Shown here: piece after piece, positions 1 through 64,000 of the stretch
Numbering within the stretch: the stretch's first letter is position 1
How the letters are laid out: each line of letters opens with the position of its first letter
NCBI RefSeq assembly: GCF_030864355.1
Contig: NC_083393.1
Coordinates: 2,728,001 to 2,792,000, forward strand
Origin: Cutaneotrichosporon cavernicola
Taxonomy: Eukaryota > Basidiomycota > Tremellomycetes > Trichosporonales > Trichosporonaceae
Length of the DNA stretch: 64,000 nt
Direction: 5' to 3'
Program-made: the position numbers and the translations under genes
The notes under the pieces: generated by a model
Databases searched by the model: none
What the model was told of the DNA's origin: nothing
The model's input: the letters and a program-made list of their open reading frames with translations, nothing else

Positions 1-111
1 CTGCGATTCGTCGTTTTCGAACCGGCGGGCACGGAAGAGACCAGCGTACTGCCCCTGCAAGTCGTTGAGGAAGGCAAGGTGCGCTGCACCCATGGCGTAG
101 CGTCCACACAT
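1..111 (-). CDS. SRAP-domain protein (HMCES/YedK type), N-terminal part only
   Basis: The reading frame runs off the left edge of the window; only the first 37 residues are present. They begin MCGRYAMGAAHLAF, the hallmark of the SRAP family. There Cys2, exposed after removal of the initiator Met, forms a covalent thiazolidine crosslink with abasic sites in single-stranded DNA, protecting them during replication. The Cys2-Gly-Arg-Tyr start fixes the initiation codon, since the family needs Cys at position 2. The downstream active-site residues (the Asn, Glu and His of the family) lie outside the window and cannot be checked. The gene is divergent from the HSP12-like gene and shares its 388-bp upstream region, so stress-responsive expression is possible but is inference. 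Confidence 0.85.
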   Translation of the reverse strand, partial: MCGRYAMGAAHLAFLNDLQGQYAGLFRARRFENDESQ

Positions 112-222
112 TGTAATTGATAAGATGAAGAAGACAACATTCCTTGAACGCGACAGTACAGTCACCCAGGACAGAGCGGAGAGTGGACATGTCCGTGGTG
201 ACTCACGTGGTGCACATGGCGA

Positions 223-239
223 TGACGTCAGTGACGTCA
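223..239. promoter_or_regulatory. Two adjacent CRE/ATF palindromes
   Basis: Two perfect copies of the 8-bp palindrome TGACGTCA lie at 223-230 and 232-239, one base apart. This is the consensus site for CREB/ATF bZIP dimers; in fission yeast Atf1-type factors drive stress genes including the HSP12 relative hsp9. The site lies about 170 bp upstream of the TATA element and could serve both flanking genes. Binding by an Atf1-like factor is inference. Confidence 0.65.
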
Positions 240-404
240 CTTGAATAATGGAGCTCCACACGCTCGATCACCTCGGAGATGGAGTTCATGATGGACATGC
301 ACCACAGGTACCACCAGTAGCACGACTCTGCCCGCTCCGCCCGCCCCGCAGCGACCGCGGAAGGTCTCCTATGCAGCGAGGTGGCAAACTCTCCTCGCAC
401 TGCA

Positions 405-410
405 TATATA
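405..410 (+). promoter_or_regulatory. TATA element of the HSP12-like gene
   Basis: TATATA within GCATATATAGACC lies 90 bp upstream of the HSP12 start codon. A strong TATA box fits the inducible behaviour known for HSP12 genes. Confidence 0.6.
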
Positions 411-440
411 GACCGTCCCAACTTGACTTTGTCTTTCAAC

Positions 441-494
441 TCTCTACTCTACTCATCTTCTCTACTCTACTCATCTTCTCTACTCTACTCATCT
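441..494 (+). repeat. 18-bp x3 perfect tandem repeat in the HSP12 leader
   Basis: Three exact copies of TCTCTACTCTACTCATCT occupy 441-458, 459-476 and 477-494, ending six bases before the start codon, so they form most of the likely 5' untranslated leader. The unit is pyrimidine-rich and lacks ATG. Confidence 0.95.
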
Positions 495-499
495 AAACA

Positions 500-750
500 A
501 TGACCGACCACGGCCGCCGCGACTTAAGCGACAAGGTAGATATCTGCCTCCGTTTCAGACCACACTAACCCAGATCGCTGCCAAGCTCAAGCCCGAGAGC
601 CGCAAGACTGTTGCCGAGAGTACTGGCGACAAGGTTGCGGGCAAGCTGGACGCGGCCGCAAGCCGCATGCAGCCGCAACACCACAAGAGCGTCGGCCAGA
701 AGATCAGTGATGCGTTCACCAGGGACACGTCGAACCGGCGCGTCGTTTAA
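500..750 (+). CDS. HSP12: HSP9/HSP12 family stress protein
   Basis: Two exons, 500-535 and 574-750, give 70 residues; the 38-nt intron has a CACTAAC branch site. The protein starts MTDHGRRDLSDK and continues with KLKPESRKTVAEST, DKVAGKLDA and a QP..HKSVGQKISDAFTR segment, matching the order of the HSP12 family (MSD.GRK.F.DK, ..PDSQKS, D..AG, QP..KS..QK). These small hydrophilic proteins are disordered in solution, become helical on membranes, and stabilise the plasma membrane under heat, osmotic and stationary-phase stress. The other possible acceptor (557) would put exon 2 out of frame. The stop codon lies inside the first unit of a 3' tandem repeat. Confidence 0.88.
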
Positions 751-861
751 GACGGAGATATGCAGATGTAATCGTTTAAGACGGGAGATATGCAGATGTA
801 ATCGTTTAAGAAGGAGATATGCAGATGAAATCGTTTAAGAAGGAGATATGCAGATGAAATC
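745..861 (+). repeat. 29/30-bp x4 tandem repeat starting in the HSP12 stop codon region
   Basis: Four units start with GTTTAAGA and contain GAGATATGCAGATG: 745-773 (29 bp), 774-803 (30 bp, one extra G), 804-832 and 833-861 (29 bp each). Units 1 and 2 end TGTAATC, units 3 and 4 end TGAAATC, suggesting stepwise duplication. The first unit includes the Val codon and TAA stop of the HSP12 gene, so the array forms its 3' untranslated region. Confidence 0.95.
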
Positions 862-1540
862 TTGAACAAGCACAAGTAGAGTGCGGGACTTTTGTGCGGG
901 TTGTGCGAGATAGCCGGGGCTTTGCCGGGATGATTACCGCTTGTGGGTCAAAGTTACCCTGAGTTTGCTTTGAGCTGTGTATTTTCAGCCCACTTTTACA
1001 GAGCCGGCCGTCTTAAAGTTGGAGATTGCCCGCAAATAAGCCGCGCAAACTACCGCATCACCCGCAACATGTGTGCAGCATGTGCAGAGAACAGAGAACG
1101 TGCGGGGGCTGCGTGCGGGAACTCTCATTGTTCCATGCCAATCCTCAAAGTGACAGCCGACTGGCGCTTTGACTTTGACAAACTTTGACCACCGGTGTTT
1201 AACGCTGATCACAAAGGACCAAACCCCCGTCCACCGTCCATCGCGCATCGTCCCTCTCAACCTCCCCAGTCTGGACTGCATCAGCTGACGCCATCTCCGT
1301 TCACAACGGCTAACAAGCCCCTCCATACCTCACTCATCGCACAAACTGGGGTTTGACAAGATCCAGGCGCTTATCCGATGGCTGTTAGGTATAGCCTACC
1401 TACATCCCTGGGCTCTCACACTCCACACCACACCAGCATTCCACTAGCGATCTGCACCCTTCCTTGCTCCAGTCACCACTCACCATAAGTAGTCCTACCC
1501 CACCGACGTTTTCTCCACATCTCCTCTCTCCGCATTCATC
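862..1540. other. Intergenic region upstream of the sugar transporter
   Basis: No credible gene on either strand. It contains three closely spaced TTTGAC hexamers near 1167-1190 and a pyrimidine/adenine-rich stretch (about 1410-1540) that probably includes the transporter 5' leader. I see no clear TATA box. Confidence 0.5.
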
Positions 1541-3246
1541 ATGGAGTACACGACTGCCGAGATTGCCTCGCACACAAAGCCCGCCCTCATCAACTATGTC
1601 GCGGCCATCTTTGCCGCAATCGGCTCCTTTCTCTTTGGATATGTACATGCTCTCAAAGCTATAAGCTAACAACAGGACTCTGGCATTGTCGGCAGTGTCA
1701 TCAGCGACGGCTACGTCCACTTTTGGAGCTACTTCAACCCGAGTGACAGTGTAAAGGGCGCCATCGTGAGCGTGTTCGCTGGCGGTGCATTCTGTGAGTT
1801 GGGACAAGCCAAAGGAGCTAACAATAGTCGGAGCACTCGTCGCCGGTCAGACCGCCAACCGCTTTGGCCGCAAGCGTACCATCCAACTCGGATCGCTCAT
1901 CGCCATCATTGGCTGTACTATCCAGACCGCTGCTGTCAACAGCGCCATGCTCATCGTTGGCCGCCTCATCGCAGGTCTCTCCATTGGAGTTTTGTCCATG
2001 ATTGTGCCGCTGTACCAGGCCGAGCTTTCGCCACCTCACGCCCGCGGCCTGCTCTCGGGATGGACGCAGCTCATGATTTCCGCAGGCTTCTTCACTGCCA
2101 ACTGGGTCGGCTACGGCTGTGAGAAGATCAACGGCCAGGCCCAGTTCCGCGTTCCTCTCGGCCTCCAGATTGTCCCCGCCGTCCTACTTCTTGTGTATGT
2201 TTTTACCTTACTTTTCTTTTTTCACTGACGACAGGGGCATGTTCGTTCTTCCTTACTCGCCACGCTGGCTTGCATCGGTCGGGCGCACTGACGAGGCTCG
2301 CGAGACCCTCATCCGCTTACATGGAGGGCGTAAGAATGCTCGTATGGACGTGGTCGAGGCCGAGGTTCAGAAGATGCTCGTCCAGATCGAGTGGGAACGC
2401 GACAACGTCAGCACAAACTATCTCGACCTCGTGCGCACCCGCCCCAATCTTCACCGCACACTTTGTGGTGTTCTTGTCCAGGCCATGTGTCAGTGGACTG
2501 GTGTCAACGTCAACAACTACTACTTCTCGACCATCTACGGTATGCTCGGCTTCAGCGGACGTCAGCAGCTCATGATCTCGGGCATCTCGGGTGCTTGGGG
2601 CATGCTTGTCACTTGGATCTTCATCACGTTCCTCGTCGACCGCATTGGGTGAGCTATCATATTCCTGTTCAAGCTGACGACAGTCGTCGCAAGCCTCTGA
2701 TTATCGGTTCGGCCCTCCTCGCCGTCTGCATGGCTTTGCAGACTGGTACGAATGCGTCGTTCTCCGAAGCCGCATCGCGCGGTGAAAAGTACTCGAATAA
2801 GAGCATGGGCATTGCTGGCATTTGGGCCGTGTTCATGTTCTCGTGGTGCTTCTCGTGGAGTTTTGGCCCCGTGTCCTGGATCTACCAATCTGAAATCTTC
2901 CCCATGCACATGCGCGCACTTGGTGCTAGTGTGTCGACCGCGTCCAACTGGCTCAACAACGTCATCATCGCCCAGATCACTCCCATCGCATTCAGCGCCA
3001 TCGGCTACAGGTACTTTATTGTTTACGTCGCCACGTGCCTCAGCAACACGGTCATCTGCTACTTGCTCTTCCCCGAGACTAAGAACAAGACGCTCGAGGA
3101 GATCGGACTGCTCTTTGTGAGTTGGAGGAAACGCGACACGACAAAGCTAACAACAGGGCGACAAGGACGTGTCCAACCACCTCCCGCCGACCGAGTTGGA
3201 GAAGCAGGAGAGCAAGCACTCTGTCCAGCATTCTGAAAACGCCTGA
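1541..3246 (+). CDS. MFS sugar (hexose-type) transporter
   Basis: Six exons (1541-1642, 1676-1793, 1828-2194, 2235-2648, 2684-3116, 3157-3246) sum to 507 residues, a normal length for the family. Sugar-porter signatures appear in order: FLFGYDSG in TM1, NRFGRKRT after TM2, GRLIAGLSIGVLS with PLYQAELSPPHARG, the SPRWL motif before the central loop, DRIGRRKP, and PETKNKTLEEI after TM12. Twelve membrane segments are expected, with a short hydrophilic tail. The protein should be a plasma-membrane proton symporter or facilitator of sugars; the substrate cannot be read from the sequence. It is convergent with the peroxidase gene. All introns are 33-41 nt. Confidence 0.93.
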
Positions 3247-3359
3247 TTGTGCAGCACGGACAGGGTGTGGGAATAGTGTAGTTGCCTATGTTTTGTTTTG
3301 TTTTGTTTTGTTGGCCTCGGTCGCGACTGACTCAACTCTTGCCCTCGGATCCACGGAGC

Positions 3360-3405
3360 AGCTTATTCACAATCTACAGCGCAGCTTATTCATAATCTAC
3401 AGCGC
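3360..3405. repeat. 23-bp x2 direct repeat at the 3' end of the peroxidase gene
   Basis: AGCTTATTCAYAATCTACAGCGC occurs at 3360-3382 and 3383-3405 with one mismatch (C/T). The inner copy contains the last codons and stop of the minus-strand peroxidase gene, so the outer copy is a duplicated gene terminus. Confidence 0.95.
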
Positions 3406-3967
3406 AGCCTCGACGTCGGCGACCTTGGTCGACCGCGCCGGGAACCACGTAATCTTGCCTCCGGGCTTGACGAGGAATTTTGAAAAGTTCTGCTGTCAGC
3501 TCTTTCTCTTTCTCTGTTTCTCACCCAGTCAATATCATGCACAGGCGGCTCCGAGTGACTCTTGAGGTACTGATAAAGCGGTGTCGCCTGTGGCCCATTC
3601 ACGTCGCCCTTGCGCGCAATAGGGAACGTGACCCCATATTTCATCTGGCAGAACTGGAGGATCTCGTCGTCCGTTCCCGGCTCCTGTGCCTTGAACTGGT
3701 CATTAGGCCATTAGTTTGCTGACAGTCAACATACCTGGTTACAAGGCTGGCCAACAATCTCGAGCTGGGGATAATTGTCGCTCAGGGCCTGCAGGTCCTT
3801 GTACTGCGGAGTGAGGCCGCAGCGGCTCGCGACGTTGACGATGAGAATGTTCTTGTCCTTGTAATCAGCGAGCTTGAGCTCGCCCTTGGACGTTTCGAGC
3901 TGGTGTTAGGGTGGGGGGTGGGGGGTGTGGGTGTCCCGCTCACAGAGTAAGAGTACACGTCGGACAT
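3397..3967 (-). CDS. Glutathione peroxidase-like thiol peroxidase (GPX3/HYR1 type)
   Basis: Four exons (3967-3944, 3899-3735, 3695-3525, 3489-3397) give 150 residues. Family motifs are NVASRCGLTPQY with the peroxidatic Cys, GQPCNQF, EPGTDDEILQFCQ with the candidate resolving Cys, YGVTFPIARKGDVNG, and DWNFSKFLV with the conserved Trp-Asn-Phe. A cysteine rather than selenocysteine, together with the second Cys in the FCQ segment, marks the fungal type. This type takes electrons from thioredoxin and acts as a hydroperoxide sensor for AP-1-like factors. There is no obvious targeting sequence, so it is probably cytosolic. The GQPCNQ segment differs from the more usual GFPCNQ. The gene is divergent from SEC61-beta. 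Confidence 0.93.
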
Positions 3968-3979
3968 GGTGCGCGTGAC

Positions 3980-4014
3980 GCGAGATGGACGAAGAAGGCG
4001 AGATGGACGAAGAA
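3980..4014. repeat. 17-bp x2 direct repeat in the peroxidase 5' leader
   Basis: GCGAGATGGACGAAGAA occurs at 3980-3996 and 3998-4014, one base apart, just upstream of the minus-strand peroxidase start and inside its probable leader. On the transcript it reads as a pyrimidine-rich repeat without ATG. Confidence 0.9.
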
Positions 4015-4262
4015 TGGCGACTAGTAGACAAGTCAGAGGGGCATGAAGAGGTGCATGAAGGGGTCGTCGGACGGAGGTGGGCGACTATCCCAGCGCGCGT
4101 CATCCTCGGCCCACTCGCGGCATGAATAACAACGAGGCCGACCCAGACGACCCAGAAAAGGCCATCTGATCCCGCCACCACGCGACATTATTCGACCCCC
4201 CACCACCCCGCCACGTCCCGCATCTCCATCGACTTACCCCTTCATCCTCACACACCATCACA

Positions 4263-4813
4263 ATGGTAAGTCTCCTGAAGAGACAGACAGACCTGACGCC
4301 AGGCCGACGTCAAGCGCCCCACTTCGCCGCCCACCGCGTCCGGCTCGGCATTCGCCGTCGCGCGGCCCCATGGCGCCAATGCTGTCCGGTGAGTTGTTGG
4401 TGCTGGTTTTTTGGTGGTGGTGGTCTGGTGTTGGTGTTTGTTTTTGTTTGGTCGTGGGTGTGGTCTGGCCGTCGTTGTCGTGTGCTGATGCTCTACTCCG
4501 CACCATCCTCTCTCAATGCTCGATGCTCGCCTCCTCACGCCCTATCCACAGTCGCCGCGCACCCGCCGCGCCCCGCCCAACGTCGGCGCGTGCCGCCGGC
4601 GCAGGTGGTTCCAGCAACACCATGCTCAAGCTCTACACCGACTCTGGCGACGTCGGCCTCAAGGTGTGAGTAGAGTGTTTCGTCGACCTCGACCTCGTTG
4701 GCAACTCTAACCCCAGCGACCCCTTCGTGGTCATCGTCCTCGCACTCTCGTTTATCGCCTCCATCTTCTTCCTGCACATCGCCGCCAAGATTGTGCGCGT
4801 CTTCACGAGCTAG
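4263..4813 (+). CDS. SBH1: Protein translocation complex subunit Sec61-beta (Sbh1)
   Basis: Four exons (4263-4265, 4303-4388, 4552-4665, 4717-4813) give 99 residues. The first exon is only the ATG codon. After a disordered Pro/Ala/Arg-rich N-terminus comes AGAGGSSNTMLKLYTD, the most conserved Sec61-beta block. GLKVDPFVVIVLALSFIAS follows, opening one C-terminal membrane helix (residues about 70-92), and the tail ends KIVRVFTS. It is a tail-anchored ER protein that binds the Sec61/SecY channel and assists co-translational translocation. The 163-nt second intron is rich in GT and long for this window. The gene ends 100 bp from the convergent ATG9 gene. Confidence 0.95.
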
Positions 4814-4913
4814 ATGTGGGTTGTACATGCATTCGTTCGATACTAGGTTACGTGTACAACGGTTCAAAACACTGCTTCCGAGACCCCACTTCTACTTAGT
4901 CTAATCGACAAAG

Positions 4914-7900
4914 CTAACGGTTCATCACCTGCTGCAAAAGGATGCCGGCGCCGCGCAGCAGTCCTCGGTCGCCCTCTGGCACGCTGTCGTCGACATCCAC
5001 ACGCCGGTTCCAACCCATGGCTTCGGCCTCGCCGTCATCTTCGTTGCTCTCCGCCATCGTCGCCAGTGGCACAGGAGGTTGCACAACACCAGGGAGAGTG
5101 TGCCACCTTGTCTCGGGAGATCTGGAGGGAGGTGAGCGGAGGATCTTGCTCGGGTGTACGCCCAGACCCAGTCCCCTGCCGCCGTGGTACATCGAACCAC
5201 CAGCACGGGTTGCCGGCTGGCCGCCATGTGGGTCAGCTGCCATGAGACGGTCCAGGAAGACAGACGAAGCTGGGTCACTGGGCTGCCAGTCTGGGTTCGT
5301 CGCCTTGAAGTGTAAGAAGCTCTTCTCCATCTTGTAATCGTTTACGTTGCGGGAAGATGGGGGCGGGGCAGAGGTTGCGGGGCGTGTACTCAAACGCCGC
5401 CCGAGCCCCGCAGCTGGAGCCTCCTCAATCGCCGCTGCAGCCGCAGCCGCCTCAGGCCCAATGTTGCCAGGCCGATGGAAGTCGAAGACCGCAAACGAGC
5501 AGACAAAGCCCAGGTCCTCGACGTGCACAGTGAACTCTCGGAAAAAGTCGATGATCGCGCCGCTCGATGGCGCCAAGCTGAACCAGAGGATGAAGGGTGT
5601 GAGGAGCACCGAGACTATCTCCTGTACGAATATCATGACTTTGAGCGCAAAGAGCTGGCCAAAGTCCACCAGGACCGCTGGTGAGTGCAGCTTGCCCTCC
5701 CACTCGTGCGGAAGGTAGTGCGTATACCGCACCACCTCGCGCATAAGGTACTCAGGGTCAAAGACCAGCGTGTCCTCTGGGATCATGCCCCGCGCGACCG
5801 CCATGATGATCCCGAAGATACCGAGGTAGAAGACAATCGAGCGGTGCGGCGTGATCTCAAAGTTCAGTGCCAAGTCGGTGTCGAGGATGGACACGACAGC
5901 GAGAACGGCAGCAAACGCGCCAGCAACGAAGGCAACGAAACTGGTGTCAGCTGAGCATAAGCCGTGGTCAGCTCACCGCATGATCAGCGCTGTGCGTTCC
6001 TTGGGGAACTGGTCGATGTATTCCTTGGCAATGGGATAACTCTGGTTAAGGCGGCGTTCAAAGAGGTGAGGAAGCTCGTTGAACTCGCGGAACTTCCACT
6101 GTGCGTAGAGGGTGTACTGTCGTCCTCCCATTGATGACGGGTTCTTGTGGTACTCCTGGACGTTAGCGCAATGGATACTGCAAAGTGCTCACCTCAAAGT
6201 ACCGGAAGAATGAGTAGACTAAGATGTACAGTACGATCACTGGCGCGAAGAGGAGGTTGAGCAGGCCCGCGAGGACGAAGCGACGCTGGAGGCTGATGTC
6301 AGCTGGGAAGAAATCGCACAAGCTCACCTTGTCACAAGATCCCTGCGGCCTTTGCCGTGTACGACCTCCTTGCGCACCTCGCCAGTGGGCCCGAAGACGA
6401 ACGAGAACAAGGACACCCGGAGGTTGTGCTCGAGCGCGAGCGTGAGAACGTTGCCCCCGAAAGTGAGGTGCTGCATCTCCTCGGTGCCCGTAGTCTTGGG
6501 GAGGGTGGCCTGCGGTGGCCCACTTAGGAATGAAGGCGGAATGATCTTTCGCATCGACGCAGGGACGGGGATGCGGACGCGTAAGTCTAACAGGTCTTTG
6601 TTGAAGAGCGCGATGAGGTAGTTTTCCTGCCGCATGACGCGGCTGCTGTCAGCTTCAGACCACCACGGGAGCTTACTTGGCGATGTCGTGAGCGTCGAGC
6701 TTGGCCTTGGGCTCGGCGCGGCCAACCATCGTGGCGAGCGCATTCGCACCACCGTTCGACAGAGACGTAACCGGGTTGTCCTTCTTGACCTCGTTTACAA
6801 GGTGCACAATTGTGGGCCATGGCATGGTCTGGATATCGGACTGGTGTCAGCTTGAGCACGGTGCCTATCAGCTCACATCTTGGACGCCCAGGAGGTGGGT
6901 GTAGAAGCGCCAGAGTGCGTTGAGGCGTGGGATGTTCCGGATGAAGAAGAGGAGGCGCAGAACGAAGAACGCACATCCCGAGATAAAGAAGACCCAGTGG
7001 AAGAACCCGCCGCTAGCTGTCAGCTGGTCAACACATTGTCAGCTCACCGGGCCATACACTGGTTCACGAGCACGTCGTTGAGTCGCCCGTGCTCGCCAAA
7101 GTCGGAATGGAAGCTGAGCAGCTTCCCATAGTCGACACAGCTCGTGAGAAACTTGAAGAAGCCGATCACAAATCCGATCGTGCTGCCGTCAGCTTACCAA
7201 GCCACTACTACCTTACATGAGATTGAGCACCTGAGCGAGCACGATGCACCAGTACCCCTTGTTCTTGTAGTACTCGTATACTTCCTGGAGGAAAGCATCC
7301 AAGTTGACGACATTCGCCCACGCCCACAGCGCCTGGTTGTAATCGCTCAACCCAGCCCTGCGGGGGTTCGCCGGCCGCGCACGGTCAGGCTCGCCAGACG
7401 GCACGGCATGGTACTTGTGTTTCCCCCTTCCTTTGAGCCGCCGGCTAGGACCTGGTGTGGGTGGTGTCTTTGGAGGCGCTGGCGGGTCCGAGGTAGTACT
7501 TGGCGTCGGGGTTTCGGTGGATGGGCTCTCGGTAGACGCGGTGGCGGTGGATGCAGTCGACTCGACGCGCTTCAAATCCTCTAAAGGAACCTTGACCACC
7601 TTGGTCCGTTCAGGCGAGGACTTGCGGCTAGTACTCGAGGAACTATTACTCGGCCGTCGTCTCCATGGTCCTGGGCTTGGGCTCGTAACTCTCCCCTTCC
7701 CCTTGATAGCGTTGGTCTGGAAGAGGAGTGAGGGCGGTGGTTCGTCGTCGCTACTCGTGTCGTCGGCGGGATTGCGGCCAAAGGGCGAACGCGGTGTAGG
7801 CGTCGGCGAGGTGGGGGGCGACCTAACAGTGTCACTCTGCAGTTCGCGGAGGAGCTCGTTGCTGGGCGAGTCGAGCGGGTCGCGGGACCGTTCACGCGAT

Positions 7901-7989
7901 TGAGACCTATCGCGAGGGTAGGATGACTGCGCGACGGACGCGTACGGGTTGAGGAGGTTGAGAAGGGAGTTGGCAGGTGGGCTTGACAT
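4914..7989 (-). CDS. ATG9: Autophagy lipid scramblase Atg9
   Basis: A multi-exon gene of roughly 900 residues. Residues 1 to about 210 are disordered and Ser/Pro/Arg-rich. The core begins at [16 protein letters not shown] and includes membrane segments such as [18 protein letters not shown] and [17 protein letters not shown]. The strongest signature is [21 protein letters not shown], nearly identical to the family block around (I)MRxENYLIAxxNK. Later blocks are [59 protein letters not shown] and [16 protein letters not shown]. Atg9 vesicles seed the autophagosome, and the trimer scrambles lipids. Introns are short, most ending in CTGACxxCAG-like acceptors; I located about seven, so exact exon ends are approximate. 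It shares a 280-bp divergent promoter with RFC3. Confidence 0.95.
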
Positions 7990-8269
7990 TGTCGCCGCGT
8001 TGCTGTGCGGCGGTGGGTATGAATGTGGCGATAAGAGAGATAGATACACGCGGAGACGTACGAGACGCCAAGGGTGGACGGGTTTGGTGGCGAGTGTCAC
8101 CCCGCGGGGTCGTGGGTGGCAAATGACGCACCAAGCGGTGAGGTGTAGGCGTGCTTGAGTTTCATTTTTGGCGAGCCTGTTCAATTAGGCCTCCGACGCG
8201 TCGAGATGACCTTACAGTAGGTGACTGTACGCGTTGGATTGATTTCGCCTTGCCCATTCCCAATCAATC

Positions 8270-9619
8270 ATGACTGAAGCAATGGACATCGACGAGCCTG
8301 CTCCGGCACCGCGCCAAGTAAACGCAATGGCGGCGCTCATGGCCGGCGCCAAGGCCAAGGGCAAGCAGAAGGAGGAGGCGGTCGACCCGCGCGAGGGCTT
8401 GCCATGGTACGTCCTCACCTTCCCCCCCCCAGCTGGAACTGACAACAGGGTGGAGAAGTACCGGCCCGAGAGCTTGGACGACGTCGTATCTCATCATGAT
8501 ATTACCGCTACGCGTGAGCTAGACGAGTCTGCAGCTGACGACAGTGGACAAGTTCATCGAGACCGGACGGCTGCCGCACCTCCTCCTCTACGGGCCTCCA
8601 GGTATCCTCAATCAAGGGAGAGCTGACGGCAGGTACGGGCAAGACGTCCACCGTGCTGGCTCTCGCGCGGCGGTTGTACGGACCAATGTTTAGGAAGCAT
8701 ATCCTCGAGTTGAATGCGTCGGACGACCGTGGTATCGACGTCGTGCGTGACCAGATCAAGAGCTTTGCCGCCACCAAGGTGTTGTTCTCGTAAGTCAGAT
8801 GCCACCTCTTGCTCGATCTGTCACCCTAATCTCTAGGAAAGGCGGGTTCAAGCTCATCATCCTCGACGAGGCGGACATGATGACGCAGGCGGCGCAGGGC
8901 GCCCTCCGCCGTGTGATCGAGCAACATACCAAGAATGTGCGGTTTGCGATTCTGTGCAACTACGTGAACAAGATCACGCCGGCAATCCAGAGTCGATGCA
9001 CGCGATTCCGGTTCAGCCCGCTTCCGGAAAGCGAGGTCGCGCGCAAGGTCGATGACGTGGTGGAGAAGGAGGGGTGAGCTAGTCTTGTCAGATCGAGCTG
9101 ACCGCAGTGTGACAATTACGGCGGACGGACGAGCGGCGCTACTCAAGCTCGCACGCGGAGATATGCGCCGCGCGCTGAATGTGCTCCAGGCGTGTCATGC
9201 CGCGTACGACAACGTAGACGAGACGGCTGTGTACAACTGTACGGGCAACCCTCACCCAGAGGACATCCGGACGGTTGTGGAGAGTATGATGTCTGACGAG
9301 TTCGGGACGGCGTTTACTCGTCAGTTGATACATGAGACACAACTGACGACAGGTATCACTGCTCTCAAGGCAGAGAAGGGGCTTGCGCTACAGGACCTCG
9401 TTGCGGGCGCATACGACTTTCTCGAAACTGTCGAGCTACCAGTCCAGTCGCGCGTGTACCTTCTCGATCACCTGGGCCAAGCAGAGTGAGTTTCTGCTTG
9501 GATTACGCTGATGCAGACATCGCCTGTCGCTCGGCGGCTCGGAGAAGATGCAGCTCTCGGCGATCCTCGGCGCGTTCAAGGTCGCTGTCGAGCTGTCGCA
9601 GAAGAAGTCGCTCAAGTAG
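8270..9619 (+). CDS. RFC3: Replication factor C subunit 3 (clamp loader small subunit)
   Basis: A spliced AAA+ protein of about 355 residues. After a short N-terminal extension, [15 protein letters not shown] begins the clamp-loader core. Walker A GPPGTGKTST is split by an intron, followed by [19 protein letters not shown], Walker [11 protein letters not shown], sensor 1 [11 protein letters not shown], the SRC motif in QSRCTRFRF, and sensor 2 [11 protein letters not shown]. The [12 protein letters not shown] block and the QSRCTRFRF spacing match yeast Rfc3 (human RFC5) better than Rfc2 or Rfc4. It loads PCNA onto primed DNA as part of the RFC pentamer and alternative loaders. The last intron (9486-9516) is only 31 nt. 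It ends 56 bp from the convergent kinesin gene. Confidence 0.94.
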
Positions 9620-9675
9620 ATTTACTGTATATCCATGCACACTGTAACGTACACTCACACCATTACACTATTAAG

Positions 9676-12276
9676 TTAGAACACATCGTCATCATCGGTG
9701 ACCGGTGCTAAGAGAGTCGGCACGCTGTCGTCGCGGAACAGACCGCCGCCTCGTGGCGGGGCAGGACCGAGCGATCCCACACCGCCGAGCGAGCCGCGGA
9801 ACTTTGAGAACTCGTTCTGAAGGTCGCGGTTGCTGCCGCGCATGCTCATGCTGAGCTTGCCAAGGCGCGAGACCTTGGGGCCAAAGTCGGCATCGAGGGA
9901 CTCTCGTGCCCCGTTGGGGAACGGGACAGAAGTTAACGTCGGCACCTCATCGTACTCGCCCTCCTCCTCCGACTCGAGCGTGGCCGAGATCCACTGAATA
10001 ACTGCCTGGAGTTTGGTCTCGGCGTCATTGCACCGCGCCGCGAGCATCTTATTCTCCTCGGAGAGTAGACGGCAGTTCTCGTCGAGACGCAACGCGTAGG
10101 CCGACTTGACGCGCATCTTCTCCTCGAGCCGCTTGTGCTTGTCTGCCCACTCGCGTTCCACGTCCTGCTTGACCTTGCGTGACGGCTCGCGCAGATGGCG
10201 TTCGTAGTCGGCTGCAATCATGCGCAGCTGGCTAACCTCGTCTTGCAGCTCGAGGATCTTGGCGTTGGGCTCCTTGGGACGGGCGTCAAGAGCAGCCTTG
10301 AGGAGCTCAATCTCCTCTGCTTGCTCCTGAGCCTTCATCTCCACCTCGTGCAGCTGCTCGCGGAGGAGCGCCTCGGGCCGGACCATATCGACGTGGTATT
10401 TCAGCTTGTTGGGGCTTAAAGGTCGTGCAGCTGGTGTGCCTGGGACCGCTAAAGTGCCGACCGAGGACGAGGTGAGGATGAGACTCTTGAGCTCATTGAG
10501 ACGCGATTCCATTTCCTGGCTCTTCACCCTATCGCTCTTGCTCGACATCGAGGGGTTATCAAACTCTTTCTCCCGCAGCTGGGCCTTGAGGTCGGCAATC
10601 TCGTTCTGGTACTGCTGAATGAGGGCCTCCGGGTCGACGACCTCCTTGCGCTGAGCTGAGAGCATGACACGCTTGAGGCCCTGAGCAAAGCTGAGGGTCG
10701 AGTTCGACTCAGGCATGTTGATGACGGCCGGCGAGATGGTGCAAATGACCGAGATGAGCGCGTCACCCGAGAGTGAGGGCTGGAGCAGACGTGTGCTGCC
10801 GTTAGTTTCTCAGAGTGCCTCACAACTTACAGCTTGCTGTCGCGGTAAGGTACGTGCTTGACATCGCGGTTCGACGCCATGTCTGCAAGCTTGGAGATGA
10901 CGAGCTTGAGGGTGAGGAGGCTGATGTCAGCGGCACCAGAGGTTTGCGAGCCACTCACGACTGGTTGATATGCCGTCCCTCGACATTGCGTTCCTTCGAG
11001 CTCGTGTGCTTCTCCGAACCCGCCAAATCTGCTGTCAGCACTTGGAACTTGGCCTACTCACCAATGATCGACAGCGTGCTAATGCGCGTCGCCTTGTCGC
11101 GGCCTGGTGTTCTAGTTCCGTCGGCGGCCGTGCGCGACTCGATTGTCATCCGGAAAACACAGTGGGAGCGGGAGGAACGCGCGTTCCAGTCCGTGCCGCC
11201 GACCTTGCGACGTTCCTCACCCATTCGCAAAAGTCTACGCACTTCGTCCTCGGTACGCACGCCGCACTCTGTGAGCCCGTTGATGACCACCTCGCCCTTG
11301 CGCCGGCCCTCGCTGAGGGTGAGTTCGCGGCCGTCGGGCGAAAGAAGGTCTATGATGGTCTCGTTGTACAGCTCGAGGTACGACGCGCGGAGGAGGAACT
11401 CGCGGTCTGGCGACGCGCGGATCTGCTGGAACAAGTCTGCGATGGCGAGTGGGATGATGCCGGGGCTCTGCGGTGCACCAGTCAGAGTGAATGTCTTTCC
11501 CGAGGCCGTCTGGCCATATGCGAAGATGACAGCGTTGTAACCCTCCATCGCCGCTGATGTTAGTTAAAGTACAATTCTTTGCTCACAGAGGACGTGCGCT
11601 CGGGCCGACGTAGCGTACGTGCGCGCGTTATCGGTTTCAGGATCGATAATGCGGTCTGTGGTCAGCGTGACACCAAACAACAGCCACAGTCTCACCAAAG
11701 AACCACTCCTTCTTGTCGCGTGTGCCGTCTCGCACAACAGCGGGCTTGATCATGCGCAGGTCGTACGCGGGGGTGACCCAGGCATTCTGGGAGCCTACCC
11801 GCAGCTCCGACTCTGATGGTGGCCGCACGCTCAAGTCAGTAACCTTCCCTGAGACAAACATACCGGATCGAGACAAGGACACGCTCGCTTTTTGCGAGAC
11901 TCGGGGTAGGTTCCAGGTTCTCGAGCACGTAGGCGGTGTGGTTGGCCTCGTTTGTCCACACGTCCTTGGTGTCAATGGGGAAGGGGGTTGGGCGGCCGTT
12001 GGATGATCCGAACCCCGGCCCCGCCTTGGGCTTGACGAGGACTCGCGGGCGAGCCTCGGGAGTCGTGGGCGCCTTGACCTTTATTTTGGGCCGGTCGGGC
12101 ATGGGGAGCATGGATGTGGGCGACTCGGGAAGGTTGTCGTTGTGAGAGCCTAAGGCGGCGCGGGTTGCGCCTAGGACTCTTGCAGCAATGGCTGACTTTG
12201 GACGAGAGGACATCTTGACTTTTGGTGATGATGTTGGTGTTGCGCGTGCCGAGACGATTGTCGATGACATCGACAT
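9676..12276 (-). CDS. Kinesin motor protein, kinesin-7 (CENP-E/Kip2)-like
   Basis: A spliced gene of about 760 residues. A Ser/Pro/basic N-terminal extension (about 150 residues) precedes the motor. Motor motifs are EGYNAVIFAYGQTASGKTFT (P-loop), NARSSRSHCVF (switch I), a switch II DLAGSE-type block with GRHINQSLLTL, and VPYRDSKLTRLLQPSL. The neck leads into coiled coil starting near EVVDPEALIQQYQNEIADLK and continuing through heptad-rich segments to about 120 residues from the C-terminus. The motor at the N-terminus and the YGQTASGKT form suggest a plus-end-directed kinesin of the kinesin-7 group, but subfamily assignment by eye is uncertain. It would act on microtubules in polarity, cargo delivery or kinetochore linkage. 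At least five short introns interrupt the motor region. Confidence 0.88.
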
Positions 12277-14174
12277 GATTGAGGGTATTGTGTTGTGTAT
12301 CGAGTAAGAGGTGCGAGATGTGAGGAAGGGAGGAAGGGAGGATAGTGGAGCAAGTTGGAGTGTGCGGGTAGGCTAGGATGGGGGCTAATGTTGTGACCAG
12401 CCACCTTGTGGTTGAGGTTCTAATTACCAAGTGCAACAAGGCACTTGATATACTTTGTATGAAGTAGAGTTGAAAGTGAGAGTAGAAATGTAATGTTGAA
12501 AGCAACAATGTTGATGTGCCAAACCTCAGCCCCAGAGCAATTGTAAACAGAGTTTGACTAGAGTCTGATGGATGAGACGCGAAGACGTCAAAAGGATTAC
12601 GGCAATCCCCAAAGCAATGTTTACGTCTTCCTGCCATCCCTCCCGCCTTGGTCCTTGTTTTGTTTTTGATCCCGCCAAATCATTCGCGTCCATCCTAATA
12701 GTCTCATTCCTCATTAGCCACGCTCCTAATGAAGATGGCCCCAGCCAGAGGCACGAGCGTCTACATGGATCTGATAGGATCTGTGAACAGGATGTTGAAG
12801 TGAACAAGGTCTTTCGGCTATGTGAATTCTCCATCACACGCGCTGGCCGGAAAGGGAAGAATCGCGTCCGACTAAAGTGGCAATTGCGTTAGTAGATTGA
12901 GCTGTCCCGCAACTTGCGGCAAGGAGCACTTGGCTAATACAAAGTCTAGGAGTGGAACCAAAAGTGAGCGCGACTTTCCCTGTTCTGCCTTTTCTGGGAT
13001 CCAGGACCGAATATCGGGCCGCACCCGTTGTACTTGCACTACAATGTTAGGGTTTGGAGTATTACGATTAGCATTGAGCTAATGATGATTCTGGAAAGGC
13101 TAATGGCGGCCAGTCAGGGTGGGCTGGGTGGGCTGGGGGAACAATGTCAGGCCCAGCTTCGGCAGAGGCCACTCTGCCCCACTCTACCTGTCCATGTGAC
13201 CTGTGACCCATGGCCCTGGGCAACGAGTCCAGTGGATGACTTTTAAACGCTCCGCCCCACTCTGACCATACTGAGCCATTAAGCTTTGAGTATTAGGTTT
13301 ACACTTGTCCCAATCCTAATAGAGTGGGCCAGTTTTGAGTGGCCTCGACCTTGAGTCTCTCAACCACGATGACTGACCACCAGATTCACCCGCTGTCTAT
13401 GACCAGATAGAACTCATCCGACTTGCGCTGCAGCAACCAGTGATGCGTAATATCCTACGGCCTCTCTTCCGAAGAGAAGAGCAATCTAGGCATCTAGGTA
13501 AAACTACGACTCTTAGCAACACAAGGGATCTAAACAGCACGCAGTCACGCAGTCACGCATCGTCATGGCTTTGTCTGTGGATTGCGGAATCGTACCTACG
13601 TACCTCTGATCTGTCCTTTGCAAGTCTCTATCTAACCTCTGGCTTGCGTGGCCGTGACAGGAACCCGCCGGGCCGGATTGTGGCCTAAGGTGTACCCTGC
13701 TTCCATTGTTGAGCCCAATCTTTGCGCTGACAGGACATGGACTCAAGCAGGTGCCATTAAGTCAGACTTTGTCATTTATCAGCGACGAACAAACGGTATG
13801 GGTGAGGCAGAGTGGATTCGCCACGACACGAGCGCTCAGCACGCTTGGGGACTGCCCAAGTTGGTGTCCACCTGAAAAAGTAATGTCCCCACAGCCGAGC
13901 GAACGGTACGGTCCTTGGACCTGTTCCTGTTCTTCGTCTTCGCCTTCGTCTTCCTCTTTTTCTGTAGTACGTTGGTACTGACGCCCAATGTGGTATCTGC
14001 ACGGTCATTAAACTTGTCTATCTCCAAGCCCCAGTCTTTCGCCCAGAGTGCCAGCGTGCGATGCTTGATCGGCAATGAGCCGGGCATCCGGATCTTCCAA
14101 CCTCGAAGCCACATTGCAGACTGTCTGCCACACCACACCGTCTGCCATCTATGAATGGTACACACCCCTTAGAC

Positions 14175-14205
<31 letters not shown>
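14175..14205. repeat. 8-bp tandem repeat (CCGGCGAA, nearly 4 copies)
   Basis: Three exact copies of CCGGCGAA plus a fourth partial copy lie in the gene-poor region. It is a simple microsatellite with no evident function. Confidence 0.9.
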
Positions 14206-15420
14206 TTAGGAACTCGGGTCATTATCGGATCATCCAACCTCCCTCGTTCAGAACAGAATGCCTCCGTGACGATTTGGGGTGCGTCGGATCGGATATTGGT
14301 CTGCCCTCGTAGGCCATAAGCCACCTGCCCACCTCAGAGGGGCAAGCTTTAACCCCGATTGGGATATTGGGATGATAACGTTTGCCAGGACGCTAAACTT
14401 GCCGGAGGATTACGACTGGTGACGGATTACGATAATTATGACGATTACGGAAGAGAAGAATTACTCCAAGGATCAATGCAAAATTCAAGCCGAGATGCCC
14501 GAGTCGCATATCGGGCCTGGCATCCAACTTGACTATGGCCGTACAGTATGGCAAGAATGTGTTGAGGAGCATGCACGTTTCCGGGGGTGCACGTTGTGGA
14601 TACAGTGTTGATCCTGTTGCAGAACAAGTCACATTGGCACATTCACATAGGGAGTAGGGAGGGGTACGCCTTGTGTGCATAGCGAAGCCACCTGTGCGTC
14701 CAAGTGTCAATCAGAGGCTCTGGATGGCTGCACATATCTCAGATGCATAGTCACTAGATCTATTCGAGGCTAATCCCTACTAGGCCATAAGCCATGGGCC
14801 ACAAGGGTTGCGCGTGCTCGGAACCCCCTTTGGAACTTTTGATTATGCAAGGACCTCTTTCGAGGCGGCGGTACTATCTTTGTCCAATTGTCCAGACCTA
14901 ATCTGATCACAGACCTCTAATTCCTCGAGCCCTAAGAGCCCGCGTCTAAGCCCACCAACCAACTCGATAGCTCATCAAGTTGTTTGAATGCCCGGCTCAG
15001 GCCCCAAGATCAACCAGGTCCAGGTCCAGGTCCAGCTTCAGGTCCCGGACCGTACCCCTGGATCCACTCCCCTAATCACCCCCGTTCCTTATCAACTTTT
15101 ATCAACCAATCCACCACGGCATCTTTTCAGTGCCCTCTGCTTTGCGTTCTGTGTCGGGTCACTGGTACTCATTTCGGGGACAAATGATTCGGGGCTCGGG
15201 GCTTAGACCATCAAGGATTCCGCCACGGGTTACACTTTCGGGGGCCTAGACACCAAGGTCCAGGGCACTAGGCAATAAGGGAGGGACGGGCACAGAAAAG
15301 TCCATTGCTATCACAATCATTCCGGGCACCCCATCAGCACAGATCAACAACGCCTACGTGTCGACATTGTTGACACCCCCGAAAATTACGCGTCTTGCCT
15401 CTCCTGTCGCACCGGAACGC

Positions 15421-15454
15421 ATCCGGATGTCTGGAGATGGGTGGCCATCCGGAT
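15421..15454. promoter_or_regulatory. Pair of ATCCGGAT palindromes upstream of the secreted protein gene
   Basis: The perfect palindrome ATCCGGAT occurs at 15421-15428 and 15447-15454, 26 bp centre to centre, and the second lies six bases before the TATA box. CGG half-sites in inverted orientation suit dimeric zinc-cluster factors; factor identity is unknown. Confidence 0.5.
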
Positions 15455-15459
15455 CGAGA

Positions 15460-15465
15460 TATAAA
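15460..15465 (+). promoter_or_regulatory. TATA box of the secreted protein gene
   Basis: TATAAA lies 159 bp upstream of the start codon, followed by a CA/AC-rich leader typical of strongly transcribed fungal genes. Confidence 0.65.
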
Positions 15466-15623
15466 CCCACATCGAAAGCTTCGACAAGAGCATCCAACAA
15501 CCTCTTCAACTACCGGCCCCACCACCGCTTGACGCGACCACAGTCTCTACCACCGACACTACTGCCATACAAACGCAAAAGCTTTACCGCACCACCACCA
15601 CCAACAACTACCAAACAACAAAA

Positions 15624-16124
15624 ATGTTCGCTATCATCTTTGCTACCCTCGCTGCCGTCGCCACCGCGGCTCCCGTTTGCAGCCCCGCCGCCCAGGCCTC
15701 GTCTGCCGCCGCCCAGGCCTCGCCTTCCGCCATTGCGCCCGTCCTGGCCGCTGCCCCTGCTGCCGCCTCCGTCGACGGCGCCACCATCAACGGTGACGCT
15801 ACCTTCTACGCCACCGGCCTCGGTGCTTGCGGCTGGACCAACTCGGACTCGGAGGATGTCGTCGCCATCAACGCCCCCATGTGGGATGCTGGCAAGCACT
15901 GCGGTGCCTACGTCACCATCACTGGTCCCGCCGGCACCGCCCAGGCCAAGGTCGTCGACCTGTGCCCTGGCTGCGCTTCGGGTGACCTCGACATGTCGCC
16001 GACCCTCTTCACCCAGGTCATTGGTGACCAGGGCATCGGCCGCGCCAAGATGGACTGGTCGTTCACTGGCGCCGTTGACGCCGCCGCTGCTCCCAACGCC
16101 CACGCCCTCGCTGGCCTCCAGTAA
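15624..16124 (+). CDS. Secreted RlpA-like double-psi beta-barrel protein
   Basis: A single-exon gene of 166 residues. Residues 1-16 (MFAIIFATLAAVATAA) are a signal peptide. An Ala/Ser/Pro linker follows to about residue 50, then a domain opening DGATINGDATFYATG and running to the C-terminus. This domain has the double-psi beta-barrel features of RlpA-like, barwin and expansin proteins: GACGW, a central DAGKHCGAYV, and VVDLCPGCASGDLDMSPT with the conserved Asp. Five cysteines remain in the mature protein. Related small proteins in basidiomycetes are cell-wall-associated and sometimes induced on host tissue or during fruiting. Catalysis is not shown, and the family often lacks enzyme activity. 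A TATA box and CAACAACTACC-rich leader suggest high expression. It is preceded by 3.3 kb without genes. Confidence 0.9.
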   Translation: MFAIIFATLAAVATAAPVCSPAAQASSAAAQASPSAIAPVLAAAPAAASVDGATINGDATFYATGLGACGWTNSDSEDVVAINAPMWDAGKHCGAYVTITGPAGTAQAKVVDLCPGCASGDLDMSPTLFTQVIGDQGIGRAKMDWSFTGAVDAAAAPNAHALAGLQ

Positions 16125-17324
16125 GCGCTGAGCGCTATCTCGCTGGACGACCACACACCTACACATAGATTTAGATCTACATTTGCGCTGGACGCATCTC
16201 ACCGCATTTGGCCTGGCGCCTCCATCATCTTCATATCATTTCGCTACGCTGAGCGTAGACGTTACAAGCGCAGAGCGCTACACCACACTCGTTGTACCCA
16301 TGCATTTATAACTGTATCCGCACAATCAGAGGCATAGTCTGGCAGTGGAAGAACGAGGAGACTGGGTGGGCAACACAAGGTCATGGACTGCCGAGGTTGT
16401 CGGGTGACTACACAAACCAGATTCGCTAGGTGTTCCTCGACCCTCTCTTTCCCCAGGCGGTCCTGCACCATGGCAAGATCTTGTTGTGGGTAACAGCATT
16501 CCATGGTTGCTGTAAAGCTGTAAGGCGAGATGATCAAGGTCAGCTGTTAGTCTTAAGCTCAAACGTTTACTGAAACAATATTAAGGCACGGGCCGTAGTG
16601 CTGGGTGATATGGTATATCTAATCACGCTAAAGCACCCCTCATGAAATATCCCATCCGACGTACACTTTGCCTCATGTCATCATGTTAAACGCGTCAACG
16701 GGTCGTAGTCTACTGTACCTCAAAGTACAAAGTGAGAAGAATGTTTACGCAATTCAACACCAGGGGCTTATACACGCCATATACGCCATGGCAAAACCTC
16801 ACCCTGGGTTTCTACTCTTCCCACATCAACAATCACCCTTTATTTCCATAACACTTACCACCTTTCTTCAAGATTGACAGGATCCGGGTTGCGGTTCTAT
16901 CCAACCCCAAACCTGAACGCGCTTGATTTCGACAGCCGGCTCAACTGCGAGCCGCGGTATGGAAGACGCGTCGGAGTCGCGTCACACCGGCATGCTGTTT
17001 TACATCTTTCTGGAATGCGTGCCGTGTCTAGCGCCTTTACGCTTAGGTACGTTCGTTGTACGGTACACCGACATGTCACCGACTCCTATTGCGTAACCCA
17101 AGTGGCAAAGCTGGTTCTCACGGTGGAGGCTGGTTGATGCGGTGGTCTGCTGCACGCCGCAGTTAATCTCGGGCGCAATGTCCAACCGGCTATCGATACA
17201 GTGCATATGGATGATAACGCAAGGTGGTTGAGCTGAGTGGTGATGTTCTGTACTTCCATAATGTTCGCCCAAGCAGGAGTGGGCAACGGACGATGACCGA
17301 CGTGCCTTCCCTACTCCTCTGCAC
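16125..17324. other. Intergenic region downstream of the secreted protein
   Basis: No credible gene. The first 160 bp carry several GC-rich palindromes containing AGCG/CGCT, including AGCGCTGAGCGCT near 16125 and CTACGCTGAGCGTAG near 16245, which could form hairpins in the 3' untranslated region or act in termination. The rest is A/T-richer with no visible signal. Confidence 0.45.
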
Positions 17325-17777
17325 CTACTTTGTCTCCTTCCTCGCGTCAATCTCGTTCTTCGTCTTGTCGGTGCATTCCCACAGCTTCTTGAGCTTGTCT
17401 CCACACTCGGCCTCAATCACGTCGTCCGGCTTGGACCCGTGAGTGTCCAGGCAGGTACGGTATGCCTCGATGTGGGTGAAGCATGCCCGCTTCATCTCAG
17501 CGAGGTATGGGACGCTGCTGTCAGCTTCCTTGTGAGGTATAGCTGAACAACTTACCTCTCGTCAGCACACCTGGTCAGTGCACGACCCTGTTCGCGGCAG
17601 ATGGCACTCCAGTCACCGTTCACGTTTGCCTGCACGCACTGCGGTGAGCGAACAAGGTGAGAAAAGTTAGAGCTCACGTTCTGGTACTGCGCCATCTGGT
17701 GAGCGCACTCTATTTATCAGCCATCAGTTTCAGCCGTTACCCTTACTGGAAGCTACTGCGTCGAAGGAGAAGTCCAT
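17325..17777 (-). CDS. Double twin-CX9C protein, CHCHD5/Mix14 (Mic14)-like
   Basis: Four exons (17777-17747, 17709-17678, 17638-17556, 17514-17325) give 111 residues, matching human CHCHD5 in length. The protein holds four CX9C motifs: CAHQMAQYQNC, CREQGRALTRC, CFTHIEAYRTC and CGDKLKKLWEC. They form two CHCH hairpins. The four-motif arrangement is characteristic of CHCHD5 and yeast Mix14/Mic14. Such proteins are imported into the mitochondrial intermembrane space and oxidised by the Mia40/Erv1 relay; their function there is poorly defined. The introns are 37-41 nt with CTGAC branch sites, and their ends were fixed by the exact nine-residue spacing. The short C-terminus ends in Lys. Confidence 0.87.
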
Positions 17778-18299
17778 GTCTGCTGATTCTGTGTGAACAA
17801 GTGGGATGGATAGGAGTGAGGTTAGGATGCAACAGTGCTTGAAACAACCGCCAGTGCTAAAGGTGGAGGTGGAAGACGGAATCAAATGAATTAGGCATGC
17901 CGTCACGTGGAATATTGATCAATTTGGAAATGAAAGGCGTGTCATGACCCTGAAGAATGTTGGCATGTTGGCATGTAGTGGTGTTGTTAACCCTGAATGT
18001 GGGGAAAGGCATGAATGAGGTCTGACAACTAGCTTGTAGCCTACTAATGCTCACCCCCAAACTACTACAGAGGACGACTCAGACCATCCCACTTCATCCC
18101 AATCACCCTCATCATCCATCATCCCACACACTTCTCACTCTCTCTCTCTCTCAAAGACTCTAATTCCCCATTACACATATCACACTCCATCTCTGTACCC
18201 CCACTGCCATCATATCGTCCCTGTCCTTTCCCACCTCACAAAGCTAGCTCTCGCCCTTCGGCAAACTCTGAGCTGTGAGCGCTGGGCCGCCGCTTCATC
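17778..18299. other. Intergenic region with a CT microsatellite
   Basis: This 522-bp region separates the divergent CHCH and F-box-like genes. It includes a CTCTCTCTCTCTC run near 18140 and CA/TC-rich sequence typical of the leader of the downstream gene. No other signal is recognised. Confidence 0.5.
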
Positions 18300-21200
18300 A
18301 TGAGTACTGCTTCCCCTATCGTGTGCCCCCGCAGTGATCACACTGCGGCTTCCGGTCCTGTTCAAAGCATGGCCGTCCTCAAAAGCTCTCGTGCCCGCCC
18401 TAACAAGAATCAGCGCGGCTGGGGCAACCTACCTCCCCATCTACTCAAGTAAGCATCGCCCTGTACCTGAGCTGGATCGCCGCCACAACGACTGACAACT
18501 AGCCTCATTTTCAGCAATGTCCTTGATGACTTGACACTGGACATCTGGCGTCCCTTTCCCGACAGCAGCCACTCTGTTGCGCTCGCTGTTGCTCGCCGCA
18601 ACTGGCTGTCGGGAATGCGCGCCACCTCAAGTGGATGGTACACAGCAGGTGCGTCGAGTCGACCAACACACCACACCACCATTCAACGATCCAACCAGCT
18701 AACTCAGCAGTCAATTCACATCCATTCTGGGCCGAGCTCATCACCACCATTCGTACAGACCTCGTCGGCATCCCACGCGGGCCCACGTTTTACGCCGCAC
18801 GTGCGATGACATCGGATGTCTGCATCCCCTGCAGGCTCTCGTTTCCCATGCGGCCACCGCAGAGTGCATCGTATAGTATGCCCACCGACAGCTTGGGGCG
18901 CATCCCTACGTGTCAACTCCACTGGGCCCAAATCTGCTCCCATTGCCTGCGTGTGCAACCCATGGACGTGCGCACCGAACCCAACTTATTCCTCCGTCGT
19001 CCAGTCAATGGAGACGTCGACGAGCGCGGTAGGCCCCGCAACAATCAGGGTCTACTTTGCCGGCCATGTCGAGAAGTCGCCTTCAATGCGATGCTTCGGT
19101 GCGGCCTTGAGACCTCTGCCCGGGGGGGTGAAATTCGCGGGTTTGACAACGCATGGCAGCATACCATCTCCTTCAAGGAGTATGTCTACCTTGGCCAAGG
19201 CCGCTCCGACGAGATGGCGCTGCAGGCTATCGAAGACTGGTTCCTGATGCACCACACCAATTACTACCAACTACTCACTGAAATCGGCAACGTTCAAGCA
19301 TTACTTCGCAAGTTCAAGATGCACCTCTTTGAGCATCATACGCTCCAACCTCCACCCTACGAGGCAAGTCAAATCTCGAGGATTCTCTACAGCATGTTCG
19401 ACGAGGACGACCAGAGTGATTTCGATCTGGCCCGGTTGTATCGCCGGTGGTGCCACGAGATCGACAACAATGAGTACACAGAGATTGAGTACCGTCTCGA
19501 CATTGAGCGCGTTCGTCTCAACCTGAGCGCCGCATCGTTGTGGCCCTGGATCCGCAACAAGGTGGTCCTTCGTACTATCGACCTCTGGGCCGTGGAACGC
19601 TTCAACAATGGCTACTGGGTCATGCCGTGGGACGAAATCGCGCAGATGCGCGACCCGAACAAGCAGATCCATACGCCCCTGTATGAGATTGCGTTTCACG
19701 GCTCACGTGCTTCTGAATACGGCAAGGCTTATGTCGTAGACCGCTGGCGGAATGGCGGCGGTCGATTCCGGTTCAACGTCGGTCCGCACGAGCTGCGGGC
19801 CCGTGAACAGCGCAACGTGGATCAATTCCTCCCTCCCGAGCGCCTGCTTGGAATGAAAGACCAACGCTTCACAGAGGTGTTGAGTCTACGATTGGAGGCT
19901 GCGTTCGCCGTGATCATGAGGTCCTACACTCGCCTTCCCCTCGAAGAGTATGGCCGCATTGAAGCGCACCTCGCCACCTTGAATGTGGAGAACATCCTTG
20001 CGCTGCTCCAGGACCTGTACCCTTGGCATGAGGCGGAGGATCCGAGCGGCCGGTGGCCTCTTACTCTCTTTCCTCTGCCTCCAGCGTCCGACGCAACCGT
20101 AATGTCGTCGATCTCAGAGGAGGAAGACCCTGAGGAGCAAAGCTTTGCGCAGCTTGACAACGAGCTGCATAGTGTGCAGATCAAGCGCGACGACATAGAC
20201 CATGACAACGATGGAGACGACTGCAGTAACGATTCCAGCGAGCCACGCGAGCCCCGGATCGAGCTTGTCGCCACGAACGACAATCATCCGTCCTCGTATG
20301 GTATCATGGACGGCTGGATCACGACATCCGACGAACCTGACGAGTTTGAAGATGCGGAGCAGCACGAAGATCGCGCGAGCGAACGCAGCGACTGGGACTC
20401 GACCGCCGACTCGAGCAGCCCGTCGCCCAAGCTGGGGAAGCGCAAGGCAGCGGACGATGAGGCGCAGCCCGACGTCGAGCGCGCCCCGCGCAGCAGACTT
20501 GGATCCGGACAAGCATCGTCGTCTGGCGACTCAGCCAACACTGTGTTAGTCACTCCAGACGAGAGTCCGTCGTTGCTGGCTGAGGAACGCATCGGAGTCG
20601 CTGAGGTGCACGATGCGGCGTCGGATACAACGCCTGTCGCGATGATGGCGAACAGCGCCACCTCTCCAAGCGCGTCACCAGCCCTCGGCAAGCGCAAGTC
20701 GCCTGACGACGACGATCTGATCCGTCCGCCACGTCGCGCGGCGTCGATACCCGCATCGACTCGCACCGCAGCCAGCGACACGACCGACGATGACATGGGA
20801 GAGGGACACGTGAAGGCAGACAAAATCGAGCGCCGCACGCACCCAGTCGTCGAGATAGAGGAAGGTCACCCCAAACTGGGCTTGACTGTCGAAGATGGTA
20901 TGGGAATTGGTAATGCGCCGATGGACGAGGACACGCAGGAAAGCGAGACGAGGCCCAGCAAGGGCTCAGGCGAACCGCCATCGAGCTCCTCAAACAGCGA
21001 TAGAAGGGAGACTGGCCGGACTCCTTCGCCTGACCCGAAACAGCAGCCTGATGTCGACCAGGCTGTCGATCCGACGGCAGTCGCGGACGCGACTTGGGAC
21101 GGGGCGGCGTCGGAGTACTCGGACCTGATGTACGACTCGCAGTCGGAGGCGTCCGTCGACTCGGACAGACTGGCTGAAGTGCCGTCCGTCCCGGCAACGT

Positions 21201-21388
21201 CGGACCTCCTTGGCCCAACCGTGCGCAACCTGATCTTAAGCTGTTTCTATGGGTCGCGCGTGAATCTGCGCGCCTGCTATTGTTCGATCTGCGTGCGCTC
21301 GAGGAAGGACGCCGCAGAGGCGGAGCGGCGCAGATACGCGGAGGAGGATGACAATGTCATCGTCGCTACTGTTCTTCGCATCGCGTAA
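18300..21388 (+). CDS. F-box-like protein with CxxC pairs and a long acidic tail
   Basis: Three exons (18300-18448, 18503-18648, 18708-21388) give 991 residues. Residues 40-70 (GWGNLPPHLLNLIFSNVLDD) resemble an F-box, so it may recruit targets to an SCF ubiquitin ligase. Three CxxC pairs follow (CIPC, CSHC, CRPC) within about 110 residues, then a globular region to about residue 590. That region is rich in Trp and Tyr and has no family I know. Residues 590-920 are acidic, disordered and Ser-rich, with two similar segments (PKLGKRKAADDE and PALGKRKSPDDD) that look like nuclear localisation signals. The last 60 residues hold CYCSIC and a charged helix. The F-box call rests on a short match and is tentative; nuclear location is inference. 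Confidence 0.7.
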
Positions 21389-21823
21389 GGTCGGTAGGCT
21401 GTAGCCTTAGGTATTGTGCGTTGTTCATATTGTACCCATCCTTGTGAGATGTAGGTGTTGGCCTGTCTGATCAGTGAACTGAAGCGAGCCAGCAGCCAGA
21501 GCTGATGATGTGCCCCAGGTCGCGTGGGTGGAGGTTTTTGCCACTGGGCTATGGGGTACTTGGTGGAGGTGCGGGTCCAAAATTCAATAGGCTGAAATGA
21601 TTTTGTTTTCGCACCAAGTCAACCAGGTGAATGTTACGACGAATCCAACAACGGCCACAATCAGAGTCTCAGCACACCATTCATAACTTGAACGTCTCAA
21701 GCTCACCAGAAGACCGATACGACTTCGTGGAGCGCTACTTTTACGCCTTCATTGCCCATCTTCGCGCATACACCCTTTTTCTCTCTCTACCTGCCTACCC
21801 GCCTCCGCTTCATCCAACTGACC
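21389..21823. other. Intergenic region upstream of PUS1
   Basis: This holds the 3' end of the F-box-like gene and the pyrimidine-rich leader of PUS1. Nothing else is recognised. Confidence 0.5.
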
Positions 21824-23781
21824 ATGTCCGACGCTGAAGGGCCCGCCAAGCGCCCTCGCACAGAGGAGGATTCCATGAACGACGCGAGGGGCTCCAGAGG
21901 ACCCAACACGCGCGGCAAGTTCCAGGGTCGTGGCGGTCGCGGAAAGAGCTACGGCCAGCGCGGAGGCGGCTACAAGGGCCAGAACCGGGGAGAGCGGATG
22001 AAGGACAAGGGCCGCGACCGCGGGCGGTTCCCCACCAAGCCGGCGAAGAAGGTACGTTTCTATCGAGGAAGGAATTGACAGCAGGAAATGAACGAGGAGG
22101 ACATGATGAACGCCGAGACGGAGACCATCAAGAAGGTCGAGGTCGAGGATGGCGAGCCCAAGGAGAAGCGCCTGCCGAAGAAACGCGCTGCCGTGCTCGT
22201 CGGATACTGCGGCACTGGGTACCACGGGATGCAGATGTGAGTCGCGGACTGAGAGCCGGGCTGTCACCGCTGCACAGTCTGAAGAGGGTACACCTACAGC
22301 TGCTAACTATCAGCCAGCCCCACGACCCGCTCACGATCGAGGGCGACATCTTCGCGGCCCTTGCAAAGGCTGGCGCCGTGTCGCCCGAGAACGCCGTCGA
22401 TCACAAGAAGGTCGACGTGCAGCGTTCTGCCCGCACGGACGCGGGCGTGCATGCCGCCGGTAACTGGTGAGTCTTCGCGAGACTGTGCGCCGGGATCCTA
22501 GCGCCATGTGTGCTGCTCCCTAGCTTGGGAACACTCCAAGCATGGCGACCGCCCAGCCTTTTCAGGCTTCCTCGCTCACACCCAGCATCTCCCTTAAGAT
22601 GATCCTCGACCCCCCTGTCCCTCCCGAGTTCCCAGACCTCACGGCCTACGTCAACTCGTTCCTCCCTGCCCAGATCCGGATGTGGGGCTTTGTGCGCGCC
22701 ATGAAGTCGTTCCAGGCTCGCACGGCCTGCGACTCGCGCGTGTACGAGTATCTCCTCCCGTCGTACTGCCTTCTGCCTCCGGCGTCCAGCGACCCCTTCG
22801 CACAGGTGCTCGACGAGACCTCGCCGGGGTGGCGCGACATTGTCAAGTCTGGCCTCGAGTTTGTTGATGCTGCTCCTCCTATGGAGGAGCCTGCCGAGGG
22901 TGAGGACTACGACCCCAAGCAGCGTGGCGAGTTTGAGCGCCGTCGCGGGTGGCGCGTCGACGAGGACACGCTCAAGCGCTTCGACGACCTCATCCAGCAG
23001 TACAAGGGCACGCACAACTTCCACAACTACACGGTGTACAAGCCATTCAACGACCTATCCGTCAAGCGGTACATGATCAGGCTGGACGTGCGGCCGCCCG
23101 CGGTGTACGGCGAGATCGAGTGGATCTCGGTGCAGATCCACGGTCAGAGCTTTATGCTACACCAGATTGTGAGTGAAGCGGCTAGCTTGGGTAGCACTCT
23201 GAAGCTAACGGCAGCGTAAAATGATCTCGATGGCCATCCTCGCCTGCCGCAGTGGCACGCCGCCCTCGCTCCTCCCTGAGACGTTCGGCCCGAAGCGCAT
23301 CCACATTCCCAAGGCGCCACCTCTTGGTCTGCTGCTCGAGCAGCCCCAGTTCAAGGTGTACAACGAGCGCACGCGCTCGATCCCCAACCCGGACGGCGAG
23401 CCGCGCGAGTTGGTCGACTTCAAGAAGCACGCCGACGAGATGCACGCCTTCAAGGTCAAGTGGATCTACGACGCGCTGCGCCAGACTGAGCTCGAGACCA
23501 ACACGTACCACAAGTGGCTCAAGCAGATTGACCACGGCAGTTCACGCGACTTTACGTACCTCAACACGCGGGGTGTGATTCCGGACGAGGCGTTGCAGAA
23601 CCTCACGAGCAAGAAGTATGGCGGGCCGGGCGGGCAGCCGAACAAGCGGGCGCGTGCCGGTGAGGAGGGCGAGGGCGTGGGCGAGGGCGAGGAGGAGGAG
23701 GTGGATGAGTTGGATGACAGCGATGACGAGGACAGGGCGATTGACCGCAAGGCTCTGCAGAAGGGCGAGTTTGACAGCTGA
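21824..23781 (+). CDS. PUS1: tRNA pseudouridine synthase Pus1
   Basis: Five exons. The N-terminal 75 residues are Arg/Gly-rich ([17 protein letters not shown]) and probably bind RNA. The TruA-type core follows: [17 protein letters not shown], then [20 protein letters not shown] with the catalytic Asp, [21 protein letters not shown], and SFMLHQIRKMI near the end. The enzyme isomerises uridine in tRNA, U2 snRNA and some mRNAs, in the nucleus. The intron after AGN is 118 nt, longer than the others. An earlier acceptor (22524) would break the match to GN.ISLKMI, so the later one was chosen. The C-terminus is acidic, with a Gly/Glu-rich stretch. Confidence 0.94.
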
Positions 23782-24198
23782 GTGTATGCACTATTGGTTT
23801 GTGGGATCTGATGTGGTGATCCACTGGAGGCACAGGACAAAGGTTGACCACCTCCACCTTTCTTTTGGTTGTCACCGAAATCGATGATTGATGACGTACT
23901 TGACCACTTGACCACCACGTGATATATTACGTGTGTGATTATTCTCGGATATAAGCGGATTTCTTATCATTTGTATGTAATTGCCTGCCGACTCGATTCT
24001 AATATTACTGATGATCCCTGACAAGCTCGTACCTGGGCGAATTAACTCTTTAGCAGTTGATATCAGAACAAGTAGTAGGACCTCTTACGCACCAGCCTCT
24101 TGGAATTAAAGTCTTAATAAAAGTCAACAGCGACTATCTCATTCTCTTCATTCCCCCCCTTCCCCCCCTTGTCATAACCCCCCACTCTTTCAATCACC
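23782..24198. other. Intergenic region and LYS2 promoter
   Basis: It contains two TTGACCAC copies beside an E-box CACGTG (23916-23921) and a nearby TTACGTG, then an A/T-rich core and a C-rich leader (CCCCCCCTTCCCCCC) just upstream of LYS2. I see no Gcn4-type TGASTCA site. Confidence 0.5.
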
Positions 24199-27100
24199 AT
24201 GGGGGACCAGCCAGACACCAAGGCCAAGCTCCAGAGATGGGCCAAGCGCCTCGGCACGCTGCCCAGCCTCGCCCTCCCCACCGACTACCCTCGGCCCAGT
24301 GAGCACGTCCAAAGAACCAGCAACTAACCCCAGCCCCGGCACGTTTGGTCGAGTCGGCCCAGACCGTGTCGCTGCCGCCTAGTCTCGCCCCGGCCCTTAT
24401 GCACCTCACCTACGAGTTCTCCGAGCTCTTCCCCTCCTCGGCCCTCCCTACCCCGTATCACCTCCTCCTCACAGCATTTGTGATCCTCTTGTTCAGGTAC
24501 ACGCCCGACCCGTCCATGGTCATTTGCACGTCCGTGCCCGGAACCAGCACGCCGATCCTCCTCAAGCTCGACATTACGCCCGAGATGACCTTCTTCGACG
24601 TCCTGCGTCAGGTCATGGAGCGCGAGGCTGAGGCTGCCGCTGACGTCGTCCCCCTCTCCCAGCTCATTGACCACCTCAAGCCAGAGGGCCCTCTCTACCG
24701 CGTCCGCTTCTTCGACTCGACCCAAGTCGAGAGCGACCCCACTGCCGGTCTCTCGACCGACATTACCCTCTTCCTGCTGGCAGAGCACACGGACGTGCAG
24801 GCTACTCGCATGGCCATGCCCAAGCTCTACCTCCGCCTCGTGTACAACTCGCTCCTCTTCACCCAGAACCGCGTCAAGAACACGATCGACTCGCTCCTCC
24901 AGCTCCTCAAGTCGGCCTCGAGTAACGACCCTACGCACCCCATCGGCTCGCTGCCCCTCCGCACCGACTCGCAGGCCGCTGTCCTCCCAGACTCCTCGGC
25001 CGACCTCGACTGGTGCGGCTTTGTGGGCGCCATCCCAGACATCTTCTCGGCCAACGCCAAGGCTCACCCTGACCGCACCTGTGTCGTCCAGTGCGAGCAG
25101 GATGACGACCACGATGACGGACCTTCCAAGGGCAGGAGGACATTCACGTACCGCCAGATTGACGAGGCGTCCAACGTCCTCGCCCACTCGCTCCTCAAGA
25201 GCGGCCTGCAGCGCGGTGAGGTCGTCATGGTCTATGCCGCGCGTAGCGTCGAGCTCGTCGTGTGTGTCATGGGTATCCTCAAGGCCGGCGGTGTCTTCTC
25301 GGTTGTTGGTGAGTCGCCATCGGCCGCATCGGCTAATTTGCACAGACCCCGCGTACCCCCCCAACCGCCAGGTCGTCTACCTGCAGGTCTCAATGCCCCG
25401 TGCCCTCCTCGTTATCTCGAGCGCCGGTGTCCTTGCGCCCCTCGTTTCCGACTACATCAAGGAGAAGCTCGACCTCCGCGTCCAGATCCCCGCTATCTCG
25501 GTGACCGAGAACGGCATCTCTGGCTCGCCAGCTGGCGCCACCGAGGACATCCTTGCGCAGTACCAGCAGTATGCGCAGACGCCTGCTGGCGTCGTCCTCG
25601 GCCCCGACTCGAACGCCACTCTGTCGTTCACCTCGGGCTCGACCGGTATCCCCAAGGGTGTCAAGGGACGGCACTACTCGCTCACCCACTTCTTCCCATG
25701 GATGGCCCAGAAGTTCGGCCTCGGATCTGAGTCGCGGTACACCATGCTGAGCGGTATCGCGCACGACCCGATCCAGCGCGACATCTTCACTCCCCTCTTC
25801 CTCGGCGCGTCGCTGTTTGTGCCCACCGCCGACGACATTGGCACGCCAGGTCGTCTTGCCGAGTGGATGGACGACAACAAGGTGACTGTGACTCACCTTA
25901 CCCCTGCCATGGGTCAGCTCCTCTCCGCGCAGGCCTCGCGCCAGATTCCATCCCTCGAGAACGCGTTCTTCGTCGGTGACGTCCTCACCAAGCGCGACTG
26001 CCACCGTCTCCAGTCGCTCGCCAAGAACGTCTGCATCATCAATATGTACGGCACGACTGAAACGCAGCGCGCTGTCTCGTACTTTGCCATCCCCTCCGTC
26101 AACAAGGACATGACTTTCCTCTCGACCCAGAAGGACCTCATCCCAGCCGGCCAGGGCATGATCGACGTGCAGCTCCTCGTCGTCAACCGCACCGACCGCA
26201 ACATCCCCTGTGCTGTGGGCGAGATGGGCGAGATCTACGTCCGTTCGGGTGGTCTCTCTGAGGGCTACCTCGACCCCGCCGCGACGGCCGAGAAGTTTGT
26301 CACCAACTGGTTCACCGAGGGTGTCGAGCGCAAGGACACGCTTGTTGAGACCAACCCGGCTGCTGCCCAGTACTGGTTCGGTGTCCGTGACCGCATGTAC
26401 CGCTCGGGTGACCTGGGTCGCTACCTGCCCGACGGCAGGGTCGAGTGCACTGGCCGTGCCGACGACCAGATCAAGATCCGTGGCTTCCGTATCGAGCTTG
26501 GCGAGATCGACACGCATCTCTCGCGCCACCCGCTTGTGCGCGAGAACGTTACTCTTGTTCGTCGTGACAAGGACGAGGAGAAGGTCCTCGTGTCGTACTT
26601 TGTGCCCAACGATGTGCCCGAGCTCGCTGGCATGGCGAGTGCCAGCGAGGGCGACCAGAACGAGGACGAGGTTGACCTCAAGTCGGAGATGCTCCGTGGT
26701 GTGCGCCGCTACAGGCGTTTGATTCGTGACATCCGCGAGCACCTCAAGAAGAAGCTGCCGTCGTACGCTATCCCAGCTGTCTACTTCCCCCTCCGCAAGC
26801 TGCCGCTCAACCCCAACGGCAAGATCGACAAGCCTGCTCTGCCCTTCCCCGACACCGCGCTCGCCGCCAAGCCGGCCCAGACGTCGGCGACCAACCTCAC
26901 GCCCGTGCAGAAGACGATTCACGACATTTGGCTCAAGCTGCTCCCGTCGCCGCCGCCTTCGATCGCCATCGACGAGAACTTCTTCGACCTTGGCGGCCAC
27001 TCGATCCTCGCCACGCGTCTCATCTTTGAGCTGCGCAAGACCTTTGTCGTCAACGCTCCCCTCGGCCTCGTGTTCGAGAAGCCGACCATCGAGCTTCAGG

Positions 27101-28476
27101 CCGCGGCCATCGAGGATCTCTCCTCGGGCGGTGTCACCGTCGCGGAGGGCACGCCAGCCAAGGAGGCAGTTGCTGAGGTGCCGTACGCTGAGGACGTTGC
27201 CAAGCTCGCAGCCAAGCTGCCCGCCAAGTTTGCGCCCCTCCCGGTCGACTTTGCGACCAAGAAGCTCACCGTGTTCCTCACCGGTGCTACTGGCTTCCTC
27301 GGTGCCTTTATCCTGCGTGACCTCCTGTCGCGCCGCACGGCCAAGGTCATCTGCCTTGTACGCGCCAAGACTCCTGAGGAGGGCCTCAAGCGCCTGCGCG
27401 ACTCGGGTGAGGGCCGCGGCGTATGGGACGAGGACTGGGTCAAGGAGGGCCGTGTCGAGGCCGTCGTCGGTGACCTTGCGTCAGAGCACTTCGGCCTTGA
27501 CCAGGCCACCTGGGACCGCGTCGCCAGCGAGGCTGACGCTGTGCTCCACAACGGTGCCGTGGTGCACTGGGTTTACCCGTATGCCAAGATGCGCGACACC
27601 AACGTGCTCTCCACGTTCACCTGTCTCGAGCTGTGTGCGCAGACCAAGCCCAAGCTGTTCAGCTTCATCTCGTCGACCGCGACACTGGACAACGAACGCT
27701 TCGTGCAGAAGTCGGACGAGCTGCTTGCGGACGGCAAGGCTGGCCTGAGTGAGGAGGACGACCTCGAGGACTCTCGCACGGGCCTCGACACGGGTTACGG
27801 GCAGAGCAAGTGGGTGGCGGAGAAGCTCATCATGGAGGCGGGCAAGCGCGGCCTCTCGGGCTGGACGCTGCGTCCCGGCTACGTGCTCGGCGACACCAAG
27901 AGCGCCGTTACGAACACGGACGACTTCCTGTGGCGCATGGTCAAGGGATGCCTGCAGCTTGGGCTCACACCCGACATCAACAACACGATCAACATGTGCC
28001 CCGTCGACCACGTTGCGCTTCTTGCCTCGCTCTCGACGCAGAGCTCGGACGGCTTCAAGGTCATGCATGTGACTGGCCACCCGCGCATGCGCTTCAACGA
28101 CTTCCTTGGTGCCCTCGCGACTTACGGCTACCCCGTCAAGCGCACCGAGTACATCCAATGGCGCACCAAGCTCGAGCAGCACGTCCTTGAGACTCAGGAC
28201 AATGCGCTCTTCCCACTCCTCCACTTTGTCCTCGACGACCTCCCGACTAGCACAAAGGCCGTCGAGCTCGACGATGCCAACGCACAGGCACTCGCGTCGG
28301 CTGCAGGCGCCAACCGGACCGCTGGCATCACCGAGGACCTGTGCGGGTTGTACCTCGCCTGGCTCATCCGCGCAGGATGGATGGAGGCGCCGCCTTCGGG
28401 ACAGGGCAAGCCGCTGCCGGCGCTCCAGGGTGGCGTGTCGCGTGCGATTGGGCGTACGACGGCTGGCGCGGCGTAG
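24199..28476 (+). CDS. LYS2: L-2-aminoadipate reductase Lys2
   Basis: Three exons, with introns at 24300-24333 and about 25309-25346, give about 1400 residues, the normal length. Domain order is an N-terminal condensation-like region, an adenylation domain, a carrier domain and a reductase. Adenylation motifs include LSFTSGSTGIPKGVKG, MYGTTETQ, YRSGDLGRYLPDGRVE and GRADDQIKIRGFRIELGEI. The carrier motif FFDLGGHSILATRL supplies the phosphopantetheine Ser, and the reductase shows VFLTGATGFLGAF and YGQSKWVAEKLI. It activates and reduces alpha-aminoadipate to the semialdehyde in the fungal lysine pathway and needs Lys5-type phosphopantetheinylation. Both introns lie in the N-terminal third and join frames without loss. 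Long antisense frames across it are codon-bias shadows. Confidence 0.97.
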
Positions 28477-28956
28477 ATTGGACAGAAGACAAAAGCGGAC
28501 TTGTCGTGTGTTAGGATTAGAGGGATGAATTGTTTCAGCTATGCTCGTCGATGCTCGTCCAACGGCAACCAGCGGCGTCGTAACCTGTCGCCCTGTGTAT
28601 GTCGCGCCTGTGTATTGAGTATAACGGCAATGGTCGCCGCTTGATGAACGTCCTCTTGGAGGTCACATCTGTCGGTACATCGTACTGGTTGTCTTTGTCC
28701 CTCATACGCCTCACCAGTCCTTGCCCATACTGACGCAGCGCCACCTGCCGCCTGCGCCTGCGCCTGCCACGCTCCATTCAGGTCCACGGAGAGGTGCAAT
28801 GCGTAAGATAGGAGAGAAAGAAGAGCCGGCTTTTCACAGTATCACCATGACTGCCCCTTTCACGATACATACCCTTGCTGGCAACGACCCAGGCCGTCCG
28901 TAACGGGCCCCGGCTCAAGTAGATGTTCGGCAAGGATGGGCCGGGACGCCAACCAC

Positions 28957-29020
28957 GCTGACAAGGCCACACCGGCAGGACACCAGCTGACAGCTGACAA
29001 GCCACACCGGCAGGACACCA
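28957..29020. repeat. 28/29-bp x2 direct repeat
   Basis: GCTGACAA(G)GCCACACCGG...ACACCA occurs at 28957-28985 and 28993-29020, differing by one inserted G and separated by seven bases that themselves repeat GCTGACA. Confidence 0.9.
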
Positions 29021-29126
29021 CGCTGGCTGCGCTTTTCTCGCCGTAGGGTGGTGGCGGCGCCACTTGCGATCTTGCCATCTCGATCGCCCTGTGTGGCGGC
29101 CCTTTTCTTGTATTGTAGCGGGGCTT

Positions 29127-29160
29127 TAAGCACCCTACGACGCTAAGCACCCTACGACGC
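29127..29160. repeat. 17-bp x2 perfect tandem repeat
   Basis: TAAGCACCCTACGACGC occurs twice in direct tandem. No function is evident. Confidence 0.92.
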
Positions 29161-30760
29161 GCTGTTATCTCGTGACCGACCATGCAAGCTGAAAGCCCCG
29201 AGGCCACATGTGCATGCCTACCCGGCTTCTGCCAAGTCTGCCAAGGTAAGGTAGTCACCTTTCATCGAGGCGTGTAGATGGATGGGCGTATGGAAGCAGG
29301 CCGATGTGAGATTCCAGTTAGAGCACGTCTTGTTGCCTGGTGGGCCATGCTGAGTATTCTGTTCATTTCATCGCTGCCCTTAATTTGATGGGATGGGCTT
29401 CGCATCGCATTGTTCTGGCTCTGCTTGCATTCACGTGAGGCGTGGCGTGGGAGATATTAGTACGTTATAGACGGTACGAGGTGAGAACCAAGACGCGTTC
29501 CCACAACGTGAACGGTGCCCCGCCACAGCGGAGAGCATTCCCGCTATGCTGACAATGCCACAATGCCACATCAGATCTGGACAACTGAGAGCCCCTGCTG
29601 ACCACATCGAATGTGCGCTTGTCTTGCGAGCCTTTTGTTCTTGTCTTGTCATGAGATTTTGAGTTGAGACGATGTGTGCGATACAATACCGTACACGTGA
29701 GCAGCTGACTCGCCGGCCATCGCCGCATCCGAGCTGTGGGAATCACAGAGTATGACACGAGGGTGACCATCTACGGCACGAGAGTACGAGAGCGGAGTAG
29801 GAAGAAGCCAAAAAAAAGAGCCGACGTCACCTGAGCTGGTGAGCGTTTCGTGACAATGGTGTTTCATGATAAACGGTGAGGCACCGCGGTGTGGACCTCG
29901 CCGCTACTAGTCGAGAACGTCGATCATCGTCCCGCCTTTTGTGTCGTACTCCGGCTCTGTACCGAACATTTCCACGTCCACTGGACTACGACGCCTGGCA
30001 CTCACTGAGTACGTCAGGCCAGTCACCTAGGTCTGGACCTAGTCAGTCTCAGGTCCCAGTCTCACCCGAGCTAGCACCTCGGCGTCAGCGATGACGTCCG
30101 AAGACAAGAAGATGCGAACGCAAGCGGTGGCCAGCTCCACGCGCATCTTTGGAGAAAGGAGGGGGCGGGGGTGGGGAGGGGCCCGCCCGTGCGATCCATA
30201 CATTCCACAAGCGAGCGACTAACAAAGCGCGGGGATGAGGTTGTGGGGCCGTGAGACAAGGAGACGAACAGACCGGGAGACAGGAGGAGAAACACCGGGA
30301 GACAGGAGAAGCACCGAGAGACCAGGAGACAGAAGAGACCACGAGTCTGTGAGATGGGAGATGCGTACGGAGATGCCGTACTGGAAGGTGCACAACAAAA
30401 GGCATTCGGCGTCGGGTCGGGGTATGGCGGCGCCATCGGTTGGACCCTAAGGCCTGAGGATGCTTCGACCAGGGATGCTTGTGTGTGGCTTCGGCGAGCT
30501 TGGCTATTGCTTCTGTGCTGCGCAGGCTACCTTGCCACTGGTCCAGCGAGCGGGGCCACAGAAAGCAGTAGGGGAAACTAGCCCTGCCCAGAGCGGGGTA
30601 GGTGCATCATGCACCTTGCGCATGCATCTTTGTTGACGTGAGAACAAAATCCTACAAAAGTAGGCACTTTGGACACGCACGCTTCAGATTGCTTGTGACT
30701 GGCGCCTTCAGCACATGGCTGCGGACAGCAAATGGGAACACGCCACTTGTTGTTACAGAG

Positions 30761-30800
30761 AGCAGGAGAGCAGGAGAGCAGGAGAGCAGGGGAGCAGAGG
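30761..30800. repeat. 8-bp x5 purine repeat (AGCAGGAG)
   Basis: Three exact AGCAGGAG copies are followed by two variants (AGCAGGGG, AGCAGAGG). It is a purine-rich minisatellite in the gene-poor region. Confidence 0.9.
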
Positions 30801-32526
30801 AGCAGAGACAGCAGTAGAGGAGAACAATATGTGGCGGCGTGGCATTTACCCATTGTCCCTTAGGTGCCGATTTTTCTTTTGTTCTCATGACAAGTTTGGC
30901 TCAGTTACCCTGGCGAACTGGCGTGCCGCCATTCTGCCAAAACGACGTGCAGACCTGCGCAGCAGTAAGCACCTCCTGGCCCGAACCCAGTCTCTCACTT
31001 GGTTGTCACTTCCGCATTCTGTCATCGGCATCGGCGTGCCCCGACGAGCCGTCACGTTTTGGCCAGATAGCCAAAAGACATCTGCAGCTTTCCCGTTCCC
31101 AACCTCTTGTTCACACATGCATTACATGCCACACTGGAGCGCAGTCAACGCATCAACGGACGAGGCAGCCTTGGCTCGTGCTCGTGCTCAGGAGTGGACA
31201 AGCGCTCCAAGATGACCGCATGCTGGTTGGTCGGATCCAGATACAATCAGGATTCGAGTTGATGCTCGAGCACCTACTGTCTTTTGTTCTCTCTGGCGCA
31301 TCTGGCACACCCGCTCCACCTTGCTTTATCCCTTCCTGCCCTCCTTTGCATCCTCAATGGGCCTTACCCTGATGACGCGGACACAGGAATAAAGGACTTT
31401 TTGCTCTCTGGGACCTCGAACTGCGATTGCATGCGTAAGAGCATCAGCTGGGTCCAGGATCTTGATCACTAGGAACAGAGTAAGATGCAGGATGCAAAAA
31501 TGGGTCAGTCCAGTTATTGTTGCTTTGATAATAATCAAGCGTCCTGAGAAAAGTAGCTTATTCCTGTCTGTGGGTATAATGGTATAATGGCGTCTCTGCT
31601 CTCATGCCTACAAGGCTCCCTGTGACGCATTGGTCGATGGGTCTCAACCTTTTCAGAGTCAACAATAGTGGAGACTGGTGCACGAGTCGTGGGAGAGAGG
31701 GTCAACGTCAGGCGGTGACTCACTCGTCACAGAGTCAATCAACAGCCATCCTTGACAGCCCTGTCGCAGCCTTGTTGCTGTCCCTTGGTGCCCCTGCAAC
31801 GCCAACAACCTCCGGGGTCCTCGAGCCTCCAGGCCCAGCTTAACCCACACCTAACAAAGCCACTGCTTGCCGGGGTGTCGTGTCGTCCGTGTCCGTGTGG
31901 TTTGTGTGCGAGCAGTGCGCAAGCAGGTTTTATGAACAGGCATCCTCGTGCCGTCCTTGTTCTGTATTACCCTCCCCTCTGTCTACGACGACGATCGCTT
32001 GCGAGCGCGCACCCCCCTCCACTCCCCGCCCCGCCCCGCCTCGCCTACCTTGGGTCCGCCCCAAGCTCAAATCGCGACTACTAGCCTCTCAAGTGACGAG
32101 CAGTGCTGGTTGTTCTTGACATTGTTCTCTTTTACTCTTTCTCCATTCTTATTTCGCCGACTTGTCCCTCACTTGGGCCCCCCTTCCTTGTCTCTCAAGC
32201 ACCACTCCTAGTACACTACCCACTGTGCTCGACTTTGACAATCATCACATCAGCAACAAGCTACACGACTTTGCGACGGCCCAAACACGCGCAGACACGA
32301 AACGCGACCAAACTCGAGCTGTGTGGAGGAATGGCCAACGGGGGAGCCTCCAATTAGCCAATTAGTAACAGCAACCAACAGCAGTAGTAATCCGCCAGTG
32401 TCGACTCCCCCCTTGTCGCTTGGCTCCTCTGTACCTGTCTGCTGTCAACCTCCGGTCTTCCGGCCTAGCCCTCGATCAACCCGATCCTACCCTCCCAAAT
32501 CAACACATTCACGCTCTCGATCTCTC

Positions 32527-32600
32527 ATCCTGCGATCCTGCAATCCTGGCACCTGGCATCCTGCGATCCTGCAATCCTGGCACCTGGCATCCTGCGATCC
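32527..32600. repeat. 31-bp x2.4 tandem repeat upstream of the BTB-like gene
   Basis: Two exact 31-bp units (32527-32557, 32558-32588) and a partial third. Each unit is itself built from ATCCTGNN octamers followed by ACCTGGC. It lies in the C/T-rich zone 260 bp before the start codon, possibly within the transcript leader. Confidence 0.93.
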
Positions 32601-32860
32601 TCTCTCCCCCCCCTTGTACCCTCCCCACTTTACGTACCCCCGCCTGCTGGCCATACGCCTCGTCAGATCGCACACCTGACACAAATCGACACCAAACCAC
32701 GGCTTACGGCCTTAAGTTAGTCTAGCCCCCTCTCACCAATCTTCGGCCTCTGCTGGTTTGCCCTTTGGCCTCCTTCTCTCCCCGGCCCCCTCAAGACCGC
32801 CATCCAGCCAGCCCTCCGTCCCGTAGCCATCCAGCCCGCCCACATTCATTGATTGATCGG

Positions 32861-34703
32861 ATGCTGGTCCAAGACATGCTCTGTACCCAGTCATCATCCA
32901 ACACTTTGAGCGAGCCAGAATTCTCATCGGTCTCATCATCATCCCTTGCATCCACATTCGACCGCATCCAACCCCAGACCACGCCCTCGTCTCCCGCGTT
33001 TCACTACCAAATCGACCTAACCGCACACGCCCTCGACCCCGAAGATTCGCAGTGGCCCGGGCGCGCGCCCCTCGGCTCCCTCTCCCAATCTGCGCGCCAA
33101 CCCCCGCCCGACTTTCCACCTCGCCGCGCCGTGTCCGCCGCGAGTTTGACTCCTGCTCACACTCCAATCGTTACCCCCTCCCACGAACGCTCCTCGCTCC
33201 CGGCGACGTCGTCGACGTCGTCCAGCGCTTCGTCCCTTAGCAGCACCACGACATCCACCTCTAACTCTACCTCGGCGTCGTATTCGTCCGGTTTCAGCTC
33301 TTTGCAATTTCCCATGTCGCGCATTCCGCAGGTTGGGCATGCGCCCGTGAGCGCAGCACTTCATGCACAGGCGCTCGAAGCAATGTACGACCGTCCCTCT
33401 GATGAGCGTACCTCATCTGCCTCACCGCCACCAGAGGGAGCGGGCGCTGGATCGGGCTATGGATCCGCTGAGCCCACGAACAATGGTATCAGCAGCCGGA
33501 GAGCGGGCGCATCCCATCGGCGTAGATCGCACGGGCACGGCCCGATGCGCACGCCGGCTCGCCCTCACACACCCGCCATGTCCCCTCACGGTGGACCCAC
33601 TCCACCCACCCGCAAGTCGGCCGCAAACGCCGGCGCCGGAATGTACAACCAGCCTACACGAGCATTTGTGCTCGAGCGCCTACACGAGTATGCCTCTGCG
33701 GCGCTTTCAAACCCACGCACAAGCGATGTGCGCATAGGTGAGTGCGAGGCTTCGGAGTGGCGCACGAGTGAGCACGGGCTTTTGCCCGCTTTGTCTCGCC
33801 TGTCTTGTCTTTGTGGTGGCATGGCACGCGCCTTGGTTCCCGCCTAATTGCGTGGGTCCGGGCCACCAAGTCGCTCGTCAACAACAATGGATGGCTTTTC
33901 TCTCTCCCTGAAACAGTGGCTGACGCCACGCAGTCGTCCCCAGCAGGCCCAAGAGGCAAGACCAGCCCCCAGAATCGCGGCGCGGCACACATCCACCGAC
34001 GCCCGAGTCGGCTTCGGTGTCGGATCCACAGAGTGGCCAGGTCACACCCAACGGCGCTGCCCCCGCACCCGCAGCGGCGCAGGCGCAGGCAACCGTGCCA
34101 GTGCGGTTTTACGCACTGCATCGCGACTATCTCATGCCACAGAGTGCGCTGTTCCGCGCAATCCTGACCGGCGGGTTCAAGGATGGTTCGCCAGAGGCAA
34201 AGGGATGCAAGTTGCTCCCATACACGTCGCTGCACGGGCCAAGGCCCGTGTTTGTGCCGCTGCCAGACCCGGACAGCTTTGACGCCCTCGTGCACTGGCT
34301 GTACTTTGGCGACGTGGCCAAGCTCGAGAGCCAGCTCTCGAGCGGCGAGGTCAACTGGCGCGGCCTCATCCGCAACATCCAGTACCTGGGGTGCGATGAC
34401 CGTACCAGGGCAGTCGTCGCCAAGTGGTGGCAGCGGTGGGCGCAGTCGGACCGGCGCATCGGCAGGCCCAAGCAGGACAAGAAGAACAAGGAGGAGGATT
34501 CGGACGACGAACATGCCGAGGGCGTTCCTGTGCCTCGGCGGAGAGAACCACGGTCAGTCGTCGACGACGACGATGACGACGACGAGCGCAAAAGCAGCTA
34601 TGACAATGTCGACGATAAACTCAGCTCGCCGTGGCGCTCCTCGGACAATCTCAGCTACTCGGTCGACGCGGACGAGATGACCCGCCGCTTGGGCGGCCTT
34701 TAG
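32861..34703 (+). CDS. BTB/POZ-like protein with disordered N-terminus
   Basis: Two exons (32861-33737 and 33934-34703) separated by a 196-nt intron. The first about 290 residues are disordered and rich in Ser, Pro and His (for example TSSTSSSASSLSSTTTST). After the junction a folded domain begins at VPVRFYALHRDYLMPQSALF. Its block ILTGGF..., VFVPLPDPDSFDALVHWLYF and NWRGLIRNIQYLGC resembles fungal BTB/POZ-like domains, which mediate dimerisation or link to Cullin-3 ligases. A basic stretch (KQDKKNKEEDSDDEH) and an acidic run (DDDDDDDE) follow. The start is the first ATG in this frame. The BTB assignment rests on the overall pattern and is moderately supported. Confidence 0.72.
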
Positions 34704-34875
34704 GGACGTGTTTGCTTACTGTTGTACACTCAGTACCATATGCACTGCTTGAGTTAGAGTTAATGGCGGCGCGGCGCGATGCGATGCGGCGCAGCGTAAA
34801 GGCTGGCGCCACTTGCAGGGCCTGAAGGTGTAGATCTGCCCACAGAACTGCTGGACCCCATCATCAATCCCAGCA

Positions 34876-34911
34876 TACCGCAAGCCAGTGAGCGACCGCA
34901 AGCCAGTGAGC
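34876..34911. repeat. 18-bp x2 perfect tandem repeat
   Basis: ACCGCAAGCCAGTGAGCG occurs twice in tandem between the convergent BTB-like and zinc-cluster genes. Confidence 0.92.
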
Positions 34912-34989
34912 GTGGCGCCATTTCAAAGGTTGTGTCTAGCTAGCACTATTGTTGTTCAACACTGTAACATCCATCTAATCTTACACCAA

Positions 34990-37304
34990 CTATCCCGAAC
35001 CTTGTCCTGTGCCCAAACCCAGACCCATGCCGTCCTGGAGCAGCGCCATGAGGTCGACGTCGCTGCCGATTGGCATTGTGTTCTGGCTAAACAGGCTCTG
35101 GATAAAGTCGTCGAGAGTAGCGTCCGACGCGCTCCACGGATGATCAAGCGTGGTCGGTGAGGGGTTGGGATGATCGCGCGCAAGTGGCACGGTCCACAAC
35201 TGTCCCGCTTGGACCGGCGCCTCCGTCGAGTTCTGGTACTCTGCCACGAGCTCTTCGAGAATGAGCGCCTTCTGCGCGGCCGCATGCCACGTCTCGCTGA
35301 TCTCGCGCAGCATTGCCAGCATCTCGTTACAATGTGCAAGTGCCGCAGCCGCATGTTCCTTATCCGCAGCCTGGGCTGCCGCGAGGAGGAACGATGTGCC
35401 GGCAGTATAGACGGTCTGCGCAATGGTGGGCGGGACGAACTTGAGCTTGTGCTGGGCGCGATAGAGCTGTGCGAGGCGGTGAACCTTGAGCGCTGCGCGA
35501 TGACACCTCTGATTTGTCAGGTACTCAACAGAAAGAAACTCACAGTCATGGCATACTTGCCAAAATCTACATCCTCCTTGTTGGCGACCTGCGAGAAGGG
35601 CTGGAAGAGCAGGATGGCAATCCACGAACATCCCAAATGCAGGAGCACGACATGGGGCAGCGTGAGGTCGGTGCCGTTCCCGCTCAACTGGAGGGGTGGC
35701 GGTAAGCTCTGGAGCCAAGCGGTGAGCTGGTCACTGAATCGCTTGACAGTGCCGTCATGCACCAGGTCGCTCTTCTGGTACCGACCCGTGTATCTGGTGT
35801 GAGACTTTGCCACTGTATCTGCAACGCGCAACTCACATGGTGGTGGTGATTTCAGTTGCGATGCGCATCAGTGCCGTCGTGTATACGAAACAGGTGGAGA
35901 GGTACATTTTCTGCGGAGGGGCGCGTGAATCGGGCCACGTCCATTCCCAGTTATCCGTAACCGTGTCGACGGTCGGGTACGGCACGCTGTGCCATTGACT
36001 CATGAGCGGTGTGCGACCCATGTAAATTGCCCACATCTCCTCCTGGACATAACATGTCCAGTACGTGACGCATCGCTGGGTATTCTGTTCGGCCAAGAGT
36101 TTACCGCGCTCCACGAGCGGCGTGGTGTCGACGTGTAGACCAAGCGCGTAACACATGCGAGTAGCTAGTCCGTTGTTGATCCATCCGACCGAGTAATCGC
36201 CTTCCGTGCTGGAGAATGAGCTCCTCAACGCTAAGCCCTGTACGGTAGCGAGGGAGGGGTTTCCGATTTCGGCGTCGAGCCGTCGGTTCGCCTCCTCATG
36301 GAACGCGCGCCGCGTCGTCACTGCCCGCAAGTATCCCTCGTCGGCATACGCCAGACCGAGACAGAGGATGACATTGTGTAGGAGCGGGCTGTAATTTGGT
36401 GCGGCGACGGGGATATCTGCCTCGGCGAGATCGAGTGCAAGCTCCATGTCCCGGTAGAAGAGGTGGGGCGTGACGCGCTGCCCAAACGCAGAAAAGTAGC
36501 GGAAGAAACGGTCGACAGCCGTGTCGTGAGCGTCACGCGTGAGGTAGATGTCAGGGAGGAAACGGGCCCATTTCATGTCTTCGCCACGCGTATGGAATGG
36601 CTCGCGGGACGGCGGGTGGGAAGGTTTGGCGCGATGGAAAGCACTCGTGGGGCCAAAGAAGCGCAGCGTGCCGTCGTCGTCATGGAGCTAGAGTGAGCAC
36701 AAGCGACTAGTGGACTGGATCGAATGCCAGACATCTGGGAGATACTGAACATTCAACGTCTCTGATCAAGGCCGACCCCGACGCCCAGACTCACAACATC
36801 TTCGACGTCGTCTCGGTGCCGTGGCGGCGCAAGTTTCTGCGGCATTGGCGACCGCGTGCTACTCTCAACACTCGGCATGGAGCGCTGGATCGATACGAGC
36901 TCCAACCGCGTCTTGTAGTCGCGCACGAGCGCCTCGAGTTGTTCCACGCGCCCGCGCAGCGCGTTCGTCTCGCTCCGAGACAGCGGTTTGCGCCAGTCAT
37001 CTTTACCGCCCCAAACACATTCGTCCTTCCGTTAGTTGACACCTACACCAGCCAAGTTCACCTTGTACGCGAGACATGTCGCACACGGCTCGTTGCCGTC
37101 ACACTTCTTCTTCCTGGCATCAGTGTCAGTCGACATCCGGGGTCCCCGGGGGATTCTTGTTCTTGGCCAACAGCAAAGGACGGAAGATGGAAACGTCGCA
37201 CGGAAGTCGCGCGGCCAGACTCACCTCTGCCGACAGTTGACGCAGGCCTGGCTCACGTTCTGTCGTGAGCGCTTGTGTGCGCGCTCATCGCCCGAGCCCG
37301 ACAT
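34990..37304 (-). CDS. Zn2Cys6 fungal-specific transcription factor
   Basis: A spliced gene of roughly 680-700 residues. Splicing the first three exons gives a perfect zinc cluster, CVNCRQRKKKCDGNEPCATC followed by LAYKDEC, i.e. CX2CX6CX5CX2CX6C. A linker and a short coiled coil (NALRGRVEQLEALVRDYKT) for dimerisation come next. The fungal-specific regulatory domain follows: FFRYFSAFGQRVTPHLFYRD, YADEGYLRAVTTRRAF, SVGWINNGLATRMCYALGLH and RCVTYWTCYVQEEMWAIYMG. It should bind CGG-type inverted repeats in the nucleus; its target pathway is unknown. No biosynthetic cluster flanks it. The start at MSGSGDERAHKR is preferred; an upstream in-frame extension is possible. Confidence 0.92.
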
Positions 37305-37745
37305 CGAGGGGCGTGGATTGCTGAATGAACAAGAAGCGGATAGTGTCGAGTTGTGTTGTGCAGGAAGTGGAGGTGAGTATCCGCCTACTTCCGACTCGAC
37401 TTTCGACTCATTCTTTCCTACTTGGGCGAGGCGTCCCGCACACACCACCAAGCCGTGAGAGGCTCCAACCCATGCCATTGTACCCACTGCCGCTACAGCT
37501 TGGTTGCGGACTAGATGCGCAACCTCTCCATCTTGCGTCTTTCTTTCCATTGTCACCACTACTACACATCGGCAATCGGTGACGAGGGCGGAACCAAACC
37601 CGAATCTACATCGGCGACGGGATCAAATCGGGTGGCACTGGTGACTTGTCACCTCATCCAACCATCTGCATCGCTCAGTCGTGTCCGTCCCGCTCCTCGG
37701 GCTTCAAGAGACCGTCAACAGGCTGCCGATGGCCAAAAAGATGTC
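37305..37745. other. Intergenic region between the zinc-cluster gene and tRNA-Cys
   Basis: No gene is evident. It contains a perfect 7-bp inverted repeat, GGTTGCG and CGCAACC with a 9-base loop (37502-37524). It probably holds the promoter of the minus-strand transcription factor. Confidence 0.45.
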
Positions 37746-37833
37746 AGTTCTTACCCGGGATCGAACCAGGGACCTTGCGATAGTGATGCTTATGCATTGC
37801 AATCGCACGCTCTAGCCACTGAGCTATAAGAAC
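37746..37833 (-). tRNA. tRNA-Cys (GCA) with a 15-nt intron
   Basis: The minus strand folds into a complete tRNA. The acceptor stem pairs GTTCTTA with TAAGAAC perfectly, the D stem is GCTC/GAGC, the anticodon stem TGCGA/TCGCA, and the T arm CCTGG-TTCGATC-CCGGG with one T-G pair. The anticodon loop is TTGCAA plus A once a 15-nt intron at the standard 37/38 position is removed, giving anticodon GCA. The discriminator base is T (U73), the universal cysteine determinant. The encoded length, 73 + 15 = 88 nt, matches exactly. T-loop and D-loop sequences supply the B box (GGTTCGATCC) and A box for RNA polymerase III. Confidence 0.96.
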
Positions 37834-38703
37834 GGCTGATGCTGTTGGAAACTGCTCCCGCACCTCCACTTCTCGGCGCCGACGTATCTATCCAGCCCGC
37901 AGTACCGTTTCTATCCATCTACACATCCCTCCTCCATACGGGCTACTGCAGAGTGCTCCCTGGATCCCGGGGGGCCTCCAGCCTCAGTCTGGAGGCACCA
38001 CACCTAACAATGGCGACATTTAAAGACATCACAAGGTCGCGGGCCTGGGGTTGCAGAACGAAAGCACTCGAGCGCTGGCGTTCCATCAAGGTAACCAACA
38101 ATGGCAAAGAGAAATGCTGATTGGCTGTTCCAAAACAAGATGCGATTCCGGTGTTTGGTCATGAATGATGGGTGCGTATCACGTGCCCTACCAAGTGATC
38201 CGCAGTCGCAAAGCTCGTCCATTCCAACAACTGTGGCATTTCATTCGGGCATTCAGATTCCCCTAATGGAATCATGCCTTGCATCTCGCCAACAGTGCGG
38301 TCTGTCTACACTGGATGGTTTACCCGGCAAATGCCGCCTTGCTAACCCTACGACGGAGGGTAGGGCATGCTCTGATGCGGAACAAGTTCTCCTGGCCCAT
38401 TTGGCCAGCACTTGTCATGGCTAGATTCCCAGCACTTGTCATGGCTAGATCTGAGATGATGAAATGGGCGCCCAGCCTTGATACAAATCCCTCAACCTCC
38501 CAACGGCCAGCACGATATCAGGAAGGCCGGAGATTCCGACACATTGGTCTTGACCACTTTACAACCGCCCCGCATGCAGTCCCACGCCACTCGAGCTAAC
38601 CAATGTCACACATAAACACGAACAGATTGTACACAGGCGGCCGAGTTATGGTGTTGCTCTGTGGAGGATGATGGAACATTCCAGGAGTGATCGGCCCCCG
38701 GGT
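37834..38703. other. Intergenic region with a hairpin and a direct repeat
   Basis: No gene is recognised. It contains a perfect 8-bp hairpin (GCCTCCAG and CTGGAGGC, 7-base loop, 37974-37996). A 22-bp direct repeat, CCAGCACTTGTCATGGCTAG plus AT, lies at 38405-38426 and 38429-38450. Confidence 0.5.
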
Positions 38704-40215
38704 CTAGTCTTGCCGCATGGGTTGTTCTTTGTCGCTCAGAGTTCGGCCGTTTAGAATAGCGGCCGACTTGGTGCCGTCGTACTCGTTGTTCTCCTTTGGT
38801 CGAATTCGTGACCACGAGTAAGATGGGCGGTCCCATTTGCTGTCGCCACTTTCGCGTGGAGTGACTGGCATCTCTGTTGGCGAGCAACCTGCCCGTGTAC
38901 CGGTGGAAGTGTCTCCAGAATTACGGCCGCATGGCCTCATTGTATATGCCTCATAAAAGGCGGTCCGTGGCAGGTTGGGCTCACGGGACGTAGGCGGCGA
39001 TTGACTTGATACTGCAGATCCCGAGGTGTCTCTGAGTAGGTCCTTGACCGATAGGCGAGCGCCACATAACGGACGAAAATGAGGGATTAAACGAGAGCCG
39101 GCAGGCGGTGACTCGGTAGCCTGAGGGCGAGGAGGGGAAGGCGAGTCACGAGGTGACGGCCGGGATTCGGAGTATGTCGGACGGATTACCGAATGGTATG
39201 CTAGTGATAGATGCACCGGGAATGGCGGCAAGGCGGACAACGAGGAGCGAGGAGATGAATGAAAGTATTGAGAGGCGTGATCTTCTGTGGTCCAAGCTTC
39301 ATGGCGGGGCAAATCGGGACGAGTGAGGAGAGGTGGCGGGCCTTGAGAAAACGTGGAAAAAGTCGGCTGCGTGTCGGGGATGGGATATTCGGTCCCGACG
39401 TTGACGTCGTGGCGGTCAAAGCGTTTACGTTTAGAAGGAGATACGATGCTGTCGGGACGGGGGAGATAACGATAATGAAGCGCTGTTGCATTGTCTGGAG
39501 CATGGCTCGTTTTCGGCATCGGGGCACAACGTGCTGTGTTTGGATCCACAGGGCTATCGAGCCTCGCGACATCCGACATCTGTGCAGGCCCAGGCCACTG
39601 AGACGCTGATGTTGATTCGGAAGAGTTAGGCCTAGGGTTTAGAAAGGTCGAGTCGGCAGGCGATGAGAAATTGTGCAAAGGACTGGCGTGTGGTAGGCTA
39701 GAGCGACGGCGCTTCAAAGCGCGCTTGGCGTTACCCACCTCCTGCTTGTTAGCCACGAAGAACAAACCAAGATCCCATTGCGATGAGGACAAGAATTTTA
39801 AAGGGAGAGGTTGTTAACGAACTTTAGCAAGAAGATCAACCTCGTGAAGCAACTCTAGAACGATGGGCCATGGTGGGCCCTCGCCCCCGATTCCACAAGG
39901 GGCGATGATTCGATATGTGTGCTTGACAGTCTGCCCGAGCTGGTCGCGAATGGGGAAGAGGTCCTGGTCCTTTTCGTTCTGTTATTGTAAGCAAAGAAAA
40001 GAAACGTGACAGTGAGAAGAGGGCAAGATTTCTTGCCCCGTTCGTTACGAGGGTACGACCAACCTCACCGTCTGGAATACCTCTGCAAGCTCGTACAGGT
40101 CGCGGAGGTCGGAGAATGAGGCCGCTTTCTTCAGTTTGCGCGCGATCCGCCGGATGCTGATAATGAACCGCGTGACTAGCTCGAACTTGTCGTCTTGCTG
40201 TGCTGGGTACTCCAT
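38704..40215 (-). CDS. Protein of unknown function, helical N-terminus and Ser/Pro-rich tail
   Basis: I do not recognise this family. Three exons are evident. The first encodes a charged helical stretch (EYPAQQDDKFELVTRFIISI, then RRIARKLKKAASFSDLRDLY). The second includes DQDLFPIRDQLGQTVKHTY and APCGIGGEGPPWPIVLELLH. The third begins EVGNAKRALKRRRSS, a likely nuclear localisation signal, and runs through a disordered Ser/Pro/Arg tail of about 340 residues. The first exon is open upstream of the given ATG (SIDLVLLCSQFYKE), so the true start probably lies in one more upstream exon. Two candidates, at about 40330 and 40411, splice in the same phase and cannot be resolved. The right coordinate is therefore a minimum. 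Confidence 0.6.
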
Positions 40216-41873
40216 CTCTTTGTAGAATTGTGAACAGAGCAACACCAAATCGATTCTGGGATAAATAGTCGGTGCGTGTGTGAGTTAAGTGAGTGTGAGT
40301 CGGCGCAGCAGATGACGCCGAGCTTCCCTTGGCGTCCATTCGCCACCACAATTCTATGGAAGCCGATGTGCCCAATACGAGGTGAGTGACGTTTCGCGCG
40401 GTATCTGCCCAGACATTGCACTAATTTAGACCAACATTCCGTCGCCACCACCGCCACAGCCACGTGTGGCGCTCGGCAACAACAAGACAGCTTGACAACC
40501 AAGCATGCACAAACACAACGTGAGGAAGAGAATAGGCAGAGTGGGATTGCAAGGCTGGTGGGGGTTTGTCGATCATCAATTGAGCAACCAGTTTCTGGTT
40601 ACAACGATCGGACAAGATGCACATGTTGTTGGCTTGGCTTGTCTGATGGGTGGGTGCTCCTATGCGGTTTAACCGCCCGCCTTGACCCCGCCAGGGTGAC
40701 CCTGCTAAGAGGAATGTCGAGGACAAACTCTGGCAAGCTCTTTTGCAGCCTAATCCGGGTCCCCAGTTCCAGTTCCATATGGGATATGGGTCAAGGGGTC
40801 GTTGGTGCGAGCTTGGCATGTCTGATTTGGTGCCGTGAGGTTGCTTTTGTCTTCGGGCCCCGGTCATCCAACTCCCGTCCAATACGTCAATGAACGAATT
40901 GATGACCTCGAGTCCGACAAGGGGTTGGCCACTGCAAGTTTGAGGTAGTTTGAGGTACAGCATGATACATGGCTGAGTGGCGGTTGAACAACACTAACAG
41001 CAAGGACGAGCTACATGCTCTAATGCAAGAAGACGAGCTGCATGCTCTGCTGCAAGTCATCCCCAAGAGTAAGGAAGCTGCTATGGAAAACCATGAGAGG
41101 GTGGGTGAGGATCCAGAGTTGTGAGTTGTGCACGGACAGGCGAAAATCGTACGCCACAAGCATGATGACGACAGGGGAAAAGGAGTCGAACAGTGGTTAG
41201 GTCGGGAACTGTGAAACCACAACGACATGTGATAACTACGTCTATCGCAGTCCATCAAACTGTGATAATCACTGCTCGTAGTTGGAGCTACATTCGGGCT
41301 GGAGGTCCGCGGCTCCAACATATACCAGCTGCGCTGATTCGGGCTGTTCTTTTACTCTGGATTCTTCTGGCGTTTATGTATCATCAAGATCTGCCTGGTG
41401 CGGAATCCGGATATGGGAGTAGGCGAAGCCGCACAAGATGACTCTCCCACGGTGTAAGGCATTAGCGTGCCTGTGCCCTTTTGACCCACCGGTGGCCCAT
41501 GAGTTGGATTGGATTTGTATACATTTGTATAACGGCACGGGGAGGCCAAGCCGCGTATCTGTATCTGCCCGCAGACAATGATCGGGACCTGGACTCATTC
41601 AAACCGGCCGGCGATGAGGTCACACCATCACTGGCCGAGGCATCTGGCCTCCACCCAACGAGGCATCCTTGACTGGATACTGGATGCTGGATATCAAACC
41701 CAAAACCAACCACACTAGCCCGTCACCCATTTCCGTCTCCACTCCCGGCTATCTGACACGTATCCAACCCGGCACGCTCTCGTTACCGCTCCATTTTATG
41801 GCTCTTATACCTTGACACCATACTCTCTACCACCCACTTGACACCTTAGACAACTACCTAGCACCTAGACAAC
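40216..41873. other. Intergenic region upstream of acyl-CoA oxidase
   Basis: It probably includes the missing first exon of the adjacent minus-strand gene. An imperfect 25-bp direct repeat (GACGAGCTRCATGCTCTRNTGCAAG) lies at 41005-41029 and 41032-41056. The final 150 bp are C/A-rich with TTATA-like elements, a likely core promoter for the oxidase. No other gene is convincing. Confidence 0.45.
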
Positions 41874-44433
41874 ATGGCATTTCCAAGGCCCAAACCCACT
41901 ACGGTGAGCTCTACGCTGATGAGTTGAACTGACCCCAGATGGAGATGCTCGCAACTGTGAGCTCCACACTACTGACGGCACTGACCAACAGGAGCGTCAC
42001 GACCCGCCTTTCAATGTCCGCAAGATGGCTGTTGCCCTCCACGGCTCCGAGGAGGCTCTCCAGCTCAAGGAGAAGTTCATGGCAGAGGTAAGTTGAGCCG
42101 TGGCTTTCGGCCAGCGTCGAGCGGCCAGCGGCCAGCGGCCAGTGGTAGTACTGGGCAGTGGCTTGGTGCTAGTGGTGGCGTCGAGTCTACCCCGAGGTTG
42201 CCACTCGGACAACAAGCCCCACTTCTGTACCATCCTGCTCGTCTATCTCGCAGGCACCGGCTGCCATCAATCACTAACAGCAGCTCGCGAGAAACCCTGC
42301 GTTCAAGAACAACGACATCCATGATATCTCCAAGGATGAGATTCGTGAACGGACAATGGAGAAGGTGAGTGGCTGAAACATTTTCGGCTGTGACTCTCCC
42401 CCGGCCCGAGCTCATGCCAGTTCGGCGCAATGGTCGAGTTTGTGACGACCGAGAGCATCGAAGTCTTCACTCAGCGCATGGCGCTCGTTGGCATTGCCGA
42501 CCCGGCCTTTTGGACGCGCTTTGGTGTCCACTACGGCCTGTTCTTGGGGGCGCTTCGCAGTGGCGCCACTCCCAACCAGATGAGTGAGTGATGGTAATCG
42601 CCGAGGCATGGCGATCGGCATGTTGTATGGAAATCATGGAAATCCGGCTAACGCACAGGCTACTGGATTGACAAGGGAGTACTCGGCCTCAACGGCGTCA
42701 TCGGCTGCTTTGCCATGACTGAGCTGGGTCACGGCTCAAACGTCGCTGGTCTCGAGACTACCGCTACCTTTGACCACGAGAGTGACACGTTTGTCATCAA
42801 CACGCCCCATCTCCGTGCCACCAAGTGGTGGATCGGTGGTGCCGCGAGCTCTGCAACTCACGCGGCCGTCTTTGCTCGTCTCATCATCGACGGCAAGGAC
42901 CACGGCGTCCAGACTTTTGTCACTCAACTGCGCGACCCCAAGACGTTCCGCACCATGCCTGGCATTACGATCGGCGACATTGGCAAAAAGGTGAGCTGCT
43001 TCCTTGACACTGTTAGCTGACAACAGATGGGTCGCGACGGTATCGACAACGGCTACATCCAGTTCACTTTTGTCAACGTGCCGCGCGCGCACATGCTCAT
43101 GAAGAACACGCAGGTGTCGCGCGACGGCAAGGTCACCAAGCCGCCTCTTGCGCAGCTCGCTTACGGCGCGCTTCTCGGTGGCCGCACCTCAATGGTCGCC
43201 GACTCGTCCAACTCTGCCAAGAAGGCTCTCACCATTGCGGTCCGATACGCTGCAGTCCGCCGCCAGTTCGCGTCGGGCGGTAACACGCTCGAGACCCAGC
43301 TCCTCGACTACCCCATCCACCAGCGCCGCCTCATGCCCCTCGTCGCGCAAGCAGTCGCGATTGGGTTTACCGCCACCAAGCTCCAGGCAATGTACGAGGA
43401 CATGACACAGTCGCTCGACCGCCTCAAGCCGACCGACCCGAACCTGATGGAGACTCTTGCCAAGCTCAAGGAGACTCACGCCACCTCTGCAGGCCTCAAG
43501 GCGTTCTGCACATGGTCAACGCTCGACACGATCGAAAAGTGCCGTCAGTCCTGCGGTGGCCACGGCTACTCGTCGTACTCGAACCTCCCCGCGCAGTTCA
43601 ACGACTTTGCTGTCCAGTGCACTTGGGAGGGTGACAACACCATTCTCGCTCTCCAGGCTGGCCGTGCCCTTGTGGCCTCTTATATCGGTGCGACGCAGGG
43701 TGCCAAGCTCCCCTCGGGCGTTGCGTACCTGTCCAACGAGGCCAACCTCACTGCAAAGTCGGATGGCACGCTCTCGCTCGACGACAAGGAGTGCGGTTGG
43801 GACTGCGTCGCTGCCAACGCTGCCAAGAAGGCCGCGTACGAGTACGCCGATTTCCGGAAGCAGGGCAAGCAAAAGGACGAGGCGTACGAGCTGTGCTCGC
43901 AGTCGCGCTTCATCGCCGCAAAGCTCCACACGACTGGCTACATCTTCAAGATGTTCAAGGCCGCGCTCGCCGACCTCGCCGACAGCCCTGAGAAGACGGC
44001 GCTCACCACTGTCGCCAAGCTTTATGGAGCGTGGCAAATCGAGCAGAACGAGGGCGTTTTCCTCAAGTATGGCTTCCTCCAGCCCTCGCACACGGACGAG
44101 GTACAGCGCCAGGTCGACGCGTTCTGCGCCGAGACGCGCAAGTTCGCCGTGCCCCTCATCGACTCGTTTGCGCTCTCGGACCACATCATCAACTCGCCAC
44201 TCGGCAAGTGGGACGGCTCGGTGTACGAGTCGTACTTTGCCCAGGTGCGGGCGCAGAACCCTCTGCCAAAGGAGCACCCGTACTTTAAGCGTCTTATCAA
44301 GCCGCTTCTCGAGCGCGAGCCATTCAAGCACGTCGATGTCGAGGCTGACATGGACCTTGACAACGAGCTGGCGGAAATGCACGCCAGGATGGCAAAGAGC
44401 AAGAGCAAGAAGTCTCGGGACCAGAAGGAGTAG
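41874..44433 (+). CDS. Acyl-CoA oxidase
   Basis: Seven or more exons give about 690 residues. Small first exons (30 nt, then an 18-nt microexon, ATG GAG ATG CTC GCA ACT) precede the core. Key motifs are [20 protein letters not shown] and [20 protein letters not shown] for FAD and substrate binding, then GGRTSMV, and [13 protein letters not shown] followed by CTWEGDN, which holds the catalytic Glu. It catalyses the first step of peroxisomal beta-oxidation, making trans-2-enoyl-CoA and hydrogen peroxide. The C-terminus (SRDQKE) is not a PTS1 signal; some yeast oxidases enter by internal Pex5 contacts. The fourth intron is long, about 195 nt, with a GGCCAGC repeat. Confidence 0.95.
42113..42143. 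repeat. GGCCAGC-type repeat inside an acyl-CoA oxidase intron
   Basis: GCGGCCA-type heptamers repeat about four times in the long intron. It is a minor low-complexity tract. Confidence 0.7.
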
Positions 44434-44787
44434 TGTATTACCACTGTAGAAGATCAAATGTATACTCTCCCGAATCGGCGCATGTGTGAGGCAACAGGGA
44501 GGGCCATCCGCGTAAGGCACAGCACTTTGCTGGTCCCCACCTGACTCATGTTTTACAAGTGGCTAGGCTAGCACAGTACCGAGACGCTCAACTCCGAGAC
44601 CGACCAGGCGAGCTAGGCTATGGGGATCGACCTGTCCCCACTCACCTCCACCTTCATCCTCGCCACCCTCGCCAGAGTCTCCGCCAAGCACGGCCGTTTT
44701 CCAGGGCCACTTATCTTCCATCTTCAAGGCATCCGGGACAAGCTGCAGGGACGCGCTTGATACATTGACGCTCCGCGCTACTTGTGC
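44434..44787. other. Intergenic region between convergent oxidase and PalI-like genes
   Basis: 354 bp holding the 3' ends of two convergent genes. Nothing else is recognised. Confidence 0.5.
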
Positions 44788-45388
44788 CTAGCTCAGCAGC
44801 CAGGCGGTGATGGCTCCCACTCCGCCACCGACGCCGCACAGGTCGCCGGCGCCACCGTCGATCCCCTCCAGCGGCCACTTGGCGCCAGCACGCAGGGCGT
44901 ATAGTGTCCACACGCTTCCCGCGCCCACGAGGGCACCGAATCGCTGCTGTTAGTGCTTCTCCTCCATCTACGTACCGCGACTATTAGACCGCGTCTGCTG
45001 GACAGGACGAGTATTGCGAGTATGGCTTCAGCCACGGCGGCTGATGTCAGCACTAGGCTCTATCGGCCAGAGCGCCACCCTTCCACCATCTTCAGTTCAG
45101 TTCCGAGGGCACGGGCCCGACGCACCCATCGGCAGCAGCATGAGGTAGCGCTGGCTCCCATCCAGCAATGGGGAGCGGTAAGGCCACAACGCCGTACATC
45201 CGTCTGGCGTGCAGAAGCCAAAGACGCCAAATCGCACCCACGTGTCCCCTGAAACGAGGGTGAGCAACGAAAGGGTCGTGTACGGCGCCGAGAGGGAGGC
45301 GGCAGTGCTGCTGTCAGCCTCATCGTCCGACAGAGACGTACAGGAGGACGGTGCTGAGTGCAGCTGCGAGTAGTGCTGGTGAAGGCAT
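44788..45388 (-). CDS. PalI/SUR7-like small membrane protein
   Basis: Four exons (45388-45342, 45307-45126, 45040-44976, 44943-44788) sum to exactly 150 codons, 149 residues, with no stop. The first hydrophobic segment (ALLAAALSTVLLTAASLSAP) is followed by an extracellular-type loop with TWVRFGVFGFCTPDGC, which recalls the FGxxGxC loop of fungal PalI/SUR7 and claudin-like tetraspan proteins. Later hydrophobic stretches are AAVAEAILAILVL, ALVGAGSVWTLYAL and VGAITAWLL. These proteins sit in the plasma membrane and take part in pH sensing or eisosome-related domains. It is shorter than typical PalI, and the family call is tentative. A TTATAT element lies about 55 bp upstream of the start. Confidence 0.6.
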
Positions 45389-46060
45389 GATGAAGTGAGG
45401 AACGGGAAGTAGTGACGTCGTCAGGTCCCAAGGATTCCGATGATATAAGCCACACTCGCGCCTGCTTTCCTTGAGTCATCCCGCCTACAGTACCCACTGA
45501 TCCCGTTGACCTTTCCTTGTTCATCTCTCTGCTCATGAACTCGTCTTGTTAAGAATTATTCGACCACCGACTATTACACACGTGATATTCCGAAATGACA
45601 ATCACAAGCCAGTGCTGGTGTAATGATGACACCAGCTCAAGAATGTACAGTATCATGTCTGAGCTACAGTACATGCCTGGCTTCAGGGTCAATTGCTATC
45701 TCCATCGGATCATGGAGCGCCATGGAGCGGCAGGCTGATACCAACTACGTCTTGGCCCCTTGATTGATCCTGCCTGAAACTGACCATTTTGCCGGGCGCT
45801 CGCAGCAGGATTCCCCGACGCCCAAAGTTGATCCACAGTGGCGTTTTAACAAGTGACACACTCTGCTTGGTCCGCGTGCCATCAGCCGGGGGAAGGTATG
45901 GGCCTGACGCCAAAGGTATGGGCAAGTATACCTACTTATCTCCCTATCGCTCTTCACTCCATCAATCCCTCTCCTTCATAACGGCGTCTGGCACGCCCCA
46001 CTCTTGCTCATTCCCTTATCTCTCCTCCATCTTCCTGCCTCAACCTCATCCTTTCACCCC
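45389..46060. other. Intergenic region
   Basis: Divergent region between the PalI-like gene and a small candidate gene. No domain-bearing frame is seen; the 3' half is C/T-rich and looks like a fungal leader. Confidence 0.45.
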
Positions 46061-46208
46061 ATGCCTTGTCCCGGTGACTCTGACGGCGATGGCGCTGGCG
46101 GTAAGCAACCTCGAGGTTGGGCTGACCGCAGCCGAGTGCGCGTGGCGCAGTGTCGGCCTCGAAGAGTGGGCCTGCGCCTACTGTCGCCGCCCTTACTCTG
46201 TCGAATAA
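46061..46208 (+). CDS. Possible spliced microprotein of 38 residues
   Basis: ATG at 46061 opens a 40-nt exon. A 31-nt intron (46101-46131) with GTAAGC donor and GCTGACCGCAG acceptor joins a 77-nt exon ending in TAA, giving 38 residues that start MPCPGDSDGDGAGAE and end EEWACAYCRRPYSVE. The intron is as short as one in RFC3 and has the window's standard branch/acceptor layout. The peptide has four cysteines, including a CAYC pair. There is no known family. It is preceded by a C/T-rich leader-like stretch. This could equally be a chance frame. Confidence 0.3.
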
Positions 46209-46407
46209 TCCACACCTCACGTCTTCTCCCCACGCTACGCTGCAGCGTACTCGTACAGTAGCTGGTCTACACATTTTTATCATGTTCTCGCTCGACCGCG
46301 AGTCTATACAGTATCCCCTATGGCGAATCTCTCTATGGCACACGCCCACGCACACCCCTGCACATCCTCTTCCCTGCACATCTGACCGACCTCCTCCCTG
46401 ACACACA

Positions 46408-46845
46408 TCACTGCGACATGAGGCAAACAGCGAACCGTGCCACGTCGTCGTTGTGCCTAACCACAAAGGCTTCAAGAGCAGCGTTTGAACCGCTTCCCCA
46501 GTCGAGCTCGTCCAGTAGGAAACGCCAAAGCGCGCGGAGGGACGCGTCGATGCGTGTCGCTTCGGGAGTGGAGATGGTGTCCGAAAGCCAGATCAGCTGG
46601 TCGTAATATGCACCAACGTTGACAAGTCTCGGGTCGGTGGTCGGCGTGGCGGGTGAGAGCCCAAAGGATGAGTTGGGAGAGGTGGAGATCGACGAGGACG
46701 TCGAGGAGGATAAGGATGGCAACGACAGAGGTCAGCGGGGCGAGATGACCGGAGCTCACTTGAGGGCGAATCTGGAGCTCGAGAGGCATCGCAGGTTGAG
46801 GTGACGTATAACGGGAAAAGGGTATGGAGTAGATGTAGTCCTCAT
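46408..46845 (-). CDS. Hypothetical two-exon protein
   Basis: I do not recognise this protein. Joining 46845-46760 to 46627-46408 across a 132-nt intron (GTGAGC donor, CCCGAG acceptor) gives 101 residues without stop. The second exon looks coding: GAYYDQLIWLSDTISTPEAT and LRALWRFLLDELDWGSGSNA suggest amphipathic helices. The acceptor is unusual in lacking a pyrimidine before AG. The intron is also open in the exon-2 frame and Ser-rich, so a different first exon is possible. Confidence 0.35.
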
Positions 46846-47638
46846 GGTTGGATCGGAGACGCAGCGGAGAGGAGAGAGTTGTGAGCCGCCCCATCGGAAA
46901 CGCGTGTTGTAGCCCGCTCGGCGCAGCGTGGAGTAACAGATATCCGTGTGGAGGACTGACTAACATACAAAGGGGGTGTGGAGCGGCACACGGCACTCTA
47001 TTCCGCGTAGGTATCGGAAGCCGTGAAAACGGAGCAGCGCATGTGAGGAGAGGGGATGACCGCGAGAGGCCAACTGCACGTGGAAACGGCACGCCGTTGT
47101 GTTTGGCAACGGAGCACCGTGCAGCAGTTTGGACCTCGTTTAGGTTAAATGGATGTGTACAGTACTATACAGGTGACTCGGAATGCTGCGGTGGCTGTCG
47201 GATGGGAATGGCACGCGGTCAAGGTGGCTGTCTTGGCATGCCCCTCGTGATCAAGCCGTCATTAGACGCCACGAACCAGCCTCCGACGTCAAGAGAGAGT
47301 TTGAGCATCTGTGACAGGTCATCTGCCGTGATTCCTATGATCCTATAAGTATCAATGCAACGTGCATTCAACGTACATTCCATGTCCCACTCGATAGCGA
47401 ATGTTCTGATCCAGGGAGATCCAGTCACCTAGCACTCGTAACCTTCCTCTCAACCTCGCACCCACCTCAGTACTCCCTGCTCTCAACCTTCCTTCCATTA
47501 CTGATTATATCTTGGACTGAACTCACTCTTCACTCTTTCTCAGCACTCACTCACCCTCCATCTCCATCTCGCGATCTCCTTCCTCTCTCAACCTTGATCG
47601 TGCCTGTCCCTCAATCACCTTCTGTCCCATTCCTCTTC
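46846..47638. other. Intergenic region upstream of the tandem paralogue pair
   Basis: 793 bp without a convincing gene. A TTATAT element at 47505-47510 lies about 130 bp before the first paralogue, followed by a C/T-rich leader. Confidence 0.5.
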
Positions 47639-49247
47639 ATGGATCCCTTCAACCCAAGTGACGAGGTCGTCGAGGAAATCGATCCGTGGCCACTCTGCAA
47701 ACCACTGCCCATCCGACTGCCCATCCCATCTGAATGGCGGAAGGAAGGTTCGGTCGTTCCCGGCTTGCTCCACCTCTCTTTCACGCCCGGCCCTGCTCCA
47801 AGTAGATCGTCTTCGAGCATAGCAAGCTCTTCTCCAAATCCGCTTTCCTCGAGCAATTTCTCTGCCTACAATCTTGAACTCCGACCTGCCGAGACACCCG
47901 ATGGATTCTCTGACCCCATAGAGCCTCCCCCGCCAAACGCGACCTTCCCTCAGTCACTGGCCGACGACGAAATCCTCATCACATTTCCGTCGCTTACCCC
48001 AAACGGCGTCGCTGGCGTGTCTGGCGTCACTGGGCCCTCCCGTTACCCGACCGCCAATGGGCTTGCGAGCTCCATCGACCTTGACTCTTCTCTCTCGCAG
48101 TCTAACCCCGGCTTGCGACCTTGGGTGCTACACCCCCTTCCTTACTCTATTCTTTACTCAGCTGTCTATGGGCCAGGACATCGTTTCATCCCCATTACCC
48201 AAGGAGCGGTAGGCCTCTTTACGTTTAACCACATTCTGCCAACTACCCCAGAAGCGCCACCAGGACGACCAAGCTCTGGAATAATGTCCTTTCCAGGAGG
48301 TTCCATTTCGCCAAGACAACACGCTTCTGCTCATCACGATATCGACCTGGGATGGAACGTTCTGTGGGCCGCTTGGCCATTTCTCACCCACATGGAAGTT
48401 ACCTTAATGGAGCTCGGCACGTACTCACTCTCGAATTTCATGGCCTGCACGCAACTGTTCGCCTCCATGAGCGCACAGATTTATTTCAACCAGGGAATGC
48501 AACTGCTCATGGTTCGTAAGATTTATGCTCTGAGATTCTGCCAAAAAGGAGGCCACAAGTTCGCGTCGACTTGGGATCAGGTCCGCTCCATGGGGTCCGG
48601 GGACAAAGCACGTAGAAGGAGGATGATCGCCTTCATTGCCAAAGCAGAGAGGTCTGCGAGCCGAGTTAGGCAGCTGCTGACCAACAGATACTGTCTCGAG
48701 GACCGCTTCGTAGAGGCGCTTCATGAGTATGGTGCCGCTTGGCTCCACACTCTCCCCTGGTTCCCTGAAGGTGAGCTCGAGGGCAGAAATGATTGGTATT
48801 GGGAAGAGTGAGTACGTTCACGACGCGATATGTTGACGTATCAAGACGTGGCAAAATCTGTGTCGCTATCGCCCATGCAGGGGCGTTGGGAAGCAAGAAA
48901 GGTTCCGACACTGGACAGGCCGTGCTTTCTCCAATCGGCTGGATGGCGATCAAGGCCGTTCTCTGGCAGCCGGCCTTGCATTCAGTCGCCATCATCAAGA
49001 ATGCCTGTAGGTCTCTAAGACCCTTTCACGCTGACCAGCCACAGGTCTCGCTGCAGAGATCCTTTCTACCTGCATCCCTGACGAGACGGGGCACACTTCC
49101 CAGGCAGAGATGTGGAGGCTGCAGCAGACCCTCCTCAATCCAGTGACCTGTGAGGCGTTTCGTGACGCTCCAACAAACATTCACACTGCATTTTTCAAGT
49201 GTGGCGCGTACCAAAACCTGTGGATCTGTGGAAGAGAGGATTACTGA
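47639..49247 (+). CDS. Unknown-family protein, tandem paralogue A
   Basis: Three exons (47639-48807, 48846-49006, 49045-49247) give 510 residues. The family is not one I recognise. Residues 1 to about 230 are Pro/Ser-rich and probably disordered. A folded region starts at DLGWNVLWAAWPFLTHMEV, continues with IYFNQGMQLLMVRKIYALRF, an Arg/Lys-rich helix, YGAAWLHTLPWFPEGELEG, RGKICVAIAHAGA, and IGWMAIKAVLWQPALHSVAI, and ends with TCEAFRD and AFFKCGAYQNLW. Many Trp, Cys and aromatic residues mark a compact domain. The downstream gene repeats these blocks in the same order, with the last two introns at equivalent positions. There is no signal peptide or clear membrane segment. Function unknown. Confidence 0.82.
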
Positions 49248-49615
49248 CGTCTGAGTGACTCATGGACTAGGAAATGGTAGCCTAGTGAGCCAGTAACTTG
49301 GCATTCTGTTTGTACTGTAGTTGCCTCTGAGTTTTGCAATGCAATTACAAGTAGCGTTCCTCTGAGTGGCACTTGGAGTTAGAATTCTGCCACACTTGCC
49401 AAGATGCCACGCAAGTAACGCAACTCGCACCCCAGTTGACTCTGCTACGTTAAAGCCCCATTCTCGCACCCACTGACCCACCTTCCTCCTTGGTTCACCA
49501 TATAAGCATTCTCCAACTCAACTACCCTTCTTCACCTTCACCTTCTTCACCTTCATTCTTTCCTCAACTCCCCTTTCGTTGCTCGCTTTCTTGACCTACC
49601 CACTTTTCGTTCCAG
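49248..49615 (+). other. Spacer between the tandem paralogues, with a TATA-like element
   Basis: 368 bp. ATATAAG at 49500-49506 lies about 110 bp upstream of paralogue B, then a repeated CTTCACCTTCACCTTC leader. The spacing resembles the promoter of paralogue A. Confidence 0.55.
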
Positions 49616-51305
49616 ATGGGAAAAAGTAAACACCACAAGGCAGGGACCAAGAGCCGCCCGGTCAGCACCAACGGGAAGGTGACAGACTTGCTCAACCGCG
49701 TCCGCGAGGTCCTCCAACCTGCCGCCCCACCTTCCTCGGTGGACAAGCAACTCGTAGCGCTGGCAGTCGTGGCAAAGGTACCGGATGCGACGGCTACCCT
49801 GAACCCCAACGACCTGGGCATCGAGACCGTCTGGGAGGAAGAGCCACCTACTACCAACCCGATGGCCGGTTTGGACAGCCCCATCATCCAGCCCAAGCCG
49901 TCTGATCCAATCGAGACGCTCCAGGAGGACCTCGCTTCTGGAACGGACAACCCCACTTTCGGCAATATTATTGACAAGGAGACGCACTCAACCTTCGAGA
50001 ACGCTGGTACCAAGTTGACTCCAGGTGCCCAGCCAGGCCGCTCTCTTCCAAACAACATAAAGCCAACCATTTCAATACCCCTTAAACCCACTTCATCGGG
50101 CAGCCCTACCTCGAGTATCGACACGGATCCGTCGGTGAAGGTTGACAAGGCCCGTCTCGGCGACCGGCCCCTGGCTTGGAACGAACTTTGGGCTGCGTGG
50201 CCTATTCTCAGTCTTGAGGAGATCAAAGGAGCAAGGGAGAGCCGACAGCCGTTGGATGTTTTCTGGTGGCGGTAAGTGACCCTCGCAACTGCTACGGAAA
50301 CTAAGCGCAGTGACTACTGGCACTTGTATGGATACTGCACCTCATCGTAAATCCGCTCCCCCATCAAACTCCACCAGACACACGTCTTTCTCACTCCACG
50401 TCAGGCAGGTTCAAGCCTTCCCCGATACTCCTTCCCTCACATTCCAATTATATCTCATTTTTGCTCACCGTAGTGATGGTCTGCTATTGATCCACCCACC
50501 TCAACGCACGGCCTCTTATCGCATGTCACCGTGTCAGATTGCCAAGCTCTGGATGGACCGCGGGATGCACCTCCAGATTATCCGGCAAATCTATCAGTTG
50601 CGGTGGGTAAATGACGGGGCTCAGAGGTTCAACAACATTCTGGAACTTGTCAAGAGTCTCGAGGAACACAAAGTCGCCCAGCGGCTCAGTCTTGTGCGGC
50701 AGACCTTGGGCAGCGGCCGGAAGTACGTGTGATCTCCTCCGCGACGCTGATGCCCAGGAACAAGGACAAGGAGGATTTCGTTCAAACTCTGGTCGAATAC
50801 GCCAATGCGTTCATGTACACGCTTCCCTGGTTCGAGGAGGCCGGCGCCCTCAACTCCGACATAAACAACCTCATCAAACTGTAGGTGATCCATCGAATAC
50901 GATGCTAACCGGAGCCGGGGACTGTGTTTCGCTATGATCGCGAGGGCTGCTGGACAGTATAGCTGTCAGCCCACCACTGACGACCGCATCGTCAACATCG
51001 GATGGCTTGCGACCAAGGCAGTCCTCTGGAATGCCCAGCGATTCCCAGTCTCCATCATTACGTCTACCTGTTAGTCCGACTTTTCCGGGCTGCTGACCCA
51101 TCCAGGCCAAGCCTCTCTCATCCTAAATGACTCGTTTCCAACGGCCGAAAATTCAACCCCCCGGCACATCCACGCCCAGTTCTTTGGCGAGCAAATGGAC
51201 TTCCTTAAACAAGCGACATGCGAACAATTTATTGACGTTCCAGACCACTTGCGTGCCCCGTTCTTCCGGTTCAACATGTACAACGAACACTGCGAAAACT
51301 GTTGA
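49616..51305 (+). CDS. Unknown-family protein, tandem paralogue B
   Basis: Six exons (49616-50271, 50311-50346, 50474-50722, 50758-50880, 50915-51069, 51106-51305) give exactly 472 residues. The N-terminus is basic (MGKSKHHKAGTKSR), followed by about 180 disordered residues unlike paralogue A. The shared region begins WNELWAAWPILSLEEIKGAR and continues LWMDRGMHLQIIRQIYQLRW, YANAFMYTLPWFEEAGALN, RGLCFAMIARAAG, NIGWLATKAVLWNAQRFPVS, TCEQFIDVPDHL and APFFRFNMYNEHCENC. The last two introns match paralogue A in position and phase (2 and 1); three others are unique to B. Exon 2 is only 36 nt and the following intron 127 nt. Function unknown. Confidence 0.82.
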
Positions 51306-51516
51306 CGGGCGGCGACCTGTATAATACACAGGCAGCCGATTCACCAGGCCACCAAAGCGACTCGCACTGGTGCCCGTAAGGGTTACCTGACACGTAGATA
51401 GCCTTGTTCCCGGTTCCTAATACGTAGTACTGTCATCCTGTAGCGACGAATGAAGATAGTGCACTTGTTCTGCTTGGCCTAGCTTGCCACAACCCCTATT
51501 CTACCCGTCCATGTAA

Positions 51517-53314
51517 TTAAGCCTCAATCTCCTGGTTCTCGCGCTTCTTGAGCACGAGCTTCTCGCCCTTGATGCGCTGCCACACGTCGGCAACGTCGTC
51601 TGTACGTCAGCCACATCGACAGGTCTGTGACTCACCAACAACAGTCTCGAAGTGCGAAGTCGCGTCATAAGACTTGGTGATGCTGTTATGTCAGTGCATG
51701 TCTCCAATCATGGTCTGAACTCACAAGATGTTGTCGCTGGAGCCGTCGGCGGTAGGAGCGTACAGAGGCAGGATCGAGACAAACTTGTCCTCGACCTTGC
51801 CAAGGAGCTGGAGACCGGGGAGAATCTCGCGCTCGGGCACCGACGTCTCGACAATGGTTGAGACGATGGCAATGTAGACACCCTCGGCGGCAACGTTGTG
51901 AGACGACGAGACGGCGGCGATGTAGATGTCTGATGTCAGCTGCTTGTGGGCTCCCCTCCTTACCGTTCTTACGCCCGACCTGGTTCTGGGGAATGATGAT
52001 CTGGCACGAGTCGGCGTTCTCAGTGCCCGGGATGGGGTGCTTGAGGATGCAGATGGCACGGACAACCTTGCCGGTCTCGACAACGCGGATCTTGCCGCCC
52101 TCAGCCTCCTGGCCGGCGCCAAAGTACGATGGGTCGCCAATAACGCGCTTGGCCTTGACGGTCTCGCCATCCGAGGTGACGCTCACAAACTTGCCGTCGT
52201 CGTCGACGTTGACCGAGTCTACCTTCTTCGAGAGCATGTAGGTGCCGCCGTAGACAGCCGAGAGGCGCGAGAAGGCCTGGGGCAGCTCGCCAAGGCCGTA
52301 GAGTGGGTAGAGGTAGGGCGACTTGCCGTAGCGCGCCATCGACTCCGCGTAGAGGCGGATGCGCTCCATGGTGGGCTTGGCGGGCTTGGTCTTGTAGCTG
52401 GAAGATCAGTTGTGTATCACGCTGTAGCTCACTCGTCGTCGAGCCACAGGGCCATGGCGTGGCCGATGAAGTCCTGGGTGCCGGCCTCGAGGCCGAACTT
52501 TGTGAACAGGTCGTTCATGGTCTGAGTGTCCGCGTCAAAGCCTGTGTCGACGTCAGCATTGATCCTACCACGCGGGACCGGCGCGCGCAAGGCCCCACCG
52601 CCCGGACCCAGACCCAAACCAAGACCTACCCTCAAGCGTGGTCGGGTCGTCCGGGTTCCACCTCTGGAGGTAGCCAAAGAACTTGCGGGCGCGGTTCTTC
52701 TCAAAGAGACCCATGAGTGACGAGCGGATAGCCTCGCTCTCATTCGAGGGCACCTTGGCAATCTTGCCGTCACGGTACACGTAAGAGCCCGCAATCTGCT
52801 TGAAGTCGAGGTAGCGTGTCACGTCGGTGTGCACGAGGATCTTGGTGAGCTCACCCGACGCAAGGATGAACTTGGGGATGAGGTCGACGGCGTAGGAGCG
52901 GTCCTTGCCGAGGTTGAGCTCCTCAGGCGGGGCACTGCCACGGAACTTCTGGTAGAGCTGGGGTCAGCACGGCATGCGATGTAACGCACCTGGGTGAGGT
53001 TCAAGGAGGCGCTCTCGCCGCCGTAGTAGTCGTTGCGGTCCATGTGGAGGACCTTCTGGCCATCGACCGAGAGGAGGCCCGAGAGGATGCACTCGGTAAG
53101 GCCAGTGCCCTGTGCGCGCTGTCAGTACGTGTCATGCGCCGTGCACATGTACGGGGCGCTGTCAACTTACGAGAACGATAACCTGGGATCGTCAGCATCG
53201 GTTCGGGAGGGGAGGTGGGGAGGGAAGGTGATGTGGCTACGAGGGGCGCGGCGGCTGCCTGTGGCAACGGGAAGGGCGAATGGAGGTGATACTCACGTCA
53301 TACTCCTCGTCCAT
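51517..53314 (-). CDS. GDI1: Rab GDP-dissociation inhibitor
   Basis: A spliced gene of about 450 residues. The start MDEEYDV leads by splicing into [18 protein letters not shown], the dinucleotide-fold signature of the GDI/CHM family. Then come [67 protein letters not shown], a Rab-binding platform ([20 protein letters not shown]) and [20 protein letters not shown]. It extracts prenylated GDP-bound Rab proteins from membranes and recycles them through the cytosol in vesicle traffic. About seven introns are short. The 5' leader on this strand contains a CT microsatellite. Confidence 0.95.
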
Positions 53315-53413
53315 GGTGAATTGGTGTTGATGGGTAGTGAATGCAAGTGATGTCAGGGGTTGCCGAGGCTCGAATGGGAATTAAAGGAGGGCGAAGAAGA
53401 GATGATAGTAGGG

Positions 53414-53460
53414 TTGAGAGAGAGAGAGAAAGAGAGAGAGAGATAGAGAGAGAGAGAGAT
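53414..53460. repeat. GA microsatellite in the GDI1 leader
   Basis: An imperfect (GA)n run of about 46 bp with single A or T interruptions. On the GDI1 transcript it reads as a CT-rich leader about 100-150 nt before the start codon. Confidence 0.9.
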
Positions 53461-53860
53461 GATATGAGATGTAGATGTAAATGTAGTGTGAGAGGTTGTA
53501 GCACCTTTCCTATCCAAACTGTCCAAGTGTTCAGATTGAGAGAGGTTGACGCGGCAGTAGCGCGCAGCCGTTCGCGCGCAACACCACCACCGACGACTTA
53601 TCCTGGCAGTTCCTGGATTCCTAGAATCCTAGGGCCTGACTTGCGAATAGGTCATTACCACGTGGCCACCTTGTAAAGTGATGCAACCACCCAAGTGGTC
53701 TGGCGGAGGTCATTTCGTGCCTGAAATCAAGACAGCTGCTCCAGGGTGAAGGAAAGGAGCCCCTACGTACCGGCTAACGTACGGTGAGGTGCGGAGTTAC
53801 GATGTGTGGCAATCGTGGCTATGGTGCTATTGAGTGCCGCAAGTCATGTTGTGAGTTGGA

Positions 53861-53896
53861 AACAGTAACAGTAACAGTAACGGTAACAGTAACAGT
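53861..53896. repeat. Hexanucleotide repeat (AACAGT)6
   Basis: Six AACAGT units, the fourth changed to AACGGT, followed by AACAAC. It lies midway between two divergent promoters. Confidence 0.92.
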
Positions 53897-54225
53897 AACA
53901 ACCAACAGTACTGTAAAGCTCTCTATTCCAACTTCTGTTACTTGACTTGGTACCATCTTAGTAACCTATACAACTACCCACTCAAACCGCCTCGTCATTG
54001 TACAATCATCATCGACATTCTAACTCACTCCCCACACAGACACATACTCTCTCCCCTTCCCCTTCCTCACTGGCAACAACCCCACCCGACTGTTACCAAC
54101 CTCTTGCGGTCATCCATCTTGTTGAAAGCCCCGCATCAGCGCAACACCAGGCTGTAACGCTTCACAACACCACTTCCCTCCCTCCACTCGCCTTCCTACA
54201 CCTTCATCCATCCCATCAACCCACC

Positions 54226-55489
54226 ATGCCACCCGCATACGAGTACGACCCTATGGGCCACCACCTTGTTGAGGGCGAAGAAGACGAGTTGGAACTCTGT
54301 ACGTTGGACAGCGGGTGCTGTTGAGACAACCATGTCCGAGGGCTGACCGACAGATTCTCCGTCAGAAGGCTCGTCAGAGGCCGACTCTCTCGGTTGGATT
54401 GTGAGCCTGTGAACGCGGAGAGGAGCTCACGTAGACTTGGTTCACCACTCACATCCCCGGACACGACTACTTCTGCGAGGTGCACGAGGACTTTATCGAG
54501 GACGACTTCAACCTGACTGGTGGGTGCGGCTGGCAGAATGCAAGCTGACGCAACAGGCCTGCAATCGTTGGTTCCCTTCTGGAAGGAGGCATTGGAGATG
54601 ATTCTGGACGCCGAGTTAGGTGGGCTGGTACCTACAACCGCATCTGACAGGCAGAGGAGGACTCGGCCAAGATCCCAGACGTGTCCATTGTCGAGTCGTC
54701 TGCCGAGCTGCTGTACGGCCTCGTCCACCAGCGCTTCATTCTCACCAAGCCAGGGCTGTCGATGATGGTGAGCAGGGCCGCCAGTCGTGACTAACCGCAG
54801 TTAGAGAAGTATGAGCAGGGCGACTTTGGCCTCTGCCCACGCGTGTACTGCCACTCCACACACGTGCTGCCGTGTGGCCGGTCCGACATGCCTGGCATCG
54901 ACACTGTCAAGCTGTACTGCCCGAACTGTAGTGATATCTACAGCCCACCGAGCAGCAAGTACTCGCAGGTGGACGGTTAGTTGGAAAGCCTGGAGCACCG
55001 CTGACGGCAGGTGCCTTCTTCGGAACGTCGTTTGCGCCGCTCTTCTTCCAGACATACCCCGAACTGCAGTCTGCGCCATTTGCTCCAACAGAGCAACCAC
55101 CAACGTCGTCATCGACACCCAGCAACCGCTCCTCGCCGTCCAGAATTGCCGAGTCAATCGTCAACCCGAACGCGTACGGCGGACAGCGGCCCGCCCTGAA
55201 CAAGGTGTACACCCCGCGCGTATTCGGCTTCAAATTTTCGGAGCGTGCGCGCAGCGGGCCGCGCATGCGCTGGCTGCGCGAGCGGCCCGAGCGGTACGAT
55301 GAGCTTGAGGACGTCGACTGGAAGGGACGGTGGAAGAAGGGCAAGGGCACGGCGGCCGACGACGAAGAAGGGATGAAGGCCGAGGGCCGCAACGGGCGCC
55401 TGTTTGACGACGATGACGATGAGGATGATGAGGAGGAAGAGGAAGAGGAGGAGGCAGCCGTCGCGCCAGCCGCCGGGCGAGTGCGCTAG
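54226..55489 (+). CDS. CKB1: Casein kinase II regulatory (beta) subunit
   Basis: A spliced gene. Conserved blocks are [20 protein letters not shown] at the N-terminus, [14 protein letters not shown], the acidic loop region, [41 protein letters not shown], and [16 protein letters not shown]. The four Cys of CPRVYC and CPNC form the zinc site that dimerises the subunit. Two beta subunits hold two catalytic subunits and set substrate choice of the CK2 holoenzyme. The C-terminus extends well beyond usual CK2 beta, with a Pro/Ser linker, [17 protein letters not shown], and a long acidic tail (Asp/Glu run). The gene has five or more introns of about 35-45 nt, including one after MMV-type positions near 54770. 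Confidence 0.94.
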
Positions 55490-55704
55490 TGTACTCTACA
55501 GCGGCGCTCGTGCCGCGTTCGATCATAGATGCGTCTTTTTAGCATGAGAGTGCGCGTCGCGACTCTGTTCTGTCCGGGTTTCTGTCGATGTGATTTCTGC
55601 ATGATGACGAGTTGTCGGTGGCAACTGGCAAGTGGAAGCGGAAGCTTTTTTTCAAGCTGAAAGTTCAAACCCTTGTGAAGACAAGTTCACAACAACACAC
55701 TAAA

Positions 55705-58040
55705 ATGTTCCGCCTAGCACGACTCGCGCCAGATGTGCGGCAGCTCCAAGTTCGTAGCTATACGACAGGTGCGCTCCATCCGACGGCGTTTGCACTGGCC
55801 GGTGCACGCGGGCGTCCCTTCAAGCCGAGGCAAGATGCTGATAGCGACCGGCCGCCAAGGCGAGATGGAGGGCGTCCTCCGAGAGAAGGGCCCCGTCCTC
55901 TGAGGGATGGAGGACGCTACCCCAGAGATGGCGGGCACGCTCCGAGAGATGGATGGCGGTCCCAGAAGGATAGTGGACGGAGCGGTCCGCCCCGTGGCGG
56001 CGCGACTGACCGCGCGCCAAGAGAATGGCAGCCTCGCGGCGGATCGTTTGCGCGCGGTGGAGCTGCAGGCGCAGTGGCTGGCGCTGCGACTCCCTTCCGC
56101 GGCCGCGACTCTCGTGGCTCTCGTGACTCTCGCGGCTCCCACCGCCGCTCCGACCGCGACGATCGTACTGGGTACGACCGTTATGGTTCCGAGGGAAGCA
56201 AGCGCGAGTGGAAGGTGCGGGGTATGACTCCCCCCACCTCGACGAACCCATACACCCTCTCGCAGCGGGTCAAGAAACACCTCGACCGCTACCCCGACAG
56301 GATGACGCGGCCGCAAGTTGACGAGCTGCTCGCCATCGTGCGCGACGTACCCCCAGACATGGCGACTGCGCCAGTATGGAATTTGGTGCTCGCCCGCATG
56401 GGGCGGGACGGGTATTACTCGGCCATGTGGAAGAGTTTCAATGAGGTAAGGCTATCAAGGCTACGTGGTTGAGCTAATGGAAGATGAAGAAGCGGGGCAC
56501 GAACGCGACCTCGCGTACGTTCACTGTCCTGCTTAATGCGTTTGCCGGTGTTGCGCATTCTGGGGTTGTCAATGACTCATTTGCGCCAGCATCCAAGCCG
56601 GAGCGGTTGACACTCGAGCGTGTGCGTCGGGTATACGATCTTTCGCAGGCGCATATCCGGGCCATGCTCAAGGCCCAAACAAAGAACGAGGGGAGTAGGG
56701 ATAACCTCGGCGTAGCGTATCCCGAAGACCACGATGAGATGCCTACCTTGCTCCCGTCCGAGGAGGTGAGCGTATGGCCCACTAATGCGTACCTCAAGTT
56801 CTTGGGTCGGTACGGTATGTGGAAGGAGATGGAGGCTGTGTTTATGGCTATGGATCGGGAAGGGCCCCTCGCACCAGATGGAGCGACGTACTATACCATG
56901 CTCAACACGGCGAATAACGTCGACCACTACCACCGCTCAATGAAGGACGACAGCCTCCCGGCTATCGAGGTAGGCAGTGTCGGGCGCGCATATTGGGACC
57001 AAGCGGTGCGGTCTGGCGTGGAGATCGACGACCGTATGGCCCTCGCTGCGCTGTCCTGTCTCGCAGCAGGAAGTCCTGCCGACCAGCGCGTGGCCGAGGA
57101 ACTCATCCCGCGCCTCTGGGACCTGTCTGCGCCCGGCCAGCCGGCTTCAGCGACGGGTGCAAAGGGCAAATACTCCCTACCTCGAGCGTGGGACAACCTT
57201 CCCACTTTCTCTCTCGACGTGCGCACAGCTACAACTCTCCTCTCAACCATGCGCCGGATGGGCAACAAGTCCCTCGTCGCGCACTATACTCGCCTGATTG
57301 CCGATGGTCCACTCGCGCGCAACGCAGACCTCGCCCTACTTAGGGTCTTCATCCACAACCTGGCCTTTGCCGGTGACGCCGACGGCGCATCGACCGTCCT
57401 CGAGACATTCCAGCCTCCTTCCGGAAGCGACGGATGGCCCATCGACGTCTATCTCTCAGTCATGGGGGCGGCCCGCTGGGCCGCCGACTGGGACATTGCC
57501 CTCTCGACTTTCCGGCGCATGGTCGCTCTCCCACCTACCGCCGAGGGCGGGATCGGCAAGTACATCTGGAAATCACCCAATGGCCGCCCGCAAGACGTGC
57601 GTGGTCGCCCATGGGTCCCGCCACGCCCTCACCCAGTGAACCCCACTGCGATGGGTTTGTTGTTCAAGACCGCACTGGCCGCTGCCAAGTCGGGTATCAA
57701 GCCCCTTCGCGCCGCGACTGATATTTACGAGTTTTACGGCCCAGACACGTTCTTCGAGGTGCGCACGAGCGCAGGAGTCGTGGATATGAACGCGGGCGAG
57801 GCTAAGCATTGGGACCTTAGTCGCCGGGATTACGGGTTTATTGGGGATGCGGTCGAGCTTGCGCGTGACCTCGAGGTCGCGGCTGAGCGGTTGGCCGAGA
57901 CGCCACGTAACACCGAGGATAGGGAGAAACACGAGGCCATGAGGCGGGACGCGGCGCGGGTTGTGCGTATTTGGGGGAAGAAGGTGGAGGAACGGGGAGA
58001 TAAAAAGCCCAGGCCGAGGTTCTTGCGTTCAGTCGAGTAG
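55705..58040 (+). CDS. Mitochondrial PPR-like protein with Arg/Gly-rich N-terminus
   Basis: Two exons (55705-56444, 56484-58040), 765 residues. The start MFRLARLAPDVRQLQVRSYT is a typical mitochondrial presequence. Residues 30-170 repeat RDGGRxPR and RGGxxRGG-like motifs, suggesting RNA binding. From about residue 200 the protein is helical, with repeated pairs such as VWNLVLARMGRDGYYSAMWK, TFTVLLNAFAGV, AYLKFLGRYGMWKEMEAVFM and YYTMLNTANN that fit pentatricopeptide repeats. Such proteins bind organellar transcripts to control their stability or translation. I cannot assign a specific orthologue. The given ATG is the one that opens the presequence. Confidence 0.8.
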
Positions 58041-58226
58041 TTGCGAGAACAGACAACAGACAACAGACACTCCTCATATCATTGCATTGTACCACCATTC
58101 ATGCACTCATCATTCCAGCGAGCAAGATCCGCTTACGAGCTTACGAGAAGCGTTTTGCAGTAGACATACTACGCAACAGACAGAATGCACATATGCATGA
58201 TGCCATCACCAACTCTACTTCAGATC

Positions 58227-59677
58227 TCAAGAAAAGTCCTGCGCGTCGAGCTCGCCGAGAAGCATGTTCGAGTCCTTGGACCCCGTAAGGATGATGGGTT
58301 CCCTACTGTCAGCTGCGCCAAATCTCCAAGCTGAATCATAGACGTACCGAGGATGCAGGTCGACGCCGGTCACTGCGCCCTTGTGGCCGGGAAGTTTGTA
58401 CAGGATCTTGCCCGTCTGCACATCCCACACCGTCACCGTACGGTCTCCGCCACCCGCTGCTATCCGTTGTCCCCCGTCGTGCTTGGACCACGCACAGCGG
58501 ATCAGCGTCTGCTCAAAGCCCGACGGCGCGCCCGTCAGGCTGCGGTACACGCGCATCGGGTCAGACGAAAAGGGCCGCACGTCATAAATGATGAGCGCAG
58601 AGTCGAGCGAGTACGTCGCAAGGTAGTGGCCATTGGGCGACAGCGCCAGCGAGGTAATCAGAGGTCAGCTCAGGAACAACAAACCGAGCTGTGCGTTGCA
58701 GACAAGTTTCGGGGTGTGTCGACCAGCGGCGGTACGGCCTCAGCACCCGCCACCTGATGCCCGAACCCCACCTCGCCTCCTCAATCCACTCACAGTGTCC
58801 GTGTGTCCCTTCAACGAGTACAGCATTTTCTCTGTCCGCAGATCCCACACCTGTGGTCAGCTCGGGTGAGGAGATTTCTTAGCTCACCTTCACCTCGTTG
58901 TCGACACCACCCACGAAGCACTGATTCCCGTCGTGGCTCCACTCCACCGCCGTCACGGGACAGTCGCGCTCGTCGTCAAACTCCGCCACTGGGTCCTTGG
59001 TACCCAGCGACAAGTCCCACACGCGCGCAATCCCGTCATCCCCACCAGTCAACACCAGCTCGTGCCCTCCTGAGATCGCCACAGCAATCGAGTTGAGCGG
59101 ACCAAAGTGCGCGGCGTACTTGGCTACGCGCGAGCCGTCCTCCAGGTCAGTCGCGATGAGGTACCCGTCCGCGCCGCCAGAGTAGAGCACCCTCGAGTCG
59201 AGTGAGAACGCGATATCCAGCACGGCCTGCTTGTGCACGTGCGGGATGAGACCATAGTTGTCATGTGGGGGGTACGTCTTCCACAACGCTGTGTGTCAGT
59301 GGGAACTGAGCTAGAAGATGGCGAAACAGGCTCACAGATACCACGATCAATGGAGCACGCTGCGATCGTTTCCCCTCTTGGGTCAAACTTGCACGCTGTG
59401 ATTTCGCCCTGCACGTCAGCGAGTGTCGAGGACGACTAGACCAAGCAACGCAATTGCCTTCCCTACTCACTCCGTGGGCCCCAGCCAAGGACACGATCGG
59501 CGCCTCGAGTCCACTTGTACGCTTAATCGTGCGCACCAGCGCATTCTTGCGCTGCCCCTCGCCCGACGACGCAACAGTCAGGGTCATCGTGTTCTCCTCG
59601 TCATCGTCCTCGACGCGCGCACGCTTCGCAACAGCCATTCCAGGCCCCGAGGGCGGAGGGGACTTGCGGACCGACAT
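58227..59677 (-). CDS. U5 snRNP WD40 protein (Cwf17/SNRNP40-like)
   Basis: A spliced gene of about 355-360 residues. After a charged N-terminus (RARVEDDDEEN, ALVRTIKRTSGLEAPIVSLA) come WD40 repeats with recognisable blades: GEITACKFDPRGETIAACSI, VLDIAFSLDSRVLYSGGADG, LVLTGGDDGIARVWDLSLG, VTAVEWSHDGNQCFVGGVDN, LATYSLDSALIIYDVRPFSS, RIAAGGGDRTVTVWDVQTG and PIILTGSKDSNMLLGEL. The entry (TSGLEAPIV.L.GH) and the RPFS..R segment between blades are typical of the SNRNP40/Cwf17 family. It sits in the U5 snRNP and activated spliceosome. Neighbours: convergent with the PPR gene (186 bp apart) and divergent from the MYST gene. Confidence 0.85.
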
Positions 59678-60192
59678 GTTGGGCGAGCAAGGTGCAAAAA
59701 CGCGAGGAAGATGGGTGGTGGAACGGTGATGGAGGGGAGCTTATCGCACGCCGAGTTACGAGGTTAAAGCAGTAGCTATTGCGCTGCGAGTGGTGATTTC
59801 GAGGGACGGATCAAGTGATGGGGAAGATGTATGGATGTGTTGCTATCGTTTGTCGAGTGATGGTCACCCCGAGTGAGTTGTTGGTGAATTGGTGAGAGGT
59901 GGATATTATAATGGGGAATGTCAAATAAAGAATTGTCTTTAACGGGATCAAATGTTGTTGTTTGAGTTGGATCCTTCCTCCCTGCCTACTCCCTGCACAA
60001 GCCACTAGTTGGGCGGCGACTTGGATCCACAGTCAGTCATCAATCCCGATACCTGCATCATCCATCCTCGTCCACATCAACCACATCTAGTATCATCAAC
60101 TTATATCTGCTGGCCCATTGTGGCCCGACGCGGCCATACTCTCACCATTCACGCCCGCCGTCAATCCTTAAACGCCTCGGCGCAGCGTGAAC
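59678..60192. other. Divergent promoter region between the WD40 and MYST genes
   Basis: 515 bp. The middle (59880-59960) is A/T-rich; the right half is C/T-rich leader. No distinct element is recognised. Confidence 0.5.
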
Positions 60193-63692
<3,500 letters not shown>

Positions 63693-63952
63693 CTGTCTGT
63701 AGCATCATCAGCGAGTGTCTGATGCCATTCGTATCCTGTATTCTTGAGCTTGCTTGACATTGCGTTTGTGGAACAGAGATCAGTCGCGCCCAGTCATTAG
63801 GACAATCAACTAATGCTATTAGAAGCCAGTCTTAAGGCTCCGCTAATGCCGAAAATTTCCGCAGGTGGCAGGTCAGCGTGGTTTCACTTTTCATTAAGTA
63901 TGTCCTGTCAGCATTGTTGCGCCACGATACCCACACCCATATCATAATCACC

Positions 63953-64000
63953 ATGACCGACCTGGATCTGTCTGGATTCACAGAAGAGGAGCGTTACGAG
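63953..64000 (+). CDS. Start of a gene truncated by the window edge
   Basis: ATG opens MTDLDLSGFTEEERYE, then the window ends. Context ATAATCACCATG is a typical start in this genome. Sixteen residues are too few to name a family. Confidence 0.5.
   Translation, partial: MTDLDLSGFTEEERYE

Follow-up and report, generated by a model that had tools for sequence, protein, structure and literature searches.

The window, that is, the whole stretch of 64,000 nucleotides of DNA from Cutaneotrichosporon cavernicola (order Trichosporonales) that was analysed, contains two adjacent genes on the plus strand: gene A, which spans 47639-49247 and encodes 510 aa, and gene B, which spans 49616-51305 and encodes 472 aa. 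The two are very probably tandem duplicates and intact coding genes. A tandem duplication in the ancestry of C. cavernicola would have produced the two intact protein-coding genes from a family that appears to be undescribed and whose named relatives have been found only in the genus Cutaneotrichosporon. As a whole, the explanation that unites a tandem pair, an undescribed family, and an adaptor-like domain is considered likely to hold, with its separate parts commanding different degrees of confidence.

Paralogy of A and B and their relatives

The proposal of an earlier note that A and B are same-strand tandem paralogues is supported by BLASTP, in which 88 of 298 residues of the C-terminal domains are identical (E 8e-32), and by a shuffle test in which the alignment score of 295 compares with a mean of 38 and a maximum of 66 among 500 shuffles. 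The identity between the proteins is indeed low (about 30%) and their domains are rich in tryptophan (4.3% in A, 3.8% in B), as had been stated. Of the seven sequence blocks said to occur in the same order in both proteins, six are present literally in each; the remaining block, RGxxCxAxAxA, is literal in A, whereas B has it in shifted form, as RGLCFAMIARAA. The N-termini differ as described: the tails preceding the WAAWP block align with a score of 43, which is equalled by 174 of 500 shuffles, so that no similarity between them is detectable.

Five database proteins were found as relatives, each of which resembles B more than A. P0001 (CcaverHIS631_0110380, a C. cavernicola hypothetical protein of 395 aa; E 6e-135 against B) is gene B itself, identical at 395 of 395 residues; it differs from the 472-residue model in omitting the short exon and in stopping where the last intron begins. 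P0002 (CspHIS471_0608210, Cutaneotrichosporon sp. HIS471, 464 aa; E 4e-178) is 92% identical over 100% of the B domain and has the last intron spliced as in B, but carries the short exon in a 15-nt form, unlike B. P0003 (CspeluHIS016_0404700, C. spelunceum, 406 aa; E 5e-110) is 74% identical over 78% of the B domain and would use the same splice places as B, but its model, unlike that of B, retains the last intron and also intron 3, which on back-translation would be 33 nt long and in frame. P0004 (C. oleaginosum, 225 aa) corresponds to the whole of B exons 4-6 and the greater part of exon 3; it shares 133 of its 225 residues with B and is about 36% identical to A where matched, but its deposited model, unlike B, lacks the N-terminal tail and the WAAWP block. 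P0005 (156 aa, source 'lgn') is a fragment, B-like from HPPQRT to TLPWF, in which a 33-nt in-frame intron 3 is presumably unspliced. The match of A to P0001 has an E-value of 4e-13, and a profile built from A, B, and P0003 finds P0004 at 2e-70 and P0005 at 1e-40. Judged by the homology of the C-terminal domain, A and B are thus assigned to one family with these B-type Cutaneotrichosporon hypothetical proteins. For these species, BRAKER served to annotate the published assemblies, with mapped RNA-seq reads used as Augustus hints, according to the account of annotation in PMC10568926. A search by locus tag, the sole basis of this negative, found no print record of these genes.

Among proteins of 280-892 aa and of about 153-487 aa, length ranges that derive from a 0.55-1.75 rule, the searches returned none that resembled A more than B; because they required shared exact 5-residue words and the 280-892 aa search scored the best 7996 candidates by shared words, they are not exhaustive and the absence of an A-like protein is not proof. 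Within the same word-based scope, every named match belongs to Cutaneotrichosporon, which is consistent with the suggested confinement of homologues to Trichosporonales. The B proteins are most strongly conserved in the domain, as follows from the identity counts. When B is compared with P0002, the tail has 148/179 identical residues, the domain, taken in four consecutive parts, has 40/42, 78/83, 35/41, and 51/52, and the last exon has 63/65. For P0003 the tail has 83/168 and those domain parts have 38/49, 61/83, 30/41, and 46/52, the last part comprising residues 356-407 in both comparisons.

The organism's own genome (8 contigs, 20.2 Mb, with the window on a 3.62-Mb contig) was searched for further copies using the domains of A, B, and P0004 as queries, which returned A, B, and two weak matches. 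The match on contig C8 (E 0.018) was taken as chance, no gene of the A/B family being visible by eye in that sequence, and the match on contig C1 (E 0.36) was likewise attributed to chance. With residues 1-198, the tail of B, as query, the only match was that tail itself. Contig C8 also bears a run of about 23 C (L011 1028-1050) upstream of a gene that is presumably related to the Rad21/Rec8 cohesin subunits.

Gene models and the fate of the introns

Both gene models close in frame at the lengths given by the earlier note. In gene A, exon 1 (47639..48807) encodes a Ser/Pro-rich N-terminal tail (residues 1-233) and the first part of the conserved domain, and the modelled frame has the top codon score among the six frames in both of its halves; no in-frame ATG lies upstream of the A start within the open frame 47315-48811. 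Intron 1 (48808..48845, 38 nt, phase 2) is followed by exon 2 (48846..49006, RGKIC...IGWMAIKAVLW), intron 2 (49007..49044, 38 nt, phase 1), and exon 3 (49045..49247, TCEAFRD...AFF), which includes the stop. Gene B opens with exon 1 (49616..50271), which comprises a basic start, a variable tail, and the start of the domain (WNELWAAWPIL), lies in the best-scoring frame, and is identical to the deposited P0001. A provisional short exon (50311..50346, DYWHLYGYCTSS, with the counterpart DYPNLYGYCTSS in P0003 of C. spelunceum) precedes intron 2 (50347-50473, 127 nt in the 472-aa model) and exon 3 (50474..50722, GMHLQIIRQIYQLR). Intron 3 (50723..50757, 35 nt, phase 2), which is spliced in models P0001, P0002, and P0004, leads to exon 4 (50758..50880), containing TLPWF; intron 4 (50881..50914, 34 nt, phase 2) occupies the site of A intron 1 and leads to exon 5 (50915..51069, RGLCFAMIARAAG...IGWLATKAVLW); and intron 5 (51070..51105, 36 nt, phase 1) occupies the site of A intron 2 and leads to exon 6 (51106..51305, TCEQFID...APFFRFN), which includes the stop.

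The reference for the codon scores consisted of three open frames in the window, together 1245 codons: a plus-strand frame at 43021-44433 that is taken here to be part of an acyl-CoA oxidase, and two plus-strand frames at 55594-58040 that presumably encode a mitochondrial PPR/TPR-type protein. On this reference, the modelled frame scores highest of the six in all three A exons and in the five longer B exons; in B's 36-nt exon it leads too, though only weakly. The B model is uncertain across 50272-50473, a stretch in which many exon combinations stay open in frame and which the three long deposited models cut in three ways: P0001 skips the short exon, P0002 has it in the 15-nt form, and P0003 has the 36-nt form, in which the eight residues LYGYCTSS equal those of B. 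Intron 2 of B, at 127 nt, contrasts with the remaining six introns of A and B, which are 34-39 nt long, and may conceal another splice variant. A minus-strand frame at 51501-52818, which adjoins B on its downstream side and converges with it, is assumed to encode a Rab GDP-dissociation inhibitor-like protein.

The last two introns fall at the same positions in both models, in phases 2 and 1, as had been claimed: the first interrupts the codon just before Arg-Gly in phase 2 and the second interrupts the codon of the shared Cys in phase 1. By a back-of-envelope calculation (5 sites over about 830 positions, squared), the chance of both coincidences is about 4 in 100,000. A branch-like motif, CTNAY, occurs in 5 of the 7 inferred introns of the pair, being absent from A intron 1 and B intron 1.

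The three introns peculiar to B had been read as losses in A or gains in B, and neither is the best account. Introns 1 and 2 lie within a single 26-residue segment that A lacks, so that one indel is simpler than two separate intron losses; intron 3 has a counterpart in A. This counterpart is an intron-like, in-frame segment of A exon 1 (48652..48687, plus strand, 36 nt, GTCTGC...CTGACCAACAG, phase 2), which the alignment presents as an 11-residue insertion of A relative to B. Its phase equals that of B intron 3 and its site agrees within one residue: B intron 3 splits a codon six residues before the Phe-Val of DFVQTL, and A, once the segment is omitted, has a split codon likewise six residues before the Phe-Val of RFVEAL, while on the upstream side the distances to the Leu-Arg block common to both are one residue apart (40 versus 41, by eye). 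Stretches of the form GT..CTNAY..AG, 33-45 nt in length, number three in the 1169-nt exon 1 of A, and only 48652-48687 is divisible by three. The donor GTCTGC is poor, with C at position 3 being found in none of the 7 inferred introns of the pair. At the same site, P0001, P0002, and P0004 have no residues, as if spliced, and the residues of P0003 and P0005 back-translate (by hand, from protein) to introns of 33 nt that keep the frame, have GTTYGT and GTGYGT as donors, contain a branch-like motif (CTNAAY or CTNAC), and end in AG. The segment is probably the ancestral third intron, which A would, during its divergence, have converted to coding sequence or else kept as a weak optional intron.

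Of the three long models deposited for B, two (P0001 and P0003) leave the last shared intron (51070-51105) unspliced, which is the main evidence against the B model of the earlier note. It could accordingly be proposed that B normally stops inside this intron, at 395 aa, and that its last exon is read only upon splicing, in a form of regulated intron retention; P0001 (a cluster of 3 sequences) and P0003 both stop at the shared Cys, where the unspliced DNA of the window reads TGT TAG. This proposal is judged unlikely, since the last exon is present in P0002 and P0004, is well conserved (63/65 and 41/65 residues identical to B, respectively), and is homologous to the last exon of A, and since the short B forms are equally well explained by a wrong gene model.

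Age of the duplication and integrity of gene A

The duplication had been called old, a description that the phylogeny does not uphold, as the tree gives A no supported place. The branch of A amounts to 3.65 changes per column, on account of which no conclusion on the age of the duplication is drawn. In the best tree, A joins B of C. cavernicola with support of 62/49, which is not significant. Six other groupings, chosen after the tree had been seen, were tested, and all lie within 3.2 log-likelihood units, three with p-AU of 0.040-0.043 and three with p-AU of 0.096-0.164. The grouping expected of an older origin, in which A falls outside the set made up of the C. cavernicola, HIS471, and C. 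spelunceum B genes, received p 0.040, a value that is weak evidence against an old duplication; if anything, these borderline tests show no preference for an origin before the C. spelunceum split.

The same long branch might suggest that A is a recent pseudogene or a disused gene beside a functional B, a reading in keeping with the searches, in which no database protein proved nearer to A than B, and with codon usage, as the codon bias of both genes is weaker than that of the neighbouring gene (GC3 of 0.59 in A and 0.68 in B, versus 0.83 in part of the upstream acyl-CoA-oxidase-like gene). Such decay is nevertheless improbable: A retains 510 open codons, three exons in the best-scoring frame, and two introns that both end GT-AG, and it contains no stop or frameshift despite having only 30% identity to B, whereas a long neutral history would presumably have broken it. 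The preferred reading remains that A, like B, is an intact coding gene.

Character of the domain and meaning of the locus

The family could not be placed by the earlier note, and the present searches reached the same end, matching no characterised family convincingly. In the Pfam scan of A, B, and the relatives, no family reached its cut-off, and the NCBIfam scan, with A and B as domains, gave weak matches that concerned single members or lay far below cut-off. Among PDB sequences, no E-value was lower than 0.26 with B as query or 0.88 with the family profile, and Foldseek searches of PDB and BFVD yielded nothing at or below E 0.001. The AlphaFold models consist of helices only; with mean pLDDT of 30.6 and 52.9, these predictions are too weak to name a fold.

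Several individual matches were considered and rejected. The strongest among them was the amidohydrolase PRK06846 of NCBIfam (E 0.00044, and E 0.0012 with full-length P0003), which concerned one member and scored 17.7 bits against a cut-off of 447. Cas1e (TIGR03638) was matched at E 0.11, 0.14, and 0.2, with about 11 bits against a cut-off of 215.6. Similarly, V_ATPase_I_N, DUF5092, Imm58, and SupH-like_C in Pfam, all below cut-off, PRK14953 in NCBIfam, and RSC8, Med21, and Cas1 in PDB were weak and not common to the members; phage records yielded a single match at E 0.3.

The domain could instead belong to a known helical family, such as the TPR-like co-chaperones or the terpene-synthase-like proteins, but have diverged so far that the searches missed the link. 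Immunophilins containing TPRs top the structural match lists, and one of six members matches terpene synthase family 2 (PF19086, Terpene_syn_C_2) at E 0.032, with 14.4 bits against a cut-off of 23.7. Against this stand the searches just described, in which neither Pfam, nor PDB sequences, nor Foldseek gave a match at the thresholds stated. Profile searches with E limits of 1 and 5 listed no TPR family for any of the proteins. The terpene-synthase version is further opposed by the absence of both DDxxD/E-type and NSE-type metal motifs from B, from P0001-P0005, and from the domain of A; in A they occur in the N-terminal tail only, at residues 8 and 88. A hidden membership of this kind is a serious contender, though on balance it is doubted.

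As regards location, no strongly hydrophobic 19-residue stretch occurs in either protein (best Kyte-Doolittle mean of 1.5 in A and 1.1 in B), and the N-termini, MDPFNPSDE and MGKSKHHK, are by eye unlike signal peptides. The product is pictured as intracellular and non-secreted, with a fast-evolving, probably disordered tail joined to an all-helical, Trp-rich domain. This domain would most likely be a protein-binding module of adaptor or regulatory type and not an enzyme, and the differing tails may have let A and B split partners or regulation; a soluble intracellular adaptor role is put forward only tentatively. It is quite improbable that the family has a fold of its own, born or diverged past recognition in Trichosporonales, with A carrying an exonised intron and B a conserved retention switch that removes the last 65 residues.

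Gene families restricted to one lineage are common, and most of them are uncharacterised. What is new here is limited to an undescribed family, known by name from one genus so far, together with a probable exonised intron. Because the deposited B models conflict and no database protein closer to A was found, the annotation of the locus should be revised. The A/B locus offers a compact case in which a duplication, an indel, and a possible conversion of an intron to an exon can be read together.
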